Under the pieces are notes generated by a model. The model did no database searches, had not been told where the DNA came from, and saw only the letters and a program-made list of their open reading frames with translations. Both the position numbers and the translations under genes were made by a program. From a virus, in IMG/VR virus record IMGVR_UViG_3300020156_000010, positions 1 through 45,315 of that record: a DNA stretch of 45,315 nucleotides, one strand, 5' to 3'. Of this stretch, positions 1 through 45,315 are shown piece by piece (position 1 is the stretch's first letter; the number at the start of each line of letters is the position of its first letter).

Positions 1-127
1 ATTACAACTGGAAAAAAGATGACCTGTATGAAGTCAGTCAAAAAGAGGCTGACTTATTCTTTTATACCCAAGTCTTGACAGGTGACTCAGTAGACGGTTA
101 TTCAGGCTGTCCTAACATTGGTAAGAA
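1..127. repeat. Terminal duplication, copy 1 (circular assembly overlap)
   Basis: Bases 1-127 are identical to 45189-45315. The repeat lies inside one open reading frame, which continues in frame across the join. The exact length of 127 is a common assembler k-mer size, so this is best read as the overlap left when a circular (or terminally redundant) genome is output as a linear contig, not as the biological direct terminal repeat. Confidence 0.95.
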
Positions 128-302
128 GAGGGCTGAGTATATCCTCAAGAACGCTGGTGAGTATTGGCCTGCTATTGTCTCTACATATGAGAGTAAAGGT
201 TTGACTGAAGATGATGCCTTGATACAAGCCAGGGTAGCAAGGATATTGAGAAATTGTGATTATGATTTTAAGAAGAAAGAGGTTGTATTATGGATTCCAT
301 GA
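1..302 (+). CDS. 5'-3' exonuclease (FEN family, T7 gp6-like), C-terminal part
   Basis: This is the 3' part of the gene that starts at 44759; joined over the 127-base overlap it encodes 243 aa. The visible part holds the helix-3-turn-helix DNA-binding region of flap endonucleases: VLTGDSVDGYSG, then PNIGKKRAEYIL. In T7 this enzyme removes RNA primers and degrades host DNA after endonuclease I cutting. The C-terminal tail is lysine-rich. Its TGA stop (300-302) overlaps the start region of the antirepressor gene. It is truncated at base 1 only because of how the circle was cut. At 243 aa it is shorter than T7 gp6 (300 aa) but normal for a FEN core. Confidence 0.9.
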   Translation, partial: YNWKKDDLYEVSQKEADLFFYTQVLTGDSVDGYSGCPNIGKKRAEYILKNAGEYWPAIVSTYESKGLTEDDALIQARVARILRNCDYDFKKKEVVLWIP

Positions 303-1078
303 TTAAGAATGATTTTAGAGTATTCAATTTTGATCTTTATGATATAAGAGCAATGCTTGTTGATGATGAGCCATGGTTTGTTGCTAAAGATATCTGTGAT
401 GCGTTGGATATTACAGATGTGTCAGTAGCCATGAGACGACTAGATGATGATGAGAAGCTGATCCGTACAATATACGGGTCAGGTCAGGGAAGAGAAATGA
501 GTTTAATCAATGAGTCTGGTTTATATTCTCTCGTCCTCACCAGCCGTAAACATGAGGCAAGAGAATTTAAGAGATGGATTACCCATGAAGTAATTCCTTC
601 GATACGTAAGCATGGTATCTATGCTACAGATACAGTCATAAACAACATTCTTCAAGACCCTGACTTTGGTATAAAACTGCTGACAGAACTCAAGCAAGAA
701 CGCTCACAGCGTGAACGACTTGAGATAGAGACAGCACAACAACAGGAAGTCATTGAAGAACTGGAGCCTAAAGGTGAGTATTACGATAATGTTCTTCAGA
801 GTGAAACAGGATTTCCTATTACAGAAATAGCTAAAGAGTATGGCTTAGAGGGTAGATGCTTGAACCAAATGCTTCATACGTTAGGGATACAGTACCATGT
901 AGGAAGAGTATGGGTCCTCACAAAGCCTTATTGTGGTAAAGGTTACACAAAAACAAAGACCTATCCAAAGCCAAATAAAAAGTCTGTGTCTCATACATAT
1001 TGGACTGAAAAGGGTAGGCAGTTCATTTATGAGTTACTAAAAGATAAATTAAGCCTATTACCTATTAGAGAAAGATAA
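290..1078 (+). CDS. BRO-N / KilAC-type antirepressor
   Basis: A 262-aa protein with an N-terminal BRO-N domain (about residues 5-110: PWFVAKDICDALD, LINESGLYSLVLTSRK, FKRWITHEVIPSIRKHG), a short coiled-coil (about 125-155) and a C-terminal KilAC-like DNA-binding domain (about 155-262, with GFPITEIAKEYGLEGRCLNQ as a likely helix-turn-helix). The family binds DNA and often counters phage repressors in temperate phages. The start at 290 overlaps the exonuclease stop; ATG 299 is an alternative. It is odd here, between exonuclease and RNR in a T7-like genome with no integrase seen. It may regulate host or superinfecting phage genes; that is inference. Confidence 0.88.
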   Translation: MDSMIKNDFRVFNFDLYDIRAMLVDDEPWFVAKDICDALDITDVSVAMRRLDDDEKLIRTIYGSGQGREMSLINESGLYSLVLTSRKHEAREFKRWITHEVIPSIRKHGIYATDTVINNILQDPDFGIKLLTELKQERSQRERLEIETAQQQEVIEELEPKGEYYDNVLQSETGFPITEIAKEYGLEGRCLNQMLHTLGIQYHVGRVWVLTKPYCGKGYTKTKTYPKPNKKSVSHTYWTEKGRQFIYELLKDKLSLLPIRER

Positions 1079-1101
1079 AACCGAGAGGAGATTTATTATT
1101 C

Positions 1102-3036
1102 TTGGACTCATCAAAACAAATGTTAGCCTTATATGAGGACTTTATACGCCTCAGAACATATGCAAGATGGATTGAAGAGGAGGGTAGAAGAGAGGATTGG
1201 GCAGAGACAGTCTTAAGATATGCTGATTACTTTGCTCTAAGATTACCTAAGGACAACATTGACTTAAGCTTGAAGTATCTCAAGACAATAAGATTCATCA
1301 TGAACAAGACTGTAATGCCTTCTATGAGGGCTTTATGGACAGCCGGTCCTGCATTAGACGTTGATAATATTGCTGGTTACAACTGTAGCTATACTGTAAT
1401 CGATAAACCTAAAGCCTTTGCAGAGGTTCTTTACATACTCCTTCAGGGAACAGGTGTAGGATTCTCTGTTGAAAAGCAATATATCAACCAGTTGCCTACA
1501 ATACCTTCCCTGAAATACTCGCCAGAGGTGATTTTGTTTGACGATAGTAAGCTTGGTTGGGCTACAGGCATTAACAATCTTATTACAAGGTTGTTTAGTG
1601 GGTTTATCCCTATGTGTGACTTATCACGGATTAGAGCAGCAGGATCTCGCCTTAGAACATTCGGTGGTAGAGCTTCAGGACCAGAACCTTTATACAAACT
1701 TATCAACTTTACAATTCAGAAGTTTAAGGATGCACAGGGACGTAAACTTACCTCCGTAGAAGCCTATGATATCTGCTGTATGATAGCTGAGATAGTGGTT
1801 GTAGGAGGTGTCAGACGGTCTGCTCTAATAAGTCTCTCAAATCTTGATGATGATGAAATGAGAGATTGTAAGACAGCAGAAGCAAAGTATTGGGACACAG
1901 CACCTTGGAGACAGAACTCAAATAACTCAGCAGTCTACCTTAAGAAGCCTTCCTTTCAGGAATTTGAAACTGAATGGAAGGCTCTTGTTATGTCAGGCTG
2001 TGGTGAGAGAGGTATAGTCAACAGGGAAGGTATGATGAAGAGTGTTCCTAAGAGAAGAGATAATCATCATAACTTCGGAGTAAATCCTTGTGGTGAGATT
2101 ATCCTTAGACCAAACTCATTCTGTAATCTAACAGAGGTTGTCATTAAAGAAGATGATACCTTAGATGTCCTTCTAGACAAGGTTGAATCAGCGACTATCT
2201 TAGGTTGTCTTCAAAGCACTCTTACAGACTTTAACTTCCTAGACCCAGTTTGGAAAAAGAACTGTGAGGAAGAAAGACTACTTGGAGTCAGTCTCACAGG
2301 TTTGATGGACCATCCTACTTTGAGTCAGGTATCTAGAACTGCTCAGAAGTGGCTATCGCAAATGAAGATGAAAGCTCAAGATGTGGCTGAAGAATGGTCT
2401 AAAGCATTGGGCATTAACATGCCTACAGCCATCACTTGTGTAAAGCCTTCTGGGACAGTCTCTCAATTAGTTGGTTCAGGTAGTGGTCTTCATCCTTGGT
2501 ATGCTCCTCACTTTATCAGAAGAGTTAGAGTAGATTCTAAAGACCCTCTTGCTAAGTTGATGATTGATCAAGGTGTTCCTCATGATGAAGAACGTAAAGG
2601 AAATGTTCAAGTCTTCAGTTTCCCTATGGCTGCTCCTACCGTATCAAACTGTGTTAAAGATGTAACAGCCATAACTCAACTGGAGTATTGGAAGCAACTA
2701 AAGACTCATTGGTGTGAACATAATCCATCATGCACCATCTATGTCAAACCTGAAGAGTGGGATGATGTAGGAGCTTGGGTATGGTCTAATTGGGATTCTG
2801 TAGGTGGCCTATCTTTCTTCCCATTCTTTGATGATGTTGAGTACCTTAATCAACTTAAAAAGGCTGGTAAAGCCCTACCCCTGTTACCCTATGAGACAAT
2901 CTCAGAACAAACTTATAATGACCTTGTACAGGCATTTCCTAAAGTGGACTTCTCGGTTCTCAAGTATTATGAGAAAGAAGATGAAACTCAAGGTAGCAGG
3001 GAATATGCCTGTGTAGGTGGAGCTTGTACCTTCTAA
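1102..3036 (+). CDS. nrdJ: Adenosylcobalamin-dependent (class II) ribonucleoside-triphosphate reductase
   Basis: A 644-aa monomeric class II reductase that makes deoxynucleotides using B12. Family signs: AGYNCSYTVI (first active-site Cys), LLQGTGVGFSVE, the finger-loop motif NPCGEIILRPNSFCNLTEVV with Cys and Glu, SGTVSQLVGSGSGLHPWY, and a C-terminal Cys pair in CVGGACTF that would take electrons from thioredoxin. It is shorter than the Lactobacillus enzyme (about 740 aa). The start is TTG at 1102 after GAGAGGAG with an 11-base gap; ATG 1123 is possible. Choosing a B12 enzyme fits an anaerobic or B12-rich host. The last coded base is followed within 10 bases by the putative phage promoter of the virion block. 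Confidence 0.93.
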   Translation: MDSSKQMLALYEDFIRLRTYARWIEEEGRREDWAETVLRYADYFALRLPKDNIDLSLKYLKTIRFIMNKTVMPSMRALWTAGPALDVDNIAGYNCSYTVIDKPKAFAEVLYILLQGTGVGFSVEKQYINQLPTIPSLKYSPEVILFDDSKLGWATGINNLITRLFSGFIPMCDLSRIRAAGSRLRTFGGRASGPEPLYKLINFTIQKFKDAQGRKLTSVEAYDICCMIAEIVVVGGVRRSALISLSNLDDDEMRDCKTAEAKYWDTAPWRQNSNNSAVYLKKPSFQEFETEWKALVMSGCGERGIVNREGMMKSVPKRRDNHHNFGVNPCGEIILRPNSFCNLTEVVIKEDDTLDVLLDKVESATILGCLQSTLTDFNFLDPVWKKNCEEERLLGVSLTGLMDHPTLSQVSRTAQKWLSQMKMKAQDVAEEWSKALGINMPTAITCVKPSGTVSQLVGSGSGLHPWYAPHFIRRVRVDSKDPLAKLMIDQGVPHDEERKGNVQVFSFPMAAPTVSNCVKDVTAITQLEYWKQLKTHWCEHNPSCTIYVKPEEWDDVGAWVWSNWDSVGGLSFFPFFDDVEYLNQLKKAGKALPLLPYETISEQTYNDLVQAFPKVDFSVLKYYEKEDETQGSREYACVGGACTF

Positions 3037-3045
3037 ATATGAATA

Positions 3046-3062
3046 AGCCCACCATAGAACCA
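3046..3062 (+). promoter_or_regulatory. Putative phage RNA polymerase promoter, copy 1 (virion block)
   Basis: AGCCCACCATAGAACCA. It is one of four near-identical intergenic + strand copies (others at 24214, 28924, 38007). It lies just after the RNR stop and before the small pre-portal gene. It is followed by an AT-rich self-complementary stretch (about 3068-3085) that could form a hairpin at the start of the transcript. Confidence 0.65.
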
Positions 3063-3107
3063 GAGATTAATATATTTAAATATTCCAATATGGAGGTATT
3101 TATTATC

Positions 3108-3287
3108 ATGAGTAAAGAGTTACCTTTAACTGCTGAAGAACTGGTTAAAGAATTAGATGTAATCTATCCTGAGAAGTGTCCTTCTCCAGAGGATAGTAGC
3201 AAGGATATTTGGATGTATGCTGGACAGAGGGAGTTAGTTAGAGTTTTAGTTCAGAGATTGAAAGTCACCCAAGAGAAGGGTGTGTGA
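3108..3287 (+). CDS. Small acidic protein upstream of portal, unknown function
   Basis: 59 aa, beginning MSKELPLTAEELVKEL. I do not recognise a family. The ATG at 3108 follows GGAGG (3092-3096) by 11 bases through the recurrent TATTATC leader; the open frame extends upstream but those starts lack a ribosome binding site. It is charged, probably helical, with no membrane segment. Its place as first gene of the virion block, four bases before portal, resembles the small pre-portal genes of other T7-like phages (some are tail or host-range factors), but similarity is positional only. Confidence 0.7.
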   Translation: MSKELPLTAEELVKELDVIYPEKCPSPEDSSKDIWMYAGQRELVRVLVQRLKVTQEKGV

Positions 3288-3290
3288 TAA

Positions 3291-4850
3291 ATGACTCAAG
3301 ACTCTACTATTAAAGCTAGATTCTTGAAGCTTCATGGTCAGAGAACAGAGCATCTTGAGAGGGCTAGGGATTGTGCAAAACTCACGATTCCTAGCCTTCT
3401 TCCTCCTGAAGGAACTACTCAAGGTAGTAAGTTAGAAACACCTTGGCAGTCTCTTGGAGCAAGAGGTGTCAACTTCCTGGCTAATAAGCTTCTATTAATC
3501 CTATTTCCGCCTAACACTCCCTTTTTCAAGCTTGCTATGGGTAATCAGATAGAAGGTCTTCTTGACTCTCCTAATACTCCAAAGGGACTTAAAACAGAGA
3601 TTGAGAAAGCTCTTGTAACAAGTGAAAGAGCAGTTATGAGTGAGGTTGAGACTAGCACTCTTAGAGTCCCTGTAGGAGACGGCCTATTACATGCCATTGT
3701 AACCGGTAATGGCCTTCTTTATATGCCGGATACTGGAGGCTGTAAGAGTTATCCGCTTGATTCATATGTAGTCAAACGGGACCCTATGGGCAACATCCTT
3801 GAAATCATTATCAAGGAATCTGTACATCCTGTAGCTCTCCCTGAAGAAGTTCAAGATGCTGTTGCCAATGCAGAGAAGAACGCTGATGACACAGTAGATG
3901 TTTATACTTACGTCAAGAGAATGAAGAAGAAATGGTCTGTATCTCAAGAGGTTGGAGATCAAGAGATACCAGGAACTAGAGGTACGTATACTCTTGATAA
4001 TTGTCCTTGGCTATCGGTTCCTTGGAAACTAATCAGAGGAGAAGACTATGGTAGAGGACTTGTAGAGGAATATTATGGTGATCTTACGTCTCTCGAAGAA
4101 TTGACAAAGGCCATAGTTCTCTATTCTGTAGCTGCTGCTAAGATTCTTGTCATGGTCAATCCGAATGGTGCTGTTTCAGAAGATGATATAGCTCATGCCA
4201 AGAGTGGAGCTGTAATAACAGGTAATAAAGATGAAGTGACTATACTTCAACTTGATAAATATTATGATCTTCGTGTAGCTCAAGAGACAATAGCTGACAT
4301 CAAGATGAGACTTGAGCAGGCTTTCTTACTCACATCCTCAATCCAACGTGATGCAGAACGTGTGACAGCAGAAGAGATAAGAGAGATGGCTAAAGACCTT
4401 GAGAATGGTCTAGGTGGTGTATATGCCTCCCTTAGTCAGACTCTTCAGCTTCCTCTGGTACAGAGATTGATGAAGATAATGACTAAGCAAAAGAAGCTAC
4501 CTAACCTCCCTAACCTTCCTAAGGGAACTATCAAGCCAATGATAATAACAGGACTTGAAGCACTTGGTAGGGGTAATGACCTAACCAAGTTATCTTTATT
4601 TATGGGACAAGTACAAACTTTAGGACCAGAAGCTCAAATGTATATCAATACAGATGTTCTACTGACAAAGTTAGTTAACTCTCTAGGCATCGATGCTAAA
4701 GACCTTCTGAAATCAAAAGAGGAAGTAGCACAAGCTCAACAGATAGCACAGCAACAGGCTATGATTGCTAATGCTGTGCCAGACATTGTGAAAGGAGCTA
4801 TGAGTAATGCCCAAGGTCAAACGACAACAGCAGGAACAACTACCTCCTGA
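3291..4850 (+). CDS. Portal (head-tail connector) protein, T7 gp8-like
   Basis: 519 aa, normal size for T7-like connectors (T7 gp8 is 536). It forms the dodecameric ring through which DNA is packaged and ejected. Family signs: N-terminal RTEHLERARDCAKLTIPSLLP, WQSLGARGVNFLANKLLLILFPPN, an internal region with RGEDYGRGLVEEYYGDL, and a C-terminal helical part with IQRDAERVTAEEIREMAKDLE, the standard gp8 signature. The C-terminus is glutamine- and threonine-rich. ATG follows the previous stop directly (TGATAAATG). The last 44 bases are also read in another frame by a small gene starting at 4807. Confidence 0.95.
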   Translation: MTQDSTIKARFLKLHGQRTEHLERARDCAKLTIPSLLPPEGTTQGSKLETPWQSLGARGVNFLANKLLLILFPPNTPFFKLAMGNQIEGLLDSPNTPKGLKTEIEKALVTSERAVMSEVETSTLRVPVGDGLLHAIVTGNGLLYMPDTGGCKSYPLDSYVVKRDPMGNILEIIIKESVHPVALPEEVQDAVANAEKNADDTVDVYTYVKRMKKKWSVSQEVGDQEIPGTRGTYTLDNCPWLSVPWKLIRGEDYGRGLVEEYYGDLTSLEELTKAIVLYSVAAAKILVMVNPNGAVSEDDIAHAKSGAVITGNKDEVTILQLDKYYDLRVAQETIADIKMRLEQAFLLTSSIQRDAERVTAEEIREMAKDLENGLGGVYASLSQTLQLPLVQRLMKIMTKQKKLPNLPNLPKGTIKPMIITGLEALGRGNDLTKLSLFMGQVQTLGPEAQMYINTDVLLTKLVNSLGIDAKDLLKSKEEVAQAQQIAQQQAMIANAVPDIVKGAMSNAQGQTTTAGTTTS

Positions 4851-4947
4851 AAAGGACTTAAATCCTGATGATGTTGTAGATAAAGAAACATCACTCAACA
4901 AAAGAACCTTTGTTAAAGTAAATGAAAATATGTCTATAAGACGGTAA
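4807..4947 (+). CDS. Small basic/charged protein overlapping the portal 3' end
   Basis: A 46-aa frame starting MPKVKRQQQEQLPPEK and ending ENMSIRR. The ATG lies nine bases after AAAGGAG (4792-4798) and inside the portal gene in another frame; the frame fills the otherwise empty gap between portal and scaffold, ending nine bases before the scaffold start. That fit and the ribosome binding site are the evidence that it is real. No family recognised; a small head-assembly factor is conceivable from position only. Confidence 0.55.
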   Translation: MPKVKRQQQEQLPPEKDLNPDDVVDKETSLNKRTFVKVNENMSIRR

Positions 4948-4956
4948 GGAGGATAT

Positions 4957-5661
4957 ATGGACCCTAATATTGATGATAACAATCAGTCACAAGAGACACC
5001 AGCCGGAGAACAAACACAGGAATCTAAACTCTATGCTGGTAAATATAAAACTCCAGAAGATCTTGAGAAAGCCTACACTGAACTTCAGAAGAAGTTAGGG
5101 AGTAGGCAGCAACCTCAAGAGACACCTCCTTTGAATATGCCTCAAATACCTCCTGTGATGGAGAGCAAGATAGACCTTGCTACAATAGCACAGGAGTATG
5201 TAGAAAAAGGTGGTCTAGGAGAAGACACTTTAAAAAAGATGTCTGAGGTAGGTCTGACTAAAGAATATGTAGATGTCTATATGGATGGTCTACGAGTCAG
5301 AGCTAACAAAGTTCTTGATGCTGTAGGAGGTAAAGATGCTTTCACAGAGATGGCTACATGGGCATCTCAGAACCTTCCAGCAGATGATGTAGCAGACTTG
5401 AATAAGGCTTTGAGAGGGTCAGAAAAAGATGCTCTTAAAGCACTTAAGGCACTCAAACTAGACTATGAGGAAGCTAATGGAAAACCTCCTGCTAGACTTG
5501 TAGAAGGTGCTGCTACACCCACACCTGGAGACCTGTTCCAAAGTAATCGACAGGTTGTTGATGCTAGGAAAGACCCCAGGTATATGAAAGACCCTGCTTA
5601 TAGAAAGACCTTTGAAGATAAACTCATGAGGTCTATTAAGGCAGGAACAATTCACAGATAG
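4957..5661 (+). CDS. Capsid assembly scaffolding protein, T7 gp9-like
   Basis: 234 aa, acidic and helical. The N-terminal segment KLYAGKYKTPEDLEKAYTEL is the hallmark of T7-type scaffolds; a coiled middle and a basic C-terminus (YRKTFEDKLMRSIKAGTIHR) that would contact capsid protein follow. It directs procapsid assembly and is released on packaging. ATG 4957 follows AAGGAGG. Position between portal and capsid is canonical. T7 gp9 is 307 aa, so this is a short member. Confidence 0.92.
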   Translation: MDPNIDDNNQSQETPAGEQTQESKLYAGKYKTPEDLEKAYTELQKKLGSRQQPQETPPLNMPQIPPVMESKIDLATIAQEYVEKGGLGEDTLKKMSEVGLTKEYVDVYMDGLRVRANKVLDAVGGKDAFTEMATWASQNLPADDVADLNKALRGSEKDALKALKALKLDYEEANGKPPARLVEGAATPTPGDLFQSNRQVVDARKDPRYMKDPAYRKTFEDKLMRSIKAGTIHR

Positions 5662-5706
5662 TGTTTGGTGAAGGCTGATCATCTTCATCATCATTATAAA
5701 AATAAG

Positions 5707-5742
5707 AACCTCTCTATTTAGCATAGGGGAGGTTATTTTTTT
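5707..5742 (+). terminator. Rho-independent terminator / possible attenuator before capsid gene
   Basis: AACCTCTCTAT (5707-5717) pairs with ATAGGGGAGGTT (5723-5734) with one small bulge, then seven T. The right arm's CATAGGGGA (5722-5730) can instead pair perfectly with TCCCCTATG (5754-5762), which would break the terminator. The two structures exclude each other. Confidence 0.75.
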
Positions 5743-5899
5743 ACTCTTCCATCTCCCCTATGTACTGTCTCCGATAATCCTAACAAGCCCATGTACAGAC
5801 TTACTGAGGTAGGTTTCAAATGGACACCTTGGATAGGTTTAGCTGGAGTCTCTAATCGGAAGAGACAAACATCTAAACAATTTCAAGGAGTGATTTATA
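5743..5899 (+). promoter_or_regulatory. Untranslated leader of the capsid gene
   Basis: About 157 bases between the terminator T-run and the capsid ATG with no supportable ORF. It begins with the alternative pairing arm at 5754-5762 and ends with AAGGAG before the start. I see no copy of the 17-base phage promoter motif here, so capsid mRNA must read through the terminator or start from a promoter I cannot recognise. Confidence 0.5.
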
Positions 5900-6895
5900 A
5901 TGGCTGATGCAACCCCTACCAGATTGGGTGCACTAAATGGTTTACAAACAACGGAAGATCAGGCTAGAGCACTATATAATGATGTACTCTTGGCATCTGA
6001 GATTATAGCTACTTTTGAGGAAAAGAATAAGTTCTTGCCTTTAGTATGGAATAGGACTCTTACTAAAGGTAAATCTGCAACCTTCCCTCTCATTGGTAAG
6101 GCAACTGCCGAATACCATACCCCTGGTAAGGAAATCCAAGGTCAGACCATAAACAATGCAGAACAGACCATCACCATTGATGGTAAGATGATCTCTGCTG
6201 TTGAAATCTCTGACTTAGATGTCTTTATGTCTGAGGTAGAATATCGTGCACCTTATACAGCAGAGCTTGGTAGAGCTATGGCAAAGAAGATGGATATCAA
6301 TGTTGCTGTAGAGATTATTAAGTCTGCTAGGGCAGATAGTCCTGTTACAGGTGGTAACGATGGTACTGAGATAGCTAATGATAAGTTCAGAGTTTGCACA
6401 GGTGGTTCTTCCACTCTTGCTGACAAGGCTCTTGCTTTGGCAGAAGGCCTTTACCAGGCTGCTCAGACCCTTGATGAGAAAGACGTTCCTGAAGATGGTC
6501 GTGTAGCATATTTCCGTCCTGCTGATTATTATGCTCTTGTGCAAAACAAGGATGCTATTGATCAGAGATGGGGTGGTCAGGGTTCCTATGCTGAAGGTAA
6601 TATTGTTAAGATAGCTGGTATCAGCATTAACATGTCTAATCATATTCCTTCAACCAACCTAACCACATCTGATGACACCTATCATTATGTGGATGCTTCT
6701 AAGACCGTTGGTCTTGTGTGGGTTCCACAGGCTGTAGGTGTAGTTAAACTCATGGATTTGGCTATGGAAGCTGTATGGGATACCAGAAGGCAGGTATGGC
6801 TCATCCTGGCTAAGATGGCTGTAGGTATGGGTCCAGTTAATCCTTCCTGTGCTGTTGAGTTGAAACTTGACTTAGTTACTAATGCCACTGCTTAG
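5900..6895 (+). CDS. Major capsid protein, T7 gp10-like
   Basis: 331 aa, HK97-fold T7-type capsid. Visible family features: an N-terminal arm (MADATPTRLGALNG), the E-loop region with GKSATFPLIGKATAEYHTPG, then DGKMISAVEISDLDVFMSEVEYRAPYTAELGRAMAKKMD, and a P-domain with EDGRVAYFRPADYYALVQ. The length is close to T7 gp10A (345 aa). Start ATG after CAAGGAGTG. It is flanked by terminators on both sides, so its message may be expressed as a separate, abundant unit. Confidence 0.95.
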   Translation: MADATPTRLGALNGLQTTEDQARALYNDVLLASEIIATFEEKNKFLPLVWNRTLTKGKSATFPLIGKATAEYHTPGKEIQGQTINNAEQTITIDGKMISAVEISDLDVFMSEVEYRAPYTAELGRAMAKKMDINVAVEIIKSARADSPVTGGNDGTEIANDKFRVCTGGSSTLADKALALAEGLYQAAQTLDEKDVPEDGRVAYFRPADYYALVQNKDAIDQRWGGQGSYAEGNIVKIAGISINMSNHIPSTNLTTSDDTYHYVDASKTVGLVWVPQAVGVVKLMDLAMEAVWDTRRQVWLILAKMAVGMGPVNPSCAVELKLDLVTNATA

Positions 6896-6921
6896 TCACA
6901 ACTGAATAATGATTCTCTAAT

Positions 6922-6959
6922 GGGAGGCTCTTTATAGGGTCTCCCGTTTTTTTTTCTTT
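6922..6959 (+). terminator. Rho-independent terminator after capsid gene
   Basis: GGGAG (6922-6926) pairs with CTCCC (6941-6945), extended inside by CTC/GGG, followed by a run of thirteen pyrimidines, nearly all T. It is in the position of the T7 late terminator (after gene 10). Confidence 0.85.
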
Positions 6960-6971
6960 TGGAGGATGATG

Positions 6972-7283
6972 ATGAACAGAGAAAGACGATTGTCTCAAAA
7001 CTGGAGAAAGAAGAAACGAAGGGACTTAATTAAACTTCAATGTATACAGTACCTTGGTGGTGTATGTATGAAGTGTCATCATAGACAACATCCTTCAACC
7101 TTTGATTTTCATCATAGAAAACCCAACATTAAGGTCTTCTCAATATCAGCAGCCATCTATAAAGATGACTTAACATTTGAACAAATCAAAGATGAACTAG
7201 ATAAATGTGATCTCTTGTGTAGTAACTGTCATAGGTTACTGCATTCGGAGGAGGTTGAGAATCAATATAGAGGAGTGAATTAA
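6972..7283 (+). CDS. HNH endonuclease (free-standing, homing type)
   Basis: 103 aa from ATG 6972, the third of three consecutive ATG codons after GGAGG (6961-6965). HNH features: CMKC (32-35), the FDFHHRKP motif (His47-His48), and CSNCHRLLH (83-91) giving a zinc-bound beta-beta-alpha metal fold; the N-terminus is strongly basic (RRLSQNWRKKKRRDL). Such genes sit beside conserved phage genes and spread by cutting relatives that lack them. Its insertion between the capsid terminator and tail tube A interrupts the usual gp10-gp11 order. Confidence 0.85.
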   Translation: MNRERRLSQNWRKKKRRDLIKLQCIQYLGGVCMKCHHRQHPSTFDFHHRKPNIKVFSISAAIYKDDLTFEQIKDELDKCDLLCSNCHRLLHSEEVENQYRGVN

Positions 7284-7285
7284 CA

Positions 7286-7861
7286 TTGACTCTTACATTA
7301 CAATCATTAACTGAATTAGAAGCAGTAAACATAATGCTTGAAGCTATTGGTGAAATGGCAGTTAACACTCTTGATGATGATGCTATTTCAGATGCTTCTG
7401 TAGCAAGACAAATTCTTCATAATGTTTCTCGACAAATTCAGGCTCAAGGCCTTCAGTGTAATTCTGAAAAAGATTATAGCCTGATGAAAGACGAGAAGGG
7501 AAATATATACATACCTAACAACACACTTCAAGTAGATGCCTCAGACACTAACCTAAATGTCTGTGTTAGAGGCAATAAACTCTATGACAAAGACAATCAT
7601 ACCTTTGTATTTAAGGATAACATAGATGTCGATATAGTTTTCTTCCTTCCTTGGGATGAATTACCTGAGGTTGTAAGAGATTATGTAACCATAAAAGCTG
7701 CTAGACAATTCCAAAGAAAGATTCTTGGTTCAGAAACTCTTGATGCTATTTCAGGGATTGATGAGGCACAGGCTTTCTTAGCATTCAGACAACAGGAATT
7801 GAAAACAAAGGATTGCAACATATTCAAGAATCCTAGTTATGCAGCAATATTAAGGAGGTAG
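7286..7861 (+). CDS. Tail tubular protein A, T7 gp11-like
   Basis: 191 aa, matching T7 gp11 (196 aa). Family signs: N-terminal LTELEAVNIMLEAIGEMAVNTL, the ARQILHNVSRQIQAQG helix, and PEVVRDYVTIKAARQFQRKILGS, all typical of this adaptor, which forms the ring between portal and nozzle. The start is TTG at 7286 after GAGGAG (7270-7275); no ATG gives a full domain. It is three bases after the HNH gene. Confidence 0.92.
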   Translation: MTLTLQSLTELEAVNIMLEAIGEMAVNTLDDDAISDASVARQILHNVSRQIQAQGLQCNSEKDYSLMKDEKGNIYIPNNTLQVDASDTNLNVCVRGNKLYDKDNHTFVFKDNIDVDIVFFLPWDELPEVVRDYVTIKAARQFQRKILGSETLDAISGIDEAQAFLAFRQQELKTKDCNIFKNPSYAAILRR

Positions 7862-7868
7862 TTGAGAT

Positions 7869-9941
7869 ATGGCACTTGTAAACAAATCCATAGCTGGCCT
7901 GTATAATGGTGTTTCTCAACAAGCTCCTATACTTAGACTTGACTCACAATGTGAGGCACAAGAGAATGCTTTAAGTAGCCTTATAGATGGCCTTATGAAA
8001 AGACCACCTACAGAACTACTAAACAGTATACTTATATCAGGTACATTCTCAAGTAAGACATTATTCAAGATAATGATTTTTGATGATGAACCATTCATTG
8101 TAGCATTTACCAGTAATACTGGTGATAACGAAGTCTGCATAAAAATATATGACAAGTCTGGGATAGAACAAACAATCGAAAATGATACAACATATTCTCC
8201 AGACAATTATTTTGATGCAAATCTTCATCATGATGAGAATGGGTTACTTGATATCTGTGTGTGTCCGTATGAAAAGAATGGTTATCTGATAGCAAATAAG
8301 AATGTTACTGTAGAAAAGTATGGGACACCATCTAATCATACAATAGACTATATATATGCATCTAGAGAAGAACTTGAAACAGCAACAAAAGATGCCTCTG
8401 TAGCTGTTGGTAGTATTGCTGAAATTATTGGAAGTTCATCTAAAAGGACTAGCTATTATCTTATAAGAAAAGATGGATATTGGGAAGAGACAGTTTCTCC
8501 TAGTGTTCAGATACAATTTAACTCAAGAACACTCCCTAGATATCTAATTAGAAGAAACAATTTATTTATTTTAGAAAGACTTACACTACCATCAAGAAGG
8601 ATTGGTGATGATAATACATCACCTTATCCTTCATTTGTCGACAACACTATAAATGATATGTGTTTCTTCAAAGGAAGACTTTGCTTCTTGTCAGATAAAT
8701 CTATATATATGACATTAGTTGTAAGTAGTAACAGTTGGTATGTCTTTCCTCAAACAGCTTTAGATGTTCTTGATTCAGACCCTATAGACATTACTCCTAA
8801 AGATGGTGGAGCAACACCTCTCAAGTATGCTATTCCTTTCCATAGTTCATTAGTTTTGTTTAGTGATGATGAACAATTCATTATCTCTTCAGGTGAGAAC
8901 TTACTTACTCCTAAGACAGTCATTGTTAATCCAACAACTAAATACTCAATCGTACCTAATTGTAGGCCGGAACGTGTAGGTAGTAATATTTATTTCTCAT
9001 GTCCTCAAGGTGATGCTTATAGTGTACGTGAGATGTTTATTCAGCCAGGGACTTTAGTATTTGAAGCTCAAGCAATTACTGAACATGTTGCTAAGTACAT
9101 CAATGCTAAACCTACAGCAATAGTCTCTATCCCTGAATCAAATATGCTTGTAGTACACTCTATAGATCAACCTAAGACACTTTGGATTTATAAGTATTTC
9201 TGGGCTAACAATGAAAGGGTACAAGCAAGTTGGTCTAAATGGACATTTGATGAAGACATCATATCTCTAAAATCTCTAGATAACAAACTCATCATGATAA
9301 ACAAGAATAATAACTCTACCTACAGTCTTGTTCAAATAAACCTGGAAGACACAGACTCAGGAGATTTAGGTTTTAGAGTTCATCTTGATAATCAAATGAA
9401 ACTCATAGGCTCTTATGTGAATAATGAAACATGTTGGATAGGCCCTTTTTCAGACTCATTTGATAAATACACTATAGTAGACCTTTCAACAGGTTTAGAA
9501 ATTCCTATTAGTAGAACAGCTTATGATAATCAAGTGTATGCTGTAGGAGATTATTCAGGAAGACCTTGCATTATCGGTAAGAAGTACACTATGAGATATT
9601 CCTTTACTCCCTGGAGAATAAAGAATCAAGACGGTACTTCTAATCTTCAAGGAAGACTTCAGATAAGAAAGTTAGCACTACATTTTCAGAATACAGGAGT
9701 CTTCAAAGTCTCTATAACACCTCTGAATAGGGATGCTCTTGTTCATGATTATTCTGCAATACAAGCAGGGATAACAGAGTTAGACAAACCAGCATTAGCT
9801 ACAGGAGATGCAGATTTCCTAGTTATGGCTAATGCTGAAGGAACAGCTATTGAAATAATAAATGATGATTACATGCCTTCAAACTTTCAGCAAGCAGAGT
9901 TTGAGGGTTTCTTTGTAACACGTTCTAGAAATGTTGGTTAA
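7869..9941 (+). CDS. Tail tubular protein B (nozzle), T7 gp12-like
   Basis: 690 aa (T7 gp12 is 794). The N-terminus ALVNKSIAGLYNGVSQQAPI and RLDSQCEAQENALSSLIDGL are the standard start of this family; a beta-rich propeller follows, with FKGRLCFLSDKSIYMT and the C-terminal GFFVTRSRNVG typical of gp12. It forms the conical nozzle that carries the fibres. ATG 7869 follows GGAGG (7855-7859). Confidence 0.93.
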   Translation: MALVNKSIAGLYNGVSQQAPILRLDSQCEAQENALSSLIDGLMKRPPTELLNSILISGTFSSKTLFKIMIFDDEPFIVAFTSNTGDNEVCIKIYDKSGIEQTIENDTTYSPDNYFDANLHHDENGLLDICVCPYEKNGYLIANKNVTVEKYGTPSNHTIDYIYASREELETATKDASVAVGSIAEIIGSSSKRTSYYLIRKDGYWEETVSPSVQIQFNSRTLPRYLIRRNNLFILERLTLPSRRIGDDNTSPYPSFVDNTINDMCFFKGRLCFLSDKSIYMTLVVSSNSWYVFPQTALDVLDSDPIDITPKDGGATPLKYAIPFHSSLVLFSDDEQFIISSGENLLTPKTVIVNPTTKYSIVPNCRPERVGSNIYFSCPQGDAYSVREMFIQPGTLVFEAQAITEHVAKYINAKPTAIVSIPESNMLVVHSIDQPKTLWIYKYFWANNERVQASWSKWTFDEDIISLKSLDNKLIMINKNNNSTYSLVQINLEDTDSGDLGFRVHLDNQMKLIGSYVNNETCWIGPFSDSFDKYTIVDLSTGLEIPISRTAYDNQVYAVGDYSGRPCIIGKKYTMRYSFTPWRIKNQDGTSNLQGRLQIRKLALHFQNTGVFKVSITPLNRDALVHDYSAIQAGITELDKPALATGDADFLVMANAEGTAIEIINDDYMPSNFQQAEFEGFFVTRSRNVG

Positions 9942-9956
9942 AGGAGGTGGTCATTA

Positions 9957-10469
9957 GTGGACCCAATTACTATTATGGCTATATTGGGAGGTATCATTAA
10001 TCTAACTACTTCATTCACACAATCATTAGCACAGAATAAAACAGCAGATACAGAGGTAGATGCTGCTAATAAAGCTGCTTTAGCAGATACTAATATACTT
10101 AAAACACAAGCACAACAGATTGAAACACAATCAAATCTTGAGACACAGGAACGTCAACGACAAGCACTGAGAGAAAGAGCTAGAATGATGGTAGCTATGG
10201 GTGAGGCAGGTGTTAGTGGTTCATCTCCCTTAAGAGAATTGTATAACAGTAGCCTTCAAGAGAATTATGATCTTGGAATCATCAATGCTAATGAAGCTAA
10301 TCGACTATCTCAGAACCAGGCTCAAGTACAAGCTGTAGAGGCTCAGAGACTAAGTAGGGTTAATGAAGCACAATCACAGAAGACTAACCCTTATCTTGCA
10401 TCACTGTTTGGTGGTATTCAAGGTATCGGTGAAGGCTTAAGTTTAGGTAAAAGTTGGTTTGGTAATTGA
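9957..10469 (+). CDS. Internal virion protein, T7 gp14-like
   Basis: 170 aa with an N-terminal hydrophobic segment (MDPITIMAILGGIINLTTSF) and a long helix rich in Gln, Ala and Glu (residues 25-140); RARMMVAMGEAGVSGSSPL is a conserved motif of this family. In T7 gp14 is ejected first and forms a pore in the outer membrane. GTG start at 9957 after AAGGAGGTGG. Size (T7 gp14 196 aa) and position before two large core proteins support the call. Confidence 0.85.
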   Translation: MDPITIMAILGGIINLTTSFTQSLAQNKTADTEVDAANKAALADTNILKTQAQQIETQSNLETQERQRQALRERARMMVAMGEAGVSGSSPLRELYNSSLQENYDLGIINANEANRLSQNQAQVQAVEAQRLSRVNEAQSQKTNPYLASLFGGIQGIGEGLSLGKSWFGN

Positions 10470-10489
10470 AAGGTGGTGAAATCTAAACT

Positions 10490-12592
10490 ATGCCTCAGTA
10501 TGCTCCAGAAGAACTGTCTAGAAGACCTCTGATAGATGAAAGGGACACGTTTGATTTCACTACCCCTAACTTAGAGGTAAGTGCTAGGACAACAGACCCT
10601 TATGTACAACCATATTCTAACCTTCAACAGCTTGTTTCAGTATTATCAGAAATCAATCCTACTCTAAGAAGCATTGGACAGATAGGGCAAGTTTATAATG
10701 ATAAACGTAAAGAGCAGGGTGAATTCTCAAGGATAAAAGGTGAGGAAACTCCAGCTAAGTCTAAAGGATGGGCTTTCATCCAAGGTTATGAGGAATTAGA
10801 TGGTAAGATAAAGGGTGGTCTTGATTACAAACTTGAAGTACAAGATTATATCAATAGAAATGGTAATCTAGCTCCAGAAGAATTTGCTAATGGTCTTCAT
10901 GCCATAGCTGCTAAATATACTCAAGGAGCCACCGATAACTTCCTGAGAGGATTTACCGACTCAGCATTACAGATTGAGAATGATGCTAAAGAGGCATATC
11001 AACAGGCTCAGTTCAAGAAAGTACAGCAAGATGTTATAGATAAGGTCAGTATTGACTTAACTCTTGATACTGAGAAGACAGTCCAGAATCTTTTAAAGAG
11101 TAGTTTCAAAGTAGGTTCTCTTGATGATATAGTAAACAATCCTGCTTTGTTAAAGAAGATGGGTACAGACAAAACCTTTAAAGATAAGGTATCGACAGAA
11201 CTGAGAACTATCTTATCGACAACTCAGCAACGAGTTAAAGACCTTGGAGCCACAGGTCTCAAGAATGATGATGTTACACAGAAATATCTTGAGATTGTTG
11301 GCAATATGGCTGTCAAATATGGTATGCCTGAACTACTTGACTTCACGGACAAAAATGATGGGTCAGGGTTTATCATCTCTAAGAGTGACAAGTTTGGAAC
11401 AATGGTAGCTGACTTTAAGGCTGGTGCTGAAAGAGCTAAGAAGACAAACTTAGAGATAGGTGAACAGACTTCTGCAAAACAACAAGAGCAAGCACTAACT
11501 CAAGAAGTCTCTAGAATAAGGACAAGGACTGCTGAAATATCTCTTGTAAAAGACCCATTTGAACGTGCTGCTCAAGCCAGAGAAGCTATGAATTATGTTA
11601 GTAAAAGCCCTATGTTGACAAAGAACATGGATATACAGACACTTATAAATCCTCTTCAGAAAATCGTTGAAGAAGCTAGACAAGGAGTCTCTATACGTCC
11701 TGATGATAGTGACAAGTCAACATATCAACAACTTTATTCTAAAGCTGTAAAGGGTAGCTTATCTCTTGAAGAGGTATATAAGGCAGATAACAACAACCTT
11801 CTAAACAAGTCAGACTTCGATAGATTAGCTGGTATGGTAAACACAACCTTAAAAGAGAGACAAAGAAAAGCTGAAGAAGCAGCTAAGAAGAATCAGAAGG
11901 CACAAGATGAATGGCCTCATAAACAAAGAGTAGAAGAACTTGAGTCTAAGATTGTAACGGAATTTGCTCCAACAGATAGACTAGGCAAAGCTCTCTATCC
12001 AGAGAGAGGCTATGAAGTACAGGATTATCTTACTCAAAGACTTCTTAAATGGAAAGAGCAGAAGGGACGTTATCCAGACTACTTCGAGTATGAAGAAGAG
12101 ATAGCGACACCTGCCAGGAAACACTTTAAGGACATCTATGAGAAAGATAATAATAACAATGGTGGTAAAGACAAAGAAAAGCCTAAAGACGATAATAAAG
12201 GGCCTGTAGAGAAACTCTTAGATAACTTAAGAAAGAGTTATGGTGTTGATGATAATGCTAAACCACCTGTCAAAGAACAACCAGTTAAGACTCAGCCTAA
12301 ACCAACATCAACAACTCCTCCTTCTAAACAACAAGATAATGATGATGAATCAACTGTCTACAAGAAAGTTGAGACAGCTTTAGCAGGTGGTTATAACAGA
12401 GGACAACTTGAGAAATTCTTAGGAGATAAATCTGCTAACTATCTCACAACTTACGGTAGGCTCAAAACTAGAGCTTTACTTAAAGCAGGTACTAAGGAAG
12501 TTGATGTGAGAAAGAAACTCAAAGGTTGGGGTTATAAAGACAATGAGATAGACTTCTACATCAAATGGTCTAAGGATAACATGAATAAATAA
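10490..12592 (+). CDS. Internal virion protein, T7 gp15-like
   Basis: 700 aa (T7 gp15 is 747), largely helical, no signal peptide. Recognised mainly by order and composition: FDFTTPNLEVSARTTDPYVQP at the N-terminus, KGEETPAKSKGWAFIQGYEELDG, a long helical body, then a low-complexity linker (about 570-630: Lys, Asp, Pro, Thr-rich) and a compact C-terminal domain (about 630-700). In T7 this protein forms part of the ejected trans-periplasmic tube. ATG 10490 follows AAGGTGG. Confidence 0.8.
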   Translation: MPQYAPEELSRRPLIDERDTFDFTTPNLEVSARTTDPYVQPYSNLQQLVSVLSEINPTLRSIGQIGQVYNDKRKEQGEFSRIKGEETPAKSKGWAFIQGYEELDGKIKGGLDYKLEVQDYINRNGNLAPEEFANGLHAIAAKYTQGATDNFLRGFTDSALQIENDAKEAYQQAQFKKVQQDVIDKVSIDLTLDTEKTVQNLLKSSFKVGSLDDIVNNPALLKKMGTDKTFKDKVSTELRTILSTTQQRVKDLGATGLKNDDVTQKYLEIVGNMAVKYGMPELLDFTDKNDGSGFIISKSDKFGTMVADFKAGAERAKKTNLEIGEQTSAKQQEQALTQEVSRIRTRTAEISLVKDPFERAAQAREAMNYVSKSPMLTKNMDIQTLINPLQKIVEEARQGVSIRPDDSDKSTYQQLYSKAVKGSLSLEEVYKADNNNLLNKSDFDRLAGMVNTTLKERQRKAEEAAKKNQKAQDEWPHKQRVEELESKIVTEFAPTDRLGKALYPERGYEVQDYLTQRLLKWKEQKGRYPDYFEYEEEIATPARKHFKDIYEKDNNNNGGKDKEKPKDDNKGPVEKLLDNLRKSYGVDDNAKPPVKEQPVKTQPKPTSTTPPSKQQDNDDESTVYKKVETALAGGYNRGQLEKFLGDKSANYLTTYGRLKTRALLKAGTKEVDVRKKLKGWGYKDNEIDFYIKWSKDNMNK

Positions 12593-12604
12593 AGGAGGGA
12601 GCCT

Positions 12605-15600
12605 ATGAGTCAAAGTCTAGAAGATATTTTTGGGATGCCTTCTGCAACACAGGCTCCCAAATCTAACTCAAATAAAAAACCTAAAAAACCTAGCTTAGAC
12701 GAGATATTTGGGTCAGAAAATACAACAGAGACTAAACCTAAAAAGACACTTAAGAAAGTAACTCCTCAACTCCAACTCTCAGATATTTATAAAGCAGCTA
12801 ATCCTTTTACTCTTCCTTGGAAGGATTATGACCCTACTAAGATGGGTGTCATAGGTCAGACTGTAACATCCTTTGCAGCAGGTGCTCAAGAAGGGTTCTC
12901 ATTCGGAAAGAATGTTGTTAAAGGAGAAGAGAGACTAACTAAGGCACTTAAACCTGCAAGTACAGCCGGAAGATTCTTTGGTGAATTCACAAGGCAGATT
13001 CTTGAAATAGGTGTGGCAGGTAAAGCAGTTGAAGCTGTTAAAGCAGTCCCTTGGATAGCCAAGGCAGTAGATAGTCCTAAGGTATCAAAAGCATTAGAGA
13101 AGTATGCAACACCCCTTGTAAGACAGTTTGGAGATGCTGTTGCAAGGGGTTCTGTATTCTCTGGGATAGAACAAGCCATTGCTCCTAAGGAAAGAAAACC
13201 TGGAGTAAAAGGGACAGCAATGAACATGGCTATGTTTGGTGCTGGAGAAGTCGGAGGAAGTTTAGCTAGGAATGTCTTGATAAAGAATGTTCCTAAAGTA
13301 AATCCTCACATAGAAAATCTAGCATCTCTTGTAGGAGACACAGTTTCATCGACTGTAGCAGGATTACCTTTTGTTGATGATGATGGTAAGAAAAATCTCA
13401 TCAAAGAAGGGTTTGGTCCTGATGTTCTTGCTATAGGAATGTATGATGTTCTTGCTTACGCAGCATCTAAGGGTAAGGTAAAACTTACTAATAATCATAG
13501 CTTTGATAGACCAATAGAACAAACAGTAGTAAAACCAAATAATGACGAGATATTGACTAATGATATAGTGTCTGAACTACCTGATGAAGCTACTTTAAAG
13601 ATAGCAGCAGCTAAAGATGCTCTTAATGATTATGTAGAAACTGGTTCAGAAGCATCTCTACATGAGTATTGGGACACAGTAAATCAATTAGAAGTTGACA
13701 TTCCTCCTGATCCCATAAGGCTTTATATGAGTGAAGATAACAATGTTTCGACACTTGTATCAAAGAAACAAATGTCAACTGATGATAATCATGAAGTAGC
13801 ATATGATGTCAGGCTTAACAACGTATTTAAATTCTTTGATGTTGATAGAGATTTAGATAGTTGGAATGAAAGATTAGAAACGCTGTATGGAGAGCCTTGG
13901 TGGAAGGCAGGAAAGCATGAGGATTATCCTTTTAAGAGAGCTATTCCAAATGATTGGATTCAAAAAGTATTATCCTCAGAACTCTCCATACCAGAAAACA
14001 AATTAAATGAGTTGCTTAGTAAAGTAACTAAAGATAATACTGTGTCAATAGATGACATCATCAATGATGATAATGGTCTAATAAAAGAAGCACTATTAAA
14101 TAAAGGCTATGATGCTATATCATACAGAGATGGTGGTTCTGATGACATAGTTTATAAGGTCCTTAATAGAAAAACACTTGATAAGATATACACAAAAGAT
14201 AAACAAACCAACACAACAATATATCATAAGCCTATATTCCTTTATCGTGGTGAAGCAGTACCAGCTAAAACCATTTCAGAAATAGGTTCTAAATTAAATC
14301 TAGGGCAGAAGAATATTTCTGAGGGTAAAGCTAAAATCATTGCTGAAAATAGTGATATCGTTTATATGACTACTGATAAAGATGTTGCTCAATCCTATGC
14401 AGAAATACATAACGATGCTACTACTGCTGATGGTTTTGATCCAAGTATATTTACTTTTGAAGTAACTCCAAGAAAGATATGGGATATCAGTACTGATCAC
14501 CTAAATCTTTATGAGTCTCTTAAAGACATGTTCTCTACTGAATCAAGCAGGGAACAAATGAATAAAGATCAACTCACAGAATTGCTTAAGAGTATAGGAG
14601 TTACCAACGAGGAAGACTTAACCACAATAATAAAAGCAACAGGAGAAAGCTTTATTGATCCTTTTTCTCTTTTAAGAGATGAAGCGTTACCTATAATAAG
14701 AAAGGCTCTTGAGAAAAGAGGTTATGATGGTGTTCACTATACCGAAGGTGCACAAGATAATTATGCCTTTTTCAATAAAGATATTATTAAGAAAGCAAGT
14801 AGAAGAAGCTTAATGTCAGAACTTGAAATGTTCTATGATGACTTTCTTAATGAAAAAGAAATGGAGCCTAATACTTATAAAAAGGCTTTAGAGTCTCAAA
14901 TAACATCGTTTGAAAAGCAGATAGAAGAAGATAGACAGTGGCTCAAAGATAATCCAAATGCTTTGGTTGCAAATGAAAATGTATACAAAGACCGTATTAA
15001 AGAGAATAAAGCAAAGATAGATTGGATTAGAAAAGAGATTGAGAAAATTAAAGATGTGTCAGTAGCACCTTCTCAACAACTTCAAGAAGAGTCTGAACAA
15101 AATAAAGACTCTACAGAGGGTCTTAATAATGATGAAGGTATAATTACATTACCTGAAAACAAACAAGGCTCAGAGAGGCTTAATTTAGGCTCTGAGATGG
15201 AAGTCTCTGTTAATGATGAACAGCTTCAGAGAATACAGAAGTTATCTTCTGACATGACCAAGCCTATATCCTTGGAAGAGATTCAGAAGATACGATCTCT
15301 GAAACCTCCTGAAGCTCCTTTCAATCTTACTAGAATAGATGCTAGGACAGGAGCTTTAATTGGTCTTGATGAGATAGGTCGAGAGACTGACACCACTTCA
15401 CCTATATCATTAGAGACAACTGAAGAAATGGCTAGGAATGAACTTCAGTTAGATGCTTCTCAATGGAAGACTATGGCTGATGAACTTCAAATGTCTGTTA
15501 ATGAGGTTAAGCAGTTAGCAGAACAAACTGAAAACTTTCATTCAAAGTTTGTTAAGATACGTGCACATCTAGCAGCTTCAGCAGGTGAACTATTAGACCT

Positions 15601-17950
15601 GTCTACAAAGATTGATTCAGGTAATGCAACAGAACTTGACTATGCTAAGTTTCTGTATAGAATACAGACCCATTCAACCCTCTCTGAATTCTTCAAGAGA
15701 GGTCAGACAAACATTGCTAGAACACTATCAGCCTTCAGAGTTATAGTTCCTGAGAAAGGCTGGATGTCTCTAGGAGATTTGTCTATTGATGATCTAAAGA
15801 TGAGTACAGATGCTAAAGTTCATGTTGATGATATTATCAATGGTGCTGGTGGAGTAGACAACATCAAGAAGATGGCTAAGAAAATGAAAGAAAGTAAGGA
15901 CTTAGCTGGATTCACTAAACAGTCAAAGGCAGTAGCTTCTAAAGGCTTTATGCAAAAGGCTGCTACTTGGTTTACATCATCATTATTAACTAACCCTGTA
16001 ACTCATATGACAAACACTGTAGGACAGGCTTTAAATGATGTCCTTGAAAGAACTACAGACTTTGCTCAGTTAGGTGTAAGTAATCTAAGAGAGATAGCAG
16101 CACCTGGAACTAAAGGCCTAGATAGAGCTAATGCTAGTATGGTCATGAAGAAACTCTCAGGAGATGTCCAAGGATTCTTCCATGCGTTTTTAAATCCTAT
16201 TGTTTCAGTTAAAGATGTTGATGGTCATCCTCATGCTGTAGATAATCCGTCAGTAACAGATTACATTCTCAAGATTGCTTCTTCTCCTGCTCAGTTACCT
16301 ATAAACATCATAAAGAATACAGTCAATGCTGTAATAGACCCTAAAGGACAGCTAGGAAAGATTCAGGGTTCAACATTAAATCCTTATAAAAGATCAACTG
16401 TAGAAGGTCTTGAATTATCTGACCCTAACAACCCTGTAAATCCTAATACAGACACCTCATTAGGCATGGCTAGTAAAGTATTTAGTTATGTCTCTAACCT
16501 ACAACAGGTAGCTTCATTTGGTCTTCTTGAGTTAGGTGACAGACCGTTTAGTTATGGTGCTTACTTCTCTGAAATGAAAGCTAAAGTAGATTGGGTAGCT
16601 AATATGTCAGGCATTAAGAATAGAAGACAGAAAGCTAAATACAGAGGAGAGTTAGAGAATGCTGTAAAGAACTATCGTAGGTCTCAGATTCTAGGGGAAG
16701 AGATGCCTGATATGATATCTGAAGTAACAGGAGAGAACCTAATAGAGACTGTTAAACAGATAGATTCTATGGCATTACAACAAGAAGAAACAATGACTTG
16801 GAAAGACCCTATTGAAGGTGGACTTACAAGAACTATTGAAGAGAGTGTGCTAAAGAGATTTCCTGAAACACGATTCTTCTTCCCATTCTGGCATACACCT
16901 ATAAAGATTCTTGAGAGATGGTCCGATTATACACCTGGCTTAAACTTATGGTCATCAAAAGCCAGGAATGATCTCAAAGGTCTAAATGGTCCTGATGCTC
17001 AAGATAGAATGATAGCTAAATGGGTAGTAGGTACAACCATATATGGAATTGCTGGAGCAATGGTCTTCATGGGTAAGGTTACTCCTTCAGCAGCCAATGA
17101 TGAACAACGTAAAAGATTCAGAGATGCTGGTATACCTGAGAAGGCTATCAAGATAGGGAATGAATGGGTAGAAATTAATAGACTAGATCCTGCTGCTATG
17201 TTTGTAGGTCTTGTTGCTGATGCTATTAACATTAACCATCTTCTTGATAGTGAAACTGCTTCAGATGTCTTTAATAATCTCCTTGCAGCTAGTGCTAAGA
17301 ACACTACTGAAAAGACGTATATGCAAGGCTTTAAGAATCTGACTATGTTAGCATCGGGGCAAGGTGGAGATATGTTTGGACGTATAGCAGAAGGATTCAT
17401 ACCTTTCTCTGGAGCAGGTAGGTTTGTCAGAGAAATATCTAATGATACACTCTGGGAAGCTGATAGCATGATGGAGAGAATTAAAGCAACACATACCAGA
17501 GAGCTTTTAGACTCCTATGGAAAGCCTGTACCAACACCTGATAGATTATGGGGTATTAAGGTTTCAGAGCCTTCAGATAGTCCTATAAGGACTGAGGCAG
17601 GTAGATTAGGAGCTAATCTAAATCCACCTGGAGATACTGTTTTTCAAACTAAACTAACACCTGATCAAAGATGGCAGATGCACAAAGCTATGGATGATGA
17701 TTATCATGTTGAAGACAAATTGAATGAACTCATTAATGATGATAATTATCAATCACAACCAGACTTCATGAAGAAACAACTCATAGAAGACATGTATTCA
17801 GATATCAAATATATGGCTGAAGCAGACTTTCTAGAGAAAGACCCTAACATGAAGGATGCTTATGAGAAAGTGTTATTAGCTCTTGAAGAACAGTATTCAG
17901 GAAGTAGCTCTGAGGATGTCTTTGGTCCTTGGTACAATCAGCAACAATGA
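12605..17950 (+). CDS. Giant internal virion/ejection protein, T7 gp16-like, with tandem ART-like domains
   Basis: 1781 aa (T7 gp16 is 1318). The N-terminus has two short DIFG/EIFG repeats. Residues about 370-525 and 548-725 each resemble polyvalent ADP-ribosyltransferase domains: the first has LYMS near the start and KGYDAISYRDGG (about 500) near the end; the second has LYRGE (Arg548), YMTTDKDVAQSYAE (587-600) and KRGYDGVHYTEG then YAFFN (720-724). A coiled coil follows (about 730-800). The C-terminal half has core-protein signatures: SSLLTNPVTHMTNT, FFPFWHTPIKILERWSDY and hydrophobic WVVGTTIYGIAGAMVFMG. I see no lytic transglycosylase motif such as T7 gp16 carries. The catalytic state of the ART-like domains is uncertain: the usual terminal Glu is not obvious. 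The protein would be delivered into the cell with the DNA. Confidence 0.82.
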   Translation: MSQSLEDIFGMPSATQAPKSNSNKKPKKPSLDEIFGSENTTETKPKKTLKKVTPQLQLSDIYKAANPFTLPWKDYDPTKMGVIGQTVTSFAAGAQEGFSFGKNVVKGEERLTKALKPASTAGRFFGEFTRQILEIGVAGKAVEAVKAVPWIAKAVDSPKVSKALEKYATPLVRQFGDAVARGSVFSGIEQAIAPKERKPGVKGTAMNMAMFGAGEVGGSLARNVLIKNVPKVNPHIENLASLVGDTVSSTVAGLPFVDDDGKKNLIKEGFGPDVLAIGMYDVLAYAASKGKVKLTNNHSFDRPIEQTVVKPNNDEILTNDIVSELPDEATLKIAAAKDALNDYVETGSEASLHEYWDTVNQLEVDIPPDPIRLYMSEDNNVSTLVSKKQMSTDDNHEVAYDVRLNNVFKFFDVDRDLDSWNERLETLYGEPWWKAGKHEDYPFKRAIPNDWIQKVLSSELSIPENKLNELLSKVTKDNTVSIDDIINDDNGLIKEALLNKGYDAISYRDGGSDDIVYKVLNRKTLDKIYTKDKQTNTTIYHKPIFLYRGEAVPAKTISEIGSKLNLGQKNISEGKAKIIAENSDIVYMTTDKDVAQSYAEIHNDATTADGFDPSIFTFEVTPRKIWDISTDHLNLYESLKDMFSTESSREQMNKDQLTELLKSIGVTNEEDLTTIIKATGESFIDPFSLLRDEALPIIRKALEKRGYDGVHYTEGAQDNYAFFNKDIIKKASRRSLMSELEMFYDDFLNEKEMEPNTYKKALESQITSFEKQIEEDRQWLKDNPNALVANENVYKDRIKENKAKIDWIRKEIEKIKDVSVAPSQQLQEESEQNKDSTEGLNNDEGIITLPENKQGSERLNLGSEMEVSVNDEQLQRIQKLSSDMTKPISLEEIQKIRSLKPPEAPFNLTRIDARTGALIGLDEIGRETDTTSPISLETTEEMARNELQLDASQWKTMADELQMSVNEVKQLAEQTENFHSKFVKIRAHLAASAGELLDLSTKIDSGNATELDYAKFLYRIQTHSTLSEFFKRGQTNIARTLSAFRVIVPEKGWMSLGDLSIDDLKMSTDAKVHVDDIINGAGGVDNIKKMAKKMKESKDLAGFTKQSKAVASKGFMQKAATWFTSSLLTNPVTHMTNTVGQALNDVLERTTDFAQLGVSNLREIAAPGTKGLDRANASMVMKKLSGDVQGFFHAFLNPIVSVKDVDGHPHAVDNPSVTDYILKIASSPAQLPINIIKNTVNAVIDPKGQLGKIQGSTLNPYKRSTVEGLELSDPNNPVNPNTDTSLGMASKVFSYVSNLQQVASFGLLELGDRPFSYGAYFSEMKAKVDWVANMSGIKNRRQKAKYRGELENAVKNYRRSQILGEEMPDMISEVTGENLIETVKQIDSMALQQEETMTWKDPIEGGLTRTIEESVLKRFPETRFFFPFWHTPIKILERWSDYTPGLNLWSSKARNDLKGLNGPDAQDRMIAKWVVGTTIYGIAGAMVFMGKVTPSAANDEQRKRFRDAGIPEKAIKIGNEWVEINRLDPAAMFVGLVADAININHLLDSETASDVFNNLLAASAKNTTEKTYMQGFKNLTMLASGQGGDMFGRIAEGFIPFSGAGRFVREISNDTLWEADSMMERIKATHTRELLDSYGKPVPTPDRLWGIKVSEPSDSPIRTEAGRLGANLNPPGDTVFQTKLTPDQRWQMHKAMDDDYHVEDKLNELINDDNYQSQPDFMKKQLIEDMYSDIKYMAEADFLEKDPNMKDAYEKVLLALEEQYSGSSSEDVFGPWYNQQQ

Positions 17951-17964
17951 GGAGGTGACTGACC

Positions 17965-18987
17965 ATTCTCAGTCAAGTTGTATACTTATCAGATGGGAAC
18001 ACTACAACGTATAGTGTTCCTTTTCCTTTTCTGGACAAGAGTCATGTTAAGGTCTTCATCAATGATGTTGAAACAACTGACTTCAGTTGGACTACTTCAA
18101 GCACAATCACAATAGGCCAGTCTCTTAATAAAGATGACAACATTGAAATAAGAAGAGAGACACCATTTTCAAATCTAGTTAGTTTTGAATCAACAAACAT
18201 AAAGACTAAAGACCTTAACATCCTGGCTAAACAGTCCTTATATATTATGCAGGAGGTGACAGAATGGCGTAGGGAAACATTATTTACAAATATAACCTAT
18301 CTCAATGACTTAGCTATCGATGATGAATTTTCAGTAGTGAAATCTCCTAATGGAACTTTCTGGAGAGTATCTGTAGATGACACAGGACAACTCAACGTAA
18401 AGCCTTTAGGAATCATTAAAGACCCTATAAATCCTGATGCTCCTTTGATTCCTTATGCTACAGCAGATGATATATCATATTCAAGTGATGTTTCAGGATT
18501 CAACCCAAATCCACCTACCATAGGTAATGCTCTTAATATATTAGGAGCAAATAAGCAAGATAAATCTTTTGCAAGTACAGTTTCAGGATTCACTCCAAAT
18601 ACGATTGAGTCTGCTATAAATGCGTTAGCTGGTAATCGTATTGTTGAAGCTGGTAGTAATGCACAAGGCTTTTATTGGAAATGGGAAAATGGACTAGCTC
18701 TTTGTGCTAAAAGTGCTTCTATAACTCAATCTGGAGCAAGTTGGCATTCATATGTAGGCAGATGGAATTGGAGCTTACCTATAACACTTACAGGAGGCTG
18801 TCTATTTGCTACGTGTATTTCACAAAATGCAGACACTAACACGGCTGGTGATTCTAACCTTATGACAAACGATAAAATGATTACAAGATTTACATCACAG
18901 TCACAAGTCAGTCTAAACTACTCTACAACAATATATGGTAATAATGATGTCCTTTTCTATGCTTTAGCAGGAGGTATGTGGAAATAG
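17965..18987 (+). CDS. Tail fibre protein with T7 gp17 N-terminal domain; ATT start
   Basis: 340 aa. The first 100 residues match the gp17 tail-attachment domain: VVYLSDGNTTTYSVPFPFLD, IEIRRETPFSNLVSFES, then DLNILAKQSLYIMQEV. This homology begins well upstream of the first ATG (18247), which lies inside the domain and has no ribosome binding site. In frame, a stop at 17956 is followed only by CTG (17959) and ATT (17965); AGGAGG (17950-17955) is nine bases before ATT, so ATT is the preferred start. The C-terminal part has two VSGF.PN repeats (about 178 and 200) and a compact head-like domain. It probably connects the nozzle to the next proteins, including the tailspike. Confidence 0.85.
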   Translation: MLSQVVYLSDGNTTTYSVPFPFLDKSHVKVFINDVETTDFSWTTSSTITIGQSLNKDDNIEIRRETPFSNLVSFESTNIKTKDLNILAKQSLYIMQEVTEWRRETLFTNITYLNDLAIDDEFSVVKSPNGTFWRVSVDDTGQLNVKPLGIIKDPINPDAPLIPYATADDISYSSDVSGFNPNPPTIGNALNILGANKQDKSFASTVSGFTPNTIESAINALAGNRIVEAGSNAQGFYWKWENGLALCAKSASITQSGASWHSYVGRWNWSLPITLTGGCLFATCISQNADTNTAGDSNLMTNDKMITRFTSQSQVSLNYSTTIYGNNDVLFYALAGGMWK

Positions 18988-19265
18988 TGATTAAGATAAG
19001 ATACCTTCCAATAAGACAAGATGATGATATTGATTATGTGTTTGATGGTGAAATAGTTATCATCACACAACAAGGAATATCAAAAACAATAAGTTTTACA
19101 GACCTTGATGAAAATGAATACATCTATTCTCAACACCCCATCCAAGAGGCTTATCGAAAGGATGGGGTTCTTTATTTGTCCTTGCTTAAACCACATAAAT
19201 TTCCTGTTCCAGAATGGGCAAAGATTGAACCTCAATGGATTGAAATAAATGAAGGAGTTGATTAA
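18978..19265 (+). CDS. Small beta-rich tail-region protein, unknown function
   Basis: 95 aa, acidic, beta-rich by appearance (GEIVIITQQGISKTISFTDL). No family recognised. The start is unclear: GTG 18978 overlaps the fibre gene and is only three bases from AGGAGG (18969-18974), GTG 18987 is twelve bases away. Lying between fibre and tailspike genes, it is probably a fibre-associated or adaptor protein. Confidence 0.65.
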   Translation: MEIVIKIRYLPIRQDDDIDYVFDGEIVIITQQGISKTISFTDLDENEYIYSQHPIQEAYRKDGVLYLSLLKPHKFPVPEWAKIEPQWIEINEGVD

Positions 19266-19267
19266 TA

Positions 19268-19657
19268 ATGGGAGCTTTTGCTAGACTCGTTGGTCCTAAT
19301 GGAATACTGGCAAAGGTTACAGGTGATGGTAGGCTCATGGTTGATACTGCTGTCACTGTAAATGGTACTTCAAATAATGCTAAAGGTTCTCCTGATAATG
19401 GAACCACATGGTTACCTGTTAAAACAGATGCTGACGGAAATCTCTTCGTAAAATTCCCTGAGGGCTTCATGGTAGACATAAAGAAGATTGACACACCGAT
19501 GCCTGAGAAATATCCCACACTCAGAAGACTATCTACAGAAACAGAACCTATCGCAAATGATGATGATTCACCTCTCGTTAAATATCAATTGCTCTGGATT
19601 ATGGATACTGACGTTATGAAACGATGGTCAGGAACAGCATGGGTGGTGATGCCTTAA
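19268..19657 (+). CDS. Tail-fibre-associated protein, unknown function
   Basis: 129 aa starting MGAFARLVGPNG, with a short beta-solenoid-like part (NGTTWLPVKTDADGNLFVKF) and a C-terminal segment ending WSGTAWVVMP, a pattern common in structural fibre proteins of Firmicutes phages. It begins two bases after its neighbour and its stop overlaps the tailspike ATG (TAATG), so the three are translationally coupled. Probably a component of the receptor-binding apparatus. Confidence 0.65.
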   Translation: MGAFARLVGPNGILAKVTGDGRLMVDTAVTVNGTSNNAKGSPDNGTTWLPVKTDADGNLFVKFPEGFMVDIKKIDTPMPEKYPTLRRLSTETEPIANDDDSPLVKYQLLWIMDTDVMKRWSGTAWVVMP

Positions 19658-21498
19658 TGGATGCTGAATACTTATATTCACTTATTAAAAAGCCTGTAAC
19701 TCCAGATAGAACCACATTTCTTAGTGTAGGGAAAAACTTGTTTGATGAGGCAACCGTAACCACAGGTTATTATGTAAACAACGCATATGGCACATTAGAC
19801 CCTCATGCAAGTTATAGTGCTTCCGACTATATACCGGTTAAACCAGACACTACATATACTCGTTCATCTGCTCTGTATATGGCCTTTTATGATGCTGGCA
19901 GGAAGTACATATCAGGTATAGGTGCTGGCGGTAGCAAGTCCTTTACAACTCCGTCAAACTGTTCATATGTTAGAGTTACCATCACAACCACAGCTATAGC
20001 AGGGTATCAGCTGGAAGAAGGCTCTGCAAACACTGAGTATGAACCTTATGGATATAGAGTTAAGGCAGAGCATATGCCTATAAGTGAGCTAATCTCTGTT
20101 GAAGATGTTGCTTTTATAGCACCCGCAAAGAACTTGTTTGACTACACCAAAGCCACTCAAGGATATTACGTGAACAATGTCACAGGTGTTTTAACGGCTG
20201 ACCCTAACTATTATGCTTCTGATTGGGTTTCGGTAATACCAGGTGAAAAATATACTAGTGGGACACAACGGATAGCTTTCTATAGTTCAAAAGGTGAAGC
20301 CAACTTTGTATCAGGCATGGCATACCCTCCTAGTGTTATAACTATACCAGATGGTTGTTATTGGACTCGTTTTAGCGTATTAGCTTCTTCATATAAGTCA
20401 TTTCAGTTTGCCAGAAGTCCAATAGTGACAGCTTCAGAACCGTTTAGATTAGCATTAGATTCTAAATATGCTCCTAGACCCGTAACGACAGCAAACCAGA
20501 TTAGGATATCCCCTATTATTTATGCTGTAGTCAACAGAGAAGCAAACGTGTACTTTGACAACCTTATGATTGATAATGCTTCCAAATACGAGTGGGATGT
20601 AATATGTGACATAGGCAAACAGCAAGATGAAAGATTTACTGTAATACCAACAGCAGCAGGAACCAAAGAAATAACATTCCGTGCATTTGCAGATTATGAA
20701 TATGAAGTTGGTAATGCTGTATCTTCCTTGCTTGTGTCTGGCGCTAGTGTAGGTACGGGACAAACAAGAGTATGCTTAGATATTGGAGATTCAACAACGG
20801 CAGCAGGAACTAGGACACAGACGCTAATAGACATAGCGGATACTGATGTCTTCAAAGTTACTTTGATAGGTACAAAAGGCAGCGGTTTAAACAAACATGA
20901 AGGTATTAGCGGATGGTCAATTAGTCAATTTTATTCTCAAGCAGATAGTCCCTTTGTGTTTAATGGGACATTTGATTTTCCCCAATATATGACTACAAAT
21001 AACTTTACTGCTGTAGATCGTGTGTTTATCAATCTAGGCACCAATGATGTGTTTAACTTTACTACTGATGCAGCATTACAAAATGGTGCAGACACCATGA
21101 TTACCCAGCTTGAAGCCATGATAACTAGTATAAAAGTCTTTAATCCTTCTGTAATAATTGGTATAGCTGCAACCATTCCACCATCTAGGCATCAAGACGC
21201 ATTTGGCTCTAGCTATCAATCTGGTAATACCCGATGGAGGCATAAACGAAACATTATGCTGTGGGTATCTAGACTTATTGCTCAGTTCTCAAATAGAATG
21301 AGTGAAAACATCTATGTTGTTCCAATAAACATAGCATTGGACACGGAACACAATATGTCCAGAGGGACAGAAACGCCTTGGAACAGTAGGACATCTGAAA
21401 CCGTGACCAGACAAAATAACGGTGTTCACCCAGATGCTACAGGCTATGCACAACTAGCAGATATGGAGTGGGCATGGTTGAAGAGTTTAGAGGTGTAA
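19657..21498 (+). CDS. Tailspike with C-terminal SGNH/GDSL hydrolase domain
   Basis: 613 aa from ATG 19657 (the frame is open to 19624). The N-terminal third has two related modules (about 22-145 and 152-265), each beginning KNLFD...GYYVNN, likely carbohydrate-binding. The C-terminal half is an SGNH hydrolase: CLDIGDST (nucleophile Ser379), INLGTNDVF (Gly461, Asn463) and NGVHPDATGY (His591 with Asp593), the four conserved blocks in order. It probably deacetylates capsule or cell-wall glycans at the host surface. Weak ribosome binding site; translation is likely coupled to the preceding stop. Base composition is somewhat less AT-rich than neighbours, with more C-ending codons, consistent with exchange of receptor-binding parts. 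Confidence 0.88.
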   Translation: MDAEYLYSLIKKPVTPDRTTFLSVGKNLFDEATVTTGYYVNNAYGTLDPHASYSASDYIPVKPDTTYTRSSALYMAFYDAGRKYISGIGAGGSKSFTTPSNCSYVRVTITTTAIAGYQLEEGSANTEYEPYGYRVKAEHMPISELISVEDVAFIAPAKNLFDYTKATQGYYVNNVTGVLTADPNYYASDWVSVIPGEKYTSGTQRIAFYSSKGEANFVSGMAYPPSVITIPDGCYWTRFSVLASSYKSFQFARSPIVTASEPFRLALDSKYAPRPVTTANQIRISPIIYAVVNREANVYFDNLMIDNASKYEWDVICDIGKQQDERFTVIPTAAGTKEITFRAFADYEYEVGNAVSSLLVSGASVGTGQTRVCLDIGDSTTAAGTRTQTLIDIADTDVFKVTLIGTKGSGLNKHEGISGWSISQFYSQADSPFVFNGTFDFPQYMTTNNFTAVDRVFINLGTNDVFNFTTDAALQNGADTMITQLEAMITSIKVFNPSVIIGIAATIPPSRHQDAFGSSYQSGNTRWRHKRNIMLWVSRLIAQFSNRMSENIYVVPINIALDTEHNMSRGTETPWNSRTSETVTRQNNGVHPDATGYAQLADMEWAWLKSLEV

Positions 21499-21501
21499 AC
21501 C

Positions 21502-21657
21502 ATGGCAATGCCTCCAGCCAATTTAAACAACCCATATTACCAGGAGATACAAAGATGGTGGCGGTTGTTTGAATGGACATATAGAACTAAATGGGTTAAC
21601 CCTAAAAACATAGTGCCTTTTAAGAATTACGTGACCTGGCTAAACAAATCTTCATAG
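21502..21657 (+). CDS. Small Trp/Tyr-rich protein after tailspike
   Basis: 51 aa: MAMPPANLNNPYYQEIQRWW then an aromatic basic segment ending VTWLNKSS. ATG 21502 follows GAGGTG (21490-21495) at good spacing, directly after the tailspike stop. No family recognised. The end is followed by a terminator. Perhaps a chaperone or accessory of the tailspike; position is the only argument. Confidence 0.6.
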   Translation: MAMPPANLNNPYYQEIQRWWRLFEWTYRTKWVNPKNIVPFKNYVTWLNKSS

Positions 21658-21683
21658 CATCGTATAAGTTTCGTTATCACTAT

Positions 21684-21720
21684 GAGAGGTTGGATTCATT
21701 TCTGACCTCTCTATCTTTAT
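21684..21720 (+). terminator. Rho-independent terminator after tail genes
   Basis: GAGAGGT (21684-21690) pairs with ACCTCTC (21705-21711), loop of 14, then a T-rich stretch. It separates the tail-fibre group from the membrane-protein/terminase group. Confidence 0.7.
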
Positions 21721-21738
21721 TTCAGGGAGGTTATGATG

Positions 21739-21951
21739 ATGATCAATTTCTTAATGACAAACTGGAAGGAGTTTTTACTAGCCATTACAGGCTTAGTGAC
21801 CTTCGCTAGTTTTGTAGTAAAGTTTACCCCGTCACCTAAAGATGATGCTGTTCTGATGGCTCTTAGAAAACTACTTGAAACACTTGCTTTAACACCCTCT
21901 CAGAAGCCTCCAGAAGACCCACAGGACCCTCAGAAGCCCTCTCTAGTATAA
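21739..21951 (+). CDS. Small membrane protein, holin candidate
   Basis: 70 aa from ATG 21739, the third of three tandem ATGs, eight bases after GGGAGG. One membrane segment (about 9-28: FLLAITGLVTFASFVVKF), then a helical and proline-rich cytoplasmic tail (PEDPQDPQKP). It sits where T7 has its holin gene 17.5. The gene 22084 is also a one-segment membrane protein, so which is the holin cannot be said from sequence. Confidence 0.65.
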   Translation: MINFLMTNWKEFLLAITGLVTFASFVVKFTPSPKDDAVLMALRKLLETLALTPSQKPPEDPQDPQKPSLV

Positions 21952-22029
21952 TCCTTCCAACGGACTATAATGACGGCGTAGAGGACTCTATAAAGGCTCT
22001 ACAACAGTCTCTAAAAGAGAGGGCTAACA

Positions 22030-22091
22030 TGAATCATGAGGGGATGATCAGCTTAGATGATTACAACGAAGGAGGCTATCATAATGGGTGA
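22030..22091 (+). CDS. Possible tiny ORF in the holin-to-22084 gap
   Basis: A 20-codon frame starting MNHEGMISLDDYNEGG; ATG 22030 follows AGAGAGGG at good spacing and its TGA overlaps the start of the next gene. The same frame is open upstream to about 21877 (including LPTDYNDGVEDSIKALQQ) but without a usual start codon. It may be a longer protein made by a non-standard start or a -1 shift from the membrane protein, as with nested spanin genes in T7; or chance. Confidence 0.3.
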
Positions 22092-22284
22092 TTTAACTGC
22101 TGAGATAGTAAAATATCTAGTCACTGGACTAGGTTCTATTGCAGCCTTCTTCGCTGTAAACACACTTGCAAAAATAGACCGTAATCAAGAAAGAATTACA
22201 GATAAGCTGAATGGTGTAGAGACAAGAATGACCATTATTGAAACTGAACACAACCTAATGAAAGGGAGGTGTACCAATGGCTAA
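22084..22284 (+). CDS. Small membrane protein with C-terminal coiled coil (holin/spanin-like)
   Basis: 66 aa from ATG 22084, nine bases after AAGGAGG; the upstream in-frame ATG 22057 lacks one. A membrane segment (about residues 12-30, LVTGLGSIAAFFAVNTLAKI) is followed by a heptad-like helix (RITDKLNGVETRMTIIETEH). N-terminal anchor plus coiled coil recalls an inner-membrane spanin or a class of small holins. Located as T7 gene 17.5/18.5 next to terminase. Overlaps the small terminase by 8 bases. Confidence 0.65.
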   Translation: MGDLTAEIVKYLVTGLGSIAAFFAVNTLAKIDRNQERITDKLNGVETRMTIIETEHNLMKGRCTNG

Positions 22285-22516
22285 AAATGACACTCGAAGA
22301 GAAGAGAATGAGGCATTACTTTCTGAGATATTTAATGTAGTGCTTAAGAAAATGCTTGCTGATCTCAAAAGTGGTGACTCATTAGACCCTAAACAAGTAG
22401 CAAACATGATTAAACTCTTCAAAGATAATGACATCAACATTGAGGTTAAGTCTGGACAGCCTATTGAGTTACCTGACCTCCCTGAATTTAATACAGATTA
22501 TAGCTGTACAAATTGA
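22277..22516 (+). CDS. Terminase small subunit, T7 gp18-like
   Basis: 79 aa (T7 gp18 is 89). Helical N-terminus (NEALLSEIFNVVLKKMLADL) with LDPKQVANMIKLFKDNDI and an acidic tail. It recognises concatemer DNA for packaging with the large subunit. ATG 22277 after GGGAGGTG. Called mainly on position, size and composition; sequence of this family is weakly conserved. Confidence 0.8.
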   Translation: MAKNDTRREENEALLSEIFNVVLKKMLADLKSGDSLDPKQVANMIKLFKDNDINIEVKSGQPIELPDLPEFNTDYSCTN

Positions 22517-22524
22517 GGGAGATA

Positions 22525-24198
22525 ATGACAACTGAAGACAGACTTAAAAAAGACCTAAGAGTTTTCGTATATGCAATATGGAAACACTTAGGTCTTCCTG
22601 ATCCTACACCAGTTCAGTATGAGATTTGTGAGTATCTACAAAATGGTCCTAAAAGAAAGATGATACAAGCCTTCAGAGGAGTAGGTAAAAGCTGGATTAC
22701 TTCAGCCTACGTTCTTTGGAGGCTTTATTGTAACCCTGAATATAAAGCTCTTGTAGTATCTGCTACAGGAGGTAGGTCTATAGAGTTTAGTACATTCACA
22801 CGAAGACTAATCAATGAAGTACCATTTCTGAAGCACCTTAAAGCAAGGGAATTTCAAAGAGACTCAATACTCTCCTTCGATGTAGGACCTGCAAAGCCAT
22901 CTCAGGCTCCTTCTGTAAAGGCTGGAGGCATATATGGCCAGATAACAGGCTCCAGAGCTACTGAGATTATTGCAGATGACATCGAGATACCTAATAATTC
23001 TGCTACAGAAGATGCTAGAGAGAAACTTGTAAAGGCTTGTATGGAGTTTGAATCTATCATCCTACCTGATATAGGTCAGATTACGTACCTTGGAACACCA
23101 CAGTCAGAGGAGTCTGTCTATAACAAGCTCAGAGAGAAGAATTATGTCTGTAGAATATGGCCTGCAAGGTATCCTTCCCTAGACAATCTCAGTAAATATG
23201 CTGGAGCACTTGCTCCTTCAATAGAGCAGACACTCAGCAAACAACCTGAGATGGTAGGGAAACCAACTGACCCTAAGAGATTTAATGATCTTGATCTTCT
23301 TGAGAGAGAAGGTTCATATGGAAAGTCTGGATTCACTCTTCAGTTCATGCTAGATACCAGCTTGAGTGATGCTGAGAGGTATCCTTTAAAGACATCTGAC
23401 ATCATTGTCATGAGTACCAACATAGATAAGGCTCCTATATCAATCTCTTGGTGTAGCTCTCATGAGAAGGTCTTAAAAGAGCTTAGAAACATTGGTTTTA
23501 CAGGCGATAGATGGTATGGTCCTATGTTCATTGATAAGGATTGGGCTGAATATGAAGGTTCTATAATGGCTGTAGACCCTTCTGGTAGAGGCTCTGATGA
23601 GACTGCTTATGCTGTAGTCAAACAATTACATGGTAATCTCTTTGTTACTGCTGCTGGAGGCTTAAAGGGTGGTTATGATGATGATACTCTTACAGCACTA
23701 GCTACAATAGCAAAAGAACAGAAGATTAACGGAGTCATTGTAGAGGCTAACTTCGGTGATGGAATGTTCAGTAAGATATTTCAACCTATCCTTAATCGTC
23801 ATCATCCTTGTGTTATTGAAGAGATAAGGAACCATACACAAAAGGAAAAGAGAATCATCGACATCCTTGAGCCAGTTCTTAATAGACATCGATTGATAGT
23901 TGATATCGATGTGATTAAGAAGGACCTCAAGAAGACTGATGATAACCCTGTCTACAGTCTCTTCTATCAGTTAACTAGGATTACTAAAGATAGGGGTTCA
24001 CTCAAGCATGATGATATCTTGGATGTCCTAGCAATGGCTGTAGGATACTGGGTAGAATCAATGGCAAGAGATGAATCTAAGGCAGCTATTAACTATAAGA
24101 ATAAATTGCTAGACAAAGAACTACAAGACTTCATGAAACATGCTTTGAGTATCAATACAATCAATACTAAAAAAGATAGATTAAATTGGGTCATTTAG
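22525..24198 (+). CDS. Terminase large subunit, T7 gp19-like
   Basis: 557 aa (T7 gp19 is 586). ATPase: Walker A FRGVGKSW (50-57), Walker B IIADD (148-152). Nuclease domain: VDPSGRGSDE with Asp351, and KHDDILDVLAMA with Asp496, which bind metal. It cuts concatemers and pumps DNA through the portal. ATG 22525 follows GAGGGAG; the TTG at 22513 is a frame extension. It is the last gene of the virion block and, as in T7, the last before the genome end region. Confidence 0.95.
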   Translation: MTTEDRLKKDLRVFVYAIWKHLGLPDPTPVQYEICEYLQNGPKRKMIQAFRGVGKSWITSAYVLWRLYCNPEYKALVVSATGGRSIEFSTFTRRLINEVPFLKHLKAREFQRDSILSFDVGPAKPSQAPSVKAGGIYGQITGSRATEIIADDIEIPNNSATEDAREKLVKACMEFESIILPDIGQITYLGTPQSEESVYNKLREKNYVCRIWPARYPSLDNLSKYAGALAPSIEQTLSKQPEMVGKPTDPKRFNDLDLLEREGSYGKSGFTLQFMLDTSLSDAERYPLKTSDIIVMSTNIDKAPISISWCSSHEKVLKELRNIGFTGDRWYGPMFIDKDWAEYEGSIMAVDPSGRGSDETAYAVVKQLHGNLFVTAAGGLKGGYDDDTLTALATIAKEQKINGVIVEANFGDGMFSKIFQPILNRHHPCVIEEIRNHTQKEKRIIDILEPVLNRHRLIVDIDVIKKDLKKTDDNPVYSLFYQLTRITKDRGSLKHDDILDVLAMAVGYWVESMARDESKAAINYKNKLLDKELQDFMKHALSINTINTKKDRLNWVI

Positions 24199-24213
24199 CA
24201 GGGGTTTTGAAAG

Positions 24214-24230
24214 AGCCCACCATTGAACAG
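24214..24230 (+). promoter_or_regulatory. Putative phage RNA polymerase promoter, copy 2 (after terminase)
   Basis: AGCCCACCATTGAACAG, matching the four-copy consensus at 14 of 17 positions or better. It is 16 bases after the terminase stop and drives towards the gene-poor end region, as does the T7 phiOR promoter near its right end. Confidence 0.6.
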
Positions 24231-24497
24231 AGGGGAGACTAGAGCTATCTCAAGAAGACCTCTCAGAATGAGAAGAGATCTTGAGGAGATGAGTCTAAAA
24301 GATGATACAAGTAGTTCTACAAGTAGATTTATAAATAGATCATTATGATGATAATAAAACTAAATATAAAACTTATAAGAGACTCAGAGAAATGACTTAA
24401 GAAGATATGCTGAAAGCAAAGATATCTTAAGAATAACCTCTGAAGATGTTATAAGTAGGGGATTTTAAAATCATCATTATTAATGATAATCAATTAT

Positions 24498-24573
24498 AAA
24501 GAAGGTTAGATAGTCCACCTTACATATGGTCTTCAAGAGACTCAGGAATATATCTCCCTGACTAGCCTTCTTT
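24498..24573 (+). terminator. Large hairpin in end region, possible late terminator or processing structure
   Basis: AAAGAAGGTTAG (24498-24509) pairs with CTAGCCTTCTTT (24562-24573) with one G-U pair, enclosing 52 bases that contain a smaller stem (TCAGG/CCTGA). The 3' arm ends in TTCTTTAAT, weakly T-rich. It could end late transcription or mark the packaging end. Confidence 0.4.
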
Positions 24574-24628
24574 AATATTCACATTTGGGATAGGTACTGG
24601 GAATAGATGTTGGGAGAAGTGACTGAGA

Positions 24629-24684
24629 GAAGACTTTGAAGAAGGTCAGAGAAAAAGTGGGCTGAAGATGGTCAGATAAGAAGG
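24629..24684 (+). repeat. Imperfect long inverted repeat, left arm
   Basis: About 80% identical to the reverse complement of 25144-25203, including perfect blocks GAAGACTTTGAAG and TCAGATAAGAAGG. Arms are separated by roughly 460 bases. Paired arms flanking a phage end region may help duplicate the terminal repeat during packaging. Confidence 0.6.
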
Positions 24685-24762
24685 GGTCGAGATATTTTTT
24701 CTGAAAAATTTGTAGAGAGATATCGTTGTAGTGATTTGGCAGCTTCCCCCGTAGGGTCTGTC

Positions 24763-24790
24763 TTGACAACTTGGTTAAGTATTCTATGTT
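24763..24790 (+). promoter_or_regulatory. Sigma-70-type promoter candidate, rightward
   Basis: TTGACA (24763-24768), 16 bases, TATGTT (24785-24790). A consensus -35 with a fair -10, in the place of the T7 early host promoters. Reads rightward to the early genes. Confidence 0.5.
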
Positions 24791-24804
24791 AGGAAGGTAT
24801 TATC

Positions 24805-24846
24805 ATGATGAAGATAACCTTATTTATGGCCTTCAGAAACATATAG
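24805..24846 (+). CDS. Possible 13-codon ORF after early promoter
   Basis: MMKITLFMAFRNI. The ATG follows AGGAAGG by the TATTATC leader seen at several starts in this genome and lies about eight bases after the expected transcription start. It may be a leader peptide or a relic. A second frame over the same bases reads as protein too, so the call is weak. Confidence 0.25.
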   Translation: MMKITLFMAFRNI

Positions 24847-25143
24847 ACATGGTATCTACTAAAAGAAATACTTATTATTTTGATTAAGTGATTGTCTAAA
24901 TGTCCTGCTAGATAGGTGTATGCAGTTATTTCCAGTAAAGTTATCAAAGATCCTCTTGAATATTTGTAGTAAGAGTAGTTGTTATGGGTAGGTTCACCTA
25001 AAAATTTTCATTACTTAACTATGTTTATTATTCTATGTTAGAAGATTATATCTGGTCCTTTGCTTGATGGAATATACTTATATCGTAATATTACAATATT
25101 GAGATTTTTAGATACCCTAATTTTTTCAAGCCTTGTTTTTCTG

Positions 25144-25203
25144 ACCTTCTTATCTGATCTTCTTCCATGTCCTTCTTCTCTGATCTCCTTCAAAGTCTTC
25201 TCA
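25144..25203 (-). repeat. Imperfect long inverted repeat, right arm
   Basis: Reverse-complement partner of 24629-24684. It lies just downstream of the leftward gene (beyond its stop at 25238), so leftward transcripts would run into it. Confidence 0.6.
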
Positions 25204-25237
25204 AAGGTCTTCTCTCATTGTCTGCCTCAAAGGTCTC

Positions 25238-25426
25238 TTATATCTCTTTCTCTACCGGCTTCTCTTCAACAGGCTTTCTCAGCATCTTCTCACAAAGCAT
25301 TACTACAGCTTCTACTACGACAGCTAGTCCTATATATCCTAAGAATGATATCTCAATACCTGCTACATTCAATCCGGCTGAAATTGCTGCCATAAGTATA
25401 GGCCATAGCCATTGTATCTTCTTCAT
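25238..25426 (-). CDS. Small membrane protein, the only leftward gene
   Basis: 62 aa from ATG 25426 (MKKIQWLWPILMAAISAGLN), with two hydrophobic stretches (about 5-18 and 24-42: FLGYIGLAVVVEAVVMLC) and a charged, repetitive tail (KPVEEKPVEKEI). On its own strand GAGGAG lies ten bases before the start, and TTGACT/TATATT at 25517-25490 forms a good promoter, which is why I accept it over the + strand frame here. Possible roles are inner-membrane host takeover or superinfection exclusion; not recognised. Confidence 0.6.
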   Translation of the reverse strand: MKKIQWLWPILMAAISAGLNVAGIEISFLGYIGLAVVVEAVVMLCEKMLRKPVEEKPVEKEI

Positions 25427-25489
25427 ATGCTCATAGCTCCTCATCATCATGATAATCAATCATCATAAACACTCATAATCACCATTCGA

Positions 25490-25517
25490 AATATAACTAC
25501 ATTAATGCGTCAGTCAA
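25490..25517 (-). promoter_or_regulatory. Leftward sigma-70-type promoter
   Basis: On the - strand: TTGACT (25517-25512), 16 bases, TATATT (25495-25490). It faces away from the rightward promoter at 25553 and would transcribe the membrane protein gene. Confidence 0.6.
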
Positions 25518-25552
25518 AAGTAAATTCCTGTGAAGAATTTTCAAAATAACTA

Positions 25553-25582
25553 TTGACATATCATGTACTTGTGAATTAAGAT
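25553..25582 (+). promoter_or_regulatory. Rightward early sigma-70-type promoter
   Basis: TTGACA (25553-25558), then TTAAGA/TAAGAT (25576-25582) at 17-18 bases. The next gene starts at 25643. The spacer contains the first copy of a 14-base direct repeat, suggesting operator control. Confidence 0.6.
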
Positions 25583-25613
25583 GCAGACATCGACAAACAA
25601 TGTACTTGTGAAT
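25563..25613 (+). repeat. 14-base direct repeat in early promoter (operator candidate)
   Basis: ATGTACTTGTGAAT occurs exactly at 25563-25576 (between -35 and -10) and 25600-25613 (about +10 to +25), start-to-start 37 bases. Two identical sites placed around a start point are typical of repressor operators. Confidence 0.65.
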
Positions 25614-25642
25614 GATGATGATAGTGAAGGAGATAGATAATC

Positions 25643-26032
25643 ATGATGAAGACCATCTCTCAAGATACCTGGAATAACACTCCAGACGATTACAAGACAA
25701 TCAAAGAAGATGGTACACACATGAAGATGTTCTATGATAAAGAGATAGGTACTGTCTTAGCTCCTGTTAATGTGGTTGCTTCTGTATTTGAACTTCTTAC
25801 AGATCATAAGAACTTTATAGCAGTTCATCAGTATGGCCTTAAGTTTGTACGTACAGCAGATGGCACTGTAGTGAATGCTACAGCTTACATAACAATAGGC
25901 AGAGAGGATGAGAATGAATGGATTCTAGAGGATAAGCAGCATGTCATCTATGGTCCTTTTAAGACCTCTTTTACTCCAGATAAAACTATAAAGGAGTTGA
26001 TTGTTCCTTTTGGTCAACAGAATCTGTTTTAA
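25643..26032 (+). CDS. First early gene, unknown function
   Basis: 129 aa, soluble, mixed alpha/beta by appearance (TISQDTWNNTPDDYKTIKED at the N-terminus; LLTDHKNFIAVHQYGLKFVR in the middle). No family recognised. ATG 25643 (or 25646) follows AAGGAG by about ten bases. It is the first full gene after the divergent promoter region, the place of T7 0.3-type anti-defence proteins; this is only a positional hint. The sequence is acidic, as many DNA-mimic and anti-restriction proteins are, but not extremely so. Confidence 0.75.
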   Translation: MMKTISQDTWNNTPDDYKTIKEDGTHMKMFYDKEIGTVLAPVNVVASVFELLTDHKNFIAVHQYGLKFVRTADGTVVNATAYITIGREDENEWILEDKQHVIYGPFKTSFTPDKTIKELIVPFGQQNLF

Positions 26033-26051
26033 CCTACTTCTCTGAAGGGAG

Positions 26052-26171
26052 ATGATGTGTAGGTATTATCATGATGATGACCAACTGAAAGAAGGTGATT
26101 TAAGTCCCTCTGAAGATGACTCCTGGCAAGAGTCGAAACATTCTCCTTCGGGAGGATGTCAGGGAAGCTGA
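26052..26171 (+). CDS. Possible 39-codon early ORF
   Basis: Starts MMCRYYHDDDQLKEGD and ends SPSGGCQGS; AAGGGAG immediately precedes the ATGs (too close for the first, four bases from the second). It fills the gap between two genes, but the region also contains a perfect UUCG hairpin and a TATTATCATGATG start cassette in another frame (26071), so it may be an RNA leader instead. Confidence 0.3.
   Translation: MMCRYYHDDDQLKEGDLSPSEDDSWQESKHSPSGGCQGS
26139..26158 (+). promoter_or_regulatory. UUCG-tetraloop hairpin
   Basis: CATTCTCC, loop TTCG, GGAGGATG: eight pairs (one G-U) closed by the very stable C(UUCG)G loop. Just upstream, GACTC/GAGTC (26118-26134) forms another stem. It lies about 30 bases before the ribosome binding site of the next gene, without a T-run, so it is more likely an mRNA stabiliser or leader structure than a terminator. 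Confidence 0.6.
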
Positions 26172-26186
26172 TGAGGAGGAAAAACC

Positions 26187-26375
26187 ATGATATATAACAA
26201 CCTAAAAAATGCTTCAAAAATAGCTGATCGCATTGCCAAAGAAAAGAGCAAGGATATATATGTTGTATTAGATACTGATGATAACGGAGATTATGGTTAC
26301 ACCCTTACAGATGAAGAAGGTGTTAATACTCTATATACATTCCACCGTATTGATTACATAGCAGAAGCCTGCTAG
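26187..26375 (+). CDS. Small early protein, unknown function
   Basis: 62 aa: MIYNNLKNASKIADRIAKEK then a beta-like part (DIYVVLDTDDNGDYGYTLTD) and HRIDYIAEAC. ATG 26187 after GAGGAGG at nine bases. It looks like a small globular alpha-beta protein; no family recognised. Followed by short structured elements and the next small ORF. Confidence 0.7.
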   Translation: MIYNNLKNASKIADRIAKEKSKDIYVVLDTDDNGDYGYTLTDEEGVNTLYTFHRIDYIAEAC

Positions 26376-26400
26376 GGAGGAGGTAGAGAATCCCTACCTA

Positions 26401-26442
26401 GGAATACCATCTAAGGAGGTGTTATCATGATGATGGTATTCC
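26401..26442 (+). promoter_or_regulatory. Hairpin presenting a Shine-Dalgarno and start codon
   Basis: GGAATACCATC (26401-26411) is perfectly complementary to GATGGTATTCC (26432-26442). The 20-base loop contains AAGGAGG and the ATG at 26427. Such a stem could expose or lock translation start of the tiny ORF. Confidence 0.6.
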
Positions 26443-26474
26443 TTCCGCTCAAAGGCTTGATAAGCCCCTTCTAA
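26427..26474 (+). CDS. Possible 15-codon ORF
   Basis: MMMVFLPLKGLISPF, hydrophobic. It has an ideal AAGGAGG seven bases before ATG through the recurrent GTTATC leader, and lies in a perfect hairpin. It may be a leader peptide for the membrane-protein gene at 26514 or a micropeptide. No other support. Confidence 0.35.
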   Translation: MMMVFLPLKGLISPF

Positions 26475-26513
26475 ATAACAATACCTATAGTGAATTATAG
26501 GAGGAAAGGAATC

Positions 26514-26672
26514 ATGAAGATCATCAATCATCAACAACTAATGATTATTCTTATTACCCTAACATATCTACTAGGCATCTTCGTATTAGCTTTAGGCAGT
26601 ATCATCCTTGAACAAAGACATGTCATCCTAAGATTGCATAACAAAATATTTCAAAAACAGTTAGGAAACTAG
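26514..26672 (+). CDS. Small early single-span membrane protein
   Basis: 52 aa from ATG 26514 (AGGAGG at 26499-26504). One long membrane segment (about 8-33: LMIILITLTYLLGIFVLALG) followed by a basic helix (RHVILRLHNKIFQKQLGN). A short inverted repeat CCTATA/TATAGG (26484-26501) touches its ribosome binding site. Unknown; early membrane proteins of phages often alter host membrane or exclude other phages. Confidence 0.65.
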   Translation: MKIINHQQLMIILITLTYLLGIFVLALGSIILEQRHVILRLHNKIFQKQLGN

Positions 26673-27032
26673 AACTATACGCAATCATCCCTAGATTCTT
26701 GACGGTAGTCCTAATATTTTTATATCTATTGGCCTATAAAATATGTTTGAATTGTGTGTTACTGTGGTATACTGTTGTTGCCACAGTATGACAATCATCC
26801 TTAAGTAAATCTATAGCACATGTGTTACATGATTCTGATGTGAATAATTTGTCGAAAAGTAGTAGTAAATGTTCAAAGGACATATAATGCCTGTTCAGAA
26901 TCATTATTGACATGTGTTAGTGTCTGCTGCGAGTGAATGAGCTTGAAGCAATTATTGACCAGGAAAGGAGGATAGAGGTATAATTGAAATCACCGAACAG
27001 CCATTCGTAAATAAAGGAGATGTCATACTGAC
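26673..27032 (+). promoter_or_regulatory. Regulatory intergenic region upstream of the wHTH operon
   Basis: About 360 bases with no full gene. It contains an extended -10 promoter at 26746-26773, an inverted repeat on that promoter, a 10-base direct repeat ACATGTGTTA (26818-26827 and 26910-26919) and a 9-base inverted repeat ATGATTCTG/CAGAATCAT (26829-26837, 26896-26904). The density of paired sites suggests protein binding, possibly by the wHTH protein at 27215. Confidence 0.55.
26746..26788 (+). promoter_or_regulatory. Promoter with overlapping operator-like inverted repeat
   Basis: TTTGAA (26746-26751) or TTGAAT, 15-16 bases, extended -10 TGGTATACT (TATACT 26768-26773). TACTGTGG (26760-26767) and CCACAGTA (26781-26788) are an exact inverted repeat spanning the -10 and start point. 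Confidence 0.6.
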
Positions 27033-27036
27033 ATGA
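26983..27036 (+). CDS. Possible 17-codon ORF with ATT start, coupled to the next gene
   Basis: Reads IEITEQPFVNKGDVILT; AAAGGAGG lies about eleven bases upstream of ATT (26983), and its TGA overlaps the ATG at 27033 (ATGA). This would explain how the next gene, thirteen bases from its nearest Shine-Dalgarno, is started. It could be chance. Confidence 0.25.
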   Translation: MEITEQPFVNKGDVILT

Positions 27037-27272
27037 TGAAGCTCATTACAGATAATATCGAAATAGAAGTGTCACCTGATTCATGTGTTTATTTTGAGGA
27101 TAAGACAACCGGCAATACTGTTTACGTATCTCTAAAGTTGGACAATAAAACATTACAGGAGATACATCACGATAATAATGACCAAATCAAAGAGATGGAG
27201 GGTATTAAATCAATATGCGAGAAAGTCTTCAGCGATTGTTTGAGGTTGCTGAGTACGTTAGACAAGAGCTAG
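27033..27272 (+). CDS. Small early protein upstream of wHTH regulator, unknown
   Basis: 79 aa: MMKLITDNIEIEVSPDSCVY, a beta-like N-terminal half, then a helix (NNDQIKEMEGIKSICEKVFS). It overlaps the regulator gene by 58 bases in another frame. No family recognised; the tight overlap suggests co-translation with the regulator, perhaps as a partner. Confidence 0.6.
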   Translation: MMKLITDNIEIEVSPDSCVYFEDKTTGNTVYVSLKLDNKTLQEIHHDNNDQIKEMEGIKSICEKVFSDCLRLLSTLDKS

Positions 27273-27592
27273 GAGTGTCTGACTTTGCATGGCCTCAACT
27301 TAGGATATTCCTTTTAGTAGCTATTCAAGATGCTATTGAAGGACATGACTTTAAGGGTGTTCCTATGCCAGAGGCTTGTAAGAAATTAGACATGCCTCAG
27401 AGTAACTTATCAAGGAATTTTAGAATGTTGTCAAGTTATGCAGAAAAGAAGGAGGATGGAGAGGTAGTCTGGAGGGGATATGGTCTTCTCCAGGCTACTC
27501 AAAACCCATTCAATAGAATATCATGGAATATGCTTCTAACAGACAAGGGAAGACATGTCGCTCAGAAGCTTCACAATATACTTGCAAACTAA
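27215..27592 (+). CDS. Winged-helix DNA-binding protein (MarR-like)
   Basis: 125 aa. The layout fits a small winged helix protein: N-terminal helix (RESLQRLFEVAEYVRQELG), FAWPQLRIFLLVAIQDAIEG, a recognition region with CKKLDMPQSNLSRNFRMLSSY, a wing (EDGEVVWRGYGLLQ) and LLTDKGRHVAQKLHNIL, the usual MarR ending. It probably controls phage early transcription, perhaps via the repeats at 26760-26919. ATG 27215 follows GGAGGG by about twelve bases. A strong terminator follows, so it ends the early unit. Confidence 0.8.
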   Translation: MRESLQRLFEVAEYVRQELGVSDFAWPQLRIFLLVAIQDAIEGHDFKGVPMPEACKKLDMPQSNLSRNFRMLSSYAEKKEDGEVVWRGYGLLQATQNPFNRISWNMLLTDKGRHVAQKLHNILAN

Positions 27593-27621
27593 ATAATCAT
27601 CATCATAAACAACTGAATAAT

Positions 27622-27673
27622 AAAAGGTCTCCTTAAAAGGACTGTTTGAGAAATCCTTTTTGGAGACCTTTTT
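27622..27673 (+). terminator. Strong Rho-independent terminator
   Basis: AAAAGGTCTCC (27622-27632) pairs perfectly with GGAGACCTTTT (27662-27672), with an inner AAAAGGA/TCCTTTT stem, ending in five T. Separates the regulator unit from the small gene at 27703. Confidence 0.85.
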
Positions 27674-27702
27674 GATTGTTATTTTTTGGAGGACATGCTA
27701 TC

Positions 27703-27846
27703 ATGGGATCAATTACATACGAAAGGCCCTGGACTCCTCCGACCAAAGAAGCATCCAAGACCTTATTCCACACCGCATCTTGTCGGTGTCGCTTTGCTGT
27801 TGATGTTGACAGTATAGCATCCAAAATAAAGAATGACAAGGTGTAG
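27703..27846 (+). CDS. Small basic protein between two terminators, unknown
   Basis: 47 aa: MGSITYERPWTPPTKEASKT then ASCRCRFAVDVDSIASKIKN. ATG 27703 follows GGAGG (27688-27692) by ten bases via GCTATC. Cys-x-Cys and a short basic N-terminal part; no family recognised. It is isolated between a terminator on each side and just before the structured RNA candidate, so its promoter must be local or it depends on read-through. Confidence 0.55.
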   Translation: MGSITYERPWTPPTKEASKTLFHTASCRCRFAVDVDSIASKIKNDKV

Positions 27847-27870
27847 GTGTAGCATTGCTACACTTTTTTA
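27847..27870 (+). terminator. Rho-independent terminator
   Basis: GTGTAGCATTGCTACAC (27847-27863), seven pairs with a three-base loop, then seven T. It isolates the following gene-free stretch from upstream transcription. Confidence 0.85.
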
Positions 27871-28440
27871 TTATAAGAAGTTGTAACAACTGCTTCAGCC
27901 TAGAAAGCTGCCCTGCTCACCACAGGTGTTACAACCGTTAGATGGAGATGCCAAATCACGAAGATAAAAACCGTCCTGGGATGTTTGACATGACTCTACT
28001 GGAAACTGTAGATACAGTTGTGTCTTACAGATGAGGAGGAACAGGGAATATGAGGTGGTAACTCAGCCCGTAAAGCCAGACCGTGAGGGCATAACCCTGT
28101 AAATCGACCGAAAGCCAAGAGCTGGCTCCACACAGTGTAGGTCATCCTCTCTAATCAATAGGGAGGACTCCCTCTGCCTTCAAGCTTCACCTCCAGTGTT
28201 GTGGATAACTTGTTCTACATTTGATTATCAATCATGACATTCTACAAATTCGTCTTCAACCTTGTTGACTGATTGTCCTACTGTCTGTAGAGTAGTAACT
28301 ACAAAGGTAAGCAGTAACCGAACGAAATTGGATGGCGTAGCCAGACGATTGAGAGAGAAAATCGAAAAGGGTAACTTTAGAACAAAGAGAAGATGAACCT
28401 GTAGTAAGAGATGGAAAGAAGCTAGGTAGGAAGGGGTAAG
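27871..28440 (+). ncRNA. Large structured RNA candidate (~570 nt)
   Basis: A gene-free stretch, visibly richer in G and C than nearby spacers and dense in stems. Examples: GTTGTAACA/TGTTACAAC (27880-27888, 27927-27935) enclosing two small hairpins (CAGC/GCTG, CCTG/CAGG) as a closed three-way junction; AACTGT/ACAGTT (28004-28019); TGAG/CTCA (28051-28065); GACC (28079-28082) with GGTC (28140-28143) enclosing AGCCA/TGGCT (28113-28127); TCCTCTCT/AGGGAGGA (28145-28167); TCAAC/GTTGA (28256-28268). Size and location in a phage recall the ROOL and GOLLD classes of large phage RNAs, but I cannot confirm a match. No group I or II intron core, RNase P or tmRNA signature was seen. The + strand is inferred from the flanking terminator and genes. 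Confidence 0.55.
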
Positions 28441-28452
28441 GGAGGGGTTACA

Positions 28453-28917
28453 ATGTTGATGACAATAGCTGAGTGTAGTAAATCTTTGAACATACCTTCA
28501 ACCACACTCCGGTATTGGATTAAAACAAAGAAGATACAATCTCAGTCCGAGATTAGAGAGGGTGAATCTGTTACTGTCGTTGATGATGATGAAGTAAAGG
28601 CTTATGCTACTTCTAAAGTTAGCTACAAAGTTGATGATGATGAAGACGTAATGAATGAGATACCTCCTTCTACAAGTTTAGTTCAAGTAGAGTTTTTGAA
28701 GGAACTTAAGCCTGTCTACGATAGATTGATTGATGCTGAAAGACATGCTGCCGTACAAGATACTGAAAACATGTTCCTTAGAGAAGATCTGAAAGTTGCT
28801 AAAGAAAGAATATTTGAATTGGAGAATGAGGTTGTTAACTTAAGACATAAGTATGAGCATTTATTGAATTCTACAATCAATTTAGGGTTCATAAAGATAA
28901 GAAGACAGAATATTTAA
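28453..28917 (+). CDS. MerR-like helix-turn-helix protein with coiled coil
   Basis: 154 aa. The N-terminal domain MTIAECSKSLNIPSTTLRYW plus IKTKKIQ is a MerR/excisionase-type winged HTH (about residues 3-30). An acidic linker (VDDDEDVMNE) and a long coiled coil (about 90-140, LREDLKVAKERIFELENEV) follow, suggesting dimers. This layout is common in Firmicutes phage regulators. ATG 28453 is seven bases after GGAGG. It follows the structured RNA directly, and GTTACAA at 28447-28453 can pair with TTGTAAC at 27881-27887, which could link the two. Confidence 0.8.
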   Translation: MLMTIAECSKSLNIPSTTLRYWIKTKKIQSQSEIREGESVTVVDDDEVKAYATSKVSYKVDDDEDVMNEIPPSTSLVQVEFLKELKPVYDRLIDAERHAAVQDTENMFLREDLKVAKERIFELENEVVNLRHKYEHLLNSTINLGFIKIRRQNI

Positions 28918-28923
28918 TCTCAC

Positions 28924-28940
28924 AGCCCACCTTAGAACCA
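28924..28940 (+). promoter_or_regulatory. Putative phage RNA polymerase promoter, copy 3 (endolysin block)
   Basis: AGCCCACCTTAGAACCA, identical to the copy at 38007. It sits seven bases after the MerR-like gene stop and about 90 before the endolysin. Confidence 0.68.
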
Positions 28941-28948
28941 AATAAAAC

Positions 28949-28998
28949 AGACTACTTAAAACAGACTCTTAAAGGTTTGTTATAGGTGGTCTTTTATT
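28949..28998 (+). promoter_or_regulatory. Hairpin in endolysin leader
   Basis: AGACTACT (28949-28956) pairs with GGTGGTCT (28985-28992) (two G-U pairs) and is followed by TTTATTAT. It starts nine bases after the phage promoter motif; it could be the 5' hairpin of the phage transcript or a terminator for host-polymerase transcripts arriving from the left. Confidence 0.5.
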
Positions 28999-29029
28999 AT
29001 GATCATGATGAAGAAAGGAGAATACTTAT

Positions 29030-29743
29030 ATGTCTATAGATAAAGATTTAAAGATTAAACTTATGAATCTTACAGGTAGTTTTGAGACAGGTCAGATAGC
29101 ACCTGATTGTTATGGTCTTGTAGCTGGTAATTATGATGATGAAGGTTTGTCTTGGGGAGTTCTTCAATGGAATTTAGGACAGAAGACTCTACAACCCTTA
29201 TGGTCAGAACTATCTGGAAAGGCTGAAACTAAGGCCATTCTAAAAAGCTACTATCCACATTTTCTGAAGGTTCTCCGTATGGAACATAAACAACAAATGG
29301 CTTGGGCAGAGGCTGTAAGTTACTCTAAAAATAAATCCATCGTGACACAGCCTTGGAGAAACTATCTTAAGAATCTTGGAATGTCTAATGTAGGTCAGGA
29401 AGTACAAATCAAGGCGACTGAAGCATACTTTAGAAAAGCTGAACAAATGGCGTCTGAGTTTGGACTTTCTTCAGAACGTGCTTTGGCTCTGATGTTTGAC
29501 ATTGCAGTCCAGAATGGAAGTATCAAACCAGTTTCCAAAGAAAGGCTGAAGGTGTTCCTTAAGAGTGGTCATCATGATGAACAATCATTATTAATCAAAA
29601 TAGCAGAGGAAGTAGCAAATACATCTTATCCTCAGTGGAGACAGGATGTACTGTCTCGAAAGATGACAATAGCAAAAGGAAAAGGTGTAGTACATGGTCA
29701 TACGTATGACCTTATTAGTGTACCCTTGACAATTCACATGTGA
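29030..29743 (+). CDS. Endolysin, lysozyme-like glycosidase (GH46/chitosanase-like fold)
   Basis: 237 aa. The N-terminus LTGSFETGQIAPDCYGLVAGN then GLSWGVLQWNLGQKTLQPLW is a widespread signature of lysozyme-superfamily hydrolases in Clostridia/Negativicutes and their phages; Glu in SFETG is the likely acid and ALMFDIAVQNGSI a conserved core helix. No signal peptide, so release through a holin is expected; 29788 encodes a candidate. No cell-wall-binding module is evident. Placing lysis genes in the early/middle part resembles T7 gene 3.5. ATG 29030 follows AAAGGAG. Confidence 0.75.
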   Translation: MSIDKDLKIKLMNLTGSFETGQIAPDCYGLVAGNYDDEGLSWGVLQWNLGQKTLQPLWSELSGKAETKAILKSYYPHFLKVLRMEHKQQMAWAEAVSYSKNKSIVTQPWRNYLKNLGMSNVGQEVQIKATEAYFRKAEQMASEFGLSSERALALMFDIAVQNGSIKPVSKERLKVFLKSGHHDEQSLLIKIAEEVANTSYPQWRQDVLSRKMTIAKGKGVVHGHTYDLISVPLTIHM

Positions 29744-29787
29744 ATGTTTATGATGGACATACATCACATTTTAGGAAAGGAATGGTA

Positions 29788-29931
29788 ATGATGGACGAGC
29801 ATAAAGAGTCACTGGAAGAACTGACAAAAAGGGTTCGTAAGGAAGTTCAACATGAAGATACTGTTTTCTGGGTTAAATGGGCTGTATGGGTTGTTTTAGG
29901 ACTTTTGATTATAGGATTCGTGACTAAATAG
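29788..29931 (+). CDS. Holin candidate (XhlA-like, C-terminal membrane anchor)
   Basis: 47 aa from ATG 29788 (AGGAAAGG upstream; 29782 and 29791 also possible). A charged amphipathic helix (HKESLEELTKRVRKEVQHED) precedes one C-terminal membrane segment (VKWAVWVVLGLLIIGFV). This order and size match the XhlA-type haemolysin/holin family that pairs with endolysins in Firmicutes phages. It directly follows the endolysin. Confidence 0.65.
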   Translation: MMDEHKESLEELTKRVRKEVQHEDTVFWVKWAVWVVLGLLIIGFVTK

Positions 29932-29974
29932 GATGCTTCAAGAAGCGTTATCACAACAATTAGAGGAGGAATAT

Positions 29975-30202
29975 ATGAAAAATATTACGGTAATATTGTT
30001 GCCCAGAAGTATTAAAGACGTTGAAATGATACTGACGTTTGCTAAGAATCTAACTGGAGCAGCATGTGAATACTGTCCTGACAAACTAGCCTGTGATGCT
30101 AAAAAAGATAAGTGTTGCATTATGGGTGAAAGGATATCCAAAATTGCCCATCTCCTTTGTTATGAGGAAGAAGGCCGGAGCAAAGTTTATGGAACAATAT
30201 GA
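29975..30202 (+). CDS. Small cysteine-rich protein, unknown
   Basis: 75 aa from ATG 29975 after GAGGAGG. Cysteines CEYC, CDAKKDKCC and a late Cys could bind zinc; RISKIAHLLCYEEEG ends the fold. No family recognised. Overlaps the methyltransferase start by 14 bases. Confidence 0.7.
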   Translation: MKNITVILLPRSIKDVEMILTFAKNLTGAACEYCPDKLACDAKKDKCCIMGERISKIAHLLCYEEEGRSKVYGTI

Positions 30203-30962
30203 ACTGCATCTTGGAGACTGCTTAGAGATAATGCCTGAGATACCAGACCACAGTGTAGATATGATTTTGTGTGATTTGCCTTATGGAACTACTGCCTGTA
30301 AATGGGACGTAACTCTGCCATTTGATAGGTTGTGGTGTCAGTATGGAAGGATTATTAAAAATAATGGAGCTGTTGTTTTATTCGGAAGTCAACCATTTTC
30401 TGCAAATCTTATCATGAGTAACACAAAGCTATTTAAGTACGAGTGGATATGGCTAAAAAATGTACCTACGGGCATGGCACAAGCGAAATATCAACCAATG
30501 AAGTATCATGAAAATATATTAGTATTTTACAAAAGCAAACCGACATTTAATAAACAGATGGTGGAAAGAGAGGGCAAGGGAAGAGATTGTTATAAATATG
30601 AGCATTATTGTGGTGAAAGTAATCATGTCAAAATGAACAAAGTCAAAGCATTTTATAATGAAATATTGGTAAACCCGAGTAGTGTGTTGCTATTCAATGC
30701 TGTTCCCAATAGAAACGGCAAACTTCATCCCACCCAAAAGCCAGTAGCCTTATGTGAGTATTTGATACGCACCTACACCAACGAAGAAGAAACCGTCCTA
30801 GACAACTGCATGGGAAGCGGAACTACAGGTGTAGCTTGTGCTAACGCAGGTAGGAAGTTCATCGGTATTGAGAAGGAAGAGAAATACTACTACTTAGCCC
30901 AGGAAAGAATCTATGCTGCTTACAATGAGCATTCCCAAAAGGGCGAAGATATATACGGGTAA
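30189..30962 (+). CDS. DNA methyltransferase, beta-class (N6-adenine or N4-cytosine)
   Basis: 257 aa from ATG 30189; the frame extends upstream but HLGDCLEIMPEIPDHSVDMI is the normal N-terminus. Motif IV is DLPY (29-32), then a target-recognition middle with KNVPTGMAQAKYQPMKYHE, and the AdoMet motif DNCMGSGTTG (205-214) near the C-terminus; DPPY-like motif before the AdoMet motif defines the beta class. No restriction partner is nearby, so it probably protects phage DNA from host restriction. Codons and base composition differ slightly from the T7-like core (more C and G), as in other accessory genes here. Confidence 0.92.
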   Translation: MEQYELHLGDCLEIMPEIPDHSVDMILCDLPYGTTACKWDVTLPFDRLWCQYGRIIKNNGAVVLFGSQPFSANLIMSNTKLFKYEWIWLKNVPTGMAQAKYQPMKYHENILVFYKSKPTFNKQMVEREGKGRDCYKYEHYCGESNHVKMNKVKAFYNEILVNPSSVLLFNAVPNRNGKLHPTQKPVALCEYLIRTYTNEEETVLDNCMGSGTTGVACANAGRKFIGIEKEEKYYYLAQERIYAAYNEHSQKGEDIYG

Positions 30963-30996
30963 TAAATGTTATGTAAACCATTGAGGAGGTATGTAA

Positions 30997-31371
30997 ATGA
31001 TTAGCACTATTAGATTAGCAGGACCATTTAAACGTGGTGAACATCCTCATATGAACGATAGTTGTGAACTCGGTGAAGTGTGTGTTAGCGAGATGCTAGA
31101 TGACAGTATGGACCACATAGAAAAGAAGCTGAAGGAATTTGATTCAGCTATGAAAATCAATAGACCTTTTGGTGACTGGGGAGATACCAGAACCCTTGTA
31201 AGGGTTAATGAAAGGTCTTGGGTACAGATTGTCTTTAATGATGAATACCTGGGCAGGGGTGACTCCTCTCAATGGTATGGAGTTTCATGGTGTGAAGATG
31301 ATGAACACGGAAAAGAAGATGCTCTGGAACTTCTAAAATGGATGGATGACACGTTAGAGGCGTGGGCTTAA
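30997..31371 (+). CDS. Hypothetical accessory protein
   Basis: 124 aa, acidic, with MKINRPFGDWGDTRTLVRVN and a Trp-rich C-terminal half (SSQWYGVSWCEDDEHGKEDA). No family recognised. ATG 30997 follows GAGGAGG. First in a run of small genes with individual ribosome binding sites between methyltransferases. Confidence 0.7.
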   Translation: MISTIRLAGPFKRGEHPHMNDSCELGEVCVSEMLDDSMDHIEKKLKEFDSAMKINRPFGDWGDTRTLVRVNERSWVQIVFNDEYLGRGDSSQWYGVSWCEDDEHGKEDALELLKWMDDTLEAWA

Positions 31372-31394
31372 TCGTGATTATGGGAGGCTTGGAC

Positions 31395-31574
31395 GTGAAA
31401 GACATTCCAATGAACTATTCCGAACATGCAAATTTGAATGGATACCATTACCTCAGAGTAATGACTGCAAACGGTTGGGAGTACCGTCACTGGAGCGGAA
31501 TAGAAAAGAGATGGGTTAAGTTTGACCCTAGCCGAAACCAAGCGGTAGTGGCTGAGTTTGAAAAGACTTGCTAA
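31395..31574 (+). CDS. Hypothetical small protein
   Basis: 59 aa from GTG 31395, eight bases after GGGAGG; the frame is open to 31362 but upstream starts lack a site. It has a small beta-rich core (YHYLRVMTANGWEYRHWSGI) and a helical end. Not recognised. Confidence 0.55.
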   Translation: MKDIPMNYSEHANLNGYHYLRVMTANGWEYRHWSGIEKRWVKFDPSRNQAVVAEFEKTC

Positions 31575-31610
31575 TGACGGTTATCTGTACAAGTAAAAGG
31601 AGGGGTTTAG

Positions 31611-31982
31611 TTGATTAGAAACATGAAGATGGAACTAGACGAAGCAAAAACATTGCTCAAGGCTTGGAACGAATGGGCTTTATCATGTGGAGCTGATTCA
31701 TCAGAGTTTGGTATGGGTGAGCCTATATATGGCAGCATTCTTGATAAAACCAGAGCTTATCTAAGAGGCAAACAGGCGTTAGAACAATGCTTCACTACAT
31801 CTTTTAAAATCGGTCAAAAAGTAATGGCCGACATTGACGGACAGAAAAGAAGAGGCTATGTAGACTCAGTAATCGTCGATAACAACGGCATATGGTACAA
31901 CGTGATGTGCAGTAACCCTAACCCAAACCTTATGGCTCCTACTCTCTTTAAACTATTAGACTTTATGATAGAGCCTATCTGA
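31611..31982 (+). CDS. Hypothetical protein with SH3-like C-terminal part
   Basis: 123 aa from TTG 31611 (GGAGGGG five bases before). Helical N-terminal half (MELDEAKTLLKAWNEWALSC), then FKIGQKVMADIDGQKRRGYV, the pattern of a small beta barrel such as those in phage nucleic-acid-associated proteins. Function unknown. Confidence 0.6.
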   Translation: MIRNMKMELDEAKTLLKAWNEWALSCGADSSEFGMGEPIYGSILDKTRAYLRGKQALEQCFTTSFKIGQKVMADIDGQKRRGYVDSVIVDNNGIWYNVMCSNPNPNLMAPTLFKLLDFMIEPI

Positions 31983-32034
31983 CGCAGATAACCCATCTTA
32001 TCTTTACCAGTTGGAAACAGAGGAGGGCTTCAAA

Positions 32035-32220
32035 GTGACTTTTGCGACATTGGGCTGGATAGTTTGTGCGTTACTACTTTATACAATATTAGATGATGTA
32101 ATAAAATCTCTACCTCGTTGTAAATCTGCTGGCGAGTTAATTCATACATTGCTTGTAATTATGCTCAACACTGGTATGGCATATTGGGTTTTTCTAGCTA
32201 CAAAGAAGCTAATGAGTTAA
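32035..32220 (+). CDS. Small two-span membrane protein
   Basis: 61 aa from GTG 32035 after GAGGAGG. Two membrane segments (about 3-20 FATLGWIVCALLLYTIL and 37-55 LLVIMLNTGMAYWVFLA) joined by a short basic loop (KSLPRCKSAGE). Unknown; lies just before the C5 methyltransferase. Confidence 0.6.
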   Translation: MTFATLGWIVCALLLYTILDDVIKSLPRCKSAGELIHTLLVIMLNTGMAYWVFLATKKLMS

Positions 32221-32250
32221 ATGGAGATTTAGTTCATGAAGGAGGAAGTT

Positions 32251-33015
32251 ATGAAATTTGGGAGCCTGTTCACAGGAATAGGAGGCATAGATTTAGGGCT
32301 TGAGTGGGCTGGTATGGAGTGCGCTTGGCAAGTTGAAATCGACGATTACTGCCAGAAGGTACTTCATAAACATTGGCCTGATGTGCCTAAATATCGAGAT
32401 ATTAGGGAAGTAGGAGGACATAATCTTGAGCCAGTCGATATCATTGTTGGAGGATTCCCTTGTCAGCCTTTCAGCAATGCCGGGAAGCAAAGAGGCAAAA
32501 AGGATGACCGTTACCTCTGGCCGGAAATGTTACGAGTTATACGGGATATTCAGCCCACTTGGGTACTTGGCGAAAACGTTACTGGTATCATCAGAATGGC
32601 ACTCGACACGGTGCTATCTAACTTGGAAGGTGAAGGCTACTCCTGCCAAACGTTTGTTATTCCAGCTTGCGGTATCAATGCCAGACACAAACGAGACAGA
32701 GTATGGATTGTGGCCCACTCCGGTAGCATCGCAGAGAGGCGATTGTCCATCGGAACGCAGGAGGAAGAGTCCGGGGCTGATGTCAGCGGTGAAAATGTTT
32801 CCGACTCCAACAGTGCACGGAAACTACAACCGAAAAGGAGCTTCAAAAAATTCAGGGGATGGGTTGGCAACGGTAGTTGGTGGGACGTTGAACCCAACGT
32901 GGGTAGAGTGGCTGATGGGGTACCCAACCGGCTGGACAGACTTAAGTGCCTAGGAAATGCTGTTGTTCCCCAAGTAGTTGCTGAAATTGGACAAGCAATA
33001 ATGCGGTGTAGATAA
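32251..33015 (+). CDS. dcm: DNA cytosine-5 methyltransferase
   Basis: 254 aa from ATG 32251 (AAGGAGGAAGTT before it). Motif I SLFTGIGGIDLGLEWAG, motif IV GGFPCQPFSNAG with catalytic Cys71, motif VI GENVTGI (Glu108), motif VIII NARHKRDRVWIV, and at the end RLKCLGNAVVPQV (motifs IX-X). The target-recognition part is very short, giving a small enzyme. It methylates cytosine in phage DNA, probably against restriction. Residues about 59-235 are encoded in DNA that also carries a second gene in another frame with its own ribosome binding site (32426). Confidence 0.92.
   Translation: MKFGSLFTGIGGIDLGLEWAGMECAWQVEIDDYCQKVLHKHWPDVPKYRDIREVGGHNLEPVDIIVGGFPCQPFSNAGKQRGKKDDRYLWPEMLRVIRDIQPTWVLGENVTGIIRMALDTVLSNLEGEGYSCQTFVIPACGINARHKRDRVWIVAHSGSIAERRLSIGTQEEESGADVSGENVSDSNSARKLQPKRSFKKFRGWVGNGSWWDVEPNVGRVADGVPNRLDRLKCLGNAVVPQVVAEIGQAIMRCR
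32426..32953 (+). CDS. Gene nested inside the cytosine methyltransferase gene
   Basis: A 175-aa frame (+1 relative to dcm). TTG 32426 follows a perfect AGGAGG (32412-32417) by eight bases, inside the host gene. The product reads as real protein: SEWHSTRCYLTWKVKATPAK, RLLFQLAVSMPDTNETEYGL, two WPTP/FPTP repeats (LWPTPVASQRG, MFPTPTVHG) and LNPTWVEWLMGYPTGWTDL. From memory, proteins of this type recur overlapping cytosine methyltransferases in phages and metagenomes, sometimes annotated as methyltransferase parts. It may be a target-recognition or partner subunit; unproven. Confidence 0.7.
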   Translation: MSQSISLLEDSLVSLSAMPGSKEAKRMTVTSGRKCYELYGIFSPLGYLAKTLLVSSEWHSTRCYLTWKVKATPAKRLLFQLAVSMPDTNETEYGLWPTPVASQRGDCPSERRRKSPGLMSAVKMFPTPTVHGNYNRKGASKNSGDGLATVVGGTLNPTWVEWLMGYPTGWTDLSA

Positions 33016-33049
33016 CCAACCTTATCACAGCCAGTAAAGGAGGATAACA

Positions 33050-33565
33050 ATGAAAGTTGAGAAGTTTTACGAGATAACAGACGAAAGCCCATATAAAGCA
33101 AAGTTCATTGAAAAAGAAGCGAACGTAAACACATGGTTCAAGTATGTAGAAGACTTTGCCAAGGAATACAGCATTGAAGGTGAGCTTGCTACTAGGGGCA
33201 ACGATATTGTGATTAAACCAACTGAGTCCAACTTAGTGAGGTTTGGAACTCAAATGACATCTCAAAGTTATGATGGTTATAGAAAGTTTAGGGCTAAGTC
33301 TAAAATGGACAAGGCGTGGCACGGCAAGATATCAGCCATTGTTGACCAGACAAGAGATATATACTGGGCAATGGTTTTTAGGAGTTTTGGAAGGTCTTCA
33401 TCCCTAGCGTTTGAGTACAATGGTAAAGTCTATCTTCAGTTGATAACGGAAGGCCCTCAAGAGACGCAAGACAAAGGCTTTATTGAGATTCTAGGTTCTA
33501 CGTTCCACGCAGCAAGGGAGTCAAAGCAGGCTGAGTTAGAAGCAGCAAAAGGCATGGCGATATAA
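33050..33565 (+). CDS. Hypothetical protein (171 aa)
   Basis: Starts MKVEKFYEITDESPYKAKFI after AAAGGAGG. Mixed alpha-beta; RNDIVIKPTESNLVRFG-like middle and a C-terminal helix (STFHAARESKQAELEAAKGM). It resembles phage proteins of unknown function from Firmicutes, but I cannot name a family. Part of the accessory run with good individual ribosome binding sites. Confidence 0.7.
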   Translation: MKVEKFYEITDESPYKAKFIEKEANVNTWFKYVEDFAKEYSIEGELATRGNDIVIKPTESNLVRFGTQMTSQSYDGYRKFRAKSKMDKAWHGKISAIVDQTRDIYWAMVFRSFGRSSSLAFEYNGKVYLQLITEGPQETQDKGFIEILGSTFHAARESKQAELEAAKGMAI

Positions 33566-33601
33566 TTTAGCTTATCTGAGTCAATGAAAGGAGACTTTTA
33601 T

Positions 33602-33871
33602 ATGCACGTATGTGACTTATGCGGTAAGAAGGCATACGACGATGGATACTTAGCAATTAGGATACCAAATGGTGATGATTATGATTTGTGTCAAGAGTGT
33701 GATGAAGAGTGGAAGAAAATATGTGATTCAAACCCCGTAACAAAAAAGCTAGAAAAGCAAGTTTATGATGCTCGCATTCGACTGCAAATACTTCAAAACA
33801 AGCTACATGCTGAACAAGCAAGTTCGGCAACAGAATTTGTAAACCAAAAGCTGAAAGAGAACAACAGATAA
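33602..33871 (+). CDS. Zinc-ribbon protein with C-terminal helix
   Basis: 89 aa from ATG 33602 after AAAGGAG. N-terminal zinc knuckles CDLCGKKAY and CQECDEEW (treble-clef-like pairs), then a long helix (KQVYDARIRLQILQNKLHAE). Possibly nucleic-acid or protein binding. One of at least four small zinc-binding proteins in this genome. Confidence 0.7.
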   Translation: MHVCDLCGKKAYDDGYLAIRIPNGDDYDLCQECDEEWKKICDSNPVTKKLEKQVYDARIRLQILQNKLHAEQASSATEFVNQKLKENNR

Positions 33872-33899
33872 TCAACATAGTCACAACAAGGAGGGTTAA

Positions 33900-34184
33900 A
33901 TGAAAACCTGCTCATTATGTGGGCAAACAAAGCCTATCGGAGAGTTCTACAAAGATAGTAGAAGCAAAGATGGTAAAGGCAACCGATGCAAAGCCTGTTG
34001 CCATGAATCCTACAAAAAGCACGAGGAAAAACGCAAACTCGAAATGTTGGTAGAAAGTTTGAGCGAAGAAAATTCTACACTGATAGGTGAGAATCAATGT
34101 CTAAAAGATACGTTTGAACTTACTGAAGAGAAACTATCCCAGGAACTTGAATCTAGTCTTGATGGTGATGTTAATTGTGGTTAA
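33900..34184 (+). CDS. Zinc-finger protein with coiled coil
   Basis: 94 aa. MKTCSLCGQTKPIGEFYKDS with CKACCHESYKKH is a two-pair zinc finger of the kind found at the front of HNH and endonuclease VII-like proteins, but no HNH residues follow; instead a coiled coil (LVESLSEENSTLIGENQCL). Function unknown. ATG 33900 after GGAGGG. Confidence 0.7.
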   Translation: MKTCSLCGQTKPIGEFYKDSRSKDGKGNRCKACCHESYKKHEEKRKLEMLVESLSEENSTLIGENQCLKDTFELTEEKLSQELESSLDGDVNCG

Positions 34185-34200
34185 GAGTAGGAGGTTGGAA

Positions 34201-34440
34201 ATGAGCAAAAGACGAGCAGCCAACGCTAGACGTAAACTTGACCAAGGAAGGCTGAATAAAATAACATTCCGTGAGTCGCAAGCTGTTGGAAAATTCCTTT
34301 GTAGTATGGAAACGTTAGATGCTCTTAAGTGGATAAGGGACAGCAGATGGCGTCTTGCCACAAAGTTGTCCGGTCTTATTTATATAAGAGGTAGAGGTCC
34401 TAGACATATACCACCCAAGAGTAAGTTTCTAAACGCATAA
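34201..34440 (+). CDS. Small basic protein
   Basis: 79 aa from ATG 34201 after TAGGAGG; the longer frame upstream overlaps the previous gene without a site. Very basic N-terminus (MSKRRAANARRKLDQGRLNK) and a C-terminal RGRGPRHIPPKSK. Probably binds nucleic acid; not recognised. Confidence 0.65.
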   Translation: MSKRRAANARRKLDQGRLNKITFRESQAVGKFLCSMETLDALKWIRDSRWRLATKLSGLIYIRGRGPRHIPPKSKFLNA

Positions 34441-34465
34441 AGTGAATGGGAGGATGATTATAGCA

Positions 34466-34720
34466 ATGAAAATAAGCAACGCTGAGTTTGATGCAAAATG
34501 GACTCTAGACTGTCAAGGTAAACAAGACTTTGACTTCCCTGTATTATCTGTATCCTGTAGGTATTATCCTGACTACACAGTTATAGCAAGCATATATCTT
34601 GGTAAAGAGGAACTGCTTGATTCTGGCTGGATTAAGGGAGAGACAGAAACAGAGTGCAAGTACAAAGCAGAAGAGTGGGTTAAACAAAACCTAACAGCCC
34701 TTATTGCTAGGATTAGATAA
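34466..34720 (+). CDS. Hypothetical small protein
   Basis: 84 aa from ATG 34466 (MKISNAEFDAKWTL). GGGAGG lies twelve bases before; GTG 34442 is a possible earlier start. A beta-sheet half (VLSVSCRYYPDYTVIASIYL) and a helical end (ECKYKAEEWVKQNLTALIAR). Not recognised. Confidence 0.6.
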   Translation: MKISNAEFDAKWTLDCQGKQDFDFPVLSVSCRYYPDYTVIASIYLGKEELLDSGWIKGETETECKYKAEEWVKQNLTALIARIR

Positions 34721-34743
34721 TGCGGATTGAAGAGGCGTAAAGA

Positions 34744-34929
34744 ATGGATTGTTTTACTTGTCAGACTAAGATGAAGTGTGTTGATGATGTTAACGATGTG
34801 ACTGCTCGTATAGACATTTTGAAATGCCCTCTATGTGGTTCTACCGCATCCGTTGTCTTTGGGATGAATGGGAAGTTTGTAGAAAAAGTTGATTGGCAAC
34901 GTGGCAAAGTTATAGATAGAACCACATAA
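34744..34929 (+). CDS. Small zinc-ribbon protein
   Basis: 61 aa. CFTC near the N-terminus and CPLCGS in the middle give a zinc ribbon; the rest is beta-like (ASVVFGMNGKFVEKVDW). ATG 34744 after AAGAGGCG. Unknown role. Confidence 0.65.
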   Translation: MDCFTCQTKMKCVDDVNDVTARIDILKCPLCGSTASVVFGMNGKFVEKVDWQRGKVIDRTT

Positions 34930-34966
34930 TGAGGCTTATCACCGACAGTAAAAAGGAGGGCTAGTA

Positions 34967-35158
34967 ATGGAAGTGGAGTTTATGCGTATTGGTTGTTATG
35001 ATGATGATGTAGATATGGATGTATGTATAACTGCTACTGATAAACGAACATATCTGTGTACAGACAAGGAACTTGTTAAAGCATTGGTAGGCAAACGTAT
35101 AGTGAAGGCAGAGTTTTCGGTCTATAACTCCCGAGTAAAGTTGCTGTTAGAGGACTAA
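34967..35158 (+). CDS. Hypothetical small protein
   Basis: 63 aa, acidic, three cysteines (GCYDDD, DVCITA, YLCTDK) and a beta-rich look. ATG 34967 after AAAGGAGGG. Not recognised. Confidence 0.65.
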   Translation: MEVEFMRIGCYDDDVDMDVCITATDKRTYLCTDKELVKALVGKRIVKAEFSVYNSRVKLLLED

Positions 35159-35206
35159 TTATTGTGATATGTCAGTGACAATGGACTTTAAAGAAAGGAG
35201 TAAGCA

Positions 35207-35437
35207 ATGATAAAAGATGGTTGGAAACTAGCACCTTTAGAATACCGTATAGACATGCGAGAACGCATGAAAGAGAATGTTCGAAAGTATGGTGTTCCTT
35301 ATTGTCCATGTATATCACCCACATTTTTAGACAAGTATCATGGAACACCTGAAGCTAAAGCTCTGATATGTAACTGTCATGATTTTAGAGTTCATAACAA
35401 ATGTCATTGTGGTTATTTCATAACAATCAATGATTAG
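35207..35437 (+). CDS. Ferredoxin:thioredoxin reductase catalytic-chain-like protein
   Basis: 76 aa. Six cysteines in three C-x-C pairs: CPC (33-35), CNC (55-57), CHC (66-68), followed by GYFIT. This is the pattern of the FTR catalytic chain, where four cysteines hold a 4Fe-4S cluster and two form the redox disulfide; the nine-residue step between the second and third pair is kept. The N-terminal helix (YRIDMRERMKENVRKYG) also fits. It could pass electrons from host ferredoxin to thioredoxin-type proteins, for example for the class II RNR, whose C-terminal cysteines need a reductant. It lies just before the RNA polymerase. ATG after AAAGGAG. Confidence 0.78.
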   Translation: MIKDGWKLAPLEYRIDMRERMKENVRKYGVPYCPCISPTFLDKYHGTPEAKALICNCHDFRVHNKCHCGYFITIND

Positions 35438-35494
35438 TTTTTTTTATGCCTTTGTGTATGCAGATGTGAATGATGATGATGAGGAGAGATATCT

Positions 35495-37945
35495 ATGTGT
35501 ATTATTGATGCTGAGAAAATAAAGAGAGAACTTGACCTTGAAGAAGAAGCTATAAACATAGGCATCAAGAAATATCAAGAGGACAAGGCAAAGCAGGAGA
35601 TATCTGAGTTACCTCCGGGTAGAAAACTAATACAGATAGCCATGACATCGATGATACAAGCCTTAGAAGAGTTTAAATCTCCTAAGGCTGGTGGAGGTGG
35701 TAGACTTGTAGACACTCGAAAATATCTCAAGTCAGTTAGTAATGAGATTCTTGCTTTCATTACAGTCAAAAAACTGATTAACTGTCTTTATGAACCTATA
35801 AAGGTACAGAAGGCTGCTATTCAGTTATCACAAATGATCATAGACCATATGGAATATGAGGAATTCAAAAAAGATTCTCCTGGTTACTACCGTATGTTGA
35901 ATGATAAAGTATTTCCTCATACAACAACTTATTACAACAAGAAAAATATCATAGCAAGGGCTAGGAAAAAGGCTAATCTTGAGCACATTGTATGGCCTGA
36001 AGAAGATAGACTGCATATGGGAATAAAACTCATTGATTTATACATAGAATCAACAGGCCTTATAGAACGTGTTAGACATCCTGATGATGATCTTTATTAT
36101 CTACATGGCACAGAAAAAGTTAAAGATTGGATTGAGAAACAACATGCACGATGTGAATTATTAGACCCTCTGTATATGCCTATGGTAGTTCCTCCTAAAC
36201 CTTGGGACACACCTTTTGGAGGAGGATATCTAAGTAACTACGCAACTATGAAATTCAAGCTCATAAAATCTGACTCTAAACAGGCTCTTGAAGCTCTTCT
36301 TGATAAGGATTTATCGAACGTCTATAGAGCAGTAAATGCTGTTCAAGAAGTTCCTTGGAGAATCAATCAGAAGCTCTATATCATCATGAAAGAAGCCTGG
36401 GAAAGTGGAACCTGTTTAGGTGGACTACCAAGACAAGATGAAGAACCTTTACCTTCTAAGCCTTGGAATAATGATGATGAGTATGAAGCATATAAATCAG
36501 ATGACCCACAGGTTATAAGAAAGTGGAAGAATGAAGCCACAACCATATACCTAAAGCGTGTAGGAACAAGGTCTAAGAGAATATCAATGACTCAGAAATT
36601 ATGGATAGCTGAGAAATTCTTAAATGATGAAGAGATATATTTTGTCTGGACTCTAGATTGGAGAGGCAGAATGTATCCTGTATCAACCTTCATTCATCCT
36701 CAAGGAGATGATACAGGAAAGGCTCTGCTGGAGTTTGCTAATGGTAAGCCCTTAGGAGAAAGAGGTGCATGGTGGTTAGCAGTTCATTTAGCTAATGAGT
36801 ATGGTTATGATAAATGCTCATTCGAGGATAGAGTTAAATGGACACATGATCATCATGAACAAATCTTAGACTCAGCTAGAAATCCTCTTGATGGAAATAG
36901 GTTTTGGGTAGATGCTGACCATCCTTGGAGATTCTTAGCAGCCTGTCTTGAGTGGGAAGGTTATGATAAAGAAGGACCTGAACACATTTGTCATCAGCCA
37001 ATCAATTTAGATGGAACTTGCAATGGTTTGCAGAACTTTTCAGCTATGCTTCTTGATGAGGTAGGTGGTTCAAAGGTGAACCTAGTACCTCAGTCTAAGC
37101 CAGCAGATGTTTATCAGGCTGTTGCAGATAAGTGTTCTGAGAAAATATCGAAGTTAGCTGCTAAAGGAGATGATATGGCTAAGATATGGATAGGTAAAGT
37201 TGATAGAAAAGTAGCCAAGAGGAATGTTATGACTACTCCTTATGGAGCTAAGTTATATGGCATGAAGGAACAACTTGTAGAAGAGATTAATGAACGAGAT
37301 GAGAAACTTGGTTATCGTTATCTTGGTGATGATATAGAGGGAGACAACTTTAAAGCATGTACGTTTCTAGCTAACATCATGACAGACGCTATAGGAGAGA
37401 CTGTAATAGCTGCTAAGAAGGCTATGGGCTGGTTACAGCAAGTAGCTACTATATCATCAAAAGCTAATATACCTATTGAGTGGACAACCCCTATAGGATT
37501 TATACCATTCCAAGAATATCAGACACAAGAATTAACAAGGGTTAGTACATTTTGGGGTGGTGTTAGAGTCCGGCTAGGCTTGGTTAAAAACACAGGAAAA
37601 CTAGACAGACGTAAACAAGCCAGTGGAATCTCACCTAACTTTGTCCATTCATGTGATGCCTCACACCTGATGATGACAGTATTAAGATGCCTAGATAAAG
37701 GAGTAACAGATTTCAGTCTCATTCATGACTCATATGGAACACATGCTTGTGATGTTGATATTCTTGCTCAAGAATTACGAGAAGCATTTATCCAACAGTA
37801 TACTGAACATGATGTCTTAAATGAATTCAGAGAAGCAATCATACAGAAACTACCTCCAGATTTAGCTGAAGAGATACCTCCAGTACCGAACAAAGGTAAA
37901 CTTGATTTGAATGCTGTTAGAGACAGTTTATATTTTTTTGCCTAA
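35495..37945 (+). CDS. Single-subunit DNA-directed RNA polymerase, T7 gp1-like
   Basis: 816 aa (T7 883). Catalytic features: DWRGRMYPVSTF (from Asp388), LDGTCNGLQNFSAML with metal-binding Asp506, KRNVMTTPYG with Lys575 and Tyr583 at the same spacing as T7 Lys631/Tyr639, and HDSYG with Asp745. The C-terminus ends FFA, close to the T7 FAFA foot. It would transcribe middle and late genes from the 17-base motif found at 3046, 24214, 28924 and 38007. ATG 35495 follows GAGGAG. The promoter-specificity loop lies upstream of the last motif (about 670-710). Confidence 0.96.
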   Translation: MCIIDAEKIKRELDLEEEAINIGIKKYQEDKAKQEISELPPGRKLIQIAMTSMIQALEEFKSPKAGGGGRLVDTRKYLKSVSNEILAFITVKKLINCLYEPIKVQKAAIQLSQMIIDHMEYEEFKKDSPGYYRMLNDKVFPHTTTYYNKKNIIARARKKANLEHIVWPEEDRLHMGIKLIDLYIESTGLIERVRHPDDDLYYLHGTEKVKDWIEKQHARCELLDPLYMPMVVPPKPWDTPFGGGYLSNYATMKFKLIKSDSKQALEALLDKDLSNVYRAVNAVQEVPWRINQKLYIIMKEAWESGTCLGGLPRQDEEPLPSKPWNNDDEYEAYKSDDPQVIRKWKNEATTIYLKRVGTRSKRISMTQKLWIAEKFLNDEEIYFVWTLDWRGRMYPVSTFIHPQGDDTGKALLEFANGKPLGERGAWWLAVHLANEYGYDKCSFEDRVKWTHDHHEQILDSARNPLDGNRFWVDADHPWRFLAACLEWEGYDKEGPEHICHQPINLDGTCNGLQNFSAMLLDEVGGSKVNLVPQSKPADVYQAVADKCSEKISKLAAKGDDMAKIWIGKVDRKVAKRNVMTTPYGAKLYGMKEQLVEEINERDEKLGYRYLGDDIEGDNFKACTFLANIMTDAIGETVIAAKKAMGWLQQVATISSKANIPIEWTTPIGFIPFQEYQTQELTRVSTFWGGVRVRLGLVKNTGKLDRRKQASGISPNFVHSCDASHLMMTVLRCLDKGVTDFSLIHDSYGTHACDVDILAQELREAFIQQYTEHDVLNEFREAIIQKLPPDLAEEIPPVPNKGKLDLNAVRDSLYFFA

Positions 37946-38006
37946 GATCATTCACATGTGCATCGTATTGCATATGTAGATACATCGTCTGAAAATTCAT
38001 TAGCAA

Positions 38007-38023
38007 AGCCCACCTTAGAACCA
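38007..38023 (+). promoter_or_regulatory. Putative phage RNA polymerase promoter, copy 4 (replication block)
   Basis: AGCCCACCTTAGAACCA, identical to the 28924 copy, right after the polymerase gene and 54 bases before the ssDNA-binding protein. The transcript start would form ACCAA/TTGGT as a small hairpin. Confidence 0.68.
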
Positions 38024-38076
38024 ATATGTAAGTTGGTATTAAAAAATCATGATGATGATAAAGGAGAGTAAAAACA

Positions 38077-38712
38077 ATGGCTGAGAAGAAAAAGAAACTG
38101 ATGTTGACTACACCTACAGGAAGGGCTAAGTATCCCTGGTTAAACAAGCCTAATACAAAGTTTGATTCAAATGGTCTTTATTGTGTGACTCTTGTTCTTG
38201 ATTATGAGACAGCTAAACCTTTAATGGAGACTATTGATCAATATAATGATCAGTCTTATAGAGAGACTAAAGAAAAACTTATAAGTGAAGGTAAAGCTGG
38301 ATTAGCAAAGACTCTTAAAAAGGCTGATTCACCATACTCAAATGAGGTTGATGAGAATGGTGATGAGACAGGGAATGTAGAGTTTAAGTTCAAACATGAT
38401 GCTAAGTTCGTATCTAAGAAGAATGGTAACACATTTGAATTTAAGCCGGACCTCTTTAACAATAAAGGAGAACGAGATGAATCACCTATCTTCGGAGGTA
38501 GCCTTATCAAGGTAGGATGGTGGCCTAATCTCTACTATGTTGCTGCTCAGAAATCCTGTGGTGTAAGTCTCAAGCTATCTGGAGTACAGGTTATAGAAGC
38601 TTCTCAAGGTGGTGGCTCTAGAGATGCTAATTACTATGGCTTTAGAAATGAAGCACCTGCTGATGATGATAATAACACAGGAGTAAATACTGATGACGAC
38701 TCTGAATTCTGA
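38077..38712 (+). CDS. Single-stranded DNA-binding protein, T7 gp2.5-like
   Basis: 211 aa (T7 gp2.5 is 232). LTTPTGRAKYPWLNKPNTKF at the start and GGSLIKVGWWPNLYYVAAQK are family features of the OB fold; the acidic tail (PADDDNNTGVNTDDDSEF) ends in Phe, as in gp2.5, where it contacts polymerase and helicase. ATG 38077 after AAAGGAG. Overlaps endonuclease I by 20 bases. Confidence 0.92.
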   Translation: MAEKKKKLMLTTPTGRAKYPWLNKPNTKFDSNGLYCVTLVLDYETAKPLMETIDQYNDQSYRETKEKLISEGKAGLAKTLKKADSPYSNEVDENGDETGNVEFKFKHDAKFVSKKNGNTFEFKPDLFNNKGERDESPIFGGSLIKVGWWPNLYYVAAQKSCGVSLKLSGVQVIEASQGGGSRDANYYGFRNEAPADDDNNTGVNTDDDSEF

Positions 38713-39136
38713 GTCTAAAAAGGCTCGAAGAAGAGGAATTCAGAAGGGCTACAGGTCAGGTCTTGAAGAGAAGGTCAGTAGGCAATTAGAAGCCTCTGGC
38801 CTTCAATGGTCTTACGAATCGATGAAGATAAAATATCTAGAACCTGAGACTTGGCATACATATACTCCTGACTTTCCTCTTGGAAAGAATGCACAGATAA
38901 TCATTGAGACTAAGGGAAGATTTCAATCAGATGATAGAAAAAAGCATCTGATGATTAAAGCTCAACATCCTGAATTAGATATCAGGTTTGTATTTGAGAA
39001 TCCAAACACCAAGATAAACAAGGTGTCTAAGACTTCCTATGCTGATTGGTGTAATAAGTATGGATTCAAATGGGCTGTAAAGTTAATACCTCAAGAATGG
39101 TTAGATGAAATCAGGAGGAAGAATCATGCTTCCTAA
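38693..39136 (+). CDS. Endonuclease I (Holliday-junction resolvase), T7 gp3-like
   Basis: 147 aa (T7 149). Nearly the whole T7 pattern is present: RSGLEEKVSRQLEASG (Glu25), HTYTPDFPL (Asp60), IIETKG (Glu72, Lys74), SDDRKKHLMIKAQHPELDIR and IPQEWLDE. It resolves branched DNA and cuts host DNA into pieces for the exonuclease. The start overlaps the end of the ssDNA-binding gene, so translation is coupled. Confidence 0.95.
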   Translation: MTTLNSESKKARRRGIQKGYRSGLEEKVSRQLEASGLQWSYESMKIKYLEPETWHTYTPDFPLGKNAQIIIETKGRFQSDDRKKHLMIKAQHPELDIRFVFENPNTKINKVSKTSYADWCNKYGFKWAVKLIPQEWLDEIRRKNHAS

Positions 39137-40748
39137 AGGTAATTTCATAAAGCACCTGCCTTGTGAGGTATGTGGTAGTAGTGATGCAAAAGGGCTGTAC
39201 TCAAGTGGTACAGCCTATTGCTTTTCATGTCACACATATTTCAAGGCTGATGGTTCGATAGATGAAGAACGGAGGAGTTATATGAAGGATCTCATTCCAG
39301 GTGAACCTCTGACGGGTACTAAGAGAGGTATCCATGAAGAGACCTTTAGCAAATTTGGCTATGAACAAGGAACCTACAATGGGGATAAGGTTCATGTGGC
39401 TCCTTATTATCATGATGGTAAATTAGTAGCTCAACATACCAGAACTAAAGATAAGAAGTTTGCTTGGATAGGTAACTCTAAACAGCTTGAGATGTTCGGA
39501 CAGCATCTATGGCAGACAGGTGGCAAGAGGCTAGTCATAACAGAGGGTGAATTAGACTGTCTCTCAGTAGCTCAAGTATTCAATCTCAAGTGGCCTGTAG
39601 TTTCATTACCTTCAGGAGCACAGTCAGGAGCTAACTACATCAAGCAAAACCTAGAATGGATTGAATCATTCGAGGAGATAGTCATTGCTTTTGATAATGA
39701 TGAAGCTGGACAGAAGGCTATAGAAGATGCTGTAGTCCTCCTCACTCCAGGTAAGGTTAAGGTAGCTGATTGGAGTCCTCTTAAAGATGCTAATGATTGG
39801 TTGCAAGATAATAAAGGTTCTGAGATAGCTAATAGGATATTCCAGGCTAAAGAATACAGACCTGATGGTATTATGTTAGCTTGTGAGATGACTCTTGAAG
39901 ACCTCATGACTGATGATAAACTCATGAACTATCAACTACCCTATCCTAAGTTAGATGATATGATGAAGGGCATTAGGAAAGGTGAGTTGACTACTCTTAC
40001 AGCAGGTTCAGGAATAGGAAAGAGTACCTTGGCTAGAGAGATAGCTTATCATCTACTCACAACTCATAATCTGAGAGTGGGTTATGTAGCTCTTGAAGAG
40101 AGTGTTAAAAAGACTGCTTTAGGGTTTATCTCAATAGACCAAGGTGTACCTCTTGGAGACTTGTTCTTAAATCGACAACTCTTAACTGAAGACCAATGGA
40201 AGCAAGGTTATGAGAGGACTATTGAATCAGGACATCTCTTCTTGTATGACCATTTTGGAAGTCTATCTAGCAACAACCTTGTCTCCAAACTTAGATACCT
40301 AGCTTTAGGCTGTGGATGTGACTTCTTAGTTCTGGACCATCTATCAATAGTCGTTAGTGGAATGGATTTATCAGATGATGAACGAAGAACCATAGATGCT
40401 TTAATGACCAACTCACGCTCACTTGTAGAGCAATCAGGAGTTGGTCTTATTCTTATTAACCATCTCAAGGTCCCTCAGAAAGGAAAGCCTCATGAAGAAG
40501 GAGGCAGGGTAACTCTGAATGACTTGAGAGGGTCCGGCTCAATCAAACAGCTATCGGATAATCTTATAGCTCTTGAGAGAAATCAACAGTCAGAGAAAAC
40601 TGCTGATATATCAAAGATAAGGATACTCAAAAATAGGCTGTTTGGAGTTACTGGATTAGCTGATGAAATTCAGTATTCAAAAGAGACAGGTAGATTATTA
40701 CCTGTAGGTGATGCTGAAGAAGATGATGAAGAGGAGGCTGAATTCTAG
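39126..40748 (+). CDS. Primase-helicase, T7 gp4-like
   Basis: 540 aa from ATG 39126 after CAGGAGG. Zinc-binding primase domain: Cys13, Cys16, Cys32, Cys35. Toprim: VITEGELD (Glu140) and AFDNDEAG (Asp190). Helicase: Walker A GSGIGKST (294-301), Walker B DFLVLDHLSI, and a late LRGSGSIKQLSDNLIALERN (arginine finger region). Acidic tail EDDEEEAEF ending in Phe, as in T7 gp4. It unwinds DNA and lays primers at the fork. Overlaps endonuclease I by 11 bases. Confidence 0.95.
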   Translation: MLPKGNFIKHLPCEVCGSSDAKGLYSSGTAYCFSCHTYFKADGSIDEERRSYMKDLIPGEPLTGTKRGIHEETFSKFGYEQGTYNGDKVHVAPYYHDGKLVAQHTRTKDKKFAWIGNSKQLEMFGQHLWQTGGKRLVITEGELDCLSVAQVFNLKWPVVSLPSGAQSGANYIKQNLEWIESFEEIVIAFDNDEAGQKAIEDAVVLLTPGKVKVADWSPLKDANDWLQDNKGSEIANRIFQAKEYRPDGIMLACEMTLEDLMTDDKLMNYQLPYPKLDDMMKGIRKGELTTLTAGSGIGKSTLAREIAYHLLTTHNLRVGYVALEESVKKTALGFISIDQGVPLGDLFLNRQLLTEDQWKQGYERTIESGHLFLYDHFGSLSSNNLVSKLRYLALGCGCDFLVLDHLSIVVSGMDLSDDERRTIDALMTNSRSLVEQSGVGLILINHLKVPQKGKPHEEGGRVTLNDLRGSGSIKQLSDNLIALERNQQSEKTADISKIRILKNRLFGVTGLADEIQYSKETGRLLPVGDAEEDDEEEAEF

Positions 40749-40749
40749 G

Positions 40750-40947
40750 ATGATACCAAAGTGTCCTGAGTGTGGTCTTTATTATGCCTCCTATGATTAT
40801 GAAGATAAGACCTATACCTGTACTTGTGGTCATGTTGAAAAGGTTATCGGAAAGAAGAAGATTCATACCTGCAGTCATGAATATACCTATTATACTTGGT
40901 TTGACCCTTCATATTGTCCTCAATGTCATTGGTCATTTGTTGATTGA
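40750..40947 (+). CDS. Small double zinc-ribbon protein
   Basis: 65 aa from ATG 40750, one base after the helicase stop (TAGG ATG), probably coupled. CPEC, CTCGH, HTCSH and CPQCH give two zinc knuckles; rich in Tyr and Trp. Perhaps binds nucleic acid or a replication protein; not recognised. Confidence 0.7.
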   Translation: MIPKCPECGLYYASYDYEDKTYTCTCGHVEKVIGKKKIHTCSHEYTYYTWFDPSYCPQCHWSFVD

Positions 40948-41273
40948 AAAGGAGATGGCTTAAACTGTTACCTAAAGAAGTTGTTATAGACGGAATAACT
41001 TATCCAGTAAAAATAACTAAAGAACATCCTGTATATGGAGACAAAGTCTGCTATGGGTATATTGATTATGATTTTAGTGAGATAAAAATAGTAGGCACTA
41101 ATCATATAAGTAGAGGATGCCAACAACAAGTGTTATGGCATGAATTACTACACGGCATTACACATCATCGAAAGATTAATCTTCCTGAAGAAGATGTAGA
41201 GGATATCATAGATTCTCTTGCTTGGGGTCTTCATGCGTTGTTTGTAAACAATGATTGGAAGGAGTTTGAGTAG
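40944..41273 (+). CDS. Zincin-like (HExxH) putative metalloprotease
   Basis: 109 aa. WHELLHGITHHR carries the HExxH zinc site of small ImmA/SprT-like zincins; before it IDYDFSEIKIVGTNHISRGC is the usual beta strand region. It may cut a host protein or regulator. The start is uncertain: TTG 40944 overlaps the previous stop (TTGA) without a site upstream; AAAAGGAG (40947-40954) better suits CTG 40965, in frame. Confidence 0.75.
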   Translation: MKRRWLKLLPKEVVIDGITYPVKITKEHPVYGDKVCYGYIDYDFSEIKIVGTNHISRGCQQQVLWHELLHGITHHRKINLPEEDVEDIIDSLAWGLHALFVNNDWKEFE

Positions 41274-41275
41274 AC

Positions 41276-41929
41276 TTGCAGGTCAATTTAATAAGTCACA
41301 CTCCAGAACCCTTCTTGGCAATAGCTACAGCAGCAGCTATTACAAGAGGGGTTTTATATTGTCAGGCTGTGAAGATGCCAAGAAAGAAGCTGGAGGCTAT
41401 TGTAAGAGACTGCTATGAATGTGGTCATTGGTCTGTATTTGAATTTGCTGAGTGGGACTTTCAGGCCTCTGAGGTTAGTCGTGTTTTAGAGACTCAAGCA
41501 GTCCGGTCAAGACTAGCATCTTTCGAGTGGGAGACAGGTAGGCGTGAGAATGCTTATCTTCCTTGTGATGCTATTGATGACAAAAATTATATGTCTCATC
41601 TCATCGAAGAAATAACTGATATCACATCGGACTTAGCACCTGAAGATGCTAGATATTACATTCCTCAAGGAGTGGCTAGGAAAGGCCGTATCAAGAGGAA
41701 TCACAGGAATCTTATGGAGACATCTATGGTTAGGTTGTGTACTCATGCTCAACAGGAGTATAGAGACTTCATGCTTAGATGTAAGGCTCTAGTTACTGAG
41801 GTAGACCCATTCTTAGGAGAACTCCTTCAGCCTAAATGTGTAGTCAATTTATATTGCAATGAGAAGCAGTCCTGTAGACTCAATGGAGTCAGGACAAAAG
41901 ATGAGGTTAGAAAATTATTGATGGGGTAG
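41276..41929 (+). CDS. thyX: Flavin-dependent thymidylate synthase
   Basis: 217 aa, FAD-dependent methylation of dUMP to dTMP. The ThyX motif appears as VRSRLASFEWETGRR (RxRxxS with Ser for the usual His between the Arg residues). Other signs: CYECGHWSVFEFAEWDF and a C-terminal GRIKRNHRNLMETSM. TTG start at 41276 after AAGGAG by ten bases. With RNR, MazG and DUF3310 it forms the nucleotide supply set around the DNA polymerase. Confidence 0.88.
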   Translation: MQVNLISHTPEPFLAIATAAAITRGVLYCQAVKMPRKKLEAIVRDCYECGHWSVFEFAEWDFQASEVSRVLETQAVRSRLASFEWETGRRENAYLPCDAIDDKNYMSHLIEEITDITSDLAPEDARYYIPQGVARKGRIKRNHRNLMETSMVRLCTHAQQEYRDFMLRCKALVTEVDPFLGELLQPKCVVNLYCNEKQSCRLNGVRTKDEVRKLLMG

Positions 41930-41937
41930 GTGAGTGA

Positions 41938-43695
41938 ATGCTCATCTTTGATATCGAGACAAATGGTCTCAAGGACTATACAAAAATACACACCATGACA
42001 ATTTATGATTATTTTAAAAAGGAGTATATGACCTATGATAAAGACCAAGTATCAATGGGTATCAGGCGACTTCAAGAAGCTGATTGCATCCTTGGTCATA
42101 ATATTCTTGGGTTTGATTTACCAGCAATAGAGAGACTTTACCCTTGGTTTAGAAGACCTGACAGATGTCTTGATACTCTTGTTTTAGCTAGGGTTGCTTA
42201 TGCAGATGTGTATGACATTGATGTTAAGTTAGGTGAAGAGAAAATCCCTAAGAAATTGTGGGGTTCACATAGCCTTGAAGCATATGGATATAGGCTAGGT
42301 GTTTTCAAAGGAGACTTTGGTAAAGAGACTGATTGGACAGAATGGTCTGAGGAAATGTCTTCTTACTGTCATCAAGACGTTACTGTTACAGTAGCTCTTT
42401 ATCAGAAACTAATTTCAAAGGATGTTCCTGATGAGTGTTTAGAGTTAGAACATAAGGTAGCTGAGATAATACACAGACAGACTCAGCATGGTTTTCTTTT
42501 TGATAATGATAAAGCTCAAGTCCTATATGCAAAGCTCCTGCAACGTAAGGAAGAACTAACTGGAGAACTCCAGAAAGTCTTCCCACCCTGGCAGGTCAGG
42601 ATGCCAGATTTCATTCCTAAGAAGGACAATCAAGCAAGAGGCTATATTGCAGGTGTTCCTGTCAAGAAGTTCAAAACAGTCATCTTCAACCCTGGCTCAA
42701 GAGACCATATAGCATATCAACTTCAGAACAAGTTTGGATGGAAACCTACAGAGTTTACTGAGTCAAGCAAACCAAAGATTGATGAAGATGTTCTCCTAGA
42801 ACTACCTTATCCAGAGGCTAAACCACTAATCGAATACTTTATCATCAATAAACGACTAGGGCAACTTGGTGATGGTGATAAGGCTTGGCTTAAACTTGTA
42901 GACAAAGATGGTAGGATTCATGGAGAAGTTATTACAAATGGTGCTGTGACAGGTAGAATGACTCATCATAACCCTAATATTGCTCAAGTACCTGCTGTAA
43001 AGGTTCCTTATGGTTATGAGTGTAGAGAGTTATTTACAGTCCCTAAGGGCTACAAACTTGTAGGATGTGATGCTTCAGGTTTAGAGCTAAGATGTCTAGC
43101 TCATTTCATGGGTGATGATGCTTATACTCATGAAATCCTTAACGGTGATATCCATACTAAGAATCAACATGCAGCAGGACTAGCTACAAGGGCTGAAGCA
43201 AAACGATTCATCTATGCCTATTTGTATGGTGGTGGAGATGCACTCATAGGTTCTCTCATAGGTAAAGGACCTAAAGAAGGCAAGAAGATAAAGAAGAGAT
43301 TCTTGGAACAAACACCTGCTTTAAAGAGTCTCAGAGAACGTGTTGATAAAGCAGCTAAGAGAGGCTATCTCAAAGGTCTTGATGGAAGGCACTTGAAGAT
43401 ACGTTCTCCCCATGCTGCTTTAAATGTTCTTCTACAATCTGCTGGAGCATTGGTCATGAAGAAAGCTCTTACAATCTTAGACTACAACCTTAAACAGCAA
43501 GGATTCACTAATAAGGACTACAACTTTGTAGCAAACATTCATGATGAGTTTCAGATAGAGGTTAAGGAAGAGTATGCTGAGTACATTGGTGGTCAGGCAG
43601 TCTTAGCTATACGTGCTGCTGGAGACTACTTTAAGTTCAGATGTCCTCTTGATGGTGAGTGGAGTATGGGAAATAACTGGGCTGAGACCCATTAA
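41938..43695 (+). CDS. DNA polymerase (family A with 3'-5' exonuclease), T7 gp5-like
   Basis: 585 aa (T7 704). Proofreading exonuclease: FDIETNGL (Asp5, Glu7), then CILGHNILGFDLPAIERL. Polymerase: NGAVTGRMTHHNPNIAQVP, motif A DASGLELR (Asp378), motif B AKRFIYAYLYGG, LNVLLQSAGALVMK, and motif C IHDEFQIEV (Asp536). The shortness relative to T7 falls partly between exonuclease and palm, suggesting that the thioredoxin-binding insertion of T7 gp5 is absent or reduced. Confidence 0.96.
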   Translation: MLIFDIETNGLKDYTKIHTMTIYDYFKKEYMTYDKDQVSMGIRRLQEADCILGHNILGFDLPAIERLYPWFRRPDRCLDTLVLARVAYADVYDIDVKLGEEKIPKKLWGSHSLEAYGYRLGVFKGDFGKETDWTEWSEEMSSYCHQDVTVTVALYQKLISKDVPDECLELEHKVAEIIHRQTQHGFLFDNDKAQVLYAKLLQRKEELTGELQKVFPPWQVRMPDFIPKKDNQARGYIAGVPVKKFKTVIFNPGSRDHIAYQLQNKFGWKPTEFTESSKPKIDEDVLLELPYPEAKPLIEYFIINKRLGQLGDGDKAWLKLVDKDGRIHGEVITNGAVTGRMTHHNPNIAQVPAVKVPYGYECRELFTVPKGYKLVGCDASGLELRCLAHFMGDDAYTHEILNGDIHTKNQHAAGLATRAEAKRFIYAYLYGGGDALIGSLIGKGPKEGKKIKKRFLEQTPALKSLRERVDKAAKRGYLKGLDGRHLKIRSPHAALNVLLQSAGALVMKKALTILDYNLKQQGFTNKDYNFVANIHDEFQIEVKEEYAEYIGGQAVLAIRAAGDYFKFRCPLDGEWSMGNNWAETH

Positions 43696-43707
43696 AGGAG
43701 ATTGACT

Positions 43708-44103
43708 ATGAAATTTAATATAGGAGACAAGGCCATTGTCAATCACTCAGAGCATGATTATTACAACAAAGTAGTAGAGATAGTAGGTTCTGTTGATAAC
43801 GGAAGAGTTTATAGAGTTAAAAGTATTGATGATGATAATGGTTTTATTATGTTAGGAATGTATCTTAAAGAATTGAATCATGATGATTATCCTTTAACAC
43901 GACCTGCACATTATGCCTCACATACTGTCGAACCTATTGATTTAATAATAGCTCATGGTTGGGGTGAGGCTTTCTGTGCAGGCAATGTTATTAAGTATGT
44001 CTCAAGGTATGCAGATAAGAATGGTGATGCAGACCTTGAGAAGGCATTACAGTACCTACAATGGTTAATGCAGTTAAGAAAGACAGGGAGGATTGAGAAG
44101 TAG
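43708..44103 (+). CDS. DUF3310 protein, T7 gp1.7-like nucleotide kinase family
   Basis: 131 aa from ATG 43708 after AAAGGAG. The N-terminal half is a small SH3-like barrel (FNIGDKAIVNHSEHDYYNKV); the C-terminal half is DUF3310 (RPAHYASHTVEPIDLIIAHG, CAGNVIKYVSRYADKNGD, LEKALQYLQWL). T7 gp1.7, of this family, phosphorylates dGMP and dTMP. Fits the nucleotide supply cluster. Confidence 0.8.
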   Translation: MKFNIGDKAIVNHSEHDYYNKVVEIVGSVDNGRVYRVKSIDDDNGFIMLGMYLKELNHDDYPLTRPAHYASHTVEPIDLIIAHGWGEAFCAGNVIKYVSRYADKNGDADLEKALQYLQWLMQLRKTGRIEK

Positions 44104-44411
44104 TGAAGGCCATAGATTTAATTAAAGAACGTAGATATGGAAAGATACTGATAGATAGAGCATTTTTGGATGCAATAGAATATGCTTCATTTCAGAAGTT
44201 TTTCTCTCAATTTATTGTACTGAAAGCAGAGTGTGATTTTCCAGCAGATAGGTTTATATATACAATCTGTGGTAGAAAGCTTAGACCTGTACCTGCTGGA
44301 GAGGAAATACCACAATATGATTTTTGGGTAACTGATAATGAAAAAGGTGAAGCTGAAAAGTTTACATTAAAATCTTTAACTGACTTTGAAATTAATATAG
44401 AGGTGTTATAA
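44103..44411 (+). CDS. Hypothetical protein (102 aa)
   Basis: GTG start at 44103 overlaps the previous TAG by one base. MKAIDLIKERRYGKILIDRA at the N-terminus, then ICGRKLRPVPAGEEIPQYDF. No family recognised. Lies between the DUF3310 and MazG genes, so a role in nucleotide metabolism is possible but not shown. Confidence 0.65.
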   Translation: MKAIDLIKERRYGKILIDRAFLDAIEYASFQKFFSQFIVLKAECDFPADRFIYTICGRKLRPVPAGEEIPQYDFWVTDNEKGEAEKFTLKSLTDFEINIEVL

Positions 44412-44414
44412 AAA

Positions 44415-44762
44415 ATGGAGCTTGCTGCTTATCAAAATCAGGCATTATCTACAGCTAACATGAATCTTAAGAAGCCTGAAGCATTATCGAATTGGTGTAT
44501 GGGTCTAGCAGGTGAGGCAGGAGAATTGATAGACCTTATCAAGAAAAGTCTTTTTCATGGTCATGAACTTGATAAAGACAAAGCACAAAAGGAACTAGGA
44601 GATGTTCTCTGGTATCTGTCTCTACTCTGTTCCGAACTCGGAATGAGTTTAGAGGAGGTGGCAGAGAGAAACCTAGTAAAACTCAGAAAAAGATATGCTG
44701 AAGGATTCTCTCAGGAGGCTAGTAGGAACAGAGAAGAGTATAAAATTGGAGGGACTATATGA
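44415..44762 (+). CDS. MazG-like nucleotide pyrophosphohydrolase
   Basis: 115 aa. All-helical MazG fold: WCMGLAGEAGELIDLIKKSL with the ExxE pair, and KELGDVLWYLSLLCSELG with the ExxD pair, which bind magnesium. It breaks down nucleotide triphosphates or lowers ppGpp-type signals; phage versions are common. Its TGA overlaps the exonuclease ATG (ATGA). Confidence 0.88.
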   Translation: MELAAYQNQALSTANMNLKKPEALSNWCMGLAGEAGELIDLIKKSLFHGHELDKDKAQKELGDVLWYLSLLCSELGMSLEEVAERNLVKLRKRYAEGFSQEASRNREEYKIGGTI

Positions 44763-45315
44763 AGAAGGTTCTCTTAATTGATGGGGACCTTCTTCTTCAT
44801 AGATTCAGCAACTCCAACGAGACTGTCTATCAATGGGATGAGGAAACAACAAGTCAAGTTCTAAACTTAGAACAAGCTTACAAAGACCTCACTTCAATGA
44901 TTGATGAGATTAAAGAAGCTACTCATTGTGATGATTATCTCCTATGCCTATCTAATGACCAACCATGTTTCAGATATGATGTGCTACCATCCTACAAGCA
45001 CAATCGACAGAACAAACCTAAACCACCCTTACTAAAGCCGCTTAAAGAGAAAGCTATTGAAACATTACCTTGTAAGACTAAACCTAAGTTAGAAGCTGAT
45101 GATGTCCTTGGAATCATGGGTACCATGAAACCTGGACAGTACATCATAGCTAGTTTGGATAAGGACTTAAATCAGATTCCAGGTAGTCATTACAACTGGA
45201 AAAAAGATGACCTGTATGAAGTCAGTCAAAAAGAGGCTGACTTATTCTTTTATACCCAAGTCTTGACAGGTGACTCAGTAGACGGTTATTCAGGCTGTCC
45301 TAACATTGGTAAGAA
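44759..45315 (+). CDS. 5'-3' exonuclease (FEN family, T7 gp6-like), N-terminal part
   Basis: The 5' part of the gene completed at 128-302. Metal-site features in order: LLIDGDLLLHRFS, RYDVLPSYKHNRQNKPKPP (the arch/basic region), LEADDVLGIMG (EADD) and ASLDKDLNQIPG. ATG 44759 overlaps the MazG stop by four bases. From 45189 on it is the duplicate of bases 1-127. Role and domains are given with the C-terminal part. Confidence 0.93.
   Translation, partial: MKKVLLIDGDLLLHRFSNSNETVYQWDEETTSQVLNLEQAYKDLTSMIDEIKEATHCDDYLLCLSNDQPCFRYDVLPSYKHNRQNKPKPPLLKPLKEKAIETLPCKTKPKLEADDVLGIMGTMKPGQYIIASLDKDLNQIPGSHYNWKKDDLYEVSQKEADLFFYTQVLTGDSVDGYSGCPNIGK
45189..45315. repeat. Terminal duplication, copy 2 (circular assembly overlap)
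   Basis: Exact repeat of 1-127. Removing one copy leaves a 45,188-bp circle in which the exonuclease frame is intact. Confidence 0.95.

Follow-up and report, generated by a model that had tools for sequence, protein, structure and literature searches.

Among described phage RNAs, the closest to the one considered here is EGFOA (Rfam RF02955), which is classed in Rfam as an sRNA gene and reportedly stems from a paper of 2017. A literature search for EGFOA found no paper describing it, the one paper that contains the string "EGFOA" being unrelated, and the family is best regarded as a known but almost unstudied phage RNA family. ROOL and GOLLD, which are likewise non-coding and phage-borne, are larger RNAs often found near tRNA genes (PMC12286853).

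The window in this study is the whole stretch of viral DNA analysed, 45,315 nt in length, and the feature examined within it is the spacer at 27871-28452 (582 nt). An earlier note, made from the letters of this spacer, had read it as a ~570-nt structured RNA of a T7-like phage, resembling ROOL or GOLLD or else a new class, with a possible switch at the start codon of the next gene. The spacer does hold a real structured RNA, but this is a diverged member of EGFOA and not a new giant RNA; the structured non-coding RNA and the T7-like phage survive from that note, whereas the new class, the kinship with ROOL and GOLLD, the length of 570 nt and the switch do not.

Relationship to the EGFOA family

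No Rfam family passes its curated cut-off in the window. When all 4227 models were searched permissively (E<=10), the spacer matched the full length of the EGFOA model (1-108) on the + strand (Table 1) at 24.9 bits, which falls short of the 37.7-bit gathering cut-off of RF02955. The E value of this match is 4e-4 when the single family is searched against the 45-kb record, and 0.037 for 1 kb when all 4227 families are searched.

Relatives were collected by scanning viral contigs with patterns taken from the EGFOA consensus, which gave 10 other distinct EGFOA loci. Those above the cut-off are L004 and its near-copy L006, L005, L007, L008, L013 and L014, and those below it, with their motifs intact, are L011, L012, L015 and L016, scoring 12.5-19.9 bits with the Rfam model. 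The Rfam cut-off thus misses divergent relatives, and because these four motif-bearing loci all score below the window, its sub-threshold score is of the kind expected from a diverged member; the window RNA is claimed here as a diverged EGFOA relative, not as a curated member. Several candidates were discarded, namely a chance match inside a coding region from the first pattern scan (L002), two loci in genome contigs with the same letters to which the EGFOA model gave no match (L009, L010), and L017-L020, which represent one coding family. BLAST of the EGFOA loci against phages and plasmids gave no matches, and a search for relatives by way of the RNA polymerase, the gene at 28453-28917 or the 237-aa protein at 29030-29743 found none in the viral contigs.

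A covariance model (R1) built from six members with the window left out, and with an RNAalifold structure that is imperfect, recovered the window at 21.7 bits (E 0.0024). The invariant motifs CCGUNCURG (27971-27979) and GUAAAGCYAGACC (28070-28082) are present in the window in order and with 0 mismatches, a pair that occurs exactly in 0 of 150 simulated genomes (the best simulated case having 2 mismatches), with the motif wording being partly informed by the window. In the helices P_B, P_D and P_C, which enclose the GUAAAG loop, all window pairs are standard and there are changes on both sides. Taken together, sequence comparison makes it very probable that a divergent EGFOA RNA is encoded here.

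The window RNA shares with RF02955 the motifs ACCGUNCURG and GUAAAGCYAGACC, the helix order P_B/P_D/P_C, the phage setting and the intergenic site. Unlike the consensus, it carries a 5' three-way junction missing from the model and, where CURG would be followed by a short hairpin, an arm of ~60 nt; its first pseudoknot helix is largely different in sequence, with compensation, and its score lies below the cut-off. Among the relatives, L007 and L008 (95-kb viral contigs) share with the window CUGG/CCAG as the second pseudoknot helix and UGGCUCCAYACAGUG at a similar offset, but differ from it in the 5' strand of the closing helix, in their GC-rich RNA and in their unrelated flanking genes.

Table 1. 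Features in and around the spacer, in window coordinates
Feature	Positions	Strand	Basis or remark
Intrinsic terminator of preceding unit	27845-27865	+	9-pair stem then T run
5' domain, 9-bp helix GUUGUAACA x UGUUACAAC around two small hairpins (three-way junction)	27880-27935	+	Single-sequence prediction
5' motif AACCGUUAGANGG	27933-27945	+	Common to EGFOA locus L013 and, as CCGUUAGANGG, L005
Possible 5' strand of closing helix (UGGA..GCCA), partner 28123-28130	27943-27953	+	Read from sequence
EGFOA model match	27954-28102	+	Rfam RF02955, 24.9 bits; R1 finds 27970-28103
Pseudoknot helix 1, 5' strand UCACG	27956-27960	+	Pairs with 28082-28086 CGUGA; 3 pairs changed on both sides vs relatives' CCCAG/CUGGG
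Invariant ACCGUNCURG	27970-27979	+	CUGG 27976-27979 is the 5' strand of pseudoknot helix 2, pairs with 28076-28079 CCAG
Long peripheral arm, replaces short hairpin of EGFOA consensus	27980-28039	+	Alignment insert, folds
Helix P_B, 5' strand ACAGGG	28041-28046	+	Pairs with 28095-28100 CCCUGU
Hairpin P_D, UGAG-loop-CUCA	28051-28065	+	Rfam alignment, pair counts, fold
Helix P_C, GCCC x GGGC with invariant loop GUAAAGCCAGAC	28066-28090	+	Rfam alignment, pair counts
3' motif UGGCUCCAYACAGUG; probable 3' end of RNA	28123-28137	+	Common to L008 and L007, similar offset
Next gene, 154 aa, MerR-like by eye	28453-28917	+	Sequence reading

Conserved core and pseudoknot

With the members placed side by side, CCCAG...ACCGUNCURG is seen to form a strip that folds back and pairs with the hairpin loop GUAAAG-CYAG-AC-CUGGG, and in the window form UCACG...ACCGUCCUGG pairs with the loop GUAAAG-CCAG-AC-CGUGA, so that both pseudoknot helices have their 3' strands in the P_C loop. 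Comparison of the members shows this predicted two-helix pseudoknot sitting atop P_B, P_D and P_C, which together make up the conserved core. Of the nine relatives whose 5' part is complete, three have CUAG/CUAG as the second helix; the other six, like the window, have CUGG/CCAG. The first helix reads UCUCAG/CUGAGA in L016.

For the pseudoknot and P_C segments of 10 sequences, 90.7% of cells pair and both-side changes are found in 10 of 14 pairs; the covariation score was matched by 0 of 500 shuffles, and sliding the partner by 1-3 columns lowers pairing to 20-49%. Once P_B and P_D are included, giving five helices in six sequences, pairing holds in 98.4% of cells and both partners have changed in 16 of the 21 pairs; the score is again reached by 0 of 500 shuffles, and slides collapse pairing to 33-58%. 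The segments were aligned and cut by hand, which biases them towards the structure, because automatic alignment of the members over their full length left the variable arms too poorly aligned for counting pairs. Additionally, the UCACG strand of the window was chosen by complementarity, and a 5-nt match alone would turn up by chance in ~6% of 60-nt stretches, but its distance to ACCGU and the GA that follows it agree with the relatives. The Rfam output leaves the pseudoknot strands unpaired; since a pseudoknot annotation could be present in the Rfam seed without being printed by the program, the pseudoknot is not claimed as new.

Extent of the RNA and its genome setting

The spacer is without a convincing gene, the ORF list holding none longer than 49 aa that lies wholly inside 27871-28452, and it follows a strong terminator, both as first described. 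A second, terminator-like hairpin lies further upstream at 27622-27675, and it was this hairpin that gave a mir-5697 match in the permissive Rfam search, which was rejected. A small ORF of 47 aa (27703-27846, MGSITYERPWTPP...) has a GGAGG ribosome site, and its stop codon overlaps the terminator preceding the RNA. The GC content is 0.44 for 27871-28452 and 0.47 for 27871-28150, compared with 0.385 for the genome and 0.34-0.35 for two other long spacers, which agrees with the composition unlike neighbouring spacers that had been noted.

Folding energy by itself does not show a structured RNA, as the spacer taken as a whole (582 nt) shows no unusual stability (folding z of -1.41 for the + strand, -1.73 for the - strand), and folding windows after ~28250 are little or no better than shuffles; it is from the comparison with EGFOA relatives that the structured RNA is taken to be real. 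The closed three-way junction reported at the 5' end is indeed present in the sequence, with 9 perfect pairs (27880-27888 x 27927-27935) and a predicted energy of -15.3 kcal/mol for this single sequence.

Two flanking motifs, AACCGUUAGANGG and UGGCUCCAYACAGUG, fall outside the Rfam model. For the first, 2 of 100 simulations reach the level of the L013 match and 7 of 100 that of L005; for the second, the figures are 0 of 100 for L008 and 10 of 100 for L007. When L007 and L008 are folded to minimum energy, the downstream motif makes up the 3' side of a helix closing an RNA of ~220-230 nt, and the RNAs of the relatives appear to be 220-320 nt long. On the basis of the flanking motifs and this closing helix, the window RNA is placed at 27943-28130, to which the 5' domain starting at 27880 may also belong. 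No sequences related to 28150-28452 were found, and sequenced phages gave no direct similarity to the spacer or to the gene at 28453-28917. Support therefore reaches 27880-28137 at most, with 27943-28130 best supported, so that of the ~570-nt structured RNA first proposed the structure stands in part, but the supported length is ~190-270 nt.

The assignment to a T7-like phage is confirmed by PHROG matches for RNA polymerase, primase/helicase, head-tail adaptor, major head protein and terminase, and by a DNA polymerase whose identity to the enzymes of T7-like phages reaches 52%. The terminase gene (22513-24198) is the last late gene, from which the RNA would lie in the presumed early region. 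Between the terminase and the first early genes is a 1.4-kb AT-rich stretch with no convincing genes (24199-25642), the largest gap in the genome, which probably holds the genome ends and early promoters. The sequence AGCCCACCTTAGAACCAA occurs at 28924-28941, 38007-38024 and 3046-3063, all on the + strand, with two copies exact and one with 2 mismatches (0.01 expected), and the exact copies precede genes and could be promoters used by the phage's own RNA polymerase. The candidate phage promoter AGCCCACCTTAGAACC has copies at 3046, 28924 and 38007 but none preceding the RNA.

The 154-aa product of the next gene has no Pfam or PHROG match, and no homologue of this gene was recognised beside other EGFOA loci. 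The 237-aa protein encoded after it is 34-38% identical to a peptidoglycan-binding-domain protein which, in the phage collection searched, occurs in only seven Thermus phage records, and may possibly be endolysin-like. The ends of the window (1-127 and 45189-45315) are identical over 127 nt; as this is a usual assembler k-mer length, they probably reflect the circular assembly of a complete genome, and not true terminal repeats.

A probable free-standing RNA and alternative readings

A free-standing, trans-acting RNA is the most likely reading, because of how the RNA is bounded in the relatives. In L013 it has a terminator on either side (8987-8956 and 8633-8607) and the following gene is preceded by a promoter-like site of its own, in L005 a 12/12 extended -10 sigma-70 promoter (8722-8750) and a terminator stand before it, and in L007 and L008 convergent genes come after it. 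The genes adjoining EGFOA loci also differ, and include terminase, DNA polymerase III alpha, ParA and cell-wall hydrolase. By analogy, the window RNA is likely to be free-standing and trans-acting, and not the leader of one gene.

The alternative that fares best, although it is unlikely, is a cis-acting leader, in which the RNA would be the 5' part of the 28453-28917 mRNA and control its translation, for example through alternative pairing of TTGTAAC. The RNA and this gene are on the same strand with no terminator found between them, and most relatives have a same-strand gene <=400 nt away, but the downstream genes of the relatives are unrelated, they are split from the RNA by a terminator and new promoter-like site in L013 and run in the opposite direction in L007 and L008, and ~300 nt of weakly folding, unconserved sequence separates the core of the window RNA from the start codon. 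The switch suggested earlier, between TTGTAAC and GTTACAA at the MerR-like start codon, is a 7-nt match of a kind that finds a chance partner in ~3% of 570-nt stretches, and a second GTTACAA copy lies within the local helix, so that the match carries no weight; the switch was rejected as a chance 7-mer, and in the relatives the RNA appears to be a separate unit before unrelated genes or none.

A DNA-level element, such as a replication origin or a packaging or partition site whose inverted repeats mimic an RNA fold, is improbable. The neighbours of some loci would suit it (terminase in L004 and L012, ParA in L014, RepA_N in L013, DNA polymerase in L005), but compensatory changes keep five helices paired, including a pseudoknot formed within one strand, and the terminators around L013 and the promoter of L005 are like those of an RNA gene. 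Still less probable is a new, large and ornate RNA class of ~570 nt of the ROOL or GOLLD kind, of which the EGFOA match would be a fragment. The spacer is long, and its 5' three-way junction and long arm go beyond the EGFOA model, but past ~28150-28250 neither similar sequence nor unusual folding was found, and the RNAs of the relatives appear to be shorter. The supposed likeness to ROOL and GOLLD fails in the search of all 4227 Rfam models, in which neither the ROOL model nor that of GOLLD (conserved 3' half) matches at E<=10, and a tRNA gene search of the window found none. Chance resemblance within an untranscribed spacer, for which the sub-threshold Rfam score and a folding z of only -1.4 could be cited, is barely credible given that both invariant motifs, five doubly changed helices and two flanking motifs coincide.

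Overall, the locus is probably best explained by a divergent, free-standing and trans-acting EGFOA RNA of ~190-270 nt on the + strand, with a host factor as a possible partner. The predicted RNA would be expressed on its own from the + strand in the presumed early region of this T7-like phage, its UCACG...ACCGUCCUGG strip would fold back into the P_C loop, and the resulting two-helix pseudoknot would display the invariant, unpaired GUAAAG and ACCGU faces, which might meet a host factor, for instance the ribosome or a protein, early in infection. The most economical reading that we infer is of a trans-acting RNA with these two unpaired faces turned to a partner, and binding of a host factor as such is suggested tentatively.

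The EGFOA loci L013 and L014 lie near RepA_N and ParA genes, and plasmid-like or phage-plasmid elements may be further carriers of the family. It is conceivable, if rather speculative, that EGFOA RNAs form a class of free-standing RNAs, 200-300 nt in length and under-modelled, in phages and plasmid-like elements, with a pseudoknotted functional core and perhaps a role in packaging or replication control or at the host translation machinery; the Rfam model would then cover only a 108-nt part and miss divergent members. The current Rfam model does appear to miss part of the family, and the two-helix pseudoknot and likely extent given here offer a better structural hypothesis for a family nearly without literature. 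For the phage itself, an unexplained spacer becomes a testable RNA gene in the apparent early region of a T7-like genome, open to genetics.
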